64,000 nt of DNA, taken from positions 868,001 to 932,000 of the forward strand of contig NZ_VTFU01000001.1 in NCBI RefSeq assembly GCF_009192735.1. The letters are read 5' to 3'. Source of the stretch: Arthrobacter gandavensis. Lineage in GTDB: Bacteria; Actinomycetota; Actinomycetes; Actinomycetales; Micrococcaceae. A program made the translations under genes and the position numbers. Positions 1 to 64,000 of the stretch are shown here, piece by piece; position 1 is the stretch's first letter; the number at the start of each line of letters is the position of its first letter. The notes beneath the pieces are model-generated. The model was not told the origin of the DNA, ran no database searches, and saw nothing but the letters and a program-made list of their open reading frames with translations.

Positions 1-1134
1 GAAAACGACGCCGGCCGTGGCCACTTCCTGCTGGCACGCCGCGGAGCCGAGGAAAGCCACCCACTGTGCCGCACCGTCCGGGTTGTCAGTGTCCTTGACC
101 ACCGAATCAGCGAGTCCGTTCAGCATCGCTTTGGACGTTCCGTCGGGACCGGCGGGGGTACGGGCAGTGCCCACGTTGACGCCCTCGGAGCTGGCGTACG
201 CGGTGATCATCCACGCGCCGTCGGGCACAATGGCCGCTGACCCCGAGGCCAGCTGTCCGCTGGTGCCCTCGGATTCGTTGAACTGCCCGTAGCGGGGCAT
301 GTAGCCCTTGTCCGTCAGGGAGAAGAACCAATCGAGAGTCTCATGCAGCTTCGGGTCATCGTATTGGTAGCGGTTCCCCCACAGCCTCTCGTTGGTTGAG
401 GTCCAGCCGTTGGACGCGGCGAAGGATGACCACTGCGCCTGTCCGGCGTTGTCGCCGCCGGCGGAGGCCAGGCCAAAGCCGTAGACCTCCACGTTGTCCT
501 TATCAAAGCCCGGCTCGTCGCCGCGGACCCCGTTCTTGTCCACGGTCAGATGCGCCACGATCTCCTCAAAGCTGCCGCCGTCCTGCGGGTTCCAGCTCCA
601 GCCGGCCAGATCCGCGGGCGACAGGCCGGCGTCGGCCACCATGTCCTGGTTGTAGAACATGCCGATGGTGTCCCAGTCCTTGGGCATGCCGTACTGGTGT
701 CCGTCCGGTCCCGTCCACAGATCGGTCAGGCCCTCCTGGAAGTCCTCGGGGTCCACCTCCGCGGTGGCGGGCAGCTCATCCAGCGGTGCCAGCACCTCGA
801 GTTCGGTGAACTGGGGGTATTTGGAGACGTGGTTGGTGAACACATCCGGTCCGGTGCCCGCGATGAACCCGGCGGTGAGCTTGGTCCAGTAGTCGTCCCA
901 GCCCGTCTGGCTGATCCGCACCTCCTGGCCGGGGTTCTCAGCCTCGAACATCTCGGCGCACTTTTGGTACGCCGGCAGCTGATTGGTGTCCCACAGCCAG
1001 TAATCGATGGCGCCGGTGCCGCCGCTGTTTCCGGCCTGTCCGCTGCACCCGGTCACCGCCAGTGCGGCGACGGTCAGGGCCGCGCCGATCCTGGCCGGCA
1101 GGGCTCGGCGGGCGGAAATGCGAAAGGGATTCAT
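1..1134 (-). CDS. Sugar ABC transporter substrate-binding lipoprotein (family 1), C-terminus cut by window edge
   Basis: The visible 378 codons encode a lipoprotein that would bind an oligosaccharide outside the membrane and deliver it to the two permeases encoded just upstream. The start ATG has AGGAG 7 bases upstream, and that Shine-Dalgarno shares bases with the TAG stop of the preceding permease gene. Residues 1-30 are a lipoprotein signal with Arg-rich n-region, hydrophobic core and lipobox AVTGC (Cys30). The mature part has the family 1 solute-binding layout, including an Asp/Trp-rich start (IDYWLWDTNQ) and the segment GTGPDVFTNH. Being last in an operon led by an alpha-galactosidase, raffinose, melibiose or stachyose are likely ligands. 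The ligand is inference from context. Confidence 0.9.
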   Translation of the reverse strand, partial: MNPFRISARRALPARIGAALTVAALAVTGCSGQAGNSGGTGAIDYWLWDTNQLPAYQKCAEMFEAENPGQEVRISQTGWDDYWTKLTAGFIAGTGPDVFTNHVSKYPQFTELEVLAPLDELPATAEVDPEDFQEGLTDLWTGPDGHQYGMPKDWDTIGMFYNQDMVADAGLSPADLAGWSWNPQDGGSFEEIVAHLTVDKNGVRGDEPGFDKDNVEVYGFGLASAGGDNAGQAQWSSFAASNGWTSTNERLWGNRYQYDDPKLHETLDWFFSLTDKGYMPRYGQFNESEGTSGQLASGSAAIVPDGAWMITAYASSEGVNVGTARTPAGPDGTSKAMLNGLADSVVKDTDNPDGAAQWVAFLGSAACQQEVATAGVVF

Positions 1135-1142
1135 GGGAGCTC

Positions 1143-2132
1143 CTATTTGATGCCGCTGAAGCCAATGGAATTGATGATGCGTTTCGCGAAGGCCGCGAAG
1201 AGCACCACCATGGGCAGGGCGGCGATGAGGGTCGCAGCCATCAGGCCCGCCCAGTCAGTGCCGGACTGCGGAGACTGGGACCGGAAAACGCCGAGCGCCA
1301 CCGTGAGGATCCGCGAGGAGTCCGTGTAAGAGACCATCAGCGGCCAAAAGTAGTCATTCCAGGCCGTGATGTAGGTGAGGACGGACAGTGTGGCCAGAGG
1401 CGCGGCGGACAGCGGCAGGATCACCTTGAAGAAGATGCCGGTTTTGCTCACGCCGTCCAGGAGGGCCGCTTCTTCCAGCTCCGCCGGAACGTTCATGAAG
1501 AACTGGCGCAGGAAGAACACGGCAAACGGCGTCATGAACATGGTGGGCAGGGCAATCCCCAGCAGGGTGTCCACCAGGCCGAGCTGCTTGATCAGCACAA
1601 AGTTGGGCAGCAGGGTGAAGATCGCCGGCACCATCAAACCGCCCAGGAACAGGGCGAACACCTTGTCCCGTCCGGGCCATCTGAGCCGCGAGAATGCGTA
1701 CGCGGCCATGGCCGAGAAGAGAATCTGGCCGACTGTCACCAGGGTTGCCACCACTACGGAATTGATGAGGTAGCGCATGAAGTTCAGGGATGTGCCCGCG
1801 CCTCCCCCGGCAATGGCTTCCTCCGACGACGCCAGGCCCAGGACGCGCTTGAACGCCCCCCAGCTGAAGTCCGACGGCAGCCACGATGCGGGATTGGCCT
1901 GGAGGCCGGCGTTGGTGGACAGCGCGGTGCGCAGCATCCAGTAAAAGGGGAACAGGGTGATCAGGATGACCGCGCCCATGAAAATCCAGGCGAGGACCCT
2001 TCCCGGGCTGAACCGCCGCCGCCGCACGCGCGGAGGAGCGTCGCCGCTTCCGGGCGGCGGGGTCAGTGGATCAACGGTGGAGGTCGGGGTGAGAGTGCTG
2101 TCGGCTGCACCCGGAGCGGGAATCGCGTTCAT
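1143..2132 (-). CDS. ABC transporter permease, MalG type
   Basis: Inner-membrane permease of 329 residues, one half of the channel of an alpha-galactoside importer. A Pro-rich cytoplasmic N-terminus (1-45) precedes six predicted hydrophobic segments. The EAA loop that docks on the ATPase lies at about 221-240 and begins EAALLDGVSKTG. The C-terminus ends in RIINSIGFSGIK, typical of MalG-like proteins. The start is preceded by GAGG 9 bases upstream. It lies 16 bases after the MalF-type gene and 8 bases before the binding-protein gene, so all are one transcript. No ATPase gene is in the operon; importers of this family in actinobacteria often borrow a shared MsiK-type ATPase encoded elsewhere. 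Confidence 0.93.
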   Translation of the reverse strand: MNAIPAPGAADSTLTPTSTVDPLTPPPGSGDAPPRVRRRRFSPGRVLAWIFMGAVILITLFPFYWMLRTALSTNAGLQANPASWLPSDFSWGAFKRVLGLASSEEAIAGGGAGTSLNFMRYLINSVVVATLVTVGQILFSAMAAYAFSRLRWPGRDKVFALFLGGLMVPAIFTLLPNFVLIKQLGLVDTLLGIALPTMFMTPFAVFFLRQFFMNVPAELEEAALLDGVSKTGIFFKVILPLSAAPLATLSVLTYITAWNDYFWPLMVSYTDSSRILTVALGVFRSQSPQSGTDWAGLMAATLIAALPMVVLFAAFAKRIINSIGFSGIK

Positions 2133-2148
2133 CTGGAGATCCTCGGAT

Positions 2149-3078
2149 TCAGTTCAGGTCGGTGGAGCCGGCGCGGGTGAGGCGGAACTGGACGATCGTG
2201 ATGATGGCCAGGACCACCAGCAGCGCCACGGACATGGCGGAGGCATAGCCAAACTGGAAACGCCCAAACGCCATGTCGTAGATGTAGAGCTGCAGGACGT
2301 TGGTCGCGTTGGCCGGTCCCCCTCCGGTGGTCACGGACACGGTGTCGAAGACTTGGAAGGAGCCGATGACGGTCATGATCAGCACCAGGGCCATGATCGG
2401 GCGCAGCAGCGGAAGGGTGATCGAGAAGAAGGTCCTAATCTCCCCCGCGCCGTCGATGCGTGCTGCCTCATACACCTGGCCCGGCAGGCTCTGCAGACCG
2501 GCAAAGATGAGCAGCGCGGTGTAGCCCATGTGTCGCCATACGTTGATCAGGGCGATGGTGGGAATGGCCCAGGTCTCATCCGAGAGGAAGCCAATCCGGT
2601 TGAGCCCAATCCATTCCAGCACCTGGTTCGCCACCCCGAACTGGGTGTCCAGGATCCACAGCCAGACAAGGGCCGCCACCACGTTGGCCACGAGATAGGG
2701 GCCCAGGACCAGGCCGCGCAGCAGGGATGACTGGGTGAGCCGGTGCATCATCAGGGCGATGAGCAGTGCCACGACCGTTTGGACGCCGATGTTGATCACC
2801 ACGTACTGCACCGTCACCAGCAGGGAGTCCCAGAAGATGGGATCCTGCACGAGGCGCCGGTAGTTGGCCAAGCCCACAAATTCCGAGGGGGTCAGCAGGT
2901 TGAAGCTGGTGAAGCTCAACCAGATTCCCCGCAGGGTGGGCCATCCGAGGAACAGCACAAAGCCGATGGTGGCCGGCGCGATGAACGCCAGTGCAAGCTT
3001 GGTGTCCTGCCGTGGACGCTGCCGGGAGCCGGAGCGGTCCGCTGTGCTGCCGGGCTGCAGCCTTGTCGTCGTTGACAT
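2149..3078 (-). CDS. ABC transporter permease, MalF type
   Basis: Inner-membrane permease of 309 residues, partner of the MalG-type protein. The reading frame is open 29 codons further upstream, but that extension overlaps the alpha-galactosidase gene. The ATG at 3078 has AAGGA 8 bases upstream and a normal N-terminus (MSTTTRLQPG), so it is chosen. Six hydrophobic segments follow a basic cytoplasmic tail. The EAA loop is at about 204-223 (EAARIDGAGEIRTFF). The gene starts 10 bases after the alpha-galactosidase stop, which supports co-expression of hydrolase and importer. Confidence 0.93.
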   Translation of the reverse strand: MSTTTRLQPGSTADRSGSRQRPRQDTKLALAFIAPATIGFVLFLGWPTLRGIWLSFTSFNLLTPSEFVGLANYRRLVQDPIFWDSLLVTVQYVVINIGVQTVVALLIALMMHRLTQSSLLRGLVLGPYLVANVVAALVWLWILDTQFGVANQVLEWIGLNRIGFLSDETWAIPTIALINVWRHMGYTALLIFAGLQSLPGQVYEAARIDGAGEIRTFFSITLPLLRPIMALVLIMTVIGSFQVFDTVSVTTGGGPANATNVLQLYIYDMAFGRFQFGYASAMSVALLVVLAIITIVQFRLTRAGSTDLN

Positions 3079-3088
3079 GGCGTGATCC

Positions 3089-5326
3089 TTAGCCCTGGGC
3101 CGAGTCCGGAGAAAAACCGTCCAAGTGGAGGATCCGGACCTCGTCCGGAAGCAGTCCGGGCACATGCACGCCCACCTGTTCCAGGGCCCGGCCGGTAAGG
3201 ACGGCTCCGTCCTCGGCAGGCCACCACGGCGGCGGGCGGAAACCCTGCGGGGCCGGGCCCGGGGTCACGTCCCGCAGCCGGTAGGACCGTTCCGGGTCCA
3301 GTCCCCGGAACGTGAACCGGCCCAGCGGCTCAATATCGGAAACAGCCGTGCGGACGACGGCGAACAGCGCCTGCGATCCCGAGGGGTCGACGACGCCGTG
3401 GATCTGCAGCGAGGGATCAAACGAATCCAGGCGCACCATCCGGCCGCCGTGCAGCAGGGCGCGGTGCTCCTTGTAGAACTTCACCCACTCCGCCAGTTCC
3501 CGGGTCTCTTCCGGGGTCGCCTCGGTCAGGTCCCATTCGATGCCCAGATGCCCCCACACCGCGGTTCCGGCCCGGAAGTGCAGCGTGTGCATCCGCCCGG
3601 TGGTGTGCGAACGCAGGGAAGCAATATGGGATCCCATGAGTTCGGGCGGAATCAGCTGCTGCGTCCAGCGGTGCATCCGCTGCCGCTCGAGTGGATCGAT
3701 ATTGTCGGAGGTCCAGACCCGGTCCGTGTGCTCCAGCACGCCCAGATCAACGCGGGCGCCTCCCGATGAGCAGGACTCGATTTCCAGGTCCGGAAACCGC
3801 TCCTTCAGTTCGGCCATCAGCCGGTAGGCGGCCAGTGTCTGGGCGTGGACGCCGGGCCGGCCATCGGGCTGGGTGCCGGCCTCGATGAGGTCCCGGTTAT
3901 GGTCCCACTTGATGTAGGCGATCGGATACCGTTCCAGCAGTGCCACCATCTGGTCCCGGACGTGTCCGTAGGCCCCCGGCATGCCGATGTTCAGGACCTG
4001 CTGCTGCCGGGATGAGACAGGCAGCCGTCCGGCCGGTGCCATGATCCACTCCGGGTGGGCGCGGGCCACGTCGGAGTCCGGGTTCACCATTTCCGGCTCG
4101 AACCACAGCCCGAATTCCATCCCCCGGGAACGGACGTGGCTGATCAGCGGGTCCAGGCCGTCCGGCCACATGTCGGCGGAAACCACCCAGTCCCCCAGGC
4201 CGGAGGAATCGTCCCGCCGGGAACCGAACCATCCGTCGTCGAGCACAAAGCGTTCGACGCCGACTTCCGCGGCCCGGTCGGCGAGTTCCGTGAGCCGGTC
4301 CAGCCGGTGGTCAAAGTAGACGGCTTCCCACACGTTCAAGGTGACCGGGCGCGGACGGGAAGGGTGCTGTGGCCGGGCGCGCAGCCAGGCGTGCAGCCGG
4401 GCAGCCTGGTCATCAAGGCCGTTGCCCCACACTCCGTACAGCCATGGCGTGGAGTAGTCTTCCCCGGCGCCAAGGACCACCTCTCCGGGCAGGAGCAGTT
4501 CAGAACCGCCCAGCACCTGCATCCCGTTGGACAGCCGCTCGGCCCAGGCACGGTGGTTGCCCGAGAAGCCAATGTGCAGTCCCCAGACCTGTCCGTCCGC
4601 GAAGCCGAAGCCGGGTTCACCCGCTGAGAGGACATATGCGGCATCGGCCCCAGTGCGCCCCCGGCGTCCTTCCCGCAAATGGATACCCACCGGCAGCGGG
4701 CTGCGCTGGGGAGTCCGTTCCGCGCCCCAGTGTCCGGCAAAGTCAAGGATCTCCCGTGCGCGGGACGGCAGGGGCAGGATGAGGCCCAGTTCCTGGACGC
4801 GGTAGTCCCCTTCGGCGGTATTGGTCAGCCGTGCCCTCGTGCGGAGCAGTCCGGCGGCCGCCAGCTCGAGTTCGATCACCAGGCCGAGCCCGGACTGCGC
4901 GTCAGTGGCGGTCACGGTCAGGGTGGCCGGGCCGGCGCTCGTCAGCGAACCATCGGTTCCGGCGCCCGGCCCGGCCGTGGGAACGAGCTCCACCTGCGTG
5001 ACGTGAAAGCGTGGAGTCCAGGCGGCGCCGTTCCGGTCGCCGGCCACACCGGGGCGTCCCGTCCATCCGGTGTGGAGCGAACCGAGCATGTCCGGCCGGA
5101 TGGGAACGTCCACGCTGTTGGCCGACAGGTGCGGAACCGCTGCGGCGGTCAGTACCGCAGCTTCCTCCGGCCCGAGTCCGGGCAGCTCCGCACCCCAGTG
5201 CACCACTGAGGGCAGCTGATGGTCCGACAAGTCAATGAGCACCGAAACCCCGCCGCTGCGCAGATGGACACGGCAGGGTCCAGCGGGATCAAGTACGCGG
5301 ACTTCTTCCAGGCTGACAGCGGTCAT
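3089..5326 (-). CDS. Alpha-galactosidase, glycoside hydrolase family 36
   Basis: Retaining alpha-galactosidase of 745 residues that releases terminal alpha-1,6-galactose from melibiose or raffinose-family sugars. There is no signal peptide, so it acts in the cytoplasm on imported sugar. The N-terminal beta-supersandwich (about 1-320) is followed by the catalytic barrel. LDDGWFG is at about 362-368. The nucleophile Asp475 is in YIKWDHNRD, the substrate-binding ESCSSGGARVDLG follows at about 517-529, and the acid/base Asp541 is in TSDNIDP. This is the full length of bacterial GH36 enzymes. AGGAG precedes the ATG. It is the first gene of the operon. Confidence 0.95.
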   Translation of the reverse strand: MTAVSLEEVRVLDPAGPCRVHLRSGGVSVLIDLSDHQLPSVVHWGAELPGLGPEEAAVLTAAAVPHLSANSVDVPIRPDMLGSLHTGWTGRPGVAGDRNGAAWTPRFHVTQVELVPTAGPGAGTDGSLTSAGPATLTVTATDAQSGLGLVIELELAAAGLLRTRARLTNTAEGDYRVQELGLILPLPSRAREILDFAGHWGAERTPQRSPLPVGIHLREGRRGRTGADAAYVLSAGEPGFGFADGQVWGLHIGFSGNHRAWAERLSNGMQVLGGSELLLPGEVVLGAGEDYSTPWLYGVWGNGLDDQAARLHAWLRARPQHPSRPRPVTLNVWEAVYFDHRLDRLTELADRAAEVGVERFVLDDGWFGSRRDDSSGLGDWVVSADMWPDGLDPLISHVRSRGMEFGLWFEPEMVNPDSDVARAHPEWIMAPAGRLPVSSRQQQVLNIGMPGAYGHVRDQMVALLERYPIAYIKWDHNRDLIEAGTQPDGRPGVHAQTLAAYRLMAELKERFPDLEIESCSSGGARVDLGVLEHTDRVWTSDNIDPLERQRMHRWTQQLIPPELMGSHIASLRSHTTGRMHTLHFRAGTAVWGHLGIEWDLTEATPEETRELAEWVKFYKEHRALLHGGRMVRLDSFDPSLQIHGVVDPSGSQALFAVVRTAVSDIEPLGRFTFRGLDPERSYRLRDVTPGPAPQGFRPPPWWPAEDGAVLTGRALEQVGVHVPGLLPDEVRILHLDGFSPDSAQG

Positions 5327-5365
5327 TTATGCTCCTGCGGGTCGGGTGGCCGGCCATGGCAGTGC

Positions 5366-5403
5366 ACGGCCATTGTGGTGCAGGTCATATTACTCATGGC
5401 CGT
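5366..5403. promoter_or_regulatory. Inverted repeat upstream of the alpha-galactoside operon, candidate operator
   Basis: Two exact 8-base arms, ACGGCCAT at 5366-5373 and ATGGCCGT at 5396-5403, flank a 22-base centre. The centre contains TAATAT on the minus strand (5388-5393), a fair -10 box for the operon that starts at 5326. A repressor binding the two arms would cover this promoter. The alternative is a stem-loop in the 5' leader. No regulator gene sits nearby in the window. Confidence 0.4.
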
Positions 5404-5495
5404 TGCGCAGGCGGTGAGGCACGGCGGCAATAAGAAATCTGCGGGGAACAAACCCCAAAAACCGCAGGCACCCTTGACGCCCGGAGTGCGCCGGG

Positions 5496-6311
5496 TTAAA
5501 GCATTGCCACGCTCCGGTTCCACAGCTGCAGGGCCAGGACTCCGTCGTCGGCCTGACGGTTGGCGCGGAGCACCTTGTTGCGCCGGTAGTACTTTCCCGT
5601 TTCATAATCCTCACCGGGAATTCCCTCGGCGAGGTAGACGAGCGTTCGGGCTCCCGTCTCCGGCGTTGGAACCAGCCGGCGCAGCGGTGAACGGAAGGCT
5701 GCGCGCAGCACCGCGCCCTGTCCGTTCAGGAAGCTGGAGCCCACCAGACCCGGATGGAAGGCCGTGGCGGTTGCTCCATGCGATCGGTAGCGCCGGTCGA
5801 ACTCCCCGGTGAACAGGATCTGCTCGAGTTTGGTGGCCGCATAGGCGCGGAAGGGCTTGTAGTCCTTTTCCTGTTCCAGATCCTCCAGGTCCACCCGCGC
5901 CACCCGGTTCGCGGAGCTGGAGGTGTTGATGACCGTTCCCCGGGATTCCATCAGCCGGTCCGTGAGCAGCCGGGTGAGCAGGAACGGCGCGAGGTAGTTC
6001 ACCTGGAAGGTCATCTCATGCCCGTCTCCGGTGAGTTGCCGTTCTTTGCCGAAAATGGCGCCGGCGTTGTTGGCCAGCACATCGATGCGGGGAAAGCGCT
6101 GCAGGATTTCCGAAGCGAGATTCCGGACGCTGTTCAACTGGGCAAAGTCGGCAAGAATGTAATCTCCGCCGGTGTCGGCCGCCACAGCAGCGGTCCGCTC
6201 CGGTGAGCGGCCCACCACCAGCACCTGGTGCCCGTCCGCGGCCAGCTGCCGGGCAGCCGCCGCCCCCAGCCCATCGCTGGCACCGGTAATCACAATCGTT
6301 TTGGAAACCAC
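5496..6311 (-). CDS. Short-chain dehydrogenase/reductase (retinol dehydrogenase-like)
   Basis: NAD(P)-dependent oxidoreductase of 271 residues with a classical SDR fold. The cofactor motif TGASDGLG is at 9-16, NNAG at 81-84, the catalytic serine is in NTSSSANR (129-136), and the active-site YAATK gives Tyr157 and Lys161. The C-terminal part resembles the retinol dehydrogenase/WW-domain oxidoreductase-like subgroup; the substrate cannot be read from sequence. The start is GTG with GAGGAAAG about 13 bases upstream, somewhat far. It is a lone gene between the alpha-galactosidase promoter region and the symporter gene. Confidence 0.88.
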   Translation of the reverse strand: MVSKTIVITGASDGLGAAAARQLAADGHQVLVVGRSPERTAAVAADTGGDYILADFAQLNSVRNLASEILQRFPRIDVLANNAGAIFGKERQLTGDGHEMTFQVNYLAPFLLTRLLTDRLMESRGTVINTSSSANRVARVDLEDLEQEKDYKPFRAYAATKLEQILFTGEFDRRYRSHGATATAFHPGLVGSSFLNGQGAVLRAAFRSPLRRLVPTPETGARTLVYLAEGIPGEDYETGKYYRRNKVLRANRQADDGVLALQLWNRSVAML

Positions 6312-6410
6312 GGCCGTCCGCTTTCCTCGATCGACTCGGAAGCATCACCCTAGCCGGGCGGACAGAGCGGCACCATGGCCCTGTGGCGATTGGGCCCGCA
6401 GGGGCTGCGG

Positions 6411-7385
6411 CTACTTTGTGGGCCGGCGGCGCCAAAAGGCTGCCATCAGCGCGCCGGAGACGTTGTGCCACACCGAGAACACGGCGGCGGGCAGGGCCGC
6501 CTCCGGAGTGAAGTATTCCCTCGCCAGCCCCGCTGCGAGCCCGGAATTCTGCATGCCCACTTCAATGGCCATGGTCCGCCGCGCGGGAATGGGCTGCCGG
6601 AACAGTTTGGCTAAGCCGTAGCCCAGACCCAGGCCCAGGCCGTTGTGCAGCACGACGGCCAGCAGGATCAGCCATCCGGCGGTAAAGATGGCGGCCGAGC
6701 TTCCCGACACCACGGCGATGACCACAAAAGTGATGGCGATAACCGACACCCACGGCAGCAGCGGCAGAACGCGGTCCACCAGTTTGGGAATCAGATAGCG
6801 CACCACCAGCCCGAGCACCACGGGAATCAGCACGATCTGCACGATGGACAAAGCCATGGAGCCGGCGTCCACCGACATGTACCGGTTGGCGAGCCACAGT
6901 GCCAGCAGCGGCGTGAGAAGGGGGGCGAGCAGGGTGGACACCGAGGTCATCGCCACGGAAAGCGCCAGGTTACCCCGTGCCAGGTACGTGACCACGTTGG
7001 AAGCCGTTCCGCCCGGCGCGCATCCCACCAGGATGACGCCGGCGGCCAGTTCAGGACTGAGCTGAAGCGCCCAGGCCACGGCGACTCCGATGAGCGGCAT
7101 GATCACGTACTGGGCGACGACGCCGAGCAGCACGGGCAGCGGCTGCCGGATCACCAGGGCGAAGTCCGGCATGGTCAGAGTCAGGCCCATGCCGAACATG
7201 ATCAGCATCAGGCCCGGATTAATGTAGGCGGACAATCCGGCTGCGGTGAAGGGCTCCGGGAAGAACAGGGCAACGGCTCCCCCGGCCAGGATCAGCAGGG
7301 GAAAGACGGTGACGGCGATGCGGGCGCTGCGCTCCTCTGCGGTGCGCGGGCTTTGGGGAGCGGTGGTGGCAGGGTGGGAGGACAT
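6411..7385 (-). CDS. Bile acid:sodium symporter family (BASS) transporter
   Basis: Membrane transporter of 324 residues with about ten hydrophobic segments. BASS hallmarks are visible: GMGLTL early on, GCAPGGTASNVVTYLARGN in the middle and EVGMQNSGLAAGLA near the end. Bacterial BASS proteins are sodium-coupled organic-acid carriers; the substrate here is unknown. A GTG seven codons upstream (7406) is possible, but the ATG at 7385 starts a more typical N-terminus (MSSHPATT). Neither start has a strong Shine-Dalgarno. Confidence 0.9.
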   Translation of the reverse strand: MSSHPATTAPQSPRTAEERSARIAVTVFPLLILAGGAVALFFPEPFTAAGLSAYINPGLMLIMFGMGLTLTMPDFALVIRQPLPVLLGVVAQYVIMPLIGVAVAWALQLSPELAAGVILVGCAPGGTASNVVTYLARGNLALSVAMTSVSTLLAPLLTPLLALWLANRYMSVDAGSMALSIVQIVLIPVVLGLVVRYLIPKLVDRVLPLLPWVSVIAITFVVIAVVSGSSAAIFTAGWLILLAVVLHNGLGLGLGYGLAKLFRQPIPARRTMAIEVGMQNSGLAAGLAREYFTPEAALPAAVFSVWHNVSGALMAAFWRRRPTK

Positions 7386-7509
7386 CCCCACATGCTGGCA
7401 CTGCACGCGGGCATCCGCTATTTGTGACGCGCGTGGATGGGAAGACCAGCCGTGCTGCGTGCACCTTCAGGGGCGGGCCGGACCGGACCCAACGCGCACA
7501 CCCGGAGCC

Positions 7510-7547
7510 TTTCTTGCGCCAACCCTGTATTTCTTGCGCCAATCCTG
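7510..7547. repeat. Direct repeat of 18 bases, two copies
   Basis: TTTCTTGCGCCAACCCTG at 7510-7527 is repeated at 7530-7547 with one base changed (C to T). Each copy contains TTGCGCCAA, an interrupted dyad. The copies repeat on a 20-base period, about two helical turns, next to the likely BASS promoter, so a pair of regulator sites is possible. Confidence 0.6.
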
Positions 7548-7704
7548 CGTCAATCTTGAGCAATAACAACGATGAGCCCGGGCAGAGTGTGATCCGGCGG
7601 GAAGTAGAGACGCCCGCCGCAGGGCGGTGCGCCCGGGGAAACCCGAAGGTGCCGCCCCCGGGAGGTTTCCGATCTGAGACCGTCGGAGGCTTCCCGGAAT
7701 TCCC

Positions 7705-7749
7705 CAAAAAGGCGAAGGGCCGCTGCGAAAGCAGCGGCCCTTCGTTTTT
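7705..7749. terminator. Bidirectional Rho-independent terminator
   Basis: A perfect 14-bp stem (CGAAGGGCCGCTGC pairing with its complement) closes a GAAA loop. A run of A precedes it at 7706-7710 and a run of T follows at 7745-7749, so it can stop transcription in both directions. On the minus strand it ends the fused YhgE-like gene. Confidence 0.92.
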
Positions 7750-7778
7750 GTCATGTGTGTCCCGGGCGTTTGCCCCGG

Positions 7779-9962
7779 CTAGACCGCAGCAACCTCTTTT
7801 TCCCGGGCCGGAGCAGCCGCATTGGCAGCGGGCGCGTCCACCGGATAGGGCTCGGTGCGCGGAGGCCGAACCCGGTCAATGATGACCAGGAGCGCCAGGG
7901 AAAGAGCACCCCAAATTCCCAGGGTCAGCAGATGCGATCCCACCGTGTCGCCGCCGAAGTAGAGAATGGAGCGGATCGACTCCACGGCAGCGGGCATCGG
8001 CAATACCTCGTGCAGGAAGCGGAAGATTTCCGGTTCCATGTAAATGGACATCGCCGCGCCCGACGCCGGCACACCCAGGAACATCAGGAGCCCGATCACC
8101 GGCAGGATGGCCAGCATGCCCATGAACCGCTCAAAGACCGCGGTGAACATGGCCACGCAGAACACCGCGACGGCGCCGACCCCCAGGAGCGGCCAGAAAT
8201 GTCCGTCAATGGCACCGACAAACACGTCCGCAATCACCCAGAGAAAGGCTGAGATTCCGACGGCCCAGGCGGCAACAATCGGTATCAGCTTCCGCAGCGG
8301 ACGGCTGGCCGGAGCCGCGGTGGAGCCCACGACAATGATCATGAAGCCTGCCATGATCCAGCCCATGGCCAGGTACATGGTGGCCATGCCCATGGAGTCG
8401 TCGTCGCGCAGCGGGGCAACATCCTCCGCCGTCAGCTCCACCTGCTGCCCGGCGGCCACCTGGCCAAAGACCGAGTTCACCACCTGCTGCTGGCTCATGC
8501 CGGCGGCTTCGTTGCTGATCAGCGTGGCCGTGGGGTTTTCGGCCGACGGCAGGACAAACGCGGCAACCACCGTGCGGTCACGCACCTGCTCCCGCGCCTC
8601 GTCAGCGGAATCCATCGCTGCCAGCTCGAAGAGTCCGGACATGTTTTCCTCGAGCCCGGCCGCCGTCTGTTCGGCCTGTTCAACGGTGGCGCCAACGACG
8701 GCGACAGGCATGTCCCGCGGTGCCGGCTGGTACATCGCACCGAGCATGAAGGAGAGCATCATCGTCACCATGGCCAGCGGGAACCCGGCCAGCGCAATGT
8801 AGCGCCAGCGGCGGCGCTTGGGCCGCGGCCCGCCGTGCAGTGAGGCCACGTTGACGGCCAGCGGTGCGGCGTCGGGCTTGCGGTGCCGTTTCAGTGCGTC
8901 AAGGCCCAGCGTGAGCAGCAGTGCGGCCACGGCTCCGACGGCGAGTACGAGCAGGTGCCTGCCAGCGCCGTTTCCGTCGAAGAAGAGCACCGACCGCAGC
9001 GACTCGCCGGTGGCGGCCGCAGGCAGGAAACTGTGGAGCCACACATAGATCCCGGGCATCGTGTGCACCGACATGCTCATGTTGGAAGCCGGAACACCCA
9101 GCACCATCAGGAACAGCATGCCGACCAGGACGGCCATCGGCCCGAAAATGCGGGTCAGGAGCAGCTGGACGCTGCCGACGGCGAAGACTGCCAGCGCACA
9201 TATGCCGAGCACCGCGGCGGTGTGCCCCTGGACCACTCCCATGACGGGCCCGACGACGGTCCACACCAGCGCCGCGATCAGCGCCGACCAACCGGCCAAC
9301 AGGGGAACAAACCGCCGGAACTTCATCAGTTCCGGGGAGTTGGACAGGATCAGGCTCAGCGGCATGTAGCCGGCGAGCATCAGCGCGGTGGTCATGAACA
9401 TGGCGCCCAACCCGGCCGCGTCATTGTCCGGCAGCGGAGCGAGGTCCTCGGACTGCAGGGCCAGGCCCTGCGCCAGCACCTGCGGCGCCACCAGGGCGGT
9501 TACCGCGCCGGACTGTGAGGCGCCGGCGGCTCCCGCCGTATACAGGGTGGCGGTACCGTCAGCCAGTGCAACGGCTCCGGCAACCTCGCGGTCCATCACC
9601 AGTTGGCGCGCTTCCGCGGCAGTTCCCGCCACGCGGACGTCCACCGCGTCCGGGTTCGCTGTTTCGAAGGAGTCGGCAAAGGCGGCGGCCTGCTGGGCGT
9701 TGCCGGCGACGGCGATTGGCATGTCATGCGGTGTTGGCGCATGCATTGCCGCGAGGTACCCGCCCACCAGCATGGAGACCATGAGCAGCGGCATGAGGAA
9801 CATGGCGACATAGCGGCCGATTTTCTCAGCCTTGGCCCGCTTAAGCGCAGCGGCTTCGGCGGTAGCCGACAGATCACTGCCAGGTGCCGCCGGCTCCCCG
9901 CCCAAGTCCACCGGAGCGGCGCCCGGCGGATAGTCGGCGGACGTGGGGGAATTGTGACTCAA
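7779..9962 (-). CDS. Membrane protein with two fused YhgE/Pip-like units
   Basis: Protein of 727 residues built from two similar halves, about 35-375 and 395-710. Each half has a first membrane helix, then a PTPHDMPIAVAG / PAPRDMPVAVVG segment, an extracellular domain of about 120 residues, and a block of five to six helices with the landmarks GVPASNMSMS / GVPASGAAMS and GESLRSVLFF / VESIRSILYF. The architecture resembles the YhgE/Pip and DUF3533 families (ABC-2-like membrane proteins, some phage-infection or export proteins), which normally have one such unit. A TTG start at 9962 with GGAG 7 bases upstream is chosen; the open frame runs further but has no better start. It is divergent from a TetR gene, so it may be drug- or lipid-inducible export. 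Function is inference. Confidence 0.78.
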   Translation of the reverse strand: MSHNSPTSADYPPGAAPVDLGGEPAAPGSDLSATAEAAALKRAKAEKIGRYVAMFLMPLLMVSMLVGGYLAAMHAPTPHDMPIAVAGNAQQAAAFADSFETANPDAVDVRVAGTAAEARQLVMDREVAGAVALADGTATLYTAGAAGASQSGAVTALVAPQVLAQGLALQSEDLAPLPDNDAAGLGAMFMTTALMLAGYMPLSLILSNSPELMKFRRFVPLLAGWSALIAALVWTVVGPVMGVVQGHTAAVLGICALAVFAVGSVQLLLTRIFGPMAVLVGMLFLMVLGVPASNMSMSVHTMPGIYVWLHSFLPAAATGESLRSVLFFDGNGAGRHLLVLAVGAVAALLLTLGLDALKRHRKPDAAPLAVNVASLHGGPRPKRRRWRYIALAGFPLAMVTMMLSFMLGAMYQPAPRDMPVAVVGATVEQAEQTAAGLEENMSGLFELAAMDSADEAREQVRDRTVVAAFVLPSAENPTATLISNEAAGMSQQQVVNSVFGQVAAGQQVELTAEDVAPLRDDDSMGMATMYLAMGWIMAGFMIIVVGSTAAPASRPLRKLIPIVAAWAVGISAFLWVIADVFVGAIDGHFWPLLGVGAVAVFCVAMFTAVFERFMGMLAILPVIGLLMFLGVPASGAAMSIYMEPEIFRFLHEVLPMPAAVESIRSILYFGGDTVGSHLLTLGIWGALSLALLVIIDRVRPPRTEPYPVDAPAANAAAPAREKEVAAV

Positions 9963-10054
9963 GCTCGTGCTCCTGTGCTGTGGTTCGATGGTGATGCGAG
10001 GAAGGCACCGGCCGGAGGGCCGAATGCGCGGCCTGTGGGACCGACTCGTCAAAA

Positions 10055-10072
10055 TTACGCCATGTGGCGTAA
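10055..10072. promoter_or_regulatory. Perfect palindrome, probable TetR operator
   Basis: TTACGCCA and TGGCGTAA flank a 2-base centre, giving an 18-base perfect palindrome in the gap between the fused YhgE-like gene and the divergent tetR gene. Size and position are those of a TetR-family operator. TAAATT at 10070-10075 may be a -10 box for the regulator, so binding would repress both genes. Confidence 0.75.
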
Positions 10073-10115
10073 ATTTGGTTAATCGAGGCAACCATCACGA
10101 TTGAAGGCACAACAC

Positions 10116-10778
10116 ATGGGTCAGCACGGGGACCATGCACGGAACATCCTGCTCGACGCGGCCGAGGAGCTTTTTGCCTGCCACGGCATTGACGCCGTCT
10201 CCAACCGGCGGATCGCCGAGCACGCCGGGACAGCGAACCACTCCGCCGTCGCGTACCACTTCGGCGGGCGCGGGGATCTGCTGCGCGCCCTCGTCACCCG
10301 CCATGTTGAGGAGACGAACCGCCGCCGTTTGGACCTGAGCGAGACGCTGGGGGCGGATGCCTCACTGAGTGATCTGCTGGCATGCCTGATCCTGCCTTGG
10401 ACCGAGCACCTTGCCTCACTGCCGGTTCCCAGCTGGCGCGCCAGGTTCCTGTCCCAAATCCGCTCGGCACCCTCGGTGCACGAAACCCTGGCCCGCAGCG
10501 CCACTGCCAGCCCGGTCACCGAGGACCTGATCCGGCGCGTCCACGCCACCCTCGGAGAAATGCCGGCCACAGTGCTGCACGGCCGGTCCTGGATCCTCGG
10601 CGGCATGGTGTTGGGAGTGTGCGGAGAGTATGAGGCGCGGATCCAGGACGGAGTGGAACAGCCCAACTGGGCCGGCGTTGGCTACTTCCTCATCGACTCC
10701 TGCGCCGGCATGCTGTCGGCTCCCGTAACGCATCCGGGAGACTTCCTCACACAGCCGTCCCCGCTCTACCTTTTGTGA
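10116..10778 (+). CDS. TetR/AcrR family transcriptional regulator
   Basis: Repressor of 220 residues. The N-terminal HTH spans about 8-55 with ILLDAAEELFACHGIDAVSN and a recognition helix in NHSAVAYHFGGRGDLLRAL. The rest is an all-helical ligand and dimer domain with several Trp and Cys residues. The ATG at 10116 has GAAGG 8-12 bases upstream; a TTG at 10101 is less likely. It is divergent from the fused YhgE-like gene and faces a perfect palindrome at 10055-10072, so it very probably controls that gene and itself. Confidence 0.9.
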   Translation: MGQHGDHARNILLDAAEELFACHGIDAVSNRRIAEHAGTANHSAVAYHFGGRGDLLRALVTRHVEETNRRRLDLSETLGADASLSDLLACLILPWTEHLASLPVPSWRARFLSQIRSAPSVHETLARSATASPVTEDLIRRVHATLGEMPATVLHGRSWILGGMVLGVCGEYEARIQDGVEQPNWAGVGYFLIDSCAGMLSAPVTHPGDFLTQPSPLYLL

Positions 10779-10845
10779 CCGGCACCGTCCTCTGACAGGC
10801 ACAGCCTTTGTTGACCGGCACCGTCTTCTGACCGGCACCGCTGCC
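10776..10845. repeat. Four short direct repeats after tetR
   Basis: Four imperfect copies of about 17-19 bases begin at 10776, 10793, 10812 and 10829, with the common core TGACCGGCACCG. The first copy contains the TGA stop of the TetR gene. No hairpin with a T-tract is visible, so this looks like slippage duplication rather than a terminator. Confidence 0.6.
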
Positions 10846-10850
10846 GGACT

Positions 10851-11846
10851 TCAGCCCGCGAGCTGTTTCGCGCGCGCCGCCACGGCAACCGCGGTGTCCT
10901 CGGCCATCAAGTCCCCGTTGATGGCGGCGCCCGCCGCCAGCCCGGCTGCAGCCGCGCCGATCACCTGCATCATGGGCACCGCGAGGTTTCCGGCGGCGTA
11001 GACCCCGGGAACGGCGGTGGCTCCCATCGGATCCACGGCCACCGCGGTGCCGATGGACAGGTCCCCCATGAACTGCTCCTCGGGCCTGATCCCCAGATCC
11101 GCCAGATATCCGGCCCGGGCACTAAGCCGCGAGAACACCACCACGGCATGCCGCGGCACCAGCTCTCCGGAGTCCAGCCGGACCCCCTCCAACCGGGAAC
11201 CGCCTTCCACGCCAGCCACCTTGCCGCTGACCACCCGAATACCGCGGGCGGCCAGCTGTTCGGCCTGCCCGCCATCCGGCTCGCCGCACCCGTTCAGGAA
11301 GAGGACGACGTCGTCGCTCCATTGCCGCCACAGCAGCGCCTGGTGTACGGACGTTCCCAGGTCCGTGGCGAGGATGCCAATGCCCTGGCCCTGGACTTCC
11401 CAGCCGTGGCAGTAGGGGCAGTGCAGCACGCCGGTCCCCCAGTGCTCCGCCAGTCCGGGGACGTCCGGCAGCACATCACGGGCACCGGAAGCCGCCAGCA
11501 CCCGGCGCGCCCGCAGCACGCGGCCGCCCGACAGCCGCACATCAAACCGGCCGTCGGAATTCCGGGACACAGTGGAAACCGTGTCTGCTATCAGTGTGCC
11601 GCCGTAGCCGGCCACTTCGCCGCGGCCAACATCGTACAGATCCCGCGGCGCCGTGCCTTCACGTCCCAGATAATTGTGCACGTGGGCCGCGGGTGCGTTT
11701 CGGGGGTCTCCGGCGTCCACCACCGCCACGGAACGCCGCGCCCGGACCAATGCCAATGCCCCGCTGAGACCCGCTGCGGCACCGCCGATGACCACGACGT
11801 CGTACTCCGCAGTTTGTTCCGTTGTTGAGCTTTTGTTCGCCGGCAT
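10851..11846 (-). CDS. Thioredoxin reductase-like FAD/NAD(P) oxidoreductase
   Basis: Soluble flavoprotein of 331 residues. The FAD-binding GGAAAGLSGA is at 21-30, a redox pair sits in HCPYCHGWE (Cys143 and Cys146), and the C-terminal GVYAAGNLA is the second FAD contact. CPYC instead of the CATC of true TrxB and the HGWE that follows place it in the TrxB-like subgroup found beside regulators in actinobacteria. The substrate is not known; a small-molecule disulfide or detoxification role is possible. AGGAGG precedes the ATG. It is divergent from an XRE-cupin regulator. Confidence 0.87.
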   Translation of the reverse strand: MPANKSSTTEQTAEYDVVVIGGAAAGLSGALALVRARRSVAVVDAGDPRNAPAAHVHNYLGREGTAPRDLYDVGRGEVAGYGGTLIADTVSTVSRNSDGRFDVRLSGGRVLRARRVLAASGARDVLPDVPGLAEHWGTGVLHCPYCHGWEVQGQGIGILATDLGTSVHQALLWRQWSDDVVLFLNGCGEPDGGQAEQLAARGIRVVSGKVAGVEGGSRLEGVRLDSGELVPRHAVVVFSRLSARAGYLADLGIRPEEQFMGDLSIGTAVAVDPMGATAVPGVYAAGNLAVPMMQVIGAAAAGLAAGAAINGDLMAEDTAVAVAARAKQLAG

Positions 11847-11956
11847 GGTTTCCTCCTGGGCTGGTGGTGCCGGAGACTTCCTCCGGCTGTCATCCCAGTC
11901 TCGATCCGAAGGGAGCCAAGCAGCAAAGATTCTTGCTGGTATGGCAAACTCAAACC

Positions 11957-12562
11957 ATGAGCATCGACGAAAACGACACGCTGCGCGGAGTCGGGCCCCG
12001 GCTCCGCACGCTCCGGTCGGACCGGAACACCACGCTGGCGGCGTTGTCCGCGGCCACGGGCATTTCCGTCAGCACACTGTCCCGGCTGGAATCCGGGCAG
12101 CGCCGCCCCACCCTTGAGCTGCTGCTGCCGCTGGCCAGGACCTACGGCGTCACCATCGACGAGCTGGTGGGCGGGCCGGCCACCGGAGATCCCCGCGTGC
12201 ACATGCAGCCCATCAAACGCCAAGGAGCCGTCATCATTCCGCTCACCGAAAAGGCCGGCGGCATCAGCGCCTTCAAGTACATCCTGCCGGCACAGCGCAA
12301 ACCATCGGTGCCGGACCCCCGCACCCATGAGGGCTACGAATGGCTCTACGTCCTCAGCGGCAAACTCCGGCTGATCCTGGGTGAGCAGGAACTGGTCCTG
12401 AAACCCGGAGAAGCCGCGGAGTTCAACACCCGCCTGCCGCACTGGATGGGCACCGCCGATTTGAACGCCGTCGAGTTCATCGCCCTGTTCGGCCCGCAGG
12501 GTGAGCGGGCGCACCTGCGGGCCCGGCCGGCGTCGTCGGACTCCTCCGCATCAGCCGGCTGA
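11957..12562 (+). CDS. XRE-family regulator with C-terminal cupin domain
   Basis: Regulator of 201 residues. The HTH spans about 12-68 and includes TLAALSAATGISVSTLSRLE. The cupin domain at about 110-190 has YEWLYVLSGKLRLILGEQE and a GEAAEFNTRLPHW core, so it probably senses a small ligand. The open frame extends upstream, but the ATG at 11957 starts a normal XRE N-terminus. No Shine-Dalgarno is visible. TTGC-N7-GCAA lies upstream at about 11932-11947 and could be its operator, shared with the divergent reductase gene. Confidence 0.88.
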   Translation: MSIDENDTLRGVGPRLRTLRSDRNTTLAALSAATGISVSTLSRLESGQRRPTLELLLPLARTYGVTIDELVGGPATGDPRVHMQPIKRQGAVIIPLTEKAGGISAFKYILPAQRKPSVPDPRTHEGYEWLYVLSGKLRLILGEQELVLKPGEAAEFNTRLPHWMGTADLNAVEFIALFGPQGERAHLRARPASSDSSASAG

Positions 12563-12593
12563 GCGCCGTTCGGCAACCGGCCCCTCGGAGCGG

Positions 12594-13544
12594 CTAGTAG
12601 ACGGCGATAAAGCGCCCGACGACGCCGCCCGCCCGCAGCTTGTCGATAGCCTCCGGAATCTCCGCCTGAGTGATGACGTTCATCGGCGGGTTCAGCTTGC
12701 CGGACTTCATCAGGTCATACAGCGCCTCGAGGTCCTCCTTGGTGCCGGACTTTGAACCCTTGATGGACAGCTGATTGATGATGATCGGGTAAGTGTTGAT
12801 GGTCGCTTCCAGCCTGCCCATGCCCACCTGGACCAGTGTCCCGAATTCGGCCAGGGTCTCGACGCCGGCCGCCGTGGTGGTGCCAAACCCGGCATAGTCC
12901 ACAATGAGGTCCAGGTTCTTGTCCTTAAAATCCGTAATGGACTCCGCCACGCCCGCCAACCCGATTTCGTCGGCAAGCTGGCGGGTCTCGGGGTTGATTT
13001 CAGCGCCGTACACCTCGGCGCCGGCCAGTACGGCAACCCGGGCACCGATATAGCCCAGCCCGCCGAGGCCGATGACGCCCACCTTCATGCCCGCTTTGGC
13101 GCCGCCCACAGCCATAATGGCGTGGTAGGCGGTAAGCCCGGCATCGGTGGCCATGGCGGCCAGGTCAAAGGGAACTTCGTCCGGCAGGCGCACCAGGTTG
13201 TCGTCGGTGGCCAGCAGCTTGGGGCCGAATCCTCCATCCCATTTCCCGTAGCCGAGCGCGTCGCCGTCGCTCATCACGGGTGCCAGGCCCACCCGGTCGC
13301 CCACCTTCCAGTGCTCCATCCCCTCGCCCACCTCGGTGATCACGCCGGCGTTCTCGTGGCCCATGGTGCGCGGGAGCTCGAAGAAGAGCGGCATCCAGCC
13401 GGGATCGTCCAGGGCAGTGACATCGGAGTGGCAAACCCCTGCGGCTTTGACCTCGACGACCACCTGACCGGGGCCGGCGTGCGGCTCGGGGACTTCGTTG
13501 AGTTGAAGCGGATTATTGGTGCCGGTGAACTGCCAGGCCTTCAT
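12594..13544 (-). CDS. Zinc-dependent alcohol dehydrogenase, short form
   Basis: MDR-family NAD(P) dehydrogenase of 316 residues. Catalytic zinc ligands visible are Cys38 (CHSD) and His63 (GHENAG); the third position has Asp134 (MATDAGLTAYHA) where most ADHs have Cys. The Rossmann motif GLGGLG is at about 159-164. The four-cysteine structural zinc lobe expected after about residue 85 is absent and replaced by a Gly/Asp loop, which explains the short length. Such Asp-type, lobe-less members are known in this superfamily. AAGGAGGAG precedes the ATG. It lies 48 bases downstream of the YhgE-like gene and may be co-transcribed. Confidence 0.88.
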   Translation of the reverse strand: MKAWQFTGTNNPLQLNEVPEPHAGPGQVVVEVKAAGVCHSDVTALDDPGWMPLFFELPRTMGHENAGVITEVGEGMEHWKVGDRVGLAPVMSDGDALGYGKWDGGFGPKLLATDDNLVRLPDEVPFDLAAMATDAGLTAYHAIMAVGGAKAGMKVGVIGLGGLGYIGARVAVLAGAEVYGAEINPETRQLADEIGLAGVAESITDFKDKNLDLIVDYAGFGTTTAAGVETLAEFGTLVQVGMGRLEATINTYPIIINQLSIKGSKSGTKEDLEALYDLMKSGKLNPPMNVITQAEIPEAIDKLRAGGVVGRFIAVY

Positions 13545-13592
13545 GGGATTGCTCCTCCTTGGTTGTTATTGTCCCCGGAGCTCCGGGGCAGG

Positions 13593-15194
13593 TCAGGTGT
13601 CCGCGTGCCGCGGACCCGTGCCGGGCGCCGCGGGACCGGATGGTGCTGCAGGACCGGAGGGTGATGCAGGACCGGTTGGCGTTGCAGCTGCGGACGCCGC
13701 AGGTGCCGGCGCAGTCCTCGTCCCTGCAGTCCCGGGCCCTGCCGGCAGCTGGGCTTTCCGCCGGCCGAAGGCCCGCTCATAGAGCACCGCGAAGATCATT
13801 GCCACAACCACCGCGATGATGATGAGGATCAGCATGCCGATGATCCCGCTCTGCACCCCCGCGCTGGCATCGGCGTCGAAATACAGGACGGCCCGGTTCG
13901 CCATGGTCATTTGATACAGCGGCTCACCGCGGGCGATAAACCGGAAGAACCCCGGCAGAGCCTCCAGCGGGACCACGCCGCTGGCCGCGGGCAGGCCCAT
14001 GAACACGATGTAGATCATGGACACAATCATTCCGGCGCTGCCCAGCACCGTGATCAGCGCGAACGCTACGGCCGACACTGTGACAATGGACAGCCAGGTG
14101 GTGAGGAAGTACCAGCCCCCGTGCGGAATCGGCATGCCGACGGCGGAGCCCACCCACATCATCAGCCCCGCGGTCGGCAGGGCTGCGAGGGCAACGATCC
14201 CCCACTTGGTGAAGAAGGTGACCCAGCGGGCCGGGCGCACCGGCGGTCCCAGGACAAAACGCGGCCCCAGCTCAATGGGCAGAACGCCCAGCCGGGAATC
14301 CACCAAGAAATGAATGGCAACGGAACCGGCAACTCCCACGACCATCAGCAGCACCGAGTAGAAGAACGCCCCCATACCCAGCGCCGTGCCTTCCGGCGGT
14401 GTTTCGTAGGCGGTGGTGGTGACCTGGATGGGGCTGCTCAGCAGATCGGCGGACGTCCCGGTCAGTTTCGGGGACAACTGCTGCTCCAGCTGAGTCGGCA
14501 GCTCGGCGCCCGCCGTTCGCAGCTGCCGGTCCAGCTGGGCCTGCGCTGCGGTCTGGGCGGTTTGCGCCGCGGACGTCAGCTGCTCCCCCACGCTCTTGTT
14601 GGCCTGGTCCAGCGCCGGGTTGACGGCGCCCGTCGCCAAGCTGCTGGCCAGCGGGCCGGCCAAGGGGTTGGTGTACACGGTGACGGAGGGTCGGGACACA
14701 GCATCTTCCGAGAGTGTTCCGCTCACCAGGGCCAGCGCGTCCGCCGAAAAGGACTCGGGGATGACGACGGCGGCATGGATCTGCCCCTTGCGCATCTGGT
14801 CCTGGGCCTCGTCCCAGGACAGCTGCCTCAGGTCTATCTCGTCGTTCCGGGAGAATCCCTGTGTCATTTGGTCGGTGATCGTCGCGCCGAGGTCTTCCCG
14901 CCCGCCGCCGTCGGGCGATTCGGCGCCGGCATCCTCATTAACGACGGCTATGGGAAAGTGATTAAGGTGCGTGCCGGGGCTGCCCAGCCCGCCGATGTAG
15001 AGCGCAGTGCCGGTTCCGCCCAGGAGCAGCAGCACCAGCAGCGGCAGTAACCACAGCCGGGGCGAGTAATACGGATGATGTTCCTTGGCGTGGCTGACCC
15101 TGCGGGTATTGGAACCGGAGTCTGTGCCGGAACCGGAGCCATTGTTCCAATCAGAGTCGTTTTTTGAACCGGAGTCCATGGGGTGGGCGGGCAT
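13593..15194 (-). CDS. YhgE/Pip-like membrane protein, single unit
   Basis: Protein of 533 residues. A Ser/Asn/Gly-rich cytoplasmic start (1-40) leads to a first membrane helix (LWLLPLLVLLLLGGTGTALY). An extracellular domain of about 220 residues with an Ala/Gln-rich helical stretch (about 200-245) follows, then five or six helices with GLPAASGVVPLEALPGFFR. Layout is that of YhgE/Pip and ABC-2-like proteins, which span the envelope; the role is unknown. The C-terminal 45 residues are a Pro/Ala/Gly/Thr tail with near-repeats of GPAAPS encoded by repeated DNA. TGGAGG precedes the ATG. It is a distant single-unit relative of the fused protein at 7779-9962. Confidence 0.82.
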   Translation of the reverse strand: MPAHPMDSGSKNDSDWNNGSGSGTDSGSNTRRVSHAKEHHPYYSPRLWLLPLLVLLLLGGTGTALYIGGLGSPGTHLNHFPIAVVNEDAGAESPDGGGREDLGATITDQMTQGFSRNDEIDLRQLSWDEAQDQMRKGQIHAAVVIPESFSADALALVSGTLSEDAVSRPSVTVYTNPLAGPLASSLATGAVNPALDQANKSVGEQLTSAAQTAQTAAQAQLDRQLRTAGAELPTQLEQQLSPKLTGTSADLLSSPIQVTTTAYETPPEGTALGMGAFFYSVLLMVVGVAGSVAIHFLVDSRLGVLPIELGPRFVLGPPVRPARWVTFFTKWGIVALAALPTAGLMMWVGSAVGMPIPHGGWYFLTTWLSIVTVSAVAFALITVLGSAGMIVSMIYIVFMGLPAASGVVPLEALPGFFRFIARGEPLYQMTMANRAVLYFDADASAGVQSGIIGMLILIIIAVVVAMIFAVLYERAFGRRKAQLPAGPGTAGTRTAPAPAASAAATPTGPASPSGPAAPSGPAAPGTGPRHADT

Positions 15195-15402
15195 GGGTTA
15201 CCTCCAGAAGCCGGAGTTCTCGCGCTGACCTACCTTTCGAGCGTATCGGCGGCGCCGTGCTGCGGATACCTGTCTGCCCCGAAACCGCTGGCCGGGGGTA
15301 CTACTCGCGCCGCCGCCGTCGTTATTGGTTCCCGCTTTCCGGGGTGCGTGCCACGGCTGATGGCATACTCGGGCACATGATTTTCCTGCCGATCGCGAAG
15401 AA

Positions 15403-16161
15403 TCACCCAAGTTCGCAGGTGGAGAGGGGCGTCCAGCCGGATGGCAGCGGCCCCTTGATTGCTCCCCGCTCGGCGTCTGCCTGGGCTGACCAGCCTTGTG
15501 CCGCTTGGCCCGTGGAGAAGCCGCCTTTTGCCACCCGTACGCCGACGTCAGGATGCTTCATCCCGGGGGCGCCGCCGCGGCGGGTGGATGCACGGACGCT
15601 CCACGGCTGGTCGGCGAATCCACCTCCGCGGAAAACCCGATAGTTCCCATAACGTGCCGGGTCCAGCAAATCCCAGCACCACTCCCAAACGTTCCCCAGC
15701 GTGTCGTGCAGGCCGTAAGCGTTGGGTTCCTTCAACCCCACAGCCTGAGGTTGGCCCACCTCATCAGCGGCCGTCCATGCGATGCGTTCGAGGAGTCCGT
15801 AGTGCGGACCCGTTGTCCGTGCCCGGCAGGCGTATTCCCATTCGGCTTCTGTGGGCAGCCGATATCCGCCGGCTTCGGTCTGCCACGTCACGCTTTCCCG
15901 GTTCACCAGGTACACCGGCGCCAGCCCCTCCAAGACCGACGCAGCATTGCAGAAATTGACCGCGTCAAGCCAGGTCAGGTCCACAGCTGGCGAGAGGAGG
16001 GACAATCCAGCTGCGCCCATAACCTTCGCATAGCTGGCCTGAGTGATGGGAACGACGCCGATCTCGAACCGTTCGAGCTCCACGGACCGGCGGAGCCCTC
16101 GACGTGCGTCGTGCAGCTCCACCTCCCCCGCGGGCAAGGCGCGCAAATCGAGAGTAGTCAT
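15403..16161 (-). CDS. SUMF1/formylglycine-generating-enzyme-like protein
   Basis: Soluble protein of 252 residues with the FGE-sulfatase fold. Family landmarks are YRLPTEAEWEYACRA, LGNVWEWCWDLLD and YRVFRGGGFADQPWSVR. True copper-dependent FGE enzymes carry two active-site cysteines in the segment after RGG; here that stretch has none, so sulfatase activation is unlikely. Other family members include EgtB-type and C-type-lectin-like binding proteins. An upstream ATG at 16200 is also open; 16161 is chosen for its GGCGGA and its better N-terminus. No sulfatase of the formylglycine class is in the window. Confidence 0.8.
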   Translation of the reverse strand: MTTLDLRALPAGEVELHDARRGLRRSVELERFEIGVVPITQASYAKVMGAAGLSLLSPAVDLTWLDAVNFCNAASVLEGLAPVYLVNRESVTWQTEAGGYRLPTEAEWEYACRARTTGPHYGLLERIAWTAADEVGQPQAVGLKEPNAYGLHDTLGNVWEWCWDLLDPARYGNYRVFRGGGFADQPWSVRASTRRGGAPGMKHPDVGVRVAKGGFSTGQAAQGWSAQADAERGAIKGPLPSGWTPLSTCELG

Positions 16162-16305
16162 TCCGCCATGATTCCACCGGAGCCGCCATAAGCCATTCAT
16201 GGCCTAGGCTGGGGCGGCGGCGTGTTCCGCCTCACACCGAGGCCGCACAAAGTAACCGCAAGCACTCTGAGCACCGCGTCCTGACGCATCGAAAAGAAAG
16301 CGAAC

Positions 16306-16545
16306 ATGAGCAACCATGCCCGCGGCGACCTCCCTGCAAAGAAGGTCCTCACCCGCGCCATCTATGTGCCCACCGCCATTACCCTGATCATGGCCGTCTA
16401 TTTCGCCATAACCGGCGAATGGCTTCTGGCCGGCCTGATGGTGGTGGTATCGCTCGGCAGTCTGATCACCTATCCCTGGTACAAGCGCCAGCTTGCTGCC
16501 CGGGACGCTGCCGCTGCGAAGCCGGCAAGCAGCCACGACAGCTAG
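16306..16545 (+). CDS. Small membrane protein, 79 residues
   Basis: Unrecognised protein with two hydrophobic segments (about 18-36 and 39-57), a basic loop YKRQLAARD and a soluble C-terminus. The ATG has only a weak AAGAAAG upstream. It ends 5 bases before the kinase-like gene, so the two are probably co-transcribed. Confidence 0.7.
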   Translation: MSNHARGDLPAKKVLTRAIYVPTAITLIMAVYFAITGEWLLAGLMVVVSLGSLITYPWYKRQLAARDAAAAKPASSHDS

Positions 16546-16550
16546 GCGGC

Positions 16551-17138
16551 ATGATCAAAAACGTGTCCACGTCACCCGCTCTTTTACTCATTGGCCCCGC
16601 GGCAGCTGGGAAATCGACCATCGGCACCCTAACCGCGGACCTCTTGGGTATTCCCTTTGTGGATCTGGATGAGATTGGTGCTGATTACTACGCCGAGGTT
16701 GATTGGAGCATCGACCGGCTGGTGCGGCGCACCGCTCAGGTGGGACGGGTGGCGGCCGAACGGGAGTGGGAACCCGCACGCGCCCATGCCGTGCGCAGAG
16801 CTGTGGAAGACCATCCGGATGCTGTACTGGCGTTGGGCGCCGGGCATTCCTCCTATACCGACGCTGCTTGTTTTGCGGACGTACAGGCTGCCGCGGCCAA
16901 GGTCTCAACCGTGGTTCTGCTGCTGCCCACGGGCGAGCGGGCAACGGACCTGGCCGAGCTCAAACGGCGGTCACTGACCACGAAGGGGACGGATTGGGTT
17001 AGTTCGGGGCACGACTTCATGGCGGAGTGGCTCGATGATCCGGGAATGCGCTCCCTCGCCACCGACCTCGTCATCACAGGAGCCGACACTCCCCTGGAGT
17101 GCGCACTGCGCGTCGCCGGGCTGGTTCAAGGGACATGA
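16551..17138 (+). CDS. P-loop kinase, shikimate kinase-like
   Basis: Soluble 195-residue nucleotide-binding protein. The Walker A motif GPAAAGKST is at 15-23, FVDLDEIGAD resembles the Asp-containing second motif of shikimate kinases, and VLALGAGHS corresponds to the GGG loop of that family in altered form. The frame is open further upstream over the preceding gene; the ATG at 16551 is chosen because it begins directly before the fold. The phosphate acceptor is unknown. A biosynthetic shikimate kinase would normally lie in the aro operon, so this is more likely a divergent paralogue. Confidence 0.72.
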   Translation: MIKNVSTSPALLLIGPAAAGKSTIGTLTADLLGIPFVDLDEIGADYYAEVDWSIDRLVRRTAQVGRVAAEREWEPARAHAVRRAVEDHPDAVLALGAGHSSYTDAACFADVQAAAAKVSTVVLLLPTGERATDLAELKRRSLTTKGTDWVSSGHDFMAEWLDDPGMRSLATDLVITGADTPLECALRVAGLVQGT

Positions 17139-17686
17139 ACACGCCCCGGGAACGCGCGGAACCCCTCGAACTACAGCCGGGCGCCATCGTGAATTTCATT
17201 TCGGCGGTCTTGGCGGAGCCTTGGCCGTCGATGAGCAACCAGTTCTGCACCTACTTTGAGCACCTTGGGTGCGAGCTCAAGCCAGCGGATGATCACAACG
17301 ACGACGACGCACTGCTGGGAGTCACGCGCGGATCCTTCGAAACACGCCGCATCACCACGAAGAACGCTTCCTGGTTGGCTATGGACGGATCCCTTTTTAG
17401 TCTCAACTTCTTCGCCTACGAGCATGAACGGGATGTCGTCGCAGCCGTCAAGGCAGGATATGACGGCATCAGGACCGGCCTCATTCGGCTATGCGGGCCC
17501 CCGCTCGATGAACGGCTGTCCCTGCACGACAACCGTTCCGCTGTCTGGTTGGTGCGGGACACTGAGATCGAACTGTATGCGCACATCGCGCTGGCCCCTG
17601 TGCTGCAGATCGGTCTCAGCCACAAGGAACGCAACGCTGCCTACGAACGCCGCCTCGCCCAGTTGCCGGACAGGCCTACATCCTAG
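17135..17686 (+). CDS. Hypothetical protein, 183 residues
   Basis: I do not recognise the family. The start overlaps the stop of the kinase-like gene by ATGA, with AAGGGA just upstream, so translation is probably coupled. The protein is soluble, acidic and has a hydrophobic core pattern such as SLFSLNFFAYEHE and IELYAHIALAPVLQIGL. The overlap suggests it works with the kinase-like protein. Confidence 0.72.
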   Translation: MNTPRERAEPLELQPGAIVNFISAVLAEPWPSMSNQFCTYFEHLGCELKPADDHNDDDALLGVTRGSFETRRITTKNASWLAMDGSLFSLNFFAYEHERDVVAAVKAGYDGIRTGLIRLCGPPLDERLSLHDNRSAVWLVRDTEIELYAHIALAPVLQIGLSHKERNAAYERRLAQLPDRPTS

Positions 17687-17703
17687 GCACTTCCCGCGTG
17701 CTG

Positions 17704-17922
17704 TTATTCCAGCGGTCCTTTGGCGGTACGCCGCTCGTGTCGGCGCCACAGACCAGACCAGACGCTGCCAACAGCAACAGCAACAAGAATAGTGATAGTC
17801 GTAACCCACCACTGCTGGGCTGCACCTGCAAATATTGGACCGACGATCATGCCGGCAATAAGTGCGCGATAAAACCAGGTTTTGGACATCCCGAGATATC
17901 CCGGCTCCCTTTCAGTTTCCAT
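17704..17922 (-). CDS. Small membrane protein, 72 residues
   Basis: Unrecognised. Two hydrophobic segments (about 18-34 and 38-55) with a Trp-rich turn and a basic C-terminus (LWRRHERR). It is convergent with the preceding gene and lies 30 bases downstream of another small membrane protein gene on the same strand. No strong Shine-Dalgarno is evident. Confidence 0.5.
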   Translation of the reverse strand: METEREPGYLGMSKTWFYRALIAGMIVGPIFAGAAQQWWVTTITILVAVAVGSVWSGLWRRHERRTAKGPLE

Positions 17923-17952
17923 CCGGTCAGCCTATTCGGCATAGGCAGCGAG

Positions 17953-18405
17953 TCAACTGGATGATTGATCGAACCGCGTTCTGCGGTCTGTATATCCTCT
18001 GACACGGGTGGCGAGGAATGCAGCCGATGTACCGCACACGAGCACAAACCCGACCCCGATAAAAAGAACTGCCAGGTTCGACCCAAGAGAGGGAAGCAGC
18101 AAGAAGGCGGCGAACGTGGTCGACATTGCCGCCCCCAGCCCGGCTGCTGCGCCGACAGACAGCCCCGGCCGCCCGCGGTGCGGCTTTCCCACCAGAAGCA
18201 GCAGCCCTGCGGCTGCGCCAAGGAAGCTCACGAGGCCGGCACCTAATCCGACGCCAGCTCCAATGACGCCAGCGATGACGGCGGCGCTCAGCCACGAGGA
18301 TCCTGATCCCCAGCCCACAAACTTCGGATCAAAATGCGCCTGAAATTCCGAGATGACACTCACCGCTGCTCCAGCCAGGCCGCCTGCTGCGGCACCGAGC
18401 ACCAC
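17953..18405 (-). CDS. Gly/Ala-rich membrane protein, 150 residues
   Basis: Unrecognised. Four hydrophobic Gly/Ala-rich stretches and a basic, Arg-rich C-terminus are visible. The GTG at 18405 is the last conventional start, yet the frame stays open to 18453 through FLGPLCLVAVV, which would complete the first membrane helix. The true start may therefore be a non-standard codon upstream, or the gene may be 5'-damaged. Confidence 0.5.
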   Translation of the reverse strand: MVLGAAAGGLAGAAVSVISEFQAHFDPKFVGWGSGSSWLSAAVIAGVIGAGVGLGAGLVSFLGAAAGLLLLVGKPHRGRPGLSVGAAAGLGAAMSTTFAAFLLLPSLGSNLAVLFIGVGFVLVCGTSAAFLATRVRGYTDRRTRFDQSSS

Positions 18406-18775
18406 GGCAACAAGACAGAGCGGGCCAAGAAACTTCCCCCGGTGCTGAATAATTTAGTTCTCCAATCGAAACTCGTAACCTGCGGAATCACGCCTAGCCT
18501 TAATTTATGGTGACTCAACAGGCTAACCGGAATTGCGCTCCATCCATCCTTCTGCGGCTCGCTTTCAGCTTGGTGGTGCCTGCTTCCCAGACCTGGCCGC
18601 TCTCCGATGGAGTATCGTCCGACTCAGTGCCCTGAGCAGAAAATCACGGCGCCACCGGCCCTGGATCCACACTCGCTGTCCGTCGGGGTAACTATAATTA
18701 AATGATTCGGTTGTGTGGCCGCTGCCCCCTCCGCCCGATCCAATAGATCCGTTTCTGTCCCACCTGGTGATGTAA
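18406..18775. other. Gap with no convincing gene
   Basis: About 370 bases with lower GC than the surroundings. A plus-strand frame of 42 codons starts at an ATG at 18507, 4 bases after TAGCCT-TAA. On the minus strand a 98-codon frame (18565-18861) overlaps the ManA-like gene and contains SFNYSYPDGQRVW, but it has AT-rich codons unlike real genes here. Neither is supported. The missing N-terminal codons of the ManA-like gene are not found in any frame here. Confidence 0.4.
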
Positions 18776-19888
18776 GTGCCCCTCGTGCGTACTGGTTCCG
18801 AGTTCTCAAGGTCCGTAGCACCCTCCAGCAGTGCACCGCTGCCCTCGCGCGGCCTGCTCATTGATTGGGATCCTGCGACCTATCGGCAAACACTGGAGCG
18901 GTTCGCCGGGGAAATGCCGCTCGCAGTCCCGCCAACGCACTCGGGGTCAGGCTCGCCGTTTCCCTTCCGCCTGAAGGTCCTGGACGCCGATGTCCCGCCG
19001 CCGATCATGCTGCACCCACACTGGGAACAGGCCTTGGCCGGATTCGTCCGGGAACAGGCCAGGGGCGTGCCGATGGCCGCCGGAAACCGCAATTACAAGG
19101 ACCGCAACCCAAAGTGTGAGGTTGCCGTAGCCCTCACACCACTGCGTCTGCTTGCCGGGGAGCGGACCACCGAGGAACTTCAAGCCATCTCTTCCGGGCT
19201 GGAACTGCCCTGGCTTCGCTCCTATCTTTCCTTCCGCCATGAGACCGCCATCCACTCGATACTGCGCATGTCGTCCTCCGAACTGACCGCTGCGCTGCGG
19301 GAAACGGCCGACGCCGTGGACCGGGCCCAGCCCCTCGAAGGAGCGGCGGCGGAAGCAGTGACCGTCGTACGGCGCCTGCAGCAGCAATTCCCCCACGACC
19401 GGGGCATCCTACTGGCGCTCTGCATGAAGCTGATCCAGCTCGATCCCGGCCAGGCGACAGTGATACCTCCGGGGTGCATGCACACCTATCTATCCGGCCA
19501 GGCCGTGGTGGTTATGGGCATCTCCGATAATGCGCTGCACGCCGGTTTGACCAAGGGGTGCGTGGACCTCTGCGAACTGCAGCATCTGACATACGCAGGA
19601 CAGCCCCAGCCATGTCCCCTGCCCGTGCTCGACGTTGGCGACGGAGAGCAGCGGATTCCGCTCTGGAGCGACGACCTGGATCTGCGGCGTGTGGTCGTGG
19701 GCAATGACCCAAAGTCCATTCGAGTAGGGCCGTTCAGCGTTGTGCTGGCCGCGATGGAGCATGCCGCCATCACCGTCAACGAAGTCACCGCGGAAATGGA
19801 GCCCGAAGCGAAAATCCTGTACGCCGGGGATCCGGTGACGGCCACGCTCACCGGGCCAGCCCAGATCTTCGTGGCGTCAACACGCTAG
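18776..19888 (+). CDS. ManA-like type I mannose-6-phosphate isomerase, N-terminally shortened and divergent
   Basis: Cupin-type phosphomannose isomerase homologue of 370 residues. FPFRLKVLDADVPPPIMLHP, NRNYKDRNPKCEVAVALTP and PPGCMHTYLSG align with ManA landmarks. The usual first 45 or so residues, with the YAWGS motif, are absent; a TAA stop lies directly before the GTG start. The zinc-ligand Gln before HP is Met, and the active-site Arg of SDNVLR is His (SDNALH), whereas the other Glu and His ligands remain. It is either a degenerate gene or a ManA-like protein with a changed role. It is followed by a truncated DUF1254 remnant. Confidence 0.68.
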   Translation: MPLVRTGSEFSRSVAPSSSAPLPSRGLLIDWDPATYRQTLERFAGEMPLAVPPTHSGSGSPFPFRLKVLDADVPPPIMLHPHWEQALAGFVREQARGVPMAAGNRNYKDRNPKCEVAVALTPLRLLAGERTTEELQAISSGLELPWLRSYLSFRHETAIHSILRMSSSELTAALRETADAVDRAQPLEGAAAEAVTVVRRLQQQFPHDRGILLALCMKLIQLDPGQATVIPPGCMHTYLSGQAVVVMGISDNALHAGLTKGCVDLCELQHLTYAGQPQPCPLPVLDVGDGEQRIPLWSDDLDLRRVVVGNDPKSIRVGPFSVVLAAMEHAAITVNEVTAEMEPEAKILYAGDPVTATLTGPAQIFVASTR

Positions 19889-19913
19889 CTGCCCCTGGCC
19901 CGCCGCAAGATAA

Positions 19914-20816
19914 AGGTTTGGGCCGGGCAATTCACCGTGCTTTTACATCCTCCCGTTCCATGACCTCTACACCGTTTATGCCGGCTACGTCAGTTCGGCC
20001 ACCACCGGCACCGGACCCGGCCGCTATTTGCTGGCTGGTCCGTCCTGGTCCGGCGGAACGCCCGAGGGATTTGATGGGGTTATCCGGGCTTCGACCGACG
20101 TCGTTGGATGCCTGGGGCGGACGGCTTTCACCGACGGTGACCTCGCAGCCCTGCGGGAGATCCAACACTCCTACGATGTTCGGCCGTGGCACGACTACGC
20201 CGGCACCGCCCCACCGGCCGTTGAAGCCGCTGATTGGCCGGAGTGGAACGAAGCGGCGGCAAACGGGCTGGGTTTCTATGACTATCTGGACATGCTGCTG
20301 GGATTCGCCCCGGTGCTGGAGGAGGACCGCGAGGTGCGGGAACGGCTCGCATCCATCGGGTTGGACGGCAGCGGGCGGTTCCGCACACTAAAGCTCGACG
20401 ACGCCGCCCGCGGTGCTTTCGCCCAAGGACTCGCTGAGGGGAAGGCCCATCTGGACCAGGTTGCAGGCGCAGCCAGCACCTCGACAGGCATGTTCGGCAC
20501 GCGTGAGCAGATGGCGGACGGCTATGACCGGCGCAACGTCGGCGCCAAGAAGGGCCTCTATGGGTTGCCGCCTGCCATCGCATGGTACGGCGGATGGCTT
20601 GTCGACGCCGCCGGCAACCGCATCACCCCGGGGTTGATCTACGACGACGACGGATCACTGACCCTCGAGGTACGGCACACACGTCCGGCGGAGACGGCAG
20701 TACCGAACTGGCTTCCATCACCGGAGGGACCTTTTACCGTCATCATCCGCGCGTATGGCGGGGACTCCGAGATCGTCGACGGAACATACCGGCTTCCCCC
20801 CATCGTTCCGGTTTAA
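19914..20816 (+). pseudogene. DUF1254/DUF1214 protein remnant lacking its N-terminus
   Basis: Homology starts abruptly at about 19941 with FYILPFHDLYTVYAGYVSSA followed by TTGTGPGRYLLAGPSW, the end of a DUF1254 domain, and runs to a DUF1214-type end (NWLPSPEGPFTVIIRAYGG). Full-length family members have roughly 100-150 more N-terminal residues. The frame is closed by TAA at 19911 and has no ATG or GTG before the homology; the first possible start is TTG at 20028, inside the domain. It therefore looks like a 5'-deleted gene fused to the end of the ManA-like gene region. Full-length relatives are exported, but no signal remains here. Confidence 0.75.
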
Positions 20817-20844
20817 CACGGCGGGCCACTGGTGAGGAGAAACC

Positions 20845-21516
20845 ATGACTTTCGTTATCGGTGAGATCCTTCCCCTCGCACTGGGGATTGCCATCAGCCC
20901 GATTCCCGTCATCGCGGCGATCCTGATGCTGCTCTCTCCCAGTGCACGCGGCACCAGTGTCGGGTTCGTCCTTGGCTGGGTGCTCGGGGTGGTGGCCGCC
21001 GTCGTCGTGTTCACCGTTGCTTCCTCACTGCTCACTGAGAGTGACGGGAACAGCTCCCGCCCTGTCGCCGGAATCATTAAGATCGTGCTCGGCTTTTTGC
21101 TGCTGCTCCTGGCGTTGAAGCAGTGGCGCTCCAAGCCCACGCGCGGCGCGCAACCGCCACTGCCAAAGTGGATGACAGCCATCGATTCGATGACCGCAGG
21201 CAGGGCCCTGCTGCTCGGATTCGCGCTCTCCGGCCTTAACCCCAAAAACCTGCTGATGGGCGTAGCCGCAGGAGTGGCCATCGGCTTCGGCGGGTTGGGC
21301 GTTGGGGAATCAGCTCTCGCAATCTCCATTTTTACGATCATCGCGGCGTCGACCGTTGCCATCCCTGTGATCGCATACCTCGTTGCCGCGGACCGGATGG
21401 CTCCCCGACTCGAGACCCTTCGTCAATGGCTTGTGCACAATAACGCGACCGTCATGGCCGTCCTTCTGCTCGTTATTGGCGTGGTCCTCATCGGTAAAGG
21501 CCTCGGCTCGTTCTAA
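20845..21516 (+). CDS. GAP-family (LysE-like) membrane protein
   Basis: Integral membrane protein of 223 residues with six hydrophobic segments. ALGIAISPIPVIAAILML at the start, FALSGLNPKNLLM in the middle and an APRLETLRQWL linker are typical of the GAP/Sap family, which in mycobacteria helps move glycopeptidolipids to the surface. GAGGAG precedes the ATG. The substrate here is unknown. Confidence 0.85.
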   Translation: MTFVIGEILPLALGIAISPIPVIAAILMLLSPSARGTSVGFVLGWVLGVVAAVVVFTVASSLLTESDGNSSRPVAGIIKIVLGFLLLLLALKQWRSKPTRGAQPPLPKWMTAIDSMTAGRALLLGFALSGLNPKNLLMGVAAGVAIGFGGLGVGESALAISIFTIIAASTVAIPVIAYLVAADRMAPRLETLRQWLVHNNATVMAVLLLVIGVVLIGKGLGSF

Positions 21517-21523
21517 GCAGGGG

Positions 21524-21979
21524 TCAGGATCCGCTGAGGACTCTACTGAACATCACGTATTCGCCGTCCCGGCCCGTACTCCCATAACCGGCGCCCTCGT
21601 ACAGCATGCTTGCCTCGTTGGTGTGGTGGACACCGAGCTCCACAACCCGTGCTCCGTCTGTGGCGGCCCTTTGCTCGAACCCTTCCAGGAGAAACCGTCC
21701 GAGTCCTTCGTGCCGCCGGCTGCCGAGGACATTGATCGAGACAAGGGTTGCGGTGTCACCATCGACACTCCATATCGCGTATCCGAGCGGGTTGCCCTCC
21801 GGGTCGATGCAGAACAGCGTCCGGGGCAGGGAATCGATCCAGTCCGCGAGGTTTAGGTCCAGAGCGGCCAGCCATCCCTGCTGGGCATCCGGCTCGATGG
21901 TCTCGATGTACTCGCGTTCCTGGCGGAGGATGAACGGCAGGTCGGTTACTTCCGCGGGCCGAAGGCGTGGCATGGTCAT
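21524..21979 (-). CDS. GNAT acetyltransferase
   Basis: Cytoplasmic 151-residue N-acetyltransferase fold. LVSINVLGSRRHEGLGRFLL provides the acetyl-CoA pyrophosphate loop (RRHEGLG), and EASMLYEGAGY is the C-terminal wedge. The ATG at 21979 overlaps the LysR stop as ATGA, which favours it over the ATG at 21991. The substrate is unknown. Coupling to the LysR gene suggests joint expression. Confidence 0.83.
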   Translation of the reverse strand: MTMPRLRPAEVTDLPFILRQEREYIETIEPDAQQGWLAALDLNLADWIDSLPRTLFCIDPEGNPLGYAIWSVDGDTATLVSINVLGSRRHEGLGRFLLEGFEQRAATDGARVVELGVHHTNEASMLYEGAGYGSTGRDGEYVMFSRVLSGS

Positions 21980-22890
21980 GGACCCGAGCATCCCACATCA
22001 TCCGCTGGCATCCTTCGAAGCGCGTCCGCGACCTGCAGGACTGCGGTCCGCTGGAGGGCTTCAGGCCGGCAGAGGAGGTCAACACGCCTGGCCAGCGGTA
22101 AATCGCGGATCGGTTTGAGGACGATTCCGCTCCCCGCCGGCGGGGAAGCGGTGTGGCGGGGCATCAATGCGATGGCCGGGCCGGCGGACACGACCGCCGC
22201 AGCAATGAAGAACTCGTTGATCCGGTGCGTAATCCGGAGGGGTTGGCCGGCATGAACGGCAATCGCCTGCAATGCGGGCAGGAGCGGAAACCCGTCCTGA
22301 ACGGACACCCATTCTTCGTTGATGATGTCGCCGATGCTGACGCTTGGAGCGCCGGCGAGAGGGTGCCGGTCCGACATGGCGACGTCCAGGGGCTCGCGCA
22401 CCAGCGGCATGACCGTGACCGTTTCGGGCCACGGCGCACTGTGCTCGAGGCGGTGCGCGATGACCAGGTCGTAATCGGCGGTAAGGGCCGGGAAATCCTC
22501 CTGTCCCACATCCTTATCGGAACAGATCAGCCGCGGGCTGCCGTCACCGGCCAGTGACTGAAGGAGGGGGCCGAAGTACGTGAGGCCGGCGCTGTTGAAC
22601 GCACAAAGGCTCACTGTCGCGCTGGGATCTTGAAGGTAGTGGCTGACGGCCTGCTCAGCGGAGCGCATCGCAACACTAATGTCGACGGCGGCTCGGGCCA
22701 AGGCCTGGCCGGCGCCGGTCAGGACAAGATTACGTCCCCGCCGTTCGGTCAGGGGAACCTCGACTCGCCTCTGCAACGCCGTGAGCTGCTGTGAGACAGC
22801 TGATGCGGAGACATGGAGGGAGCGGGCGACGGCAGCGAGACTGCCCCGGTCCCCAAGTTCCCTCAGTAAGCGCAGCTGATGAAGATCCAT
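21976..22890 (-). CDS. LysR-family transcriptional regulator
   Basis: Regulator of 304 residues. The winged HTH is at 1-60 (LRLLRELGDRGSLAAVARSL, SASAVSQQLTALQRR), followed by the periplasmic-binding-like ligand domain. It is divergent from a DMT exporter gene, the classic arrangement for LysR control of an exporter. No Shine-Dalgarno precedes the ATG, which is 11 bases after TAGATT, so the transcript may be nearly leaderless. The gap carries CCATA and TATGG 14 bases apart (22888-22911), a plausible LysR site. Confidence 0.9.
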   Translation of the reverse strand: MDLHQLRLLRELGDRGSLAAVARSLHVSASAVSQQLTALQRRVEVPLTERRGRNLVLTGAGQALARAAVDISVAMRSAEQAVSHYLQDPSATVSLCAFNSAGLTYFGPLLQSLAGDGSPRLICSDKDVGQEDFPALTADYDLVIAHRLEHSAPWPETVTVMPLVREPLDVAMSDRHPLAGAPSVSIGDIINEEWVSVQDGFPLLPALQAIAVHAGQPLRITHRINEFFIAAAVVSAGPAIALMPRHTASPPAGSGIVLKPIRDLPLARRVDLLCRPEALQRTAVLQVADALRRMPADDVGCSGP

Positions 22891-22938
22891 AAGGAGAATC
22901 TAAACTATGGATTCAGAAATTGCCCTCTCGTCTTATCG

Positions 22939-23925
22939 ATGCGGCTCCCTAAGACTTATGGCGTGCCCTCCTCCATAACTCCCGTCCCGCGCATCAGCGG
23001 TCAACGGCAAAGCCTGATCTCGCTTCTCACTGCGCGAAGAGTGGACCTCCTGCTGCTTATGGTCGCCGTCGCATGGGGCAGCAGCTACCTTGCCGCCAAA
23101 ACCCTGACCGACACGGTTGGCGTCACCGTAATCCTCTCGCTGCGTTTCCTCATCACCACGGTGGCCTTGGCATTGATCAGGATGATCTGGAGCCGACGCC
23201 GGGCCGGACGCCGCGAAATCGTCGTCGGCGTCGTGCTGAGCCTGACGCAGGCTGCGGTGCTCATCCTCGAAACCCACGGGATCGCGGGGACCAGCGCAAC
23301 AAACGCCGGGCTGATCATCAGTCTCGTGGTTGTTTTCACCCCTTTCGCTGAAAGCATCGCCTTCCGGGTACGGGTACCGCGCATGGTGTTCATTGCGGGG
23401 ATCACGGCGGTCGTGGGGGTCTGCCTCCTGGTCTCCGCCGACGGATTCGCCGCACCAACCCTTGGGGACATGCTCGTGCTGGCAGCAGCGGCTGTGCGCG
23501 CCGTTCACGTCACCGCGGTCTCCGCGCTCACCCGGGGACGCGGCCACAGCGCGCTGAATTTGACCCTGATCCAAAGTGCGGTGTGCGCCGTCGTGTACAC
23601 CCTCGCCGATTGCCCCGGCGTGCTCCGGGCAGTGCGCGGTTTCGATGCCGGTGAATGGGCCGGTGTGCTTTACCTGGGGTTGGCGTGCAGCGTGTTCGCC
23701 TTCCTCATCCAGACCTGGGCCATCCAACAAACATCGGCCTCCAGGGTGAGTCTGCTCATGGGCACCGAACCCATCTGGGCCGTTCTCATCGGTGTCACCA
23801 TCGGCCAGGAGGGCCTCACGCTTGCGGGGATCCTCGGTGCCGCCCTCATCATCAGCGGCACCTATCTGGGATTGAGGTCCGAAACACGCCATCGAGAGGC
23901 ATCGCTGCCCGCGAATTCCGGGTGA
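22939..23925 (+). CDS. EamA/DMT-family transporter
   Basis: Membrane protein of 328 residues with ten predicted helices in two EamA repeats. VAVAWGSSYLAAKTL begins the first, and LACSVFAFLIQTWAIQQTSA with LMGTEPIWAVLIG marks the second. Family members export amino acids or metabolites. The frame is open 20 codons further into the LysR gene, but ATG at 22939 (or GTG at 22963) fits better. It is divergent from and probably regulated by the LysR gene. Confidence 0.87.
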   Translation: MRLPKTYGVPSSITPVPRISGQRQSLISLLTARRVDLLLLMVAVAWGSSYLAAKTLTDTVGVTVILSLRFLITTVALALIRMIWSRRRAGRREIVVGVVLSLTQAAVLILETHGIAGTSATNAGLIISLVVVFTPFAESIAFRVRVPRMVFIAGITAVVGVCLLVSADGFAAPTLGDMLVLAAAAVRAVHVTAVSALTRGRGHSALNLTLIQSAVCAVVYTLADCPGVLRAVRGFDAGEWAGVLYLGLACSVFAFLIQTWAIQQTSASRVSLLMGTEPIWAVLIGVTIGQEGLTLAGILGAALIISGTYLGLRSETRHREASLPANSG

Positions 23926-24102
23926 ACGGCGTCATCCGTTTTGTGGCGGCTCCCCTGTGGCTTTCGCTGCCTCAGGTTTGGCCGCCCAGCATTCGCCCGA
24001 CGGCGGTGACTACCGCTTGCCGGCGAGCAGCGATTTCCTCAGCCTTGTCAGCCGCTGCACCGTGCCTGCAGCCCTCAGCCAGTCCAGCCCATCGAAGAGT
24101 GG

Positions 24103-24137
24103 GTGACCGGCAGCCTGCTCATGCAGGTCACTTTTTT
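24103..24137 (+). terminator. Rho-independent terminator after the DMT gene
   Basis: GTGACC at 24103-24108 pairs with GGTCAC at 24126-24131, followed by six T residues. A shorter inner CTGC/GCAG pairing competes. It is 180 bases downstream of the DMT stop with no gene between. Confidence 0.7.
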
Positions 24138-24158
24138 GCAGGGTTGAAGGGCACTTCC

Positions 24159-24437
24159 TTATCTGACGCCGCTTTCAGTGCTTTTTTCGGCGTCGCGATC
24201 CGTGGTGGTGGAGCGGCGGCCAATGGCCAGCCAGAGAATCGGACCGGCTACGGGGAAGGCAAGCACCACGAGGATCCACACTGCCTGTGCGGTGCCGGAG
24301 AGATGGCGGGAGCGCGCAATGCCAATGACAGCGACGATGAGAAAGAGCAGGGCGAGCACCCCGATGCCGAGGACGGTGAATTCCCATCGATTGGGTATCA
24401 CCGGGTTTGCGCCTTGTGTTGCCATCCATGCCAGCAT
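24159..24437 (-). CDS. PLDc_N-type small membrane protein, 92 residues
   Basis: Two hydrophobic segments; the second, WILVVLAFPVAGPILWLAIG, is the signature of the phospholipase D-nuclease N-terminal domain (PLDc_N), here without a nuclease. The C-terminus is polar and acidic. AGGGGGAC precedes the ATG. Stand-alone proteins of this type are common in actinobacteria with no known function. Confidence 0.82.
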   Translation of the reverse strand: MLAWMATQGANPVIPNRWEFTVLGIGVLALLFLIVAVIGIARSRHLSGTAQAVWILVVLAFPVAGPILWLAIGRRSTTTDRDAEKSTESGVR

Positions 24438-24546
24438 GAGAGTCCCCCTTTTTAGCCCCGAAATTCGGATGCTGTCTCCACCCTAGGCGAAGATCTCGGG
24501 GGCTCCAATGACCTCAAGATGGCATGGTTGGCGGTTGTCTGATCCC

Positions 24547-24792
24547 TCAGCGCGGAACTCGGATGAGGCGAATGATGCAGTATCCGAGCGCAATGACACT
24601 GACAAGGGCCAATGAGAAACTGCCTGGCCAACCAAGGGCTGGTCCTGCCGTGCACGTGGATCCCGCTCCGGATTCGGGGATGTAGTCGACGCACAGCCCG
24701 GATTGAAGACCGAAATTGAGGGCGTTCAACAAAACGATCAGCCCGCAGATCCAAACCCAAGCCTTCTTGGACCGCCGAGCAGTGCTGATCAT
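24547..24792 (-). CDS. Small membrane protein, 81 residues
   Basis: Unrecognised. Two hydrophobic segments flank an extracellular loop with cysteines (CVDYIPESGAGSTCTAG), which may form a disulfide. The ATG at 24792 is preferred to a TTG two codons upstream. The Shine-Dalgarno is weak. It lies 28 bases downstream of the APC permease gene on the same strand. Confidence 0.55.
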   Translation of the reverse strand: MISTARRSKKAWVWICGLIVLLNALNFGLQSGLCVDYIPESGAGSTCTAGPALGWPGSFSLALVSVIALGYCIIRLIRVPR

Positions 24793-24820
24793 CGGCAAAG
24801 CCTATGCGCCTGTGGCTGCT

Positions 24821-26161
24821 TTAACCAGCGTTCGAGCGTTCCTCGTGTTTGCGTCCCGCCCGGGCCGCCAGGAACAGCAGGGATCCGACCACGATGTAGG
24901 CGGCGGCGCCGAGCCAGATGATCCCGGTCTGCTGCGAGAGGAGTGCGATGCTCGCAATGATCGCGAGGACCGGCAGAATCCGTGGGGCGCTGAAGTGGTC
25001 GTGGTCCACTTTGTCCTTTTTCAGGACGAGGACGCTGACGTTGGCGGAAAGGAACACCAGAAGCAGGAGCAGCACGGTGGTCTCGGCAAGTGTGGCGACG
25101 TTTCCCACGAGGGTAAGGATGATCGTCAATCCGGCAACAACAACAATGGAGACCCAGGGGGTGCGGCGGCCCGGAAGCACCCGGGCGAAGGCGCGGGGCA
25201 GCAGTTCCGCCTCAGCCAAGCCGTAGCCGACGCGGCTGGCCATAACCATGAACAGCAGTGCTCCGTTGGCAATGGCGATCAGGGCGATGATGCTGAAGAG
25301 TCCGGGCGGGATTCCGACGCCGCTGGCGGCAACGACGTCGAGCAGGGGCCCCGTGGACTCGGCGAGTTCGGCCGGAGGCAGGACGATCACCGCCCCCAGA
25401 GCGATGAGGAGATACACGACGCCGGCGGTGCAGATGGCACCGAACAGTGCGCGGGGGTAAGCCTTGGAGGGGTTGCGCACTTCCTCGGCCATGTTTGCCG
25501 CCGCCTCGAAACCAAGGAAAGAGAAAAAGGCGACGATCGATGCCGCGAAGGCGCCTTGGAAGGGCGGTACATCCGGGGCGAACTCAAGGAGCCGGGAAGG
25601 TTCGCCGTTGCCGGAGGCGAAGACGATGGCGCAGACGACGATGACGATGACGAGACCGGATACCTCGATGATGGAAGCTAAGAGGTTCGCCGCGAGGGAC
25701 TCCTTGACGCCGCGAAGGTTGATCAGGGTCAGCAGGATGATGAACACGATCGCTGCGGGGGCCGACGGCACATCGATGAGTGCGGTGAGGTAGTCGCCCG
25801 CGAAGGCGTTCGCGAGGGCAGCGGCCGTGGTGATTCCTGAGGCCATCATCAGGAAGCCAACGAGGAAGGACACGTAGGGGATGCCGAAGGCCCGGTCGGC
25901 ATAGCGCGCGGCTCCCCCGGCGTGCGGGTATTTGGTGATCAGCTCCGCGTAGGTTGCGGCGGTAAGCAGTGCGACGACCAGTGCAATCAGGAGGGGTATC
26001 CAGATTGCGCCACCGACGTCGGACGCCATGGTGCCCACGAGGGTGTAGATGCCGGCACCGAGGGTGTCGCCCACGATAAACGCGAAGAGCAGGGGCACGC
26101 CGATTGCCCGCTTCAGTCCGGTTTGTGGTTTTGATGTGGCCGTGCCGGGATCTTTCGTCAT
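24821..26161 (-). CDS. APC-family amino acid permease
   Basis: Twelve-helix membrane transporter of 446 residues. The N-terminal GVPLLFAFIVGDTLGAGIYTL contains the consensus glycine-rich substrate loop, and SFLGFEAAANMAEEVRNPSK is the conserved helix 6 region of cationic or neutral amino acid permeases (CAT-like). The frame is open to a GTG at 26200; the ATG at 26161 is chosen for its N-terminus, although neither start has a clear Shine-Dalgarno. An AT-rich patch at 26218-26233 is the likely promoter. Confidence 0.88.
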   Translation of the reverse strand: MTKDPGTATSKPQTGLKRAIGVPLLFAFIVGDTLGAGIYTLVGTMASDVGGAIWIPLLIALVVALLTAATYAELITKYPHAGGAARYADRAFGIPYVSFLVGFLMMASGITTAAALANAFAGDYLTALIDVPSAPAAIVFIILLTLINLRGVKESLAANLLASIIEVSGLVIVIVVCAIVFASGNGEPSRLLEFAPDVPPFQGAFAASIVAFFSFLGFEAAANMAEEVRNPSKAYPRALFGAICTAGVVYLLIALGAVIVLPPAELAESTGPLLDVVAASGVGIPPGLFSIIALIAIANGALLFMVMASRVGYGLAEAELLPRAFARVLPGRRTPWVSIVVVAGLTIILTLVGNVATLAETTVLLLLLVFLSANVSVLVLKKDKVDHDHFSAPRILPVLAIIASIALLSQQTGIIWLGAAAYIVVGSLLFLAARAGRKHEERSNAG

Positions 26162-26385
26162 TGGGCCATTGGATTCCGTTTGCCGTCCCTGCGCAAGCAC
26201 TTGGGCGAAATCAAGTGCACTAAATATTTATTGCCGCCGGCAGCCGAAAATTCCCTGGGATTCTCAGCGAAGGGCTACGGGGAGGCCTTCTCCTGAGAAG
26301 CGCGCGCTGCCGTGCCTCGAACACGTTACGGCTCCATGCAGTCATTTCCACAGCCTGGCTGCCGCGGGACCTAGGCTGAGTCACA

Positions 26386-26949
26386 ATGAGAGAGACTGAG
26401 CACGGCATTAACTACGTCCGGTTCGAGAATGTTGCACCGGAGGATATTTGGGCTGAGATCGTGAGCCTCTTTGTCATGACTTTCGCAGCCCCTCCCTACA
26501 ATGAAGCACCTGAGGAACTCCAGAGTATTGCTCAGTGGGGTCCCGCAGCACTTGCCGGTCCTGGCGGTCGGCTTGTCGCGGCAAGGCACGAGGGGCGCGT
26601 GATCGGCTTTGCGTTATCGCAGCGGCTTGACCAGGACAGCTCCTGGCTGCGGCGGCTCGACGCGATGGCACTAACGCCGGAGGCGGTTTTCTCGCCGTCG
26701 GAAACCGTTATTGTCCAGGAACTTGCTGTCGACGAGAGCTTTCGAAGCCGCGGGATAGCCAAACAATGCATCCGGGAGCTCCTCTCGGACCGCCTCGAAC
26801 AGGATGCCGTCCTGGGGGTTTTCGGTCAGGCATCCCGGGTCCGGGAAATGTATGGGCACTGGGGTTTTTCGGAGCTTGGCACCTCCCCGATATACGGCGG
26901 AAGCGTGACCCTGCATGCCTTGCACCACAAGCTTCCCTGGCCTGCCTAG
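26386..26949 (+). CDS. GNAT acetyltransferase
   Basis: Cytoplasmic 187-residue protein of the GNAT fold. IVQELAVDESFRSRGIAKQC contains the acetyl-CoA loop RSRGIA. The middle RVIGFALSQRL is the fourth strand of the fold. The substrate is unknown. There is no Shine-Dalgarno; TAGGCT at 26372-26377 ends 8 bases before the ATG, consistent with a leaderless transcript. Confidence 0.83.
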   Translation: MRETEHGINYVRFENVAPEDIWAEIVSLFVMTFAAPPYNEAPEELQSIAQWGPAALAGPGGRLVAARHEGRVIGFALSQRLDQDSSWLRRLDAMALTPEAVFSPSETVIVQELAVDESFRSRGIAKQCIRELLSDRLEQDAVLGVFGQASRVREMYGHWGFSELGTSPIYGGSVTLHALHHKLPWPA

Positions 26950-27015
26950 TCCTCCAGTTTGTTCGTGGGAACGCCCGCGTGTGTGCATGCCAGGCGATGA
27001 TGGGTTGCCGTGGAC

Positions 27016-27789
27016 TCACCCCCTGAGGCAGAAATAGGCCATCCCGAGTACGCCCCGATAGCCCTCTTCATACGCAGCGCGCTGCTCCTCGTAGTGCCGG
27101 CGGACCTGCCCTGCGGCGGGATGGCGGGCATCGTGCGCTTCCAGCCAACGGGCATACCTGTCGCGATACCCGGCCTCGAAGACGTCCCACTCCTGAAGGC
27201 TTGCGTGGTCGTCGTCCACCACCTCGAAACCAGCGGCGCGGATCTGCTCACGCAACGCATCGGCTCTCAGATACTCATCGTCACGTCCGGCCAGGGGCGC
27301 GGTGGCAGCAGGATGCGGTGTTGCTGACCAGACCGCTTCGCCGTAGACGAGTCGGCCGCCGGGCAGGACCAGTGCCCGAAGGGCGCGCAGGGCTGCCGCG
27401 TAATCGAGCGGCTGTGCGTCCTCCACCGGCGGTCCCCAGATCTGGCTCGCGCCGATGCAGATGACAGCGTCTGCTCGGAGGTCATGGGCTTCCAACCCCG
27501 GCATCAAGTCAAATGTCACTCTGTTGAGCAGCCCACGGGTCAGTGCCTGTTGCCTCGCCCGGTCGATGGATGCGGACGCACTGTCCACCCCGTGTCCCCG
27601 AGCCTGCGGGGCCGACGCCACAACCCGAAGCAGCAATTCTCCCCATCCGCACCCCATGTCCAGAACCTCAGCCGGCACCGGGTCGGACAGGAACGCCACA
27701 AGGTGAGCGGCACGTTCCTCGGAAAGCGGGGTGAGCCAGGTCAGGGACTCATACAGGGGCGGGAGCTGATATGAAGCATCGGCGGTCAT
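27016..27789 (-). CDS. Class I SAM-dependent methyltransferase
   Basis: Soluble 257-residue protein. SAM-binding motif I is EVLDMGCGWGELLLRV, followed by GHGVDSASASIDRAR (motif II) and ADAVICIGASQIWG. The C-terminal part has an Arg/Tyr-rich helical region. The methyl acceptor is unknown. The ATG at 27789 is preferred over the one nine codons upstream. It is convergent with the GNAT gene. Confidence 0.85.
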   Translation of the reverse strand: MTADASYQLPPLYESLTWLTPLSEERAAHLVAFLSDPVPAEVLDMGCGWGELLLRVVASAPQARGHGVDSASASIDRARQQALTRGLLNRVTFDLMPGLEAHDLRADAVICIGASQIWGPPVEDAQPLDYAAALRALRALVLPGGRLVYGEAVWSATPHPAATAPLAGRDDEYLRADALREQIRAAGFEVVDDDHASLQEWDVFEAGYRDRYARWLEAHDARHPAAGQVRRHYEEQRAAYEEGYRGVLGMAYFCLRG

Positions 27790-27876
27790 TGCACGATACT
27801 GCCACGCCTCGCACACGTGCTGGGGATATCCGCTTGTCCAACAGCGGATCCCTCAACGGACGGCAAGTCCGCGGTG

Positions 27877-28872
27877 CTAATGCGTCGTGTGGTGCCTTGC
27901 TGCTTGGGCGTTGAAGAGGGCTGCTGCAGTTGAGGCATCGGTGGTGGTGACGGTCAGACTGTAGCCATTCGGTCCATGAACACGGAGGGCTTCTCCGTTC
28001 CGGAATATCAGACCGATGGAGCTGGATCCTCCTACCCGGATGCCCCAACCGAGGAACTCGGACCGCCCTTGGACGGTGACTGCTTCGGCAGTCGTTCCCG
28101 GTGTGGCCGGTGCCGTAAAACGGCCAAGGCCCAGGAGGGTAGTGCAGGCGAGGCCCTTGTGATCGACGGTGACGGTCCACCGCCCGGTGACGATGCCAAG
28201 TGCCAGCAGAATTCCGCCGGCGATCGCAAGGCCCCAGAGCGGCGTCGTAATGCCGAGGATGATGAGCATCAGCCCTGCCGCACCTCCGCCGAGCAGGCAG
28301 ACCCAGGCGGTGGTGCTGGTGGTCCAGACCGCGATTTCGTTCGGCCCCAGTTCAAGGGGCGGAGTCGGCGTGGCCCCTGCGGTTGGGGCAGCCAGGGGGC
28401 GTCCGCCGGCGACGAGGGCTGCGAGGATGCCGTAGGCGAGACTGAGGGCTGCCGTCAGGCCCATCATCATGCCCGGATCCGGGGCAAGCAACGGATCGGT
28501 GAGCCCGACTTGACCGCTCAGCATGACGGGCAGCGACGAGGCAGTGAAAACGGCGATCCCCGTGAGTGCGGCAATGGACAGACGGCGTCCCCATCCGGTG
28601 AGCTTTCCAGACCACTTCAGGAACACCAGAAAGATCAGTGCCGCAGCAGAAGGGCCGGCGAGGGAGAGAATTCCCGTCCAGAGCGACGCGACGGTGATGA
28701 CCTCGTGCGTCGACCAGTCCCACTTTTGAGCGACGGAGGAGGGCAGCTGACTGCTCCATCCGAGGGAAAGAACCAGGGAACCCAGGAGCACTCCGGCTGC
28801 CGGGAGGAACACTCCGAGCCAGAAGCGGGGGTCGGGTTCGGGCGCCGGGCTGCGTGTGGTGTCCATCGTCAT
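27877..28872 (-). CDS. DUF1648-type membrane protein
   Basis: Membrane protein of 331 residues. The first helix is followed by SSQLPSSVAQKWD, the region typical of DUF1648 proteins, and there are about six hydrophobic segments before a C-terminal soluble beta-rich domain (about 230-325, with GWGIRVGGSSSIGLIFRNGE). Its start overlaps the GntR stop as ATGA, so it is translationally coupled to that regulator. GntR-DUF1648 pairs occur near antibiotic or envelope-stress functions in Firmicutes and actinobacteria; the role here is unknown. Confidence 0.8.
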   Translation of the reverse strand: MTMDTTRSPAPEPDPRFWLGVFLPAAGVLLGSLVLSLGWSSQLPSSVAQKWDWSTHEVITVASLWTGILSLAGPSAAALIFLVFLKWSGKLTGWGRRLSIAALTGIAVFTASSLPVMLSGQVGLTDPLLAPDPGMMMGLTAALSLAYGILAALVAGGRPLAAPTAGATPTPPLELGPNEIAVWTTSTTAWVCLLGGGAAGLMLIILGITTPLWGLAIAGGILLALGIVTGRWTVTVDHKGLACTTLLGLGRFTAPATPGTTAEAVTVQGRSEFLGWGIRVGGSSSIGLIFRNGEALRVHGPNGYSLTVTTTDASTAAALFNAQAARHHTTH

Positions 28873-29237
28873 GAGGCTCTTCCTTTATCGAGTCGTTGGC
28901 GAAATAACGCGAGTGCAGTCTCGCTCGACAGCCCCAGCTCTGCGAGCTGCCGGGCTGCCTCATCGAGGATCCGGGTGGCCTGCTCACGGGTAGCCGTTTC
29001 CGGTGCCCTGACGACGGCGCCGCGTCCCCGACGCAACTCGATCAAGCCGTGGTCGCGCAGATCCTGATAGGCGTGCAGGACAGTATGCAGGCTCACGCCC
29101 AACGATTGGCCGAGCGCTTTCGCTGCGGGCAGCCGTTCCCCGTCAACGAGTGAGCCCTCAATAATTCCCTGGCGGATCGCATCGGCAATCTGCGCGTGGA
29201 GAGGAGACGCGTTGTCTGGCGTCAGGCGGATCAGCAT
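28869..29237 (-). CDS. GntR-family regulator, YtrA type
   Basis: Short GntR protein of 122 residues. The winged HTH is at about 8-75 (HAQIADAIRQGIIEGSLVDG, KALGQSLGVSLHTVLHAYQD), followed only by a helical dimerisation tail, as in the YtrA subfamily. GATGGAGG precedes the ATG. It is the first gene of a two-gene operon with DUF1648 and likely autoregulates from the AT-rich promoter at 29250-29285. Confidence 0.9.
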   Translation of the reverse strand: MLIRLTPDNASPLHAQIADAIRQGIIEGSLVDGERLPAAKALGQSLGVSLHTVLHAYQDLRDHGLIELRRGRGAVVRAPETATREQATRILDEAARQLAELGLSSETALALFRQRLDKGRAS

Positions 29238-29249
29238 GCCTCCATCGTA

Positions 29250-29285
29250 TTATTATATTTTGACCATAACAATAGCTATAAGCCT
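29250..29285 (-). promoter_or_regulatory. AT-rich promoter of the gntR-DUF1648 operon
   Basis: A perfect TATAAT lies on the minus strand at 29252-29257, 14 bases before the GntR ATG. Upstream, TATTGTTAT and AAAATA form an imperfect dyad overlapping the box, a good place for GntR autoregulation. No clear -35 is seen. The patch stands out in GC-rich surroundings. Confidence 0.65.
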
Positions 29286-29740
29286 TATGTTCCGCCGCCG
29301 ATAAACCGGTGCCCAGCGATGCCGACAGCGGTTATGGCTGCGACGGCACGGATCGTGTTCGCCGCAGTCCAGCGGCGATGATAGGCCGGCCAGAACGCAG
29401 CCCCTTCTTGGTCCAGCCGACGGTTGAGAGGAACGTTTACCCCCAGGGTGACCGCTGTGCTGGCAAGAGAGGCTCCGGCTAAGGCGAGATCACCCATGTC
29501 GTTGTGGCGAAGAGAAGTCACCGCCACCCCGAGCGCCGTGATGGCGGCGGCACCGAAGATCACAATGAACGGGCCACGTTCGGCTGCTCGGTTAATGGCG
29601 ACCATCGTGGTGGTCGCCGCCTGGTCGCCGCTTCGCCGCAGCGCCGGCATTACCATCACCGAGAAAGCCGTATAAACGCCGCCGACAAGTGCCGCCCCAA
29701 CAACTGCAGCGACCTGCATCATGTCCATAAGAATCGTCAT
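29285..29740 (-). CDS. DUF1772-family membrane protein
   Basis: Four-helix membrane protein of 151 residues. GALVGGVYTAFSVMVMPALRR at the start and VNVPLNRRLD plus RRWTAANTIRAVAA near the end are DUF1772 landmarks (anthrone oxygenase-like). Members are often controlled by adjacent regulators. The ATG at 29740 is chosen over a start 14 codons upstream because the extension would lie close to the divergent AraC promoter. It is divergent from the AraC-type gene. Confidence 0.83.
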   Translation of the reverse strand: MTILMDMMQVAAVVGAALVGGVYTAFSVMVMPALRRSGDQAATTTMVAINRAAERGPFIVIFGAAAITALGVAVTSLRHNDMGDLALAGASLASTAVTLGVNVPLNRRLDQEGAAFWPAYHRRWTAANTIRAVAAITAVGIAGHRFIGGGT

Positions 29741-29820
29741 GCATCCACTAAACCGGCGTGCCGCCAGACGCCCAATGCCCATAAGTCAGCAAACCCTTCG
29801 TCATCATCTACTCTTCTGGA

Positions 29821-30615
29821 ATGGACCCGCTGACCCATTTCCTTGACGGCCCTCGAGCTGCCCGCGCTTTCGCCCTTGCGGTGCAGATGAGCGCGCCCTG
29901 GGGTATCACGGTCCGCGACAAAGCGGCGTTGACCGTCCTCGCCGTGACGCAGGGTGAGGCCTGCGTTGACGGGGTTCTGCTCGGGAAAGGGGACGTTGTC
30001 CTTGTCCGCGGGCCAGAACCGTACGAGGTAACCGATGCGGCCGGCCGCGTCCCGACTTTCGACATCGGCCCAGGACAGCTTTGCACCACCGACGACGGAC
30101 ACGACGTTCGTGACCAATTGCGCCACGGTATTCGGCGGTGGGGTAACGCGGAGGACGGTGAAACATCGCTTCTCGTGGGAACCTACGAACGCCCCGATCA
30201 GGCCGGCGGCATCGTTGCCCGCTCCCTGCCCCGACTCGCCGTCGTCCGGCGGGAAAACGCTGACAGCACCCTCGTGGAACTGCTGGCCCGCGAACTCACT
30301 CACGATGGTCCTGCCGCGCAGGTCGTCGTCGACCGCCTCCTGGATGTCCTCGTGGTCAGTACTATCCGCACCTGGTTCGATATCCCTGGTTCTTCAGCGG
30401 GATCTGCGTGGATGGCCTGTGATGATCCCGTCGTCATCAGTGCGCTCCTCCTGCAGGGGCCGGACACCATCACCATCTCGCAGATCGCCCATGCTGTTGG
30501 CTATACCAATGCCTACTCCTTCAGCACCGCCTTCAAGCGCTGTCTGGGCACCACGCCGACTGAGTTCCGTCACCGAAAACCTGTGCTGTCCGACGGGATG
30601 CCGGGCGGGCTGTAG
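29821..30615 (+). CDS. AraC-family regulator with the first HTH missing
   Basis: Protein of 264 residues. The N-terminal cupin-type domain (about 1-175) is intact. The C-terminal DNA-binding domain should hold two HTH motifs, but the sequence goes from DPVVISALLLQ straight to TISQIAHAVGYTNAYSFSTA, the second motif. About 45 residues are missing in frame, matching the short length against about 310 for the family. It may bind DNA weakly, act as a dominant partner or be a decaying gene. TACTCT at 29809-29814 ends 6 bases before the ATG, indicating a leaderless transcript. It is divergent from the DUF1772 gene. Confidence 0.82.
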   Translation: MDPLTHFLDGPRAARAFALAVQMSAPWGITVRDKAALTVLAVTQGEACVDGVLLGKGDVVLVRGPEPYEVTDAAGRVPTFDIGPGQLCTTDDGHDVRDQLRHGIRRWGNAEDGETSLLVGTYERPDQAGGIVARSLPRLAVVRRENADSTLVELLARELTHDGPAAQVVVDRLLDVLVVSTIRTWFDIPGSSAGSAWMACDDPVVISALLLQGPDTITISQIAHAVGYTNAYSFSTAFKRCLGTTPTEFRHRKPVLSDGMPGGL

Positions 30616-30631
30616 AGCCTCAGGGCGCGGC

Positions 30632-31441
30632 TCAGAACTGATCGGCATGCTGGCTTGCCCACTGGGCGAAGGTTCGTGCAGGGCGTCCGGTTACCTCTTC
30701 GACAGTGGGCAGGATCGTGTCGGCGGCCCCTGGCGGGTTGGTTGCCAGCTGGATGCCGAACTCGACGTAGTCCTCGTCGTAACCATAGCCACGAAGCCGC
30801 TCGCGCTCCGCCTCCTCACTCAATGGCACGAACGTGATTGGCTCGCCGGTTGCCTCGGCGAGCAGGCGGGTTCGCTGAGCCGGGGTGAGTGCCTCCGGTC
30901 CGGTCAGCGGATAGGCCCTGCCTCCGTGCCCGTCTGTGGTAAGCGCCTTGGCTGCGACGGCGGCGATGTCAGCTTCGTGCACGACGGCGCTGGGGTAGTT
31001 GGCGAGCATGGAGACCGTGCGTGTGGCACGGACCTCGGGTGCGAAATCGAGCGCGTTGCCCATGAACTCGGCCGGTTGCACGATGGTCCAGCTGATGGAG
31101 CTGCCCTTCAGGGCTTCCTCGACGCCGGTCGGCGACCAGCCGCCCAGGACCGAGGCCCGCCTGATGCCCGACCGCTCGGCGAGCCGGACGATCTCCGTTC
31201 CGTTGGTGAGATCCTCCCCCTCGCCGCCGAAAGTGATCAGGTGGATGGCGTCCATGCCCTCGAACGCCGCTTCAAGGCTGTTGATGTCAGTCAGGTCCCC
31301 TGCTATCGCCTCGATTCCGGCGGGCAGCTCGGCGCTGGCGGGGTTGCGGGTGAGCGCGCGGACCGTGTGCCCGGACCCGTGAAGCTGAGCTGCGAGGTGG
31401 CGCCCGACCTTGCCGGTGGCTCCGGTGACGAGAATGCGCAT
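30632..31441 (-). CDS. NmrA-like NAD(P)H-binding protein
   Basis: Atypical SDR of 269 residues. MRILVTGATGKVGRHLAAQL starts with the cofactor loop TGATGKVG. Further landmarks are AIAGDLTD, and SWTIVQPAEFMGN in place of a catalytic YxxxK. Proteins of this type act as redox sensors or quinone and azo reductase relatives. AAAGGA lies 8 bases upstream of the ATG at 31441. It is convergent with the AraC-type gene, and pairing with that regulator is possible. Confidence 0.85.
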   Translation of the reverse strand: MRILVTGATGKVGRHLAAQLHGSGHTVRALTRNPASAELPAGIEAIAGDLTDINSLEAAFEGMDAIHLITFGGEGEDLTNGTEIVRLAERSGIRRASVLGGWSPTGVEEALKGSSISWTIVQPAEFMGNALDFAPEVRATRTVSMLANYPSAVVHEADIAAVAAKALTTDGHGGRAYPLTGPEALTPAQRTRLLAEATGEPITFVPLSEEAERERLRGYGYDEDYVEFGIQLATNPPGAADTILPTVEEVTGRPARTFAQWASQHADQF

Positions 31442-31566
31442 GGGGCGGGTCCTTTCATAGGGTTCCTGTTTGTCCTGCCGATGACCAGTGGTTTCCATCG
31501 TGGCAGGGCTTGTGGACAGGAGCTGTCCTCAAGGCCACTTGGCCCTTCAGCTTTCCGCCCCGGGAT

Positions 31567-32043
31567 TCAGGTGCCCGCAGCTGCCCCACTCAGCCGGCGG
31601 ATCAGCTCATCCAGAACCTGTACCTGCCCCTTGACCAGCTTGGTGCGGGCGGCGGACTCCGGGAACCAGCCGGCGTCGTCGATCTCCGGATACTCCCGCA
31701 GCTTCCCCGAGCCCGGCGGCCACTCCAGCGCGAAGGTATTACTCTCGATCCGGTCCGGAGCGAACCCGGCCTCCGCGGCGAACACGGTAATCGACTTTTT
31801 CGTGGACTGACGGAAGGTGCCCAGCAACGCGTACTCGGCGTCGGGCGCCGGAGAACCCATTTCCTCGCCGAACTCACGCAGGGCAGCCGTCAGCGGCTCC
31901 TCGCCTTCCAGGTATTCCCCCTTGGGAATCGACCAGGCATGGGTATCCTTCCGGGCCCAGAACGGCCCGCCCATGTGTCCGATCCACACTTCCAGTCCGG
32001 CAGCCGTACGCCGGTACAGCAGGATTCCAGCACTGGTAATCAA
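31567..32043 (-). CDS. NUDIX hydrolase
   Basis: Cytoplasmic 158-residue pyrophosphohydrolase. The Nudix box runs from Gly42 to Gly63 and matches G-x5-E-x7-REUxEExGU, with Arg56, Glu57, Glu60 and Glu61 present. It resembles the small diadenosine tetraphosphate/nucleotide cleaning group. A TTG start with GGAAGGA upstream is used. It stands alone, divergent from the exonuclease gene. Confidence 0.87.
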   Translation of the reverse strand: MITSAGILLYRRTAAGLEVWIGHMGGPFWARKDTHAWSIPKGEYLEGEEPLTAALREFGEEMGSPAPDAEYALLGTFRQSTKKSITVFAAEAGFAPDRIESNTFALEWPPGSGKLREYPEIDDAGWFPESAARTKLVKGQVQVLDELIRRLSGAAAGT

Positions 32044-32184
32044 AAGGGTCCTTCCCGGCCGCGGTGAAACGCTCCCAGCCTAGGCGACGTCCTCCCCCGC
32101 GGCGACCGGCGGCGGCCAAAAGCGAACCACAAGCCGACAGCGGGCATGCTCCCGGCGCCGCACAATTCATGCGAGGATCGGCGT

Positions 32185-33123
32185 ATGTCTCCGCGCCTGA
32201 TGCTGCTCGATACCGCGTCCCTGTACTTCCGCGCCTTCTATGGCGTGCCGGATACGATCCGCCGCAGCGACGGCACCCCGGTCAACGCCGTCCGCGGCCT
32301 GCTGGACATGATCGCCCGGCTCACCACCGACTACCAGGCGACCCATCTGATCGCTTGCTGGGACGATGACTGGCGACCCCAGTGGCGGGTGGATCTGCTG
32401 CCCACCTACAAAACACACCGGGTCGCTGAGGTGGTGGAAACCGGGCCCGACGTCGAGGTGGTCCCGGATCCGCTGGAGGCGCAGATCCCGATGATCCTGC
32501 GCACGCTGGAACTGGCCGGCGTCGCCGTCGTCGGCGCTCCCGACCATGAGGCCGACGACGTGATCGGCACCTACGCCAGCTCCGCGGACCTGCCGGTGGA
32601 CGTGGTGACCGGTGACCGTGACCTGTTCCAGTTGATCGATGACAACCGGGACGTTCGCGTGATTTACACCGCCCGCGGCATGAAGAACCTGGATGTGCTG
32701 ACGGAGGCGTCCATTGTCGAAAAGTACCGGGTGCTGCCGGTGCAGTATGCGGACTACGCCACGCTGCGCGGAGATGCCTCCGACGGTTTGCCCGGCGTCT
32801 CCGGAATTGGCGAAAAGACGGCGGCGTCGCTGCTGGGCGAGTACGGTTCGCTCGAGTCGCTGCTGGCCGCCGCTGAGGATCCGGAGAGCGGATTGTCCGC
32901 TTCGATGCGGGTGAAGCTCACAGCGGCAGCCGACTACCTGGCGGTGGCCCCGACCGTGGTCCGGGTGGTCCGCGACCTGGATGTGCCCACGCTCGACGAC
33001 GCCGGCGCCCAGCTGCGTCCGATCACCGGAGACGCGCGGGCCGAACTGGAGAAGCTGGGCAAGGAATGGAATCTGGGCGGCTCGGTCACCCGGCTGCTGG
33101 AAGCGTTTGACCGTTTGACGTGA
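32185..33123 (+). CDS. 5'-3' exonuclease, stand-alone FEN-like domain
   Basis: Soluble nuclease of 312 residues corresponding to the 5' nuclease domain of PolA, without polymerase. Metal-binding acidic residues are visible in LMLLDTASLYFRAF, APDHEADDVIGTY and VTGDRDLFQLI, and the helix-hairpin-helix region is DGLPGVSGIGEKTAASLL. The family processes flaps and removes RNA primers. The ATG at 32185 has GAGG upstream and starts directly before the nuclease fold. Confidence 0.92.
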   Translation: MSPRLMLLDTASLYFRAFYGVPDTIRRSDGTPVNAVRGLLDMIARLTTDYQATHLIACWDDDWRPQWRVDLLPTYKTHRVAEVVETGPDVEVVPDPLEAQIPMILRTLELAGVAVVGAPDHEADDVIGTYASSADLPVDVVTGDRDLFQLIDDNRDVRVIYTARGMKNLDVLTEASIVEKYRVLPVQYADYATLRGDASDGLPGVSGIGEKTAASLLGEYGSLESLLAAAEDPESGLSASMRVKLTAAADYLAVAPTVVRVVRDLDVPTLDDAGAQLRPITGDARAELEKLGKEWNLGGSVTRLLEAFDRLT

Positions 33124-33125
33124 TC

Positions 33126-34148
33126 TCAGGGGCCCACTTTCACGGGGGCGCCGGTCAGCAGGGACAGCTGGGCGGCGTCGGCGGCCTGGGACGCAGCCAC
33201 TGAGTCCTCCGGCGGACACGGGTTGTCGCGCCGGCCCAGGACCAGCTCCGCGAAAGCCAGCATTTCCGCTTGGTAGGCCGCGGCGAACCGCTCGGCGAAG
33301 GTCCGGTACGGCGGCTGGCCGGGCATCGCGAAATCCGCCTCGGCGGAACGCACCGCGGCCCGGCCATCCAGGCCCACTGTGACCGAGGACAGGGATCCGC
33401 GCAGCTCCAGGCGCACATCATGGCCGGCGCCGTTGTACCGGGTGGCCGCTACGGTTCCCACTGTGCCATCATCGAGCGTCACCAGCACCAGCCCGGTGTC
33501 GATGTCCCCGGCCCGGCCAATGCCGGGGTCTCCATTGTTGGAGCCGCGGGCATACACCTCCACGATGCTGCGCCCGGTCAGCCACCGCAGGATGTCGAAA
33601 TCGTGCACTGAGCAGTCGCGGAACAGACCCCCGGACGTGGCCAGGAAATCCACCGGGGGCGGAACCATGTCTCCGGTGACGGCGGAGAAGGAATGGATCC
33701 AACCCAGCTCACCGGCCTCCAGCCGGCGCCGGGCCTCCAGATAGCCGGCATCGAACCGCCGCTGGTGTCCCATCTGGACCGTCCCGTGCCGCTCCCGGAC
33801 GTAGTCCACCACGGGGAGGGCGGCGGTTACATCCAGGGCGACGGGTTTTTCGCAGAAGACCGGCACTCCGGCGTCGACTCCTGCCCGGATCAGGTCCGGA
33901 TGCGTGGGTGTGCCGGCGGCGATCACCAGCCCGTCGATCCCCCGGTCCAGCAGCTTCGCCACCGAGGGAACAAACTCTGCGTCCAGGCTTTCCGCCACCT
34001 GCCGCCCGCGGGCTTCGTCCGGGTCCGTAATCAGCAGGGAAATCTCACAGCCCCTGAGCCGGGGATGCCCGGAAAGCGCGGCCAGGTTTCCGGCATGCAG
34101 GACACCGATCCGTCCAACACCGGCCAGCCCCAGCCGCAGCGTCCTCAC
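33126..34148 (-). CDS. Inositol 2-dehydrogenase-like Gfo/Idh/MocA oxidoreductase
   Basis: NAD(P)-dependent dehydrogenase of 340 residues. The N-terminal Rossmann motif is GLAGVGRIGVLHAGNL. Lys in FCEKPVALD and the later GLFRDCSVHDFDILRWL (with the conserved Asp and His) are the catalytic landmarks of inositol dehydrogenases. It would oxidise myo-inositol or an isomer such as scyllo- or D-chiro-inositol. It is last in the ABC importer operon, 45 bases after the ATPase gene, and is a paralogue of the enzyme at 41690-42709. Confidence 0.87.
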   Translation of the reverse strand: MRTLRLGLAGVGRIGVLHAGNLAALSGHPRLRGCEISLLITDPDEARGRQVAESLDAEFVPSVAKLLDRGIDGLVIAAGTPTHPDLIRAGVDAGVPVFCEKPVALDVTAALPVVDYVRERHGTVQMGHQRRFDAGYLEARRRLEAGELGWIHSFSAVTGDMVPPPVDFLATSGGLFRDCSVHDFDILRWLTGRSIVEVYARGSNNGDPGIGRAGDIDTGLVLVTLDDGTVGTVAATRYNGAGHDVRLELRGSLSSVTVGLDGRAAVRSAEADFAMPGQPPYRTFAERFAAAYQAEMLAFAELVLGRRDNPCPPEDSVAASQAADAAQLSLLTGAPVKVGP

Positions 34149-34193
34149 CCGGTGCCTCCGCGGCAGCTCTTCGCGCCGCCGGATCCCCGGTCC

Positions 34194-35102
34194 CTACGCG
34201 CGGCCGGATTCACTGCCGGCCACTTCGGCTTCCACCTCGGCCACCACATCCTGGTGGCTGCCCAGTTCCTCCAGTTCGGAGGCCAGCTCTTCCAGTTCCG
34301 CGCCTCCGGCCATCTGCGCCGTCAGCTGGCCCAGTGTCACGTCCTTCTTGTTGTAGTAGCCAATGGACCGGCCGCGCTTGAGCAGCAGGAACCGGTCGCC
34401 CACCGGGTACGCGTGGTGGGGGTTGTGGGTAATGAAGATGACCCCCAGCCCGCGGTCCCGGGCCTGCAGGATATAACGCAGCACGACGCCGGACTGTTTC
34501 ACTCCCAGCGCCGCGGTCGGTTCGTCCAGGATCAGGACCTTGGCGCCGAAGTGCACGGCACGGGCAATCGCCACACACTGGCGCTCGCCGCCGGACAGCT
34601 GGCCGATGGGCTGTTCAACGTCGCGCAGGTCAATGCCCATGTCCTGCAGTTCCTTCCGCGTGATCTCCTTCATCCGCTGCACGTCCAGGCGCTTAAACGG
34701 CCCGGCTCCGGTGGTGAGCTCGGAGCCGAGGAAGAAGTTCCGCCAGATGGGCATCAGGGAGACGACGGCGAGGTCCTGATACACGGCGGCGATGCCCAGG
34801 TCCAGGGCCTCCCGGGGCGAGGAAAACCGGCGTTCCTCGCCCAGGACCGTGAACGTCCCGCCGTCGTGCGGGTGCAGGCCGGCGATGATCTTGATGAGCG
34901 TGGATTTCCCCGCGCCGTTGTCCCCCAGCACGCAGGTGACGCGGCCGGCGTCGACCTCCAGGGTGACATCCCGCAGCGCGATGATGTTGCCGTAGCGCTT
35001 GCTGACATCCGCCAGCATGAGCAGGTGCCCGTTGGCGGCGTCCGTGGCCTCCGGCGCTCCGCCGTCCGGCCGTGCCGCCGCGCCGCTGTCCAGGGTCTCC
35101 AT
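34194..35102 (-). CDS. Sugar ABC transporter ATPase, single-domain type
   Basis: Cytoplasmic ATPase of 302 residues. Walker A is GDNGAGKST (60-68), the signature is LSGGERQ and Walker B is [12 protein letters not shown]. There is one ABC domain, as in FrcA-type proteins, not two as in RbsA/MglA; two copies would form the dimer. The C-terminal 40 residues are Glu-rich. It lies 15 bases downstream of the permease gene. Confidence 0.92.
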
Positions 35103-35117
35103 AATGATCTCCGTCCG

Positions 35118-36164
35118 CTAGCTCTGTTCGGCCCGGCGTTTGACCACCAGGTTCACGATGGTGGCCAGCAGCAGCATCAGGCCGAGGAAGAACTTGAACC
35201 AGTCCGGGTTCCACTCCGCGTACACGATCCCCTTGTTGGCCATGCCGAAAATGAACGCACCGATCGCACCGCCGACGGCGGAGCCGTAACCGCCGGTCAG
35301 CAGGCACCCGCCGATGACTGCCGCGATGATGTAGAGGAACTCGTTGCCGATGCCTTCACCGGACTGGACCGTGGAGAAGGCGAACAGGTTGTGCATGCCC
35401 AGCAGCCAGGCACAGAAGCCCACGCCCATGAACAGCCCGATTTTGGTTTTCACCACCGGGACTCCGACGGCGCGGGCTGCGTAGGCGTCGCCCCCGGAGG
35501 CGAAGATCCAGTTCCCGATCCGGGTGCGCAGCAGGATCCAGGAGGCCACGGCCACCAGTGCGATCCAGATGAACACGGTGATCCGCACGTCCACTCCCCC
35601 GATGGTGACCGAGGAAGCGAAGACCGCCTTCGCGGAATCGAAGCCGTCCATGGTGGAGATCGACGGCGTGGAGACGCTGCCGCCAATGGCCCGGGTGAGA
35701 CCGAGGTTCAGGCCGGTCAGCATCAGGAAGGTTGCCAGCGTAACGATGAAGGAGGGCAGCTTGGTTTTGATCAGGATCCAGCCGTTGATGAAGCCGATGC
35801 TCAGCGACATCACCAGTGCCAGCGCCACGCCCACCCACACGTTCACTGAGAAATACCAGCTGAACAGCGACGCCATCAGCGCCGAGCTGATCACTGCCAC
35901 GCCGGTGGACAGGTCGAATTCACCGCCGATCATCAGCAGGGAAACCCCCACCGCCATGATGCCGATGGTCGACGCCCCGTACAGGACGGTGGCGATGGAG
36001 CCGGGCTGGAGGAAGATCGGCGCCACGGCCGAAAAGAAGATGAAAAGTGCGATGGCGCCCACGAGCGCCCCGATTTCCGGCCGCCCCAGCAGCTTGGCGA
36101 GCGGGCTTTTGGCGGCGACCCGTTCATCGGCCGCCGGTGCTGCAACAGTCACTGCATTTGCCAT
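35118..36164 (-). CDS. Ribose/inositol-type ABC transporter permease
   Basis: Membrane permease of 348 residues with about ten hydrophobic segments, RbsC/FrcC family. MLIGGEFDLSTGVAVI and TLATFLMLTGLNLGLTRAIGG are family landmarks, and GGCLLTGGYGSAVGGAIGA lies near the end. The frame is open 34 codons upstream, but the ATG at 36164 gives a normal cytoplasmic N-terminus and avoids overlap with the binding-protein gene. Context with inositol genes suggests inositol uptake. Confidence 0.91.
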   Translation of the reverse strand: MANAVTVAAPAADERVAAKSPLAKLLGRPEIGALVGAIALFIFFSAVAPIFLQPGSIATVLYGASTIGIMAVGVSLLMIGGEFDLSTGVAVISSALMASLFSWYFSVNVWVGVALALVMSLSIGFINGWILIKTKLPSFIVTLATFLMLTGLNLGLTRAIGGSVSTPSISTMDGFDSAKAVFASSVTIGGVDVRITVFIWIALVAVASWILLRTRIGNWIFASGGDAYAARAVGVPVVKTKIGLFMGVGFCAWLLGMHNLFAFSTVQSGEGIGNEFLYIIAAVIGGCLLTGGYGSAVGGAIGAFIFGMANKGIVYAEWNPDWFKFFLGLMLLLATIVNLVVKRRAEQS

Positions 36165-36222
36165 GTCAACGGTCGCTTTCTCTGTGCTTGAGCCGTGGCG
36201 CGCCGGAAGCGGGATGGCTCCG

Positions 36223-37218
36223 TCAGCGGATGCCGTCTTCTGCAAACACCGCCACCTGCCCGGCATTCGTGGAGTCGATGATGGTGGGACCGGTCAGCAC
36301 CGGCTGGCCGCCGCCGATCTGGAATCCGCCGCGGGTGTTTTGCCACAGCGCATCAACGGCACCGTACCCCTGCATCCATGGCTGCTGGTCGACGGTAAAG
36401 ATGACTTCGCCGTTGACGATGCGCTCGGCCAGTTCGGCGTTCAGGTCGAAGGACGCCACCTTCGCGTCGCTGCCGGAGGTTGCAACGGCGTTGAGGATGG
36501 TGAGCGTGTACGGGGCGCCCAGGCCAATGACGACGTCGGCGGCGTCGGTGGTCTGGAGCTTTGCCGTCACGGTCGACTCCACCTGGGTCATGTCGGTCCC
36601 CGTCACGTACAGGATTTCCGTTGCCGGAACCTGGGCCTGGACACCGGCGCAGCGGTTCTCCAGCCCGACGTGGCCCTGTTCCTGGATCACGCAGATCGGA
36701 TGCGTATAACCGTCAGCGGCCAGCCGCTGGCCCACGGCCTCGCCGGCAAGGCGTTCGTTGGAACCAAAGTGGGTAAAGGCACCCAATTCCGCCGAACGGT
36801 CCTCGCCGGCGTTCAGGCTCACCACGGGAATGCCGGCGGCCTGGGCCTGCTCCAGTGCGGAGGCCACGGCGTCGGGCTTGGCCAGGGTGACGGCAATGCC
36901 GTCCACGCCCTGCTGGACTGCCTGTTCAATGAGCTGGGCCTGCCGGCCGCCTTCGGGATCGGAGAGGTACTGCAGCTCAACGTTGTCCTTCTCCGACGCT
37001 TCTTCCGCCCCCTTGCGGACGATGTCCCAGAAGGTGTCCCCGGGGGCAGCGTGGGTAATCAGGGCAACGGTGATCCGGTCGGTTCCGGCAACTTGGCCAC
37101 CGCCGTCCCCTCCGGCTTCCGGCTCGCGTCCGCCTGAACCGGAACAGGCAGTCAGGATGAGGGCCGGAACCAGCATGCCGGTTGCTGAGAGTTTCCGCCA
37201 GGAAAGCTTGTGTGACAC
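36223..37218 (-). CDS. Inositol-type ABC sugar-binding lipoprotein
   Basis: Binding protein of 331 residues, family Peripla_BP_4. A GTG start with AAAGGAG 8 bases upstream yields a lipoprotein signal with lipobox LTAC (Cys25), followed by a Gly/Glu linker. Mature landmarks are ITVALITHAAPGDTFWDIVR, GVDGIAVTLAKPDAV and FTVDQQPWMQGYGAVDAL. It delivers sugar to the permease at 35118-36164. It is first in a four-gene operon with promoter elements at 37304-37331 and an operator at 37336-37347. Confidence 0.91.
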   Translation of the reverse strand: MSHKLSWRKLSATGMLVPALILTACSGSGGREPEAGGDGGGQVAGTDRITVALITHAAPGDTFWDIVRKGAEEASEKDNVELQYLSDPEGGRQAQLIEQAVQQGVDGIAVTLAKPDAVASALEQAQAAGIPVVSLNAGEDRSAELGAFTHFGSNERLAGEAVGQRLAADGYTHPICVIQEQGHVGLENRCAGVQAQVPATEILYVTGTDMTQVESTVTAKLQTTDAADVVIGLGAPYTLTILNAVATSGSDAKVASFDLNAELAERIVNGEVIFTVDQQPWMQGYGAVDALWQNTRGGFQIGGGQPVLTGPTIIDSTNAGQVAVFAEDGIR

Positions 37219-37303
37219 GAGAGTCTCCTTTGTCTTCGTGATCCCGCCCCCAACAAGCGGCCTGCCGGAGGGGGCCATGGGCCCGCTTCAGCTTGGAAGA
37301 CCA

Positions 37304-37347
37304 AGAATAGCCACCGGCTTCTTGGAGTCAAGCCAATGTCAGGACAT
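37304..37347 (-). promoter_or_regulatory. Promoter and operator of the inositol ABC operon
   Basis: On the minus strand TTGACT (37326-37331) and TATTCT (37304-37309) are 16 bases apart, a fair -35/-10 pair about 90 bases before the GTG start. Just upstream lies the near-palindrome ATGTCAGGACAT at 37336-37347, the same sequence (in the other orientation) as the one at the gntR promoter. Confidence 0.7.
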
Positions 37348-37417
37348 ATTCCCCCAAAGACTCTTCGACTGTTGCGGAAGCCGCCGCGCAGGCAGCCCGA
37401 AAGCCGGGTGGGTCCGC

Positions 37418-37446
37418 TGTTACAATCAGGAAAAATGTCCTGACAT
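37418..37446 (+). promoter_or_regulatory. gntR promoter with overlapping operator
   Basis: An extended -10 box TGTTACAAT at 37418-37426 is followed 8 bases later by ATGTCCTGACAT (37435-37446), which would cover the transcription start. This is typical of autorepression. No good -35 is seen, as expected for extended -10 promoters. Confidence 0.72.
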
Positions 37447-37520
37447 GGAGATGCGCTTCGGGTGATGTTCCGGTGCATCGTCCGGGGGCAGCAGCAGGCA
37501 AGCACGTGAAGGAGCGGCAC

Positions 37521-38261
37521 ATGGGCGCTGAACTCAACATCCCGATCGACCGGTCCTCACCGGTGCCGCTGTATCACCAGGTTGTCCAGGGCATAGAAGC
37601 AGCGATCCACAGCGGTGCCCTGGAGTACGGATCACGCCTGGACAACGAAATTGAGCTGGCCGCCAAGCTGAAACTGTCCCGCCCCACCATGCGCAAGGCC
37701 ATGGATGAGCTGGTCCGCTCGGGGCTGCTCGTGCGGAAGCGGGGCGTCGGCACCCAGGTGGTGTCCAGTCAGGTTCGGCGCCGGCTGGAGCTGTCCAGCT
37801 TGTACGACGACCTGCAGCGCGGCGGCCAGAAGCCGTCCACTGAAGTGCTGGAATTCCGGCACGGGCCGGCTGAGCCCGAGATTGCCCGGACGTTGGAATT
37901 GCCGGACGGCGTCAATGTTTATCACGTAAAGAGACTGCGCAGTGTGGGCGGCAAACCCCTGGCACTGATGGAAAACTGGGTCCGGAATGACATCACCGAG
38001 ATCACCGAGGATGCGCTCCGCCGGGACGGCCTGTATCAGATCCTTCGGAACGCCGGCGTGAACTTCCGGCTGGCAACCCAGCGGGTGGGTGCCACGGTTG
38101 CGGATGCCAGGCAGGCAGATTTGCTGCACACGTCGCCCGGCGCGGCCCTGGTCACGATGGAACGCACCGCAGTGGACGACGCCGGCCGGAATGTGGAGAC
38201 CGGACGCCATGTGTACCGGGGCGACTCCTACAGCTTTGAAATGACGCTGGTCCAGTCCTAA
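37521..38261 (+). CDS. GntR/HutC-family regulator of the inositol genes
   Basis: Regulator of 246 residues. The N-terminal winged HTH spans about 18-80 (YHQVVQGIEAAIHSGALEYG, AAKLKLSRPTMRKAMDELVR). The C-terminal UTRA domain (about 95-240) has VYHVKRLRSVGGKPLALMEN, typical of the HutC group that senses a small effector. The ATG at 37521 has AAGGAG upstream. The gene lies between the ABC operon and iolB, and similar sites occur at all four inositol promoters. The effector is probably an inositol breakdown product; that is inference. Confidence 0.9.
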   Translation: MGAELNIPIDRSSPVPLYHQVVQGIEAAIHSGALEYGSRLDNEIELAAKLKLSRPTMRKAMDELVRSGLLVRKRGVGTQVVSSQVRRRLELSSLYDDLQRGGQKPSTEVLEFRHGPAEPEIARTLELPDGVNVYHVKRLRSVGGKPLALMENWVRNDITEITEDALRRDGLYQILRNAGVNFRLATQRVGATVADARQADLLHTSPGAALVTMERTAVDDAGRNVETGRHVYRGDSYSFEMTLVQS

Positions 38262-38268
38262 CCGTCCG

Positions 38269-38297
38269 TTGACAGGACATCAGGACATGGCAAGAAT
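38269..38297 (+). promoter_or_regulatory. iolB promoter with operator half-sites
   Basis: TTGACA at 38269-38274 and AAGAAT at 38292-38297 are 17 bases apart. The spacer and -35 contain AGGACAT at 38274-38280 and again at 38282-38288, matching the half-sites of ATGTCAGGACAT found at the gntR and ABC promoters. The promoter therefore carries the repressor site within it. Confidence 0.75.
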
Positions 38298-38342
38298 CGA
38301 CGGGACTTTTCCGTCTGTCCGCCGACACCAAAGGAGCACCTC

Positions 38343-39245
38343 ATGCCGGAAACATCTCAGTGGGTTTATCCCTCGGGCTCAGCCAGCGAGGGCGTATGGC
38401 AGACTTCGCTGGGCGCCGCCGACAGCGCCGTGAAGGTTCCGGGATGGGCCCACACCGGCATCAAGGTCGCGTCCCTTGCTCCCGGCCAGTCCGTGACGCT
38501 GTCCGGCGGGCAGGAGGAACGCCTGGTCATTCCCCTCGAGGGAGCCTGCACCGTCACTGCCGACGGCACAAAGTATGAACTCCGCGGCAGACGCTCGGTC
38601 TTTGCCGGACCCACTGACGTCCTGTACTCCGGGGTCGGCACTCCCCTGACCCTTTCCTCGGAGGACGGCGGACGGTTTGCCATTGCCCTGGCGCCGGCAT
38701 CCGCCAGCTACCCGGTCCGGCTGGTCACTGCCGAGGAAACACCGCGGGAACTGCGCGGATCCGGGGTGTGCTCGCGCCAGGTCCACAACTTCGGCACGCC
38801 GGGAACGCTTGAGGCGGACCGCTTCATCGTCTGCGAGGTCATCACCCCGGCCGGCAACTGGTCTTCCTATCCCCCGCACAAGCATGACGAGGAGAAGGAC
38901 GGCGAAACCAGCCTGGAGGAGATTTACTACTTCGAGACACAGACAGCTGCCGGGGCGCCGGCATCCCCAGGTGCGGACCCCATGGGATATGCGCGGGTTT
39001 ACGCCTCAGACGAGCGGCCCATCGATGTCAGTGCCGAGGTGCGCACCGGCGACGTCGTCCTGGTCCCCTATGGCTGGCATGGTCCCGCCATGGCGGTGCC
39101 GGGCTACGACCTGTACTACCTCAACGTGATGGCCGGTCCCGGCCGGGTGCGGGAGTGGCTGATCAGCGACGACCCGCACCACGGCTGGATCCGGCAAACC
39201 TGGGACAGCGAGCCCATGGATCCGCGGCTTCCCTTCACCTCCTAG
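38343..39245 (+). CDS. iolB: 5-deoxy-glucuronate isomerase
   Basis: Cupin isomerase of 300 residues, third-stage enzyme of myo-inositol catabolism, converting 5-deoxy-glucuronate to 5-dehydro-2-deoxy-gluconate. The C-terminal cupin has the metal-binding [20 protein letters not shown] and [20 protein letters not shown], both characteristic. AAAGGAG precedes the ATG. It is the only inositol enzyme gene on the plus strand, and its stop shares the CTAG at 39242-39245 with the convergent transporter gene. Confidence 0.95.
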
Positions 39246-40732
39246 CCAAGGGCCGGAGCGACCGTGGGACCCTGCCGGCGCAGGGCTGCGGCGTCCCGGG
39301 TGTGGAACTGCTCTTCCAGTTCCTCCAGCGACTTCCCCCTGGTTTCGGGAAGGTAGGCCTTCACGAACAGCACGGCAAAGACGCCCAATCCCGCGAACAG
39401 GAAGAAGGTTCCGGAAATCCCGATGGCTGCGGTGAGCACCGGGAAGCTGAATCCGACGGCGAAATTGACCATCCAGAGGATGAACGCGGTGCTGCCCATG
39501 CCCAGTCCGCGGATCCGCAGCGGGAAAATTTCCGAGAGCATCAGCCACGTGACCGGGGAAATGGCTCCCTGCTGGAAAGCGAGGAACGAAACAGTCAGCG
39601 CCAGGATCACGAATCCGCGCCCGGTTCCCTCGGGCAGCACCAGGGAGAAGACCCCGATCAGGGCGAGCACCACGATGGTGCCCATTTGTCCGATCATCAG
39701 CATCGGACGCCGTCCCACCCGGCCAAGGAGCCAAATGCCGACAAAAGTTGCCAGCACCGAGATCACTCCGTTGGCAATGTTGGCCGTCAGCGCCGCTTCG
39801 GTGCCGAATCCGGATGACTTCAGGATTTCCGTTCCATAGTACATGATCGAGTTCACGCCGGTGATCTGCTGGCAGATGGCGACGCCGACGCCGATAAGGA
39901 AGATCCGGCGCATCCACGGCACGTTGAGATCCCGGATGGATCCCTTTTTGGCTTCATAGTCCTCCCGGGCCAAATGCCGGACCTCGTCGAATTCCTTGCG
40001 GGCGGTGGCTTCCGTGCGGATTTTCTTCAGCACCTCGAAGGCTTCGGGGAAGCTCCCGATCGAGGCAAGCCAGCGAGGGCTTTCCGGCACCCGCAGCATC
40101 CCCAGCCACAACCCGATGGCCGGCAGGGTGGCCAGCACCAGCATCCAGCGCCAGATGCCGAGGTTCTCACCCCAGATGTTGCCCAGCACGGCATTGGTGA
40201 TGAAGGCCAGCAGCTGACCGGAGACAATCATCAGTTCGTTCCGGGTCACCATCTGGCCACGCAGGTGTGCCGGTGACATCTCGGCAAGGAACACCGGAAC
40301 CATGGCCGATGCTCCACCCACGGCCAGCCCGAGGATAAACCGGAACATCACAGTGATTTCCACATTCGGCGCCAGCGATACGCCGATGGTGCCCAGCAGG
40401 AAGACGGCGGCCAGTCCCATGATCAGCCGGCGCCGGCCGAACCGGTCCGCGAGCCGTCCGCCGGTGATGGCGCCGAACGCCGCCCCCACCAGCAGTGAAC
40501 TGGTCACTAGGCCGGTGGTGACCGGCGTCAGGCCAAGGTCCTCCTCCATGAAGGGCAGGGCGCCGTTGATGACGCCGGTGTCGTACCCGAACAGCAGGCC
40601 GCCGAGGGTGCTGACGGCGGCGATCCGCTTCAGCTGCCTGTTGGGTTTCCGTTCATCATCCGGCCCGGCCTGTCCGGTCCCGGCAGGACTGTCGGGCTGA
40701 AGTTCCTCGTTGGGCTGGCTGGTCGCACTCAT
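39242..40732 (-). CDS. iolT: MFS sugar porter, inositol transporter-like
   Basis: Twelve-helix proton symporter of 496 residues in the sugar porter family. [35 protein letters not shown] and [11 protein letters not shown] are the hallmark motifs, and the end motif is [13 protein letters not shown]. Its gene overlaps the preceding one as ATGA and is last in the iol operon, so inositol import is likely. It is a second uptake route besides the ABC system. The symbol is by homology and context. Confidence 0.88.
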
Positions 40733-41676
40733 GGTTCCTCCGTTCCTTCCCGGTCTCCCCCGTGTCTTCCCCCGTGTCCTCCCGCATGTCCTCCCCCGTG
40801 TCCTCCCCCGTAACCGCCGGCCAGATCCTTCATAGCGGCCAATTGATAGCGCGATACGTCGGCGGCATTCTCGTTTTCGGCAAAAACGCTCGAGACCATC
40901 ACCGTTTCCGGCCGGTCCAGGAAGCCGTTGCCGGCCAGCGCCCCAAAGAGCTCCGGCCAGTCCACATCGCCGTCGCCAATTTTCAGGTGCTGATGCACCC
41001 GCACCGAGTTGCCCGGCGGGTTGGTGATGTAGCGCAGCCCCGATGACGCGGTGTGGTTCATGGTGTCGGCAATGTGGACCACCCGCAGGCGCTCCCCGGC
41101 AGCGGCGATGATGTCAGCCGGCGGGTCCACCATGTGAAAGGTATGGGCAGCCACATAGACCATGCCAAGATTCGGGGAGTTCACGCCGCGGATAACCCGC
41201 CATGCGGCGATGCCTTCCTCCACAAAGTCATCCGGATGCGGGTCGATGGCCACGTGCACCCCCTCACGTTCAAAGAGCGGCACCAGTTCCTCCATCGACC
41301 GGTAAAACGCCGCCTCGGATTCCTCCGGCTGCTCGGGCCGGCCGCCAAACTCGGTGTTCAGCTGGGTAACGCCGAGGTCGACGGCGATCTGCACCGCGCG
41401 TTTCCAGTAGCCGACGGCGGCCTGCCGCAGGTTTTCGTCCGGTGAGGACCAGCGCAGCACAGGCAGGACCGAGGCGATTTCCACCGAGGCTTCGGCGCAG
41501 GCCTTCCGCAGATCCGCCACCAGGGCGTCGTCGGCCTTGGGATGGGTGAAGAAGGGCAGCACATCGGGATGCGGGGTGAGCTGGAGATACTCATAGCCAA
41601 GTTCAGCAGCCAGGCGTGGAAAGTCCAGCACGCCGTGGGTGCGGTGGAACGGGGTGGGGTCCAGGGCAATTTTCAT
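40729..41676 (-). CDS. TIM-barrel sugar epimerase/isomerase with Gly/His-rich tail
   Basis: Xylose isomerase-like barrel of 315 residues. [18 protein letters not shown] and [15 protein letters not shown] carry metal-binding acidic and histidine residues, and [11 protein letters not shown] is near the C-terminal edge of the barrel. It could be IolI-type (inosose isomerase) or a related epimerase. After the barrel, a tail [21 protein letters not shown] follows, encoded by 12-base tandem repeats at 40756-40815, possibly metal-binding. GGAAGG precedes the ATG at 41676; the frame is open upstream but overlaps iolG. Confidence 0.82.
40756..40815. repeat. Five 12-base tandem repeats in the 3' end of the TIM-barrel gene
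   Basis: Five copies of a unit TCCCCCGTGTCC, some with one to four changes, start at 40756, 40768, 40780, 40792 and 40804. As the unit is in frame, each adds four residues of Gly and His. Copy number could vary by slippage. Confidence 0.85.
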
Positions 41677-41689
41677 CGGAAGCCCTTCC

Positions 41690-42709
41690 TCAGGCCTGAA
41701 GATACAGCGATGGTTTGTCGTTGAGGGTGACGGCAACGCTGCGGCCGGTCCGCTGTGCCTCAACCCCGGCCTCGCAGCATGCAGCCGCCGCGTATCCGTC
41801 CCAGGCACCGGGCCCGTCGATGCCGCCGCGCCGGGCAGCGTCCACCCAGGCCTGGACCTCGCGGTCATAGGCGGTGCTGAAGCGCGCGGCGAAGCCGGGA
41901 CTGACCGGTCCTCCCCACCGGCCCTGCGTGCTGAGGTACGGGCCGGCGTCGTTCCCGATGCGGAAGATGCCCTGCTCGAACACCGCCTGGGTGGCCACCT
42001 CATAGCCGAACTCGGCATTGACGTAGATCTCCACGTCCGCGAGCACCCCGGACTCCGTTTCGAGCAGCACATGCTGCGGATCCTGCTGGCCGGCAGGGGC
42101 GTTGCGGGTGGCCTTGCCGGTTCGGACCTGGACGGAGACGATTTCTTCGCCGGTGAAGAACCGCACGGCGTCGAACTCGTGCACCACCGAGTCATTGATC
42201 AGCATCTCGTTGGTGAATCCAGGGGGTGTGGACGGATTGCGGTGCTGGTGGTGCAGCATCAGCACCTCCCCCAGCTCTCCCCCGCGGATCAGCGCCTGCA
42301 GCTGCGCGTATTCGGCGTCGTACCGGCGCATGAAGCCGACCTGGATGCGCTGGCGGCCCAGCTTTTCCTCAGCCTGCACCACCCGCCAGGCCGATGCCGA
42401 GTCAGGCGTCAGCGGTTTTTCGCACAGGACGGGCAGATCGCGGCCCAGGATGGCGTGCAGGGCATCTTCGTGCAGGAACCCCGGGGTGGCGAGCAGCACC
42501 GCGTCCGTGTCCGGGTTCTCCAACGCCTCCTCCACACTGCTCATGGCGGCTGCGCCTGGAATGCCGGCCACGGCGGCAGCGGCACGGTCCGGATCAATGT
42601 CGACGACGGCGGAGACCTCCGCTCCGTGGATGCGCCGGTCCAGGCGCTGGATGTGGTCAACGCCCATGCGGCCGGCACCGATGACGGCGACGCGGAGATT
42701 CTGGCTCAT
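41690..42709 (-). CDS. iolG: Myo-inositol 2-dehydrogenase
   Basis: Gfo/Idh/MocA dehydrogenase of 339 residues, first step of inositol catabolism (myo-inositol to scyllo-inosose). The Rossmann motif is VIGAGRMGVDHI, the catalytic Lys is in LCEKPLTPD, and INDSVVHEFDAVRFF contains the conserved Asp and His. It lies inside the iol operon, 38 bases after the IolE-like gene and 13 bases before the TIM-barrel gene. The symbol is justified by the operon context. Confidence 0.9.
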   Translation of the reverse strand: MSQNLRVAVIGAGRMGVDHIQRLDRRIHGAEVSAVVDIDPDRAAAAVAGIPGAAAMSSVEEALENPDTDAVLLATPGFLHEDALHAILGRDLPVLCEKPLTPDSASAWRVVQAEEKLGRQRIQVGFMRRYDAEYAQLQALIRGGELGEVLMLHHQHRNPSTPPGFTNEMLINDSVVHEFDAVRFFTGEEIVSVQVRTGKATRNAPAGQQDPQHVLLETESGVLADVEIYVNAEFGYEVATQAVFEQGIFRIGNDAGPYLSTQGRWGGPVSPGFAARFSTAYDREVQAWVDAARRGGIDGPGAWDGYAAAACCEAGVEAQRTGRSVAVTLNDKPSLYLQA

Positions 42710-42747
42710 CGGAGCCTCCTTCGGGTGGGGTGTGGAGCTGCAGGGGG

Positions 42748-43674
42748 TTAGCTGTCCGGAGAGGAAATCCGGGTCCGGGAGGTGCAGGAGCGCAGGTAGT
42801 CGCGGGTGCGGCGCGCGATGGGCAGCGGAACGCCGAAGTCGGCCACCGGATACATGTCCTGTTCCACGATTCCGAAGAGGGGCTTGCCGAGGTTTTCGGC
42901 CGCGGTAATGACGCGGGACAGGTCAGGCAGGCCGTGCGGCGGTTCCGTCATCACGCCGGCCGTGTTGGCAGCCGCCCAGGTCAGGTTCTGCTGCCGCACG
43001 GTTGCCAGGACACCGGGATCGATTTGCTTCAGGTGGAGGTAGCCTATCCGCTCGGGGTACTTGGAGATCAGTTCCTCGCTGTCAGCTCCGCCGTATTCGG
43101 CGTGGCCGGTGTCCAGGCACAGCGATACCAGTGCGGGGTCGGTTCCCGCCAGGAACCGCTCAATGTCCGGCTGGAAACAGATGTGGGAGTCGGCGTGGGA
43201 ATGGAACTGCTGCCGCAGTCCGTAATCCTCGGCCAGGATCCGGCCCAGCCGGTTGTGGCCGGACAGCAGATCGGTCCACTGTTCCGCGGACAGCTCGGGG
43301 TTTTCGAGCGCCTCGCCGCTGACGTCGTCGCGCCACATCGCCGGAATTACCACCAGGTGCTGCCCGCCCATGGCCGCCGTCAGCTCCGCCACGTGCCGGA
43401 CAGCGTCCTCCGCAGCTCCTTTCTGTCCTCCCCCGCGGTGGAAGGCGGTGAACACCGTGCCGGCGCTGAGTCTCAGTCCGCGCTGCGCCAGTTCATCGGC
43501 AAGCCGTGACGGGTCGGTGGGCAGGTAACCGTACGGGCCCAGTTCAATCCAGGAGTAGCCGGCAGCGGCTGCTTCATCGAGGAAGCGCTGCCACGGGGTC
43601 TGGCGGGGATCATCCGGGAACCAGACGCCCCAGGAATCGGGGGCGGTGCCGATGATCACGGTGTTCTCGTCCAT
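42748..43674 (-). CDS. iolE: IolE/MocC-like inosose dehydratase, TIM barrel
   Basis: Barrel protein of 308 residues predicted to dehydrate scyllo-inosose (second step). IIGTAPDSWGVWFPDD and EAAAAGYSWIELGPYGYLP are the conserved N-terminal features of the IolE/MocC group, and SLCLDTGHAEYGG holds metal ligands. The ATG at 43674 lies after AGGA; the frame is open further but would overlap iolD. Its position between iolD and iolG supports the role. A different epimerase function cannot be excluded. Confidence 0.85.
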   Translation of the reverse strand: MDENTVIIGTAPDSWGVWFPDDPRQTPWQRFLDEAAAAGYSWIELGPYGYLPTDPSRLADELAQRGLRLSAGTVFTAFHRGGGQKGAAEDAVRHVAELTAAMGGQHLVVIPAMWRDDVSGEALENPELSAEQWTDLLSGHNRLGRILAEDYGLRQQFHSHADSHICFQPDIERFLAGTDPALVSLCLDTGHAEYGGADSEELISKYPERIGYLHLKQIDPGVLATVRQQNLTWAAANTAGVMTEPPHGLPDLSRVITAAENLGKPLFGIVEQDMYPVADFGVPLPIARRTRDYLRSCTSRTRISSPDS

Positions 43675-43718
43675 TCGCTGGTCCTGCCTTCTCCAGTGGG
43701 GGTGAGTGTGTGCAGCTC

Positions 43719-45671
43719 CTACCCGATCAGCGGACGCTGACGGGCTTTGTGGTCCGTGTACGTGGCGCTCGCCGCCCGGGTGGAATCCAGCTCCGATGTT
43801 TGCGCCACCGGGACATCCCACCAGGACTCGGAATCGGGAGCGTCGATGAGCGGATCGGATTCAATGTGGATGAGCACCGGCCCGCTTCCTTCGGGTTCGG
43901 CCTTGGCCTTTGCCACGGCGGTTTCCAGGTCAGCGATGACGTTCGGGCCGGGTTCCACCCGGATGACCCGGACGCCCAGGGACGCGGCGTTGGCGGCCAG
44001 ATCAACCGGGAGCGTCCCGCCGTCGTCGAATGTGTGGTGTGTGGCGTCCAGTGTCCGGAACCGGGTGCCGAACCGCTGGGAGCCCAGCGATTCCGAGAGC
44101 GCGCCGATGGAGGCGTAGCCGTGGTTCTGGATCAGGACGGTGATGAGCTTGATTCCTTCGGCGACGGCGGTGACCAGTTCCGTGTGCATCATCAGGTAGG
44201 AGCCGTCACCCACCATGACGACGACGTCGCGCGGCGTCTCGCCGTCGCCGGCCCGCTGCGCCTCGTCGATGGCGGCGCGCTTGACGCCCAGTCCGCCGGG
44301 GATCTCGTAGCCCATCGTGGAAAAGGCGTACTCCACGTGGTAGCCGTACGGATCCCGGATGCGCCACATCTTGTGCAGGTCCCCCGGCAGTGAGCCGGCG
44401 GCGCAGACGACGACGTCGCGCGGTTCCATGGCCCGGTTGACCGCGCCGATGATCTCGTTCTGGCTCGGCAGCGGGGTGTGCCGCTCGTCGAAGGCCGCGT
44501 CGACGGTGCTGTTCCACCGCTCTTTTTCGGCGGCCATCAGCTGCTGCAGGTCAGCCCCTACCCGGTATCCGCCCAAATGCTCCGCCAGCCGTATGAGCGC
44601 CTTGCGGGCGTCAGCGACAATCGGCAAGCTGCTGCCGAGCTTGTAGGCATCGATGGGGGCCACGTTGATGTTCACGAACTGCACATCCGAAGTCTGGAAG
44701 GCGGTGTGGGAGGCGGTGGTGAAGTCCTCGTACCGGGTGCCGATCCCGATCACCAGGTCGGCCTCGAGTGCGACGGCGTTGGCCGCCGTCGTGCCGGTGG
44801 AACCCACAGCGCCCAGGCAGTACGGCGCGTCCCACGGAACCGAGCCGACGCCGGCCTGGGTGTAGGCGACCGGGATTCCCGTGTGCTCCGCCAGCTTGTT
44901 TAGCGCCTCAGCCGCAAAGGAATACAGCACCCCGCCGCCGGCGATGATGAGCGGGCGGCGAGCCGCTCGGATGAGGCGGGCGGCGAGTGCAATGTCCTCC
45001 TCGTCGGGGGCGGGCCGGCGGATGCGCCAGTCGCGTTCCGCCAGAAACTCTTCGGGAACGTCCAGTTCTTCGGCCTGCACATCCTGCGGCAGGGAAATGG
45101 TCACCGCACCGGTGTCGGCCGGATCCGTGAGCACCCGCAGGCCATGCAGGAACGCGGAAAAGAGCTGCTCGGGGCGGACCACCCGGTCAAAGTAGCGCGA
45201 GAGGGGACGGAAGGCGTCGTTGACGGTGATGTCGTAGGCCTCAGGCCGCTCCAGTTGCTGCAGCACTGGGTCGGGGGCACGGGTGGCGAAAGTGTCGGAG
45301 GGCAGCAGCAGCACCGGGAGCCGGTTGGTGGTGGCCAGTGCGGCGCCGGTGAGCATGTTGGTGGCCCCAGGGCCGATGGAACTGGTGACCGCGTAAGTGG
45401 CCCGCCGCCGGGTGTGCCGGGCATACCCCACCGCCTGGTGCACCATGGCCTGCTCGTTCCGGCCCTGGTAGTACGGCATCAGCGCCGGGTTCCGCACCTG
45501 TGCCTGTTTCAGGGCCTGTCCCATGCCGGCAACGTTGCCGTGGCCAAAAATCCCAAACATCCCGGGGAACAGGCGCTCGCGGTATTCGGACCCGCCGGCG
45601 TCGTCCACTGCGTATTGGTTGCCCAGGAACTGAACCACTGCCTGGGCCACGGTCAATCTGCGCGTCACCAT
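43719..45671 (-). CDS. iolD: 3D-trihydroxycyclohexane-1,2-dione acylhydrolase (decyclizing)
   Basis: Thiamine-diphosphate enzyme of 650 residues that opens the ring in inositol catabolism. Landmarks are FGIFGHGNVAGMGQAL, YYQGRNEQAMVHQAVGYAR (with the catalytic Glu), SSIGPGATNML, and the ThDP motif VGDGSYLMMHTELVTAV with the downstream INHGY-like IQNHGYASIGAL. The ATG at 45671 overlaps the aldolase stop by one base (TGATG), so the upstream open frame is ignored. Confidence 0.96.
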   Translation of the reverse strand: MVTRRLTVAQAVVQFLGNQYAVDDAGGSEYRERLFPGMFGIFGHGNVAGMGQALKQAQVRNPALMPYYQGRNEQAMVHQAVGYARHTRRRATYAVTSSIGPGATNMLTGAALATTNRLPVLLLPSDTFATRAPDPVLQQLERPEAYDITVNDAFRPLSRYFDRVVRPEQLFSAFLHGLRVLTDPADTGAVTISLPQDVQAEELDVPEEFLAERDWRIRRPAPDEEDIALAARLIRAARRPLIIAGGGVLYSFAAEALNKLAEHTGIPVAYTQAGVGSVPWDAPYCLGAVGSTGTTAANAVALEADLVIGIGTRYEDFTTASHTAFQTSDVQFVNINVAPIDAYKLGSSLPIVADARKALIRLAEHLGGYRVGADLQQLMAAEKERWNSTVDAAFDERHTPLPSQNEIIGAVNRAMEPRDVVVCAAGSLPGDLHKMWRIRDPYGYHVEYAFSTMGYEIPGGLGVKRAAIDEAQRAGDGETPRDVVVMVGDGSYLMMHTELVTAVAEGIKLITVLIQNHGYASIGALSESLGSQRFGTRFRTLDATHHTFDDGGTLPVDLAANAASLGVRVIRVEPGPNVIADLETAVAKAKAEPEGSGPVLIHIESDPLIDAPDSESWWDVPVAQTSELDSTRAASATYTDHKARQRPLIG

Positions 45672-46636
45672 CAGTTGGAAACCTCCTGCTCGCTGCGGGT
45701 TTGGGGTGCCGGTGCCGGTGCCGGTGCCGTTTCCGGTGGTGTGCCGCTGTCCAGCAGCGATGCGGCCGCCGCCACCGCCTCGCTCACGCTGTCGGTCTTG
45801 GGATACAGCAGGGTGCGGCCAACGGTCAGTCCCTGCACGCCGGGAAGCCGAAGGGCTGCTTCCCAGAGGCTGTAGGTCTCCTGGGGGGATCCGGTGGGGT
45901 CTCCGCCCAGCAGGACAGTGGGCATGGTGGTGGCCGCCATGACGCGTTCCATCTCGGGGACAACCGGCAGCTTCAGCCAGGTGTAGGCACTCGTCGAACC
46001 GAGGCCGGAGGCTATGGCGGCCGACCTGATGACCGCTTCGGTGCTGAGGATGTTGCGGAGCCGTCCGTGGTCCCATTCCGATATGAAGGGCTCGACCATG
46101 GCCACCAGGCGGCGTTCGGCCAGGCTGTCGATGGCTTTCGCAGTTGCTTCCAGGAAGGCAGGGGTGGCAGGATCGCCCAGGCAGATGCGGGTCAGCATTT
46201 TCCCGCCGGTGGCACCGAGTTTCTGGAGAGCCGCTGCGGTGTGTCCGGTGAACCGGTCATCGGCCTCATTCACAGCCCCGGCAAGTCCACCACGGTTCAT
46301 CGAGCCGAACAGCAGCTTGCCGTCCAGCGCCCCCAGCAGGAGCAGGTCGTCCATGATGTCCGGACTGGCGAGCACGCCGTCGACGGCGGGATTGGCCAGT
46401 GCCTCCTGCAGCCGGTCGAGCAGTCCGTGCCGGTCCGCCATGGCCAGCGGCTGCTCCCCCACGGCCAGGGCACCCCGGGCCGGATGGTCCGCGGCCACGA
46501 TGAGGTTCTGCCGGCCTGACAAGGGTCCCGGGTGGGGCGGGCGCGCCGCTGCCGCGCGGTGGACTGCCTCGGGATCGTCGAGCCGAATGCGGGAGAGGTG
46601 TTCGTAGCGCCGGGGGTCCGGGTCAGCTCCGTTCAT
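45671..46636 (-). CDS. Beta/alpha-barrel aldolase of the inositol operon (Cgl0159-like)
   Basis: Class I aldolase-like barrel of 321 residues. NLIVAADHPARGALA is the N-terminal strand with the phosphate-site pattern of LacD/DeoC relatives, and SAYTWLKLPVVPEM supplies a candidate Schiff-base Lys. It lies between iolC and iolD and probably cleaves 2-deoxy-5-keto-gluconate 6-phosphate, the IolJ step; no IolJ homologue is otherwise present. The last 25 residues are Pro/Ala-rich. The start overlaps iolC by 14 bases. Confidence 0.85.
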   Translation of the reverse strand: MNGADPDPRRYEHLSRIRLDDPEAVHRAAAARPPHPGPLSGRQNLIVAADHPARGALAVGEQPLAMADRHGLLDRLQEALANPAVDGVLASPDIMDDLLLLGALDGKLLFGSMNRGGLAGAVNEADDRFTGHTAAALQKLGATGGKMLTRICLGDPATPAFLEATAKAIDSLAERRLVAMVEPFISEWDHGRLRNILSTEAVIRSAAIASGLGSTSAYTWLKLPVVPEMERVMAATTMPTVLLGGDPTGSPQETYSLWEAALRLPGVQGLTVGRTLLYPKTDSVSEAVAAAASLLDSGTPPETAPAPAPAPQTRSEQEVSN

Positions 46637-47624
46637 GGCTCCCCTCCTTCAGTTCCGGAACCATGCGGCCCCGCTCGGACAGCAGTTCGGTGACCTCTGC
46701 CGGTGTCGGCATGGCATCCGCACAGGAAATCCGGGATGCCACCAGTGCCCCCGCGGCGTTTGCATAGTCCAGGACCACCGCCAGCGGCCAGCCCGCCAGC
46801 AGCCCGTGGCACAGCGCTCCGCCGAATGAATCTCCGGCTCCCAGCCCGTTCACGGTTTCCACCGGGACCGGAGCGGACACCACGCGTTCGGAAGACGACT
46901 TGGCCATCACGCCGTCGGCCCCCAGCTTGACGATGGCCAGGTGCACCCCCGCCTCCAGCAGCCGGTCTGCCTGTTCGTCTGGGGTGCCCTTGCCGACGGC
47001 CACGGCGCATTCGGTGGTGTTGCCCACGGCCACGGTGACATACGGCAGGATTCGGGCAATCTGGTCCCGGGCCTCTTCCTCAGTGGGCCAAAACATGGGG
47101 CGGTAGTCCAAATCGAGGACTGTGTGCTGGCCCGAAAGGAGTGTGTCCCGGGGGCGTGCGGCGTGGGCGGCCAGCTGGGCCGATCGGCTGGGTTCCTGGC
47201 ACAGCCCGGTTACGGTGGACCAGAAGATGCCCGCCCCGCGGATCGCCTCCAGGTCCAGTTCCCCGGCAGTAATCTGCAGGTCCGGAGCTGTGGGGAACCG
47301 CCCGTAGAAATACAGGGGAAAGTCATCAGGGGGTTGGATGGCGCAGAACGTTACGGGCGTCTGGAGACCGTGCACTGCGCTCACCATGGTGTCGTCCACA
47401 CCGAACTTCCGCAGCTCCCGGTGCAGGTATTCCCCGAAGGGGTCCTGTCCCGTGCGGCTGATGACGGCGCTGTGCCGTCCATGCCGGGCGGCGGCGACGG
47501 CCACATTGGACGGGGAGCCGCCCAGGTATTTCCGGAAGGTGGCGACGTCGACCAGGCCCACCCCAATCTCCTGCGGGTAGACGTCAACGCTGATCCGCCC
47601 CATGGTGAGCACGTCGTGAGCCAC
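46623..47624 (-). CDS. iolC: 5-dehydro-2-deoxygluconokinase
   Basis: PfkB-family kinase of 333 residues that phosphorylates 5-dehydro-2-deoxy-gluconate. LTMGRISVDVYPQE and KYLGGSPSNVAVAAAR are the IolC-type N-terminus, and VNGLGAGDSFGGALCHGLL carries the PfkB signature and catalytic Asp. The GTG start has only AAGG about 12 bases away. It is the first gene of the seven-gene iol operon. Confidence 0.94.
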   Translation of the reverse strand: MAHDVLTMGRISVDVYPQEIGVGLVDVATFRKYLGGSPSNVAVAAARHGRHSAVISRTGQDPFGEYLHRELRKFGVDDTMVSAVHGLQTPVTFCAIQPPDDFPLYFYGRFPTAPDLQITAGELDLEAIRGAGIFWSTVTGLCQEPSRSAQLAAHAARPRDTLLSGQHTVLDLDYRPMFWPTEEEARDQIARILPYVTVAVGNTTECAVAVGKGTPDEQADRLLEAGVHLAIVKLGADGVMAKSSSERVVSAPVPVETVNGLGAGDSFGGALCHGLLAGWPLAVVLDYANAAGALVASRISCADAMPTPAEVTELLSERGRMVPELKEGSHERS

Positions 47625-47701
47625 TGTATCCGCCGGCCTTTCCGCTCCGGGCGGGAAGCGCCGCCCGTTCTGGCTATGGATGTGACCGAAGCCACACCCA
47701 T

Positions 47702-47730
47702 ACTCTGCCGTCGGGACTTTGTCCTGTCAA
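47702..47730 (-). promoter_or_regulatory. Candidate iol operon promoter with the shared operator sequence
   Basis: On the minus strand TTGACAGGACA at 47720-47730 is the same 11 bases found at the iolB -35. A weak -10 candidate (CAGAGT) lies 17 bases downstream at 47702-47707. The site is about 100 bases before the iolC start. Confidence 0.6.
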
Positions 47731-47776
47731 ACTTTTTTTGACTTCTGATGTGTGTGGCTGCACCTGCGCTCAGCAG

Positions 47777-49432
47777 TCACGCTGCGAGGAACCCTGCGCC
47801 GCTGAGCAGAACGGCCAACCGCAGGAGGGCACGGTCGCTGCCCGCGGGTCCGACCAGGCAGGCACCCCGGGGCAGGCCGTCGGCAGTCCGAAGAGGCATG
47901 CTCACGGCGGGCAGGCCGGCAAGCCCCGCCAGACAGGTCAGCTGCATGGTGGCGGTCCTGGTCCGTTGGATTTCGGTCTCGAGCGGACCCGGGGCACCGG
48001 CTCCAGCCTTGAGTTTTGAGGCGGTGTTGAGTTTCGGAGCGGCCGACGACGCCGAGGGCAGGATCAGGACCCGGGTGCCCAAAAGTTCGCGAATCTGCTG
48101 CTTGGCGGCCGCAGCTTCCGCGCGGGCCGATTGGTACGCCCCGCGGGAAATCGTCGATGCTGTCCGGAACCGCCCCGCAACATCCGCGCCCAATGACGCC
48201 ATGTTCCGGCTGACCCAGGAGCCATGCGTTTGCCACGCCTCAAAGCCCTGAACGGTTTGGAAGGTCTTGAGCCACCCCGGCAGGACCTGTGCGTCAAAGG
48301 CGCCTTCTTCCAGCGCCGGGACTCCGCGGTCCTCCAAATGCACCCAGTCCGACAGCATGGCAGCCAGCGCTTCTTGGCTGGGCCGGTCGGCGACTGCGGT
48401 AAGGGACGGCATGCTCAATGCGCCGGTCAGCGGGTTTCCCGCGGCGGCCGGCACCGGAGGCAGCAGCACCTTGCCAACCTTTTCCAGTGACCCGGCATCG
48501 CGCGTCATCCACCCGACGGTGTCAAAGGACGGCGCCAACGGCATGACGCCGTCGAGCGATACCGCCCCGTGCGTAGTCCTGATACCGAACAGCCCCTGGT
48601 AGGAGGCCGGCACCCGGATTGATCCTCCCGTATCACTGCCCAGCCCCAGGTGGGCCTGCCCGGTCGATACGGCGCTGGCGGACCCCGAGGAGGACCCTCC
48701 GCTGATGTGTCCGGGCGCCTTCGGGTTGGGCGGCGTTCCGTAGTGGGCGTTCATGCCTGCCAGGCTGTAGGCGAATTCGTCAGTGCGCGCTATGCCGCGG
48801 ACCGATGCACCGGCAGCAGTGAGGGCGGTGACGGCGGCGGCCGCACGGGACTCCGGTGCTGCGTCCTGAAGCCAGGCCTCGCTGCCGGCGCCGACGGGAT
48901 GACCGGCAACGGCAAACAGATCCTTCACCGCCACTGTCATTCCCTCCAGCTGTCCCCGGCCCGTCGGGCGGACCAGGGGCGTGCCAACGGTCCGCCAAAT
49001 GGTCGAGTCAACGGGCTGGGCGGGAGAAGTCACATGGGCCGCCACAATCATCCACCGCGCATCGCGCCGGTGCCACAGCTGTGTCTGTTGCCCCCGCCCG
49101 CCTCCGCATGCCTCTGTGACAGCGACAATCAGTGCCGTGCGGGGATCCGTTACTTGCACAGTGACGTTCACCAGCGTGCGGGCCGGGGCTCCGCCCCGGT
49201 AGAGGCGGAAGTCACGGATGGCATCGTGCCCCACGAGCAGTCCCCCGGCGTCGCCCCGGATCGTCGGCACCCCGGGTCCGAGCAGATCATCCGGGGCGAA
49301 GAGTTCGTCGAGCACGTCCAGGTCATTCATCATCAACGCGGTTTCATAAGCGTCGAATGCCTGCAGCAGCCCTTCCGGGGCCGGCGAACCTGCGAGTGTG
49401 TAGGGGCGGGTGGCGGGCGCGGTTGCCGTCAT
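47777..49432 (-). CDS. AtzH-like domain fused to amidase
   Basis: Two-domain protein of 551 residues. The N-terminal SnoaL-type fold, about 20-135, has PDDLLGPGVPTIRGDAGG and ALIVAVTEACGGGRGQQTQL, resembling AtzH/DUF3225. The amidase signature domain, about 150-535, has catalytic Lys170 (VAVKDLF), cis-Ser in GGSSSGSAS and nucleophile Ser271 (GSDTGGSIR). It lacks the extra C-terminal domain of allophanate hydrolases. Such fusions suggest hydrolysis and decarboxylation-type handling of a carbamoylated or dicarboxylated urea compound. The ATG at 49432 is after AGGAGAGG. It is the last gene of the ABC/acetamidase operon. Confidence 0.87.
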   Translation of the reverse strand: MTATAPATRPYTLAGSPAPEGLLQAFDAYETALMMNDLDVLDELFAPDDLLGPGVPTIRGDAGGLLVGHDAIRDFRLYRGGAPARTLVNVTVQVTDPRTALIVAVTEACGGGRGQQTQLWHRRDARWMIVAAHVTSPAQPVDSTIWRTVGTPLVRPTGRGQLEGMTVAVKDLFAVAGHPVGAGSEAWLQDAAPESRAAAAVTALTAAGASVRGIARTDEFAYSLAGMNAHYGTPPNPKAPGHISGGSSSGSASAVSTGQAHLGLGSDTGGSIRVPASYQGLFGIRTTHGAVSLDGVMPLAPSFDTVGWMTRDAGSLEKVGKVLLPPVPAAAGNPLTGALSMPSLTAVADRPSQEALAAMLSDWVHLEDRGVPALEEGAFDAQVLPGWLKTFQTVQGFEAWQTHGSWVSRNMASLGADVAGRFRTASTISRGAYQSARAEAAAAKQQIRELLGTRVLILPSASSAAPKLNTASKLKAGAGAPGPLETEIQRTRTATMQLTCLAGLAGLPAVSMPLRTADGLPRGACLVGPAGSDRALLRLAVLLSGAGFLAA

Positions 49433-49457
49433 GGGAAGGGTTCCTCTCCTTGGAGTG

Positions 49458-50261
49458 TCAGGCTGCGGCGATGGTGGCCGGTTCATGGACCAGCCGGGAA
49501 ATCTCCCGTTTGTAGTCATTGAATTCCGCCGACGTGACGTCGCGGTCACCGGGCATCGGAATGTCGATGATTTTCTTGATGTGCCCCGGTACTCCGTGAG
49601 ATGAACCGCCGGACATCACCACCACGCGGTCGGCGAGGTACACGGCTTCCTCAATACTGTGCGTAATGAAGACCACGGTTGTACCGACCGTGCGGTGGAT
49701 CCTGGAGAGCTCGTTTTGGAGCTGTTCCCGGGTCAGCGCATCCAGCGCACCAAACGGTTCGTCCATGAGCAGCACCGAGGGCTGGTTCGCCAAAACCCGG
49801 GCAATGGCGACGCGCTGCTGCATTCCCCCGGAAAGCTGATGCGGAAAAGAATCGGCAACCCGGGTCAGGCCCACCATTTCGGTAAATTCCCGGGTGCGTT
49901 CGTTCACTACCGAGGACGGATGCCGCTGCTGTTTGGGGCCGTAGGCAATGTTCTCCTTGACCGTCAGCCACGGGAACAATCCATAGTCCTGGAAAACAAC
50001 ACCACGGTCCGGGCCCGGTCCGGTGACCGGCCGTCCTTCCACCTGGATAAGGCCGTCGGTGACCTGCTCGAATCCGGCGATCAGCCGCATGAGGGTGCTC
50101 TTGCCGCAGCCGCTGGCGCCCACTATTGCGATGAACTGTCCGGATTCGATCTCCAGGTCAGTGCCCTTCATGGCGTAAGGGCCATCGCCGTACCGTTTAC
50201 CCACATTCCGGATGGAGATTGCTCCCGGCCGGCTGTTTCGTGGAAATGATTCAATGCGCAT
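49458..50261 (-). CDS. Nitrate/sulfonate/taurine-type ABC transporter ATPase
   Basis: Cytoplasmic ATPase of 267 residues, SsuB/TauB group. Walker A is GASGCGKST, the signature LSGGMQQR, Walker B VLLMDEPFGALDALT, and the H-loop THSIEEAV. The frame is open far upstream into the permease gene; the ATG at 50261 begins MRIESFPRN, the only sensible start, though the Shine-Dalgarno is weak. It is co-transcribed with the permease and the binding protein. Confidence 0.93.
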   Translation of the reverse strand: MRIESFPRNSRPGAISIRNVGKRYGDGPYAMKGTDLEIESGQFIAIVGASGCGKSTLMRLIAGFEQVTDGLIQVEGRPVTGPGPDRGVVFQDYGLFPWLTVKENIAYGPKQQRHPSSVVNERTREFTEMVGLTRVADSFPHQLSGGMQQRVAIARVLANQPSVLLMDEPFGALDALTREQLQNELSRIHRTVGTTVVFITHSIEEAVYLADRVVVMSGGSSHGVPGHIKKIIDIPMPGDRDVTSAEFNDYKREISRLVHEPATIAAA

Positions 50262-50284
50262 CGTGCTGCTCGGCTTTCTATTCG

Positions 50285-51241
50285 TCAGGGAGTGTTGTTG
50301 AGAATGGGCCGACGGCGGGAAACAGTTTTCACCAGTCCAACCAGCAGGCGGTCGCTGAGGAATCCCAGGAGGCCGATAAAGACCATTCCGGCAACAATGA
50401 GGTCGGTTTTTGACACTTCCTTGGCCTCGGTAATCATTGCCCCAAGTCCGACCGTAATGCCCGTCGTCTCGCCCACCACCAGCACCACCCAAGCCAGGCC
50501 AAGCGCCACCCTGAGGCCGCTGATCATCCCGGGAACCGCGGCCGGGATGACGACCTTGTAGAGGGCCTGCACCTTGGGCGTGCCCAGCATGGCTGCAGCT
50601 TCCAGCAGCCTGACGGGCACATGCTGCACCGCGGAGATGGTGTTCAGGAGGATCGGAAACACGGCCGAGAGAAACACCAGGAAAATGGTGGACCGGTCGC
50701 CGATGCCGATGATGATCAGGGCCAGCGGAACCCATGCCGTGACCGGAATGGGGCGGATCAGGTTAAGCGTTGGCTCCAGCAGCTGCGACATCAGCTTTGA
50801 GCGGCCCATCAGGACACCCAGGGGAATCGCAACCAGCATTGCGAGGCCAAAACCGGAGAAGACCCTGACAACGCTTGCCTGCGTGTGCCGGAGCAGCTCC
50901 CCGCTGAAGGGATCGTTGATGATTCCGCCCACCGCAACATCGGCCAGCCTTGTCGCAACGGCGCCGGGCGAAGGAACCTGCGCCATCCTGATGTCCAGCG
51001 GCAGGGTCCAGCCCTGGCGGACCCCCAGGTCCCACAGAAGGACCAGCAGTATCGGCGCGGGCAGGGCCAGGAGGACCTGCCGCAGGCCTGACCGGTTGCG
51101 CCGCGGACGCTTACTGCCCGACGGTGCCGGTGTGGCGCCTGCAGCAACCGCCGTGCTGATGCCGTGGCCGTCCCCCGCCGGGGAATACGAAGCGGCCATC
51201 GTCCCGCCCGCCGCGGCCGGTCCTGACATTGCCGCGGTCAC
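50285..51241 (-). CDS. Nitrate/sulfonate/taurine-type ABC transporter permease
   Basis: Membrane permease of 318 residues, SsuC/TauC group, with six predicted helices after a 55-residue cytoplasmic tail. The EAA loop is LLEAAAMLGTPKVQALYKVV, and LNLIRPIPVTAWVPLALI precedes it. The GTG start overlaps the binding-protein stop as GTGA. It forms the channel for the compound degraded by the amidases in this operon. Confidence 0.92.
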   Translation of the reverse strand: MTAAMSGPAAAGGTMAASYSPAGDGHGISTAVAAGATPAPSGSKRPRRNRSGLRQVLLALPAPILLVLLWDLGVRQGWTLPLDIRMAQVPSPGAVATRLADVAVGGIINDPFSGELLRHTQASVVRVFSGFGLAMLVAIPLGVLMGRSKLMSQLLEPTLNLIRPIPVTAWVPLALIIIGIGDRSTIFLVFLSAVFPILLNTISAVQHVPVRLLEAAAMLGTPKVQALYKVVIPAAVPGMISGLRVALGLAWVVLVVGETTGITVGLGAMITEAKEVSKTDLIVAGMVFIGLLGFLSDRLLVGLVKTVSRRRPILNNTP

Positions 51242-52209
51242 GGGGTACCCGCTGTTGCAGAAGCGTCAAGGAACCGGGTGTGGAGGTAGTCGGTGATTTC
51301 CGGTGCGGAATCGATGCTGCCGATGGCGACCATTTGCCGGGCCAGTTCATCCACCTGGCCGATGTATTCATCGTCCAGGGAGGACCTGAGCCAGATGTTC
51401 TCCACCGCACTGTCCAGCACCTCCTGGTCGAAGGTGAATTGACTCTGGACCCCGTCCACCCATGCCTTCTTGTCACCGAGGAGGTGGTTGGTTGCCTTGA
51501 TGTGGGTTTCCACCATCGCTTCAACCAGTTCGGCGTCAGAGTCCATCACTCCGGTGTTGGTGGCCAACCCGATGTTGACTCTTCCGATTCCGGTTTCATA
51601 AGGGGACGTCACCGAGACAGCGCCGGCCAGCTTGGCAATGGAGGCGCCAACCTCTGCTCCGGAGAAGGCATCAATGTCACCCCTGCTGAGTGCATCGGCC
51701 ATCTCCGCATAGCCGATGTTGATCATTTCCACATCGGTGTCCGGGTCGATGCCTTCGGCTGCCAGGGTCAGCCGCAGGACGATCTCCTGGGAGGAGCCGG
51801 GCACATATCCGATCTTCTTTCCCCGGAGGTCCGCGGTTGAGGCGATCCCGGGCTTGCCGATGATGCCGCTGCCGCCGTCGGCCCCGGACGCGATCAATTC
51901 GATCTCCTCGCCCTGTGCCGCCCCGGCAATAATGGTTGGCACCCCCAGCAGGGCAAAGTCGACGTCTCCGGAGAGAAGCGCGTTCTTCTCATCGGTTGAG
52001 TTGGACATGGGAACAACTTCGATGGTGACGCCTTCCGGAGCGAACTGTTCGTAGGCGTAGGCGGCGAAAAGGTGCGGCTGGCGCTGCGTGGCGACTTTTA
52101 CGATCCGGTCATCCCCGGCTGCGGCCTGGGTCTCACCCGTACAGCCGGCCAGAAGCAGCATCGCGCTGATGGAGAGGCCGGCGGTGATTGCCGTTTTCAT
52201 GGGTTTCAT
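51238..52209 (-). CDS. NMT1/SsuA-type substrate-binding lipoprotein
   Basis: Binding protein of 323 residues. Lipobox LLAGC (Cys23) follows a short signal. The mature protein resembles SsuA/TauA and NMT1 binders: ALLSGDVDFALLGVPTIIAG, GKKIGYVPGSSQE and GDIDAFSGAE are seen. AGGAG lies close upstream of the ATG. The ligand is unknown; amide-type nitrogen compounds are plausible from the neighbours. Confidence 0.9.
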   Translation of the reverse strand: MKPMKTAITAGLSISAMLLLAGCTGETQAAAGDDRIVKVATQRQPHLFAAYAYEQFAPEGVTIEVVPMSNSTDEKNALLSGDVDFALLGVPTIIAGAAQGEEIELIASGADGGSGIIGKPGIASTADLRGKKIGYVPGSSQEIVLRLTLAAEGIDPDTDVEMINIGYAEMADALSRGDIDAFSGAEVGASIAKLAGAVSVTSPYETGIGRVNIGLATNTGVMDSDAELVEAMVETHIKATNHLLGDKKAWVDGVQSQFTFDQEVLDSAVENIWLRSSLDDEYIGQVDELARQMVAIGSIDSAPEITDYLHTRFLDASATAGTP

Positions 52210-52238
52210 GGTGCTCCTTATGGTGGGTGTCGTGGATG

Positions 52239-53384
52239 TCAGGCGAGTGGGCCCAGCAGGGTTCTCCCCAGCGGGGTGCGGGACAGGGCGGGAAAGTCTG
52301 AGACCCTGATCTGCCCGTGGACGCCCCGCACCTGGTCCACTGCTTGGGAGATCTGGAAGTCTGCCGCAGCACTGAGATACAGGTAGGCGAGTCTTCGCTC
52401 CATCCCGAACAGTCCGGTCAGCAGCTCTATCCCGTTGGTGACGCAGTGGCGGAGGGCTACGTTCAGATCCTCGTGGAGACCGGTCGGCACGAGCAGGTCC
52501 CCGGCGGTGGCGAAGGGCCCGGCCACGCCTGCGAGCCGGGAACCGATCTCCGCGGCCGGAACGAGCTGGACCGTCAGCGTGGCGCGCAGTGGCGCTTCCA
52601 GGGCCGTCAGGGCGACTTCGCCATTTCCCTGTGCGTAGTGCGGGTCACCGATATAGAACAGGGCGTCCGGAACCTGCACCGGAAGGTAGAGAGTGGCGCC
52701 TTCCGTCAGCACCTTGATGTCGATGTTGCCGCCGTGCAGGCCCGGGGGCACTGAATGGGCACGGGTGTCCGAGTCAGCGGCGACGCCCATGATTCCGAGG
52801 AACGGTGCCAGGGGAAAGGCCGCCTTTTCCGCACCGGCGTCCGGGTGCAGGGGCATGGTGCCGTACCAGGAGCCGGACCGTTCCTCCACGGAACAAAACT
52901 GGCTGTAGGTGCCGTCCAGGCCGCTGTCGCCGCTGAGCACTCCCTTGGCGTGGCGGGTGGAAATGACCCCGTACGGGACGCGCATGCTCAGCTTGTCGAT
53001 CCGGACTGCCAGCAGGTCTCCCGGCAGAGCACCGGCAACCGCAATGGGCCCGGTCACGATGTGGGGTCCGTCTGCATCGCTGCGGGCTACCCGGCCGGCC
53101 ACGTCAACGGTGTCGCTGAGGATGTCCGCTGCCGGTACGCCGTGATGCCGGAAGTACCCCAGGGGATCACTCCCCTGGTCGCTCATCATTCCTTCGTGGC
53201 TGACGGTGTCGACCACAATCGTCTGTCCGGGTGCCACGGTGAGGACGGCTGCGTCGCCGCGGGACGGCAGACGGCCCCAGAGGACATTTTCGGGCGATGC
53301 CGGGAGGTAAGCCGATCCCGAAACGATGCCGCTCTCCGGCTGCAGGACCGGGAATGGTGCGGTGGTGATAGTGGGCACGGGCAT
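52239..53384 (-). CDS. Acetamidase/formamidase family protein
   Basis: Metal-dependent amidase fold of 381 residues. QTIVVDTVSHEGMMSDQGSD carries the metal-binding His and Glu. GDLLAVRIDKL, HGGNIDIKVLTEGATLYLP and IGDPHYAQGNGEVALTALE match the family signature. Formamidases release ammonia from short amides. The ATG at 53384 follows GGAGAGG. It is the first gene of the five-gene operon and faces the FadR-type regulator. Confidence 0.9.
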   Translation of the reverse strand: MPVPTITTAPFPVLQPESGIVSGSAYLPASPENVLWGRLPSRGDAAVLTVAPGQTIVVDTVSHEGMMSDQGSDPLGYFRHHGVPAADILSDTVDVAGRVARSDADGPHIVTGPIAVAGALPGDLLAVRIDKLSMRVPYGVISTRHAKGVLSGDSGLDGTYSQFCSVEERSGSWYGTMPLHPDAGAEKAAFPLAPFLGIMGVAADSDTRAHSVPPGLHGGNIDIKVLTEGATLYLPVQVPDALFYIGDPHYAQGNGEVALTALEAPLRATLTVQLVPAAEIGSRLAGVAGPFATAGDLLVPTGLHEDLNVALRHCVTNGIELLTGLFGMERRLAYLYLSAAADFQISQAVDQVRGVHGQIRVSDFPALSRTPLGRTLLGPLA

Positions 53385-53416
53385 CCTCTCCAAGCGAATG
53401 GTGTCAACCGAAAAAA

Positions 53417-53429
53417 TTGGTCTGACCAA
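53417..53429. promoter_or_regulatory. FadR-type palindromic operator
   Basis: TTGGTCTGACCAA is a perfect 13-base palindrome centred on T. It has the T-GGT-N-ACC-A form used by many FadR/GntR-family repressors. It sits 33 bases upstream of the acetamidase ATG. Confidence 0.8.
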
Positions 53430-53544
53430 CTGATGAATTTGAGCCTAAGTGAGGAATTCGCCGTATTTGCCGGTTAAACCAAAGCGTCACGACCCTTTTA
53501 CGAGCTGGAAACATAGGGCCGACGCACGGTGCCAATCCTTGTAA

Positions 53545-53579
53545 TTGGTCTGCTCATTGGGCCATATTGATCTGACAAA
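53545..53579. promoter_or_regulatory. Two further GntR operator-like sites before the regulator gene
   Basis: TTGGTCTGCTCAT at 53545-53557 has one perfect half-site, and TTGATCTGACAAA at 53567-53579 differs from the 53417 palindrome in two symmetric positions. They lie 19-53 bases before the regulator ATG, so autoregulation is likely. Confidence 0.7.
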
Positions 53580-53597
53580 AGAGGACGGAGTCACACA

Positions 53598-54341
53598 ATG
53601 AACATCCCCCCTCTGGTGAGGCGGTCCCGAAGCATCAGCACCGAATTGGCCGCCCATTTGGAGAATCTGATTAGTGGCGGAAAGCTGCAGCCGGGTGAAA
53701 AGCTGCCGCCGGAAAGGGAGCTGGCGGCGTCAATGGGTGTATCCAGGGCATCCCTGCGGCAGGCAATGTTCGAGCTGGAATCAAAAAACCTCATTGAACG
53801 GCGCCAGGGCAGCGGGAGCGTGGTCATGGGGCAGCAGCAGGTTGTTTCCGACCTCTACGAGCGGTTTGGCCCGTTGAACGCCGAACTCGAAAATGCACTG
53901 GAACTGCGCGACCTCGTGGAACCCCGCATTGCGGAACTGGCGGCGCTGCGGGCCGCAGACTCCAACCTCCTGTCCCTGGAGGATGTCCTGCTGCGCAGCA
54001 ATGAAAACCTGTCCGCGCACGAGTCCATTCTGTTGGACGTGCAATTCCACACGCTGCTCGCCCACGCCGCGCAGAATCCGCTCCTGGTAACGCTCTGCAC
54101 AATGACCGGCGGATGGACGGAGGACCTGCGCCGGCTGTCGCACGAACACGCGCAGGGGCGCAGGGTCTCGCTCGAGGGCCACCGCAAAATCTTCGAAGCG
54201 GTAGCTGCAAGGGACGGGGCCGGGGCGGCACGGGCCATGGAGGAACACCTCCGCGAGGTCAGCACACTGGCACTGAGAGAGAACCAGGATCTGCAGCACA
54301 GCACCTCGAGGAAGGAAGGTGCTGGAGACGGAGCATCCTGA
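53598..54341 (+). CDS. FadR-type GntR regulator with FCD domain
   Basis: Regulator of 247 residues. The winged HTH at 10-75 has KLPPERELAASMGVSRASLR, and the helical FCD effector domain spans about 95-220 with ELRDLVEPRIAELAA and metal-type His in DVQFHTLLAHAAQNPLL. GAGGACGGAG is upstream of the ATG. It is divergent from the acetamidase gene, and three operator-like sites lie between them, so it very probably represses the amide operon. Confidence 0.91.
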   Translation: MNIPPLVRRSRSISTELAAHLENLISGGKLQPGEKLPPERELAASMGVSRASLRQAMFELESKNLIERRQGSGSVVMGQQQVVSDLYERFGPLNAELENALELRDLVEPRIAELAALRAADSNLLSLEDVLLRSNENLSAHESILLDVQFHTLLAHAAQNPLLVTLCTMTGGWTEDLRRLSHEHAQGRRVSLEGHRKIFEAVAARDGAGAARAMEEHLREVSTLALRENQDLQHSTSRKEGAGDGAS

Positions 54342-54377
54342 CGGAACCTCGCGTTGCACGGGGCAGGCAGCCGGGGC

Positions 54378-54412
54378 AAAAGAAAACACCCCGGTCCGAA
54401 GACCGGGGTGTT
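54378..54412 (-). terminator. Terminator of tRNA-Leu (minus strand)
   Basis: A perfect 12-bp stem (AACACCCCGGTC and its complement) has a UUCG tetraloop in the minus-strand RNA, followed by TTTTCTTTT. On the plus strand there is no T-run, so it mainly serves the tRNA. Confidence 0.88.
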
Positions 54413-54460
54413 ACCGATGCCGCGACACATCCGGAAACGATGTCTCGACTCATCACAAGG

Positions 54461-54542
54461 TGCCCGAAGTGGGACTCGAACCCACACACCTCTCGATACT
54501 GCATTTTGAGTGCAGCGCGTCTGCCAATTCCGCCATTCGGGC
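54461..54542 (-). tRNA. tRNA-Leu, anticodon CAA
   Basis: The acceptor stem GCCCGAA/TTCGGGC closes an 82-base molecule. The anticodon stem CTGCA/TGCAG holds the loop CTCAAAA, giving CAA. The T-arm has GGTTCGAGTCC, and the variable arm is long as expected for Leu. Encoded discriminator is A; the CCA end is not encoded in full. Confidence 0.97.
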
Positions 54543-54671
54543 CGGCCCTGCGGCGTGAATCACAAAGTTCACATTCCGTGTTGGGCGCGAATCTACTCTA
54601 CATGCGGATAGGCTATTTCTGTGAACTGTCAGTTCGCACACGGCAGTCCAACCGCATTCTGAGGAGCACCA

Positions 54672-55277
54672 GTGTCTGAGTCAACCGAGCCCGCCCCCTC
54701 CAATACACCGGCGCGGCGCGTCATCGTCGCAGAAGACGAGACGCTGATCCGCCTCGATATCGTGGAAATCCTCACCGGTGAGGGATACGACGTCGTCGGC
54801 GAAGCCGACAATGGCGAGAAGGCCGTCCAGCTGGCCACCGAGCTCAAGCCGGACTTGGTCCTGATGGACGTCAAGATGCCGGTCATGGACGGCATCACCG
54901 CCGCCGAGCAGATCGTCAAGGCCCGCATTGCCCCCGTAGTCCTGCTGACCGCGTTCAGCCAGAAGGAACTGGTGGAGCGTGCCCGTGAGGCCGGCGCCAT
55001 GGCTTACGTGGTCAAGCCTTTCACTCCCGCGGACCTCATCCCCGCCATCGAAATTGCCCTCTCCCGCCACGAGGAAATCAAGGCGCTTGAGGACGAGGTC
55101 AGCGACCTCAAGGAACAGTTCGCCACCCGCAAGCTGGTGGAGCGCGCCAAATCGCTGCTGACCACCAAGATGGGCCTGACCGAGCCTGAGGCCTTCCGCT
55201 GGATCCAGAAGACGTCCATGGACCGCCGCTTGAGCATGCGTGAAGTTGCCGAGACCATCATCAACCAGGTCAACTAG
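54672..55277 (+). CDS. ANTAR-domain response regulator, PdtaR-like
   Basis: Response regulator of 201 residues. The receiver (about 14-130) has the phospho-acceptor Asp66 in LMDVKMP, acidic Glu21/Asp22 and the Thr and Lys of a complete site (LLTAFS, VVKPF). The ANTAR RNA-binding domain at about 140-198 has ERAKSLLTTKMGLTEPEAF. It acts as an antiterminator on mRNA hairpins when phosphorylated. A GTG start with GAGGAG is used. It is a core actinobacterial gene, often found near pyk. Confidence 0.94.
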   Translation: MSESTEPAPSNTPARRVIVAEDETLIRLDIVEILTGEGYDVVGEADNGEKAVQLATELKPDLVLMDVKMPVMDGITAAEQIVKARIAPVVLLTAFSQKELVERAREAGAMAYVVKPFTPADLIPAIEIALSRHEEIKALEDEVSDLKEQFATRKLVERAKSLLTTKMGLTEPEAFRWIQKTSMDRRLSMREVAETIINQVN

Positions 55278-55584
55278 GACCACCGGCGGGCGCTCCTGAA
55301 CCATCCCTGCCGAAGTGGCTCTATGAACCAAAGGACCAGCAAACGGTTCTGCCCGGCGTCGGGCAGGACCGTTTTGTCTGCCCCGGTTTAGCTGCCGGCC
55401 CCTGTAGCTCCGCCCTCCCCCACCACGCGCCGGTTCCGCCCCGCCATGCCCGCAACAGCGGTGGAACCTATCGGCAGGGGCGCGCCAGCCCTATATTGGT
55501 GCCAGAAACTACCGGTGCCGCACACCGGGCTGCCGGGTCCGCAGGCCAGGAATCCGGGCCCTCGTCGGAGCTCCGAGGAGGAAC
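55278..55584. other. Intergenic region between the ANTAR and LuxR genes
   Basis: It contains the ANTAR-gene terminator at 55342-55377, a GC-rich stretch without recognisable sites, and TATATT at about 55492-55497 as a possible -10 box for the LuxR-type gene. The open frames here overlap each other and are not supported as genes. Confidence 0.5.
55342..55377 (+). terminator. Terminator of the ANTAR regulator gene
   Basis: AACGGT-T-CTGCCC pairs with GGGCAG-G-ACCGTT, with one G-T wobble, around a short GC loop, and is followed by TTT-G. It is 65 bases after the ANTAR stop. Confidence 0.85.
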
Positions 55585-56772
55585 ATGGCTGCCAGTCCGC
55601 ATCTGCTCCAGGCTCCTCCCCTCACAAATTTCGTGCTGTCCCGGCCGCAGTTGGTGATCGCTCCCGGCACCGGCACCACCATGATCTGGTCCTGCGCCGG
55701 ATCCGGAAAAACAACCCTGCTGGCGCAGTGGGCGGACGAACTGAAAGCAGCCGGCGAAGCCGCGGCCTGGATCAGCCTTCCGGCAGCCGGAACACCGCGG
55801 CACCGGCTGGCCGCCCTGACCTGCGCCTCCATTGCCGCCGCCCAAGTACCCGGATGCCCGCCGGGTGCAGGCGGAGCACGGCTGAACCTGCTGCTTGACG
55901 ATGTCCACCATCTGAGCGATCCCGGCGAAATCCGGTGGCTGGATCAACTCATCAAAGCCCGGCCCCGGGAGGTCCGGATTGTCCTCACCGGGCGTCATCC
56001 ACCGGACCTTCACGGCAGCACCGGGTTAGCCCGGTCCTCCGACCCCGCAGTGGTGTACGGCACCGCCGACCTGGCCTTCACGACGGCCGAAACGGCAGCC
56101 TTCTTCGCTCTCCGCGGCCTTCGCCTGGCGCCTTCGGAAGTCGATGCCATCCACCGGCGCACCGGTGGATGGGCGGCGGCCCTGACCCTGCTGGCGGAAT
56201 TCCTGCCCCGGGCCGCTTCACCCCTTCCACTGGACTTTGAGCCGGGTCACCGGGCAGCTGCCGACTATCTGGTCGCGGAGATTCTGGATCTGCTTCCGGC
56301 GGCCTACTTCGGCTTTCTGCTCACCCTTTGCGTGGCCGATGCGGTGACCGTTCCGCTTGCCGTCCGGCTCACCCAGCGGGCAGACGCCAGCCTGTTGCTG
56401 GACCATTTGGAACACCGGACCGGATTGTTGAACCGGTCCGTTTCCGGAGGGATGCCCGTTTACATCTTCCACCCGGTCCTGCTGAGGTATCTGCGCACCG
56501 AATTCCGCCGGCGCGACCTTGCCGGATACGCCCGGGCGCTTACTACCGCTCCGGCCAGCAACGCTCCCCCGGCGGGTACAGGTCCACTGACTCCCAAGGA
56601 ACAGGAAATCCTCCAGGAGCTGCCCCGCCATCAGACCATCCGGGAAATTGCGGCACGGCAGCGTCTCAGCCCCAACACAGTGAAGACCCATCTGCGGGTC
56701 GTGTACCAAAAGCTCGGTGTTCGAAACCGGACGGCGGCCGTGAAAAAGGCCGTTGAACAGGGGCTTTTGTAG
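55585..56772 (+). CDS. LuxR-family regulator with MalT-like ATPase domain
   Basis: Protein of 395 residues. The N-terminal STAND-type ATPase has Walker A CAGSGKTT (37-44) and Walker B LNLLLDDVHHL, then FTTAETAAFFALRGL and RTGGWAAALTLLAE, typical of MalT-like proteins. A LuxR HTH is at about 335-390 (LTPKEQEILQELPRHQTIRE, LSPNTVKTHLRVVYQKLGVR). The usual long TPR sensor domain between them (several hundred residues) is missing. GAGGAGG precedes the ATG. It is convergent with the alkylsulfatase gene, so a link to that gene is possible. Confidence 0.87.
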   Translation: MAASPHLLQAPPLTNFVLSRPQLVIAPGTGTTMIWSCAGSGKTTLLAQWADELKAAGEAAAWISLPAAGTPRHRLAALTCASIAAAQVPGCPPGAGGARLNLLLDDVHHLSDPGEIRWLDQLIKARPREVRIVLTGRHPPDLHGSTGLARSSDPAVVYGTADLAFTTAETAAFFALRGLRLAPSEVDAIHRRTGGWAAALTLLAEFLPRAASPLPLDFEPGHRAAADYLVAEILDLLPAAYFGFLLTLCVADAVTVPLAVRLTQRADASLLLDHLEHRTGLLNRSVSGGMPVYIFHPVLLRYLRTEFRRRDLAGYARALTTAPASNAPPAGTGPLTPKEQEILQELPRHQTIREIAARQRLSPNTVKTHLRVVYQKLGVRNRTAAVKKAVEQGLL

Positions 56773-56796
56773 TCCCCCGCGGGATGCGGACGCTGC

Positions 56797-58665
56797 CTAC
56801 GGAAGGATGATGTTGAAAGCCGGGTCCCCGGCCGTGATCACGCCCAGCAGGGCCGGCAGGACCGCCTCGCTTCCGGTGATCTCCAGTCCCGGGGAGCTGG
56901 TGTCCCCGCCGAGCAGGGCGAGCATCCGTGCCTTGCTTAGCCGGATCTCAGTATCGGCGGGCACTCCCGCCTCCTCCCGGTGGATGAGGACGCCGTTGCG
57001 CAGGGTGAGGTGGTGGACGGTATCAAGGTCGGTAAACACCACATTCACCGACAACTCCAGGTCCCAGGCGGACGGGCCGTCCACCGAGATGGCGAGCGAC
57101 TCGAAAAGCTGGTCGGGGGTCAGCTGTGCGAGGAGTGCCGACGAGGACACAACGCTGGGAGTCCCGAAGTTTCCCGTCCGCAGCTCCGCGGCACCGGAGA
57201 GAAAGAAGTTCCGCCAGGTGCCGTTTTCGGCACCATACCCCAGTTGTTCCAGGGTATCGGCATACAGTTGCCGTACCCCGGGATGCTCCGGATCGACAAA
57301 AACGGCATGGTCCAGAAGAGTGGCGGCCCACCGGTAATCGCCGTCGTGGAATGCTGTTTGCGCCGTATCGAGCACGCGGTCCAGTCCACCCATGGCGTCG
57401 ACGTACCGGGCGGCAAGCTCTGCGGGCGGATGCGGCCACAGCCGGCCCGGGTTTCCGTCAAACCAGCCCATGTAGCGCTGATAAACGGCTTTCACATTGT
57501 GGCTGACTGATCCGTAGTACCCGCGGGCATGCCAGGCATTCCGCAGGGCCGGCGGCAGTTCAAGGAGTTCAGCAATCTCGGTGCCGGTGTATCCCTGGTT
57601 GATGAAGCGCAGTGTCTGGTCATGCAGGTATGCGTACAGGTCCCGCTGCAGGGAGAGGAAGGACGCTATCTCTTCCTGCCCCCAGGTGGGCCAATGGTGC
57701 GAGGCGAAGACGACATCCGCCCGCCCGCTGAACATTTCGATCGCTTCAGTGAGATACCCGGCCCAGCCATGGGGGTCCCGAACCGGCGCACCGCGGAGGG
57801 TCAGCAGGTTGTGCTGGGTATGGGTGGCGTTCTCCGCCATGCACAATGCCCGGAAACGTGGAAAGTAGAAGTGCATTTCCGCCGGCGCCTCGGTTCCCGG
57901 CGCCATCTGAAACTCGATCTCGACCCCGTCCACGGTGTGGTTTTCGCCGGTCCCGGAAATCTCCAGAGTGGGCGCAATCAGACCCACTTCGCCGGTGGAC
58001 GTCGTCTGGCCCAGCCCGGCCCCCACCCTGGATTGTGGGCCGGCCTCAAGCGCGGCACCGTACATGTATCCCGCGCGTCGGGCCATCGCCGTTCCGGCAA
58101 AGACATTCTCGGACACGGCATGGTGCACAAAGCCCTCCGGGGCAATCACCGCTACCCGGCCGTCATCAACCTCAGCCTGGCTTGCCACTCCAAACACGCC
58201 GCCAAAATGATCAATGTGGCTGTGCGTGTAGATGACGGCCCTCACGGTCCTGTCTCCCCGGTGGGCACGGTACAGCCCGAGCGCTGCCGCAGCCGTTTCG
58301 GTGGAGATGAGCGGGTCAATAACGATGACGCCGGTGTCCCCCTCGACAAACGTGATGTTCGACAGATCAAGCCCGCGAACCTGGTAAATCCCCGGCACAA
58401 CCTCGAACAGGCCCTGTTTGGCCACCAAGCCGGACTGGCGCCACAGGCTGGGATGGACTGAGGCCGGAGCATCGCCGGCCAGGAATCCGTATTGCTCGCT
58501 GTCCCACACGACTCGTCCGTCCGGTGCGTGGACGACACCGGGATCCAGGGCGGCGATAAAGCCGCGCCCTGCGTTCTGGTCATCGGCCGTGTCCCCGTAG
58601 GGCAGCGATGCCGCGCTGTGCCGCTGCGCTTCTTCAATGGTCGGTTCGACTGGTTTATGCACCAA
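56797..58665 (-). CDS. SdsA-type alkylsulfatase, metallo-beta-lactamase fold
   Basis: Type III alkylsulfatase of 622 residues. The di-zinc motif THSHIDHFGG has His148, His150, Asp152 and His153; GENHTVDGVEIEF and ENATHTQHNL carry further ligands. The dimerisation domain (about 380-500) and the SCP2-like C-terminal lipid-binding domain (about 505-620) are present. It cleaves sulfate from long-chain alkyl sulfates such as dodecyl sulfate. No signal peptide is seen. TTG at 58665 or GTG at 58662, after AGGA, are the start choices. Confidence 0.92.
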   Translation of the reverse strand: MVHKPVEPTIEEAQRHSAASLPYGDTADDQNAGRGFIAALDPGVVHAPDGRVVWDSEQYGFLAGDAPASVHPSLWRQSGLVAKQGLFEVVPGIYQVRGLDLSNITFVEGDTGVIVIDPLISTETAAAALGLYRAHRGDRTVRAVIYTHSHIDHFGGVFGVASQAEVDDGRVAVIAPEGFVHHAVSENVFAGTAMARRAGYMYGAALEAGPQSRVGAGLGQTTSTGEVGLIAPTLEISGTGENHTVDGVEIEFQMAPGTEAPAEMHFYFPRFRALCMAENATHTQHNLLTLRGAPVRDPHGWAGYLTEAIEMFSGRADVVFASHHWPTWGQEEIASFLSLQRDLYAYLHDQTLRFINQGYTGTEIAELLELPPALRNAWHARGYYGSVSHNVKAVYQRYMGWFDGNPGRLWPHPPAELAARYVDAMGGLDRVLDTAQTAFHDGDYRWAATLLDHAVFVDPEHPGVRQLYADTLEQLGYGAENGTWRNFFLSGAAELRTGNFGTPSVVSSSALLAQLTPDQLFESLAISVDGPSAWDLELSVNVVFTDLDTVHHLTLRNGVLIHREEAGVPADTEIRLSKARMLALLGGDTSSPGLEITGSEAVLPALLGVITAGDPAFNIILP

Positions 58666-58700
58666 CAGTTCCTGCCTCTTCCGTGCCCCCGCCCAGCCGC

Positions 58701-59090
58701 CTATGCTGTGACAGCCCTGCTCTTAATGGTCTGGAATTCGTCCGGCGTGATGGCTCCGGCATCAAGAAGGTCCTTGGCCTTGGCAATCTCGTCGCTGGGG
58801 CTGCTGCCCGCAACACGGCGAATGTACGCCTCGGTCGATTCCCGGCTGGCCTGCGCGTCTTCCTGCGCCCGCTCATTCATTCCCCGGCCACGCGCAATGA
58901 GGTAGACGAGGACGGTGAGGACAGGAAAGAACAGCAGGAAAATCAGCCACACGGCTTTTCCCCAGCCGCTCATACCGCGGTCCCGAAAGAGGTCAGTGAT
59001 GACGGCGAACAGTGCCATGAGGTAGGCGAAGAAAACTGTGGCGGCGAAAATCCACCAGATGATGCTCCAAAAATCGTCCCAAAAGTCCAT
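58701..59090 (-). CDS. Membrane protein with PLDc_N and SHOCT domains
   Basis: Small protein of 129 residues. Two helices at the start (WWIFAATVFFAYLMALFAVI, KAVWLIFLLFFPVLTVLVYL) form the PLDc_N part, and SDEIAKAKDLLDAGAITPDE at the end is a SHOCT motif. It is common in actinobacteria and of unknown function. AGGA lies 9 bases upstream of the ATG. The frame is open upstream but lacks a sensible start. Confidence 0.85.
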   Translation of the reverse strand: MDFWDDFWSIIWWIFAATVFFAYLMALFAVITDLFRDRGMSGWGKAVWLIFLLFFPVLTVLVYLIARGRGMNERAQEDAQASRESTEAYIRRVAGSSPSDEIAKAKDLLDAGAITPDEFQTIKSRAVTA

Positions 59091-59322
59091 GCCAGGTCCT
59101 ACTTCCTGTGTGTGCCGGCGGACGTCGGCCGCATGCTGCATCACCAGTATGGAATTGGCCTTCCCCGGGCGCCTCACCCATAAGAGGTGAGATCTCCGGC
59201 CCGGCGGCGTTGCCCTCCCCTGTCTTTGCTGTTTTTTCGATGGCACCTGGGTGAGATTTGCGGACATGGGGCGCATATCCGGAAATCCAGATATAAATGG
59301 ATGGAAGTGGATACAAAAATGC

Positions 59323-59364
59323 AAAAAAGCTGCCCGGCCGGAAGAACCGGCCGGGCAGCTTTTT
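59323..59364. terminator. Bidirectional terminator after pyk
   Basis: A perfect 13-bp GC stem (GCTGCCCGGCCGG) around AAGAA, with six A before and five T after, functions in both directions. On the minus strand it ends pyk 22 bases after its stop. Confidence 0.93.
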
Positions 59365-59385
59365 CAGATGGAGCGGAGTCGAGTC

Positions 59386-60897
59386 CTAGATGGACTTGGC
59401 CTTGCCCTTGTTGGCATCCTTGATCGGCCACGGGCCGACCTTCTCCTTGACCCGCAGCTGTCCCTCCAGGCGCTGACCGGCGTCAGCGATGTCCCCCACC
59501 TTGTGAACCTTGATGGAGTTGGTGGAACCGGCCTGTCCGGGAGGCGAACCGGCGGCGATGACCACCAGGTCATCAAGTTCCACGAGATCGTTCTCAAACA
59601 GAGTGCGGTCCACCTGCGCCGTCATCTGGTCGGTGTTCTCGGCGAACTCCACCAGCATCGGCTGAATGCCCCAGAAGAGGCTCATGTAGCGGTAGGTCTG
59701 CTCCACGGGAGTGAAGGCCAGGACCGGCTTCTTCGGGCGCAGGCGCGACAGGCGGCGGGCCGAATCACCGGACTGCGTGAAGGTGCACACGTACTTTGCG
59801 TCCAGCTGGTCGGCGATCTCCACTGCGGCACGGGTGATGGCGCCGCCGCGGGTGCGGGGCTTGGATCCGAGGGCCGGCACGCGGTTCAGGCCGTGCTCTT
59901 CGGTGGACTCGATGATGCGTGCCATGGTGGTCACGGTTTCGATCGGGTACTTGCCCACGGAGGTTTCACCCGAGAGCATCACGGCGTCGGCACCGTCAAG
60001 GACGGCGTTGGCGCAGTCGGAAGCCTCGGCGCGGGTGGGGCGCGGGCTCTCGATCATGGATTCCAGGACCTGGGTGGCCACGATGACCGGCTTGGCCCAG
60101 CGGCGGGCCAGTTCAATGGCGTTCTTCTGCACCAGGGGAACGTCTTCCAGCGGAAGCTCGACACCGAGATCGCCGCGGGCAACCATGATGGCGTCAAAGG
60201 CGTCGATGATTTCCTCGATGGCGGCAACGGCCTGCGGCTTCTCAACCTTGGCGATGACCGGCACCCGGCGGCCTTCCTCGTCCATGATCTCGTGGACCCG
60301 GCGCACGTCAACGGCGTTCCGGACGAAGGACAGGGCAACCATGTCCACACCGGTGCGGATGGCCCACCGAAGGTCGGCCTCATCCTTGTCGCTCATGGCG
60401 GGAACGCTCACGGCAACGCCGGGAAGGTTCAGGCCCTTGTTGTTCGATACGGCGCCGGGAACGGTCACTTCGGTGACAACCTTGACATCGTCCACGGCGG
60501 TGGCGCGGACTGCAACCTTGCCGTCGTCGATCAGCAGGGTGTCGCCAACGCTGACGTCGTTGGGCAGACCGGTGTGTGTGGTGGAGACAATGTCCTTGGT
60601 GCCCGGCACGTCCTCGATGGTGATGGTGAAAACGTCACCCTTGTTGAGGTAATGCGGGCCATCCACAAAACGACCCAGACGGATCTTGGGGCCCTGAAGA
60701 TCGGCAAAGATGCCTACGGGCTTGCCCAGCTCCTCGGAGGCACGGCGCACGTTGTCATACACGGACTTGTGCACGTCGTGATCGCCATGACTCATATTCA
60801 TGCGGGCCACGTCCACACCGGCGCGCAGAACGGCGACTGTGTTTTCATAGCTTGATATTGCGGGGCCGAAAGTGGCCACAATTTTTGCGCGTCTCAT
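59386..60897 (-). CDS. pyk: Pyruvate kinase
   Basis: Cytoplasmic glycolytic enzyme of 503 residues that makes pyruvate and ATP from phosphoenolpyruvate. RRAKIVATFGPAISS starts the barrel, DVARMNMSHGDH, the MVARGDLGVELPLE loop and AVMLSGETSVGKYP carry the active site, and VPVIAKVEKPQAV has the conserved Lys and Glu. The frame is open upstream, but the ATG at 60897 begins the conserved fold. TAGGCT ends 7 bases before it, so the mRNA may be leaderless. It ends in a strong terminator. Confidence 0.96.
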   Translation of the reverse strand: MRRAKIVATFGPAISSYENTVAVLRAGVDVARMNMSHGDHDVHKSVYDNVRRASEELGKPVGIFADLQGPKIRLGRFVDGPHYLNKGDVFTITIEDVPGTKDIVSTTHTGLPNDVSVGDTLLIDDGKVAVRATAVDDVKVVTEVTVPGAVSNNKGLNLPGVAVSVPAMSDKDEADLRWAIRTGVDMVALSFVRNAVDVRRVHEIMDEEGRRVPVIAKVEKPQAVAAIEEIIDAFDAIMVARGDLGVELPLEDVPLVQKNAIELARRWAKPVIVATQVLESMIESPRPTRAEASDCANAVLDGADAVMLSGETSVGKYPIETVTTMARIIESTEEHGLNRVPALGSKPRTRGGAITRAAVEIADQLDAKYVCTFTQSGDSARRLSRLRPKKPVLAFTPVEQTYRYMSLFWGIQPMLVEFAENTDQMTAQVDRTLFENDLVELDDLVVIAAGSPPGQAGSTNSIKVHKVGDIADAGQRLEGQLRVKEKVGPWPIKDANKGKAKSI

Positions 60898-60988
60898 ATG
60901 CTCCAGCCTAGTCGTCTTGCGCCGATTACGCATGGAGACGGGCCGTACACGACGCACTGGCCGGCAAGTGCGACCGGTGTTCTTTCTC

Positions 60989-61381
60989 TCATCCCGCCCG
61001 CGGGGAGCCGCCCTCAGGATCGGCAAAAGGGCCGGGACCGGGAATCTCGACAAGGCTTGCGCTGATTCCGCGCAGGAACTGCGAGCCCACGCTGGTCAGG
61101 GACAGGTTCTTGCGCTTGGCGCCCGTGCGCGCGGCTTCAACATCGGCACCGTGCAGGAAGCCTGCATCGTGGAGCCGTTTGAGGGTCCGGTAAAGGCTGC
61201 GTTCGGTGATGGTCCAGCCGGTTCTGGAAGCGACGTCCGCGGCGATACCGGCAACTGTTGCGGGCTGGCGGGCGGCAACGGCACTGAGGATCACTGGGGT
61301 CAGCATGGATTTTTTGTAGGTGTCCACCCAGGATTCAATCCTGGCTTCCACCCATTCCTGGTCTTCCGTGGGCCGGGGCAT
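60989..61381 (-). CDS. PadR-like transcriptional regulator
   Basis: Protein of 130 residues. The winged HTH has KSMLTPVILSAVAARQPATV, DVASRTGWTITERSLYRTLK, GAKRKNLSLTSVG at the wing, typical of PadR-like proteins. The ATG at 61381 lies 2 bases after the stop of the membrane protein gene, so the two form an operon. It probably represses its own operon. Confidence 0.83.
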   Translation of the reverse strand: MPRPTEDQEWVEARIESWVDTYKKSMLTPVILSAVAARQPATVAGIAADVASRTGWTITERSLYRTLKRLHDAGFLHGADVEAARTGAKRKNLSLTSVGSQFLRGISASLVEIPGPGPFADPEGGSPRAG

Positions 61382-61383
61382 GC

Positions 61384-61833
61384 CTAGTCCTCCCAGCCGC
61401 GGCCCAGGACGGTACCGGTGATGTGAAGGAGCAGCCCAATCCCCCATGCCGCGCTCATGAGCAGGGTTGCACCGAACCACGGCGTCGCCAGCAGCTCCTG
61501 TGCGGCGGTCCCCTCTCCCCCGGCCGATCCCCAGCTGATGGTCCGGAGCACGGCATGGGCGTTGAACGACGTCGTTACGGAGAGGAAGGCGATTGCATGC
61601 GCCACCGCGAAGCCGAAGCGGACCCGGCTGAGCTTGCGCCGGTTGAGGCCCATCCATGCGATGGTTCCGGCTGCAACGGCGGCGGTGAGCAGTCCGGCGG
61701 GGACGCCCACCTCTCCCCCGCCCAGGGCAATGGTCCCCTGAATGAGCACCATGGCGGCGGCCAGGGCGAGCAGATAAGGCAGCAGCAGCGAACGTGCATT
61801 GACGGTGGGCGATGGCAGCGTGTGAGTTGTCAT
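61384..61833 (-). CDS. Four-helix membrane protein, 149 residues
   Basis: Unrecognised. Four hydrophobic segments (about 15-35, 40-58, 70-90 and 115-140) with short loops are visible. The ATG at 61833 is chosen; a GTG lies three codons upstream. TACAGT lies about 10 bases before the start. It is paired with a PadR-like regulator gene, an arrangement typical of stress-induced membrane proteins. Confidence 0.7.
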   Translation of the reverse strand: MTTHTLPSPTVNARSLLLPYLLALAAAMVLIQGTIALGGGEVGVPAGLLTAAVAAGTIAWMGLNRRKLSRVRFGFAVAHAIAFLSVTTSFNAHAVLRTISWGSAGGEGTAAQELLATPWFGATLLMSAAWGIGLLLHITGTVLGRGWED

Positions 61834-61875
61834 GCGCGGCACTGTACCAATGGAACACTACCTAAGGAAGAGTAG

Positions 61876-61909
61876 TGCGGGAGCGGACAACTCGGCGTCC
61901 GCTCCCGCA
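61876..61909 (-). terminator. GC-rich hairpin after gltD
   Basis: TGCGGGAGCGGAC pairs perfectly with its complement around an 8-base loop, 14 bases after the gltD stop. There is no T-run, so termination may be weak or need a factor. Confidence 0.65.
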
Positions 61910-61922
61910 TCCCCCCAGCAGG

Positions 61923-63372
<1,450 letters not shown>

Positions 63373-63380
<8 letters not shown>

Positions 63381-64000
63381 CGGTTACCTCCAAGATTCGG
63401 GTCCATGCCTCGGCGCCGTCGGGGTCAAGACCCGCTTCGGCGGCGGAGGCGCGGGCATCCAGCACGGCCGCGTAGTCGCGCGGCAGCACTTTGGTCATGC
63501 GGCGGACAGTGGCATCGAAGTCTTCCAACAGGGAAGCAGCCAGGGCGGACTCAGTCTCCTCGACGTGCCGGATGAGCAGGCCGCGGACAATGTCGGCGTC
63601 CTCGGCATCCAGCGGTTCCAGCCGGAGTTCGCCCTTTTCGATCGAGTCCTTGTTCATGCGTTCGGGCGCCAGGTCCAGCAGATACGCGGTGCCGCCGGAC
63701 ATCCCCGCACCGAAGTTGCGTCCGGTGGGGCCCAGGATCAGGGCCTGCCCGCCGGTCATGTACTCGCACCCGTGGTCGCCGATGCCTTCGGCGACGGCGG
63801 TGGCTCCGGAGTTGCGGACCAGGAATCGTTCGCCCACCTGGCCGCGCAGGAACATTTCGCCGCTGGTGGCGCCGTAGCCAATCACGTTTCCGGCAATGAC
63901 GTTGCGTGCCGCGTCAAAGACGTTGGCGCGGTCCGGACGGACAATGATGCGGCCGCCGGAGAGGCCCTTGCCCACGTAGTCATTGGAGTCTCCGAGCAGG
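63373..64000 (-). CDS. gltB: Glutamate synthase large subunit, C-terminal fragment at window edge
   Basis: The visible part (about 208 residues) is the GXGXG domain at the C-terminus of GltB: GKGLSGGRIIVRPD, GATSGEMFLRGQVGERFLVR, GGQALILGPTGRNFGAGMSG are conserved. The rest of the enzyme, with the glutaminase and FMN/iron-sulfur domains, lies beyond the window. It makes glutamate from glutamine and 2-oxoglutarate with GltD. Confidence 0.95.

Follow-up and report, generated by a model that had tools for sequence, protein, structure and literature searches.

The locus and its two divergent genes

The window, by which we mean the whole 64,000-nucleotide stretch of a 3.72-Mb genome from a soil bacterium (Arthrobacter) that was analysed, carries on its minus strand (9962..7779) a gene for a membrane protein of 727 residues, which opens with a TTG codon preceded at a distance of seven bases by an AGGAG ribosome-binding site (9970..9974, minus strand) that is kept in most Arthrobacter relatives. 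Two units of the same design follow one another in the chain. Unit A (residues 46–361; 8880..9827, minus strand) comprises TM1, an alpha/beta outer domain and TM2–6, and unit B (residues 384–698; 7869..8813, minus strand) repeats this order with TM7, a second alpha/beta outer domain and TM8–12, the two being joined by a linker of residues 362–383 (8814..8879, minus strand). Hydropathy likewise yields 12 helices in two sets of six, and an AlphaFold model (mean pLDDT 76, pTM 0.72) shows in each unit a single helix followed by a small alpha/beta domain and then five further helices, the last of them preceded by short helices. The outer domains, after TM1 and TM7, each measure ∼110 residues.

An earlier note, made from the letters of this DNA, had held that the two halves align end to end and share the landmarks PTPHDMP/PAPRDMP and GVPAS, and both statements stand. 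The halves are 35 per cent identical across 334 residues (E 3e-62), with a Smith–Waterman score of 510, whereas shuffled controls reach at most 75 and locally shuffled ones at most 155, and the landmarks are found in both. Profiles of the N-half and C-half align over 330 columns (E 3e-87); the same comparison with unrelated proteins of the window gave no match. The ABC_tran model finds nothing in the protein. An architecture of two diverged ABC-2-type units in one chain, lacking an ATPase domain, is well supported by the sequence.

Divergent to the fused gene, on the plus strand, lies a TetR-family regulator of 220 residues (10116..10778), whose start is placed at the conserved ATG at 10116 rather than at the TTG at 10101. 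The helix–turn–helix model PF00440 (TetR_N) matches it at E 9e-11 and is found in 21 of 21 members, and its structural model is all-helical (pLDDT 88).

The intergenic region contains a putative palindromic operator of 18 bp, TTACGCCACRTGGCGTAA (10055..10072), which reads TTACGCCACATGGCGTAA on the minus strand toward the fused gene and stands 43 nt from the TetR ATG and 92 nt from the start of the fused gene. No second copy exists in the genome within three mismatches, and a scan of the intergenic region for sigma-70-type promoters found none. The best sites at 29 loci, which were picked by their likeness to the consensus, share the invariant positions T2 A3 G5 C7 A8 C14 T16 A17; in several distant loci the score of the site does not exceed the highest among 200 shuffles, and it is the common position and the symmetric invariants that carry the argument for an operator. 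As a control, fused Streptomyces genes that lack an adjoining related TetR have no good site upstream.

Downstream of the fused gene are an SDR (5496–6311) and a bile-acid-symporter-family (SBF) transporter (6411–7406), whose linkage to the fused gene was not seen beyond the genus, and farther out the window holds a GH36 alpha-galactosidase-like gene (3089–5326), an FGE-sulfatase-domain gene (15403–16200) and a shikimate-kinase-like gene (16419–17138). A single-unit relative had been noted 3.6 kb away, and this proves to be a remote homologue (13593..15194, minus strand) that exceeds the Pfam cut-offs for both DUF3533 and ABC2_membrane_3; it counts as a neighbour rather than an established part of the module.

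Distribution and origin of the two units

The duplicated architecture is not confined to this genome, and with its TetR it makes up a module conserved in actinobacteria. Fused homologues occur in Arthrobacter, Galactobacter, Rhodococcus/Prescottella, Nocardia, Leucobacter, Corynebacterium, Streptomyces and another family, and a scan of contigs recovered 31 loci from the first six of these groups, with the fused gene at full length in nearly all (one, L052, was partly matched, and another, L048, is frameshifted). In a sample of ∼1950 genomes the fused gene is present in 23 of the 29 genomes of the genus, this one included, in 18/246 genomes of one family (f45), in ∼37/401 genomes of a second (that holding G088) and in 5/393 genomes of the Streptomyces group. 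Single-unit relatives are much commoner than the fused form. Phage records contained no relative, and the open-access literature yielded no study of the fused form.

The regulator travels with the gene. Genomes of the genus have either both the TetR and the fused gene (23) or neither of them (the other 6), and a related TetR adjoins the fused gene nearly everywhere, the exception being some Streptomyces. Database loci with enough flanking sequence have the TetR adjacent and divergent (the partial L052 gives a short match only), and in f45 the adjacent TetR is 39–47 per cent identical, about 42 per cent being typical. The linkage is thus well supported, and the perfect co-occurrence in the genus together with the conserved candidate operator supports the proposal that this TetR is a dedicated local regulator, which the earlier note had already suspected. 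Regulators differ by branch: a TetR of another type lies near some fused genes, and MarR accompanies the closest single-unit genes. These, in the Streptomyces group (L114 3536–5200 and L115 4607–6279), are divergent to the MarR, which is assigned by Pfam for L114 and by resemblance for L115. Apart from the TetR, no conserved neighbour that would help to reveal a substrate was found beyond the genus in 26 loci and the window.

A cousin of the TetR in another genus (G049) was considered as a clue to the substrate. It belongs to the same family and immediately follows a cytochrome P450, close to an SDR and a gene like those for ferredoxin reductases (L113 2104–6456), but there is no fused protein near it, and so the P450 linkage does not tell the substrate.

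The two units appear to have separate and old histories. In a first tree, built from 42 N-halves, 42 C-halves and 23 single rows, all N-halves group together (100/99), and the C-halves make up a second clade whose single interruption is the C-half of the frameshifted ATA002 gene, itself properly one of them. On a plasmid of Streptomyces sp. NBC_00564, two neighbouring genes of 348 and 365 residues lie 38 bp apart and are annotated as ABC transporter permeases, and the same two-gene pair is found on a 10-Mb contig of a second Streptomyces record (G1053). Adding these split genes to the tree places gene 1 as sister to the N-halves as a whole (99/98) and gene 2 as sister to the C-halves as a whole (95/91), an order that matches the fusion; the fork at which A, B and the split genes meet is modestly supported (80/49), and the root is uncertain. 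Certain residues are also specific to a unit (Q266 and N294 in A; T607 and G635 in B). On these trees the duplication is ancient, and the simplest account of the origin, which is well supported overall, is a duplication, an operon of two paralogues and then their fusion, although a later fission may have given the two-gene Streptomyces form. With the split halves standing as adjacent genes at the base of both clades, the protein is probably a fused heterodimer, and the divergence of A and B residues supports a heterodimer locked into one chain; the earlier suggestion that a dimer is built into this chain is borne out to that extent.

One further apparent split gene, in Arthrobacter sp. ATA002 (L048 ∼5105–5116), was set aside: its reading frame is interrupted exactly within the linker and unit B has no start codon close by, which probably reflects a frameshift mutation or a sequencing error.

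Placement within the ABC-2 clan

The protein had been described as YhgE/Pip-like, and that label is weakly founded. TIGR03062 is the sole NCBIfam match, its 41.7 bits falling short of the 102.2 that the cut-off requires, and the N-terminal YhgE/Pip model TIGR03061 finds nothing in the protein; in a diverse alignment of 20 members, every one matches TIGR03062 alone among the YhgE/Pip models, at best with E 3.9e-13. By comparison, PF12698 (ABC2_membrane_3) scores 72.1 bits against a gathering cut-off of 31.6, with matches in both halves, and is found in 13 of 20 family members at E<=0.01. PF12051 (DUF3533) has no match in the fused protein of the window and scores in 1 of 20 members. Profile alignment with hhalign ranks as closest a small single-unit paralogue encoded in this genome (99 per cent), followed by the DUF3533 neighbour at 13593–15194 (98 per cent with the A half, over ∼300 columns), the long Pip-type protein of the same genome (77–83 per cent, last helices only) and a NatB-type, ATPase-linked permease (7–11 per cent). 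This ranking puts the fused protein on the DUF3533/Pip side of the ABC-2 clan, and 'tandem ABC-2-fold, DUF3533-like' is a more accurate label than YhgE/Pip.

Comparison with solved structures gave low scores throughout. Among Foldseek matches to the model (pLDDT 76) the two that are significant belong to an insect ABCH transporter, and ABCA7, ABCG5/8 and ABCG25 come next without significance, the best matches having TM ∼0.2–0.3; a sequence search of the PDB with the profile of the fused protein returned no match. The earlier note had named an MmpL/RND transporter as one finding that would overturn it. The layout does resemble RND proteins, with 12 helices and outer domains following TM1 and TM7, but no RND or MMPL family model matches and MmpL4 appears in Foldseek at E 0.23 and TM 0.11, so an RND identity was rejected on both fold and family.

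A further reading, which we regard as very improbable, is that the protein serves phages as a surface protein of the Pip type or is an EsaA-type secretion component. The last helices are remotely like those of Pip and of TIGR03062, and there is a precedent in Enterococcus faecalis, where Pip is required for phage infection (PMC4999554). The long extracellular domain between TM1 and TM2, present as a coiled coil in the Pip-type protein of this genome, is absent here, however, and outer domains of ∼110 residues lack the long variable ectodomain that phage tropism relies on. The curated Pip cut-offs are missed, secretion genes are not linked, and a TetR switch would be unusual for such a protein; nothing was found in favour of the phage-receptor role that had been raised. 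Pip entries in published expression or mutation tables (PMC11728337, PMC9634178) concern other proteins and have no bearing on the function of this one.

The genome's own long YhgE/Pip-type protein (G000:C7:193292–195942; L088, L091), a 729-residue frame with a coiled-coil ectodomain, lies directly after a 228-residue ABC-ATPase-like frame (31.4 bits), so that an ATPase may work together with some Pip proteins.

A candidate export module

The fused protein could supply the membrane part of a conventional ABC exporter and be joined in trans by an ATPase encoded at another site in the genome. Its predicted fold is that of the membrane domains of ABC-2 exporters, a two-unit single chain suits what a heterodimeric exporter needs, and the genome has >100 ABC ATPase matches. 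This reading seems improbable. Across 26 loci and the window, no conserved neighbour is an ABC ATPase, and the nearest match on the contig is ∼24 kb from the fused gene. ABC-2 permeases contact their ATPase at the TM2–TM3 turn, and neither unit has an acidic motif there, unlike the ATPase-linked permeases of the same genome (VLEEKQNR and GILERF, in a small sample). The profile kinship to an ATPase-linked permease, at just 7–11 per cent, argues in the same direction.

What the regulator might sense is suggested by its fold. The nearest solved structures to the TetR model are NicR2, PA3006/PsrA and PhlH (TM ∼0.60–0.73), with FadR less alike; NicR2, PA3006/PsrA and PhlH sense aromatic or fatty-acid ligands. 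The best NCBIfam match is PsrA (NF053516), at 43.1 bits against 300 and over the DNA-binding part only. The modelled fold gives a hint of a hydrophobic ligand, and the class of ligand is a guess, because many regulators have the TetR fold.

These observations can be joined in a scheme in which a hydrophobic or aromatic small molecule or a fatty acid would enter the cell and bind the TetR, which would then leave its single central operator so that both genes are switched on. From the membrane the fused protein would then export the inducing compound or a lipid related to it, probably via the A/B interface and without ATP, drawing on the membrane potential or a gradient. We give about even odds (∼0.5) to this reading, a ligand-induced two-gene module whose exporter would handle a hydrophobic small molecule or a lipid without an ATPase, and of which the substrate, the energy source and the direction are what we infer. 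Against it stand the weak fold matches in the PDB, the lack of a conserved acidic residue mid-membrane as an obvious proton carrier, and the chance that the protein borrows an ATPase from another locus. Patchy presence, swapped regulators and plasmid copies are usual for detoxification pumps, and the patchy distribution, the branch-specific regulators and the plasmid copy seen here suggest an optional detoxification role.

The same regulator could instead point to the envelope, with a fused protein that serves lipid homeostasis (lipid scrambling or a stress response) and a TetR that senses a fatty acid or a signal of membrane damage. DUF3533 and ABC-2-fold relatives include lipid-linked proteins, and the resemblance of the TetR model to PA3006/PsrA, more than to FadR, would fit, as would the PsrA family match, far under its cut-off as it is. 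We consider such a role unlikely: patchiness, the plasmid copy and regulator swapping better suit an optional function than core envelope upkeep, and no lipid-metabolism gene is found among the conserved neighbours.

A broader form of the export reading, which we put forward tentatively and with some doubt, is that the module represents a new kind of transporter, namely an obligate single-chain A/B heterodimer that has the fold of ABC-2 exporters but at no time relies on an ATPase, that arose through duplication, a two-gene operon and fusion, and that is induced by its substrate through a co-inherited TetR. ATPase-free proteins of the ABC-2 fold are widespread on the side of the clan that includes DUF3533, Pip and EsaA. 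The module offers a candidate operator and repressor as a handle on the inducer, the pseudo-heterodimer fixed by fusion should be useful for structural work, and the natural two-gene version could show whether both units are needed; the module also occurs in species of Nocardia, Rhodococcus and Corynebacterium.

Among known systems the closest are the single-unit DUF3533/ABC2_membrane_3 proteins (PF12051, PF12698), which have the same unit layout of TM1, outer domain and TM2–6 and, in the relatives sampled, share D181/D522, G198/G539, G274/G615, P291/P632, P303/P644 and R323/R664; only the fused protein has two joined and diverged units with a dedicated TetR and operator. The YhgE/Pip family (TIGR03061/TIGR03062; phage infection protein, EsaA, YueB) is remotely alike in the last five helices, whereas the fused protein scores below its curated cut-offs, lacks the N-terminal match and the coiled-coil ectodomain, and has two units per chain. 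ABC-2 or type V exporters (ABCA, ABCG, NatB-type) are alike in the predicted membrane fold, for which the scores are weak, and in having two membrane units per working molecule, but the fused protein lacks an ATPase domain, a linked ATPase and the acidic TM2–TM3 turn. The TetR in turn is like PsrA, NicR2 and PhlH in fold, with sequence similarity mainly in the DNA-binding part and a score short of the PsrA equivalog. SbmA is reported to be a homodimer of ABC-type membrane domains that works without ATPase domains, and DUF3533-type families have been named as targets for the ATPase-free question (PMC9408558). SbmA/BacA serves here as a working analogy only, that of an ATPase-less ABC-type membrane dimer; it belongs to a different Pfam clan and fold type, and no kinship is claimed. 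The fused module is real and conserved, and against these systems it is of a known ABC-2-fold kind, of which the built-in heterodimer and the dedicated switch make it a variant.
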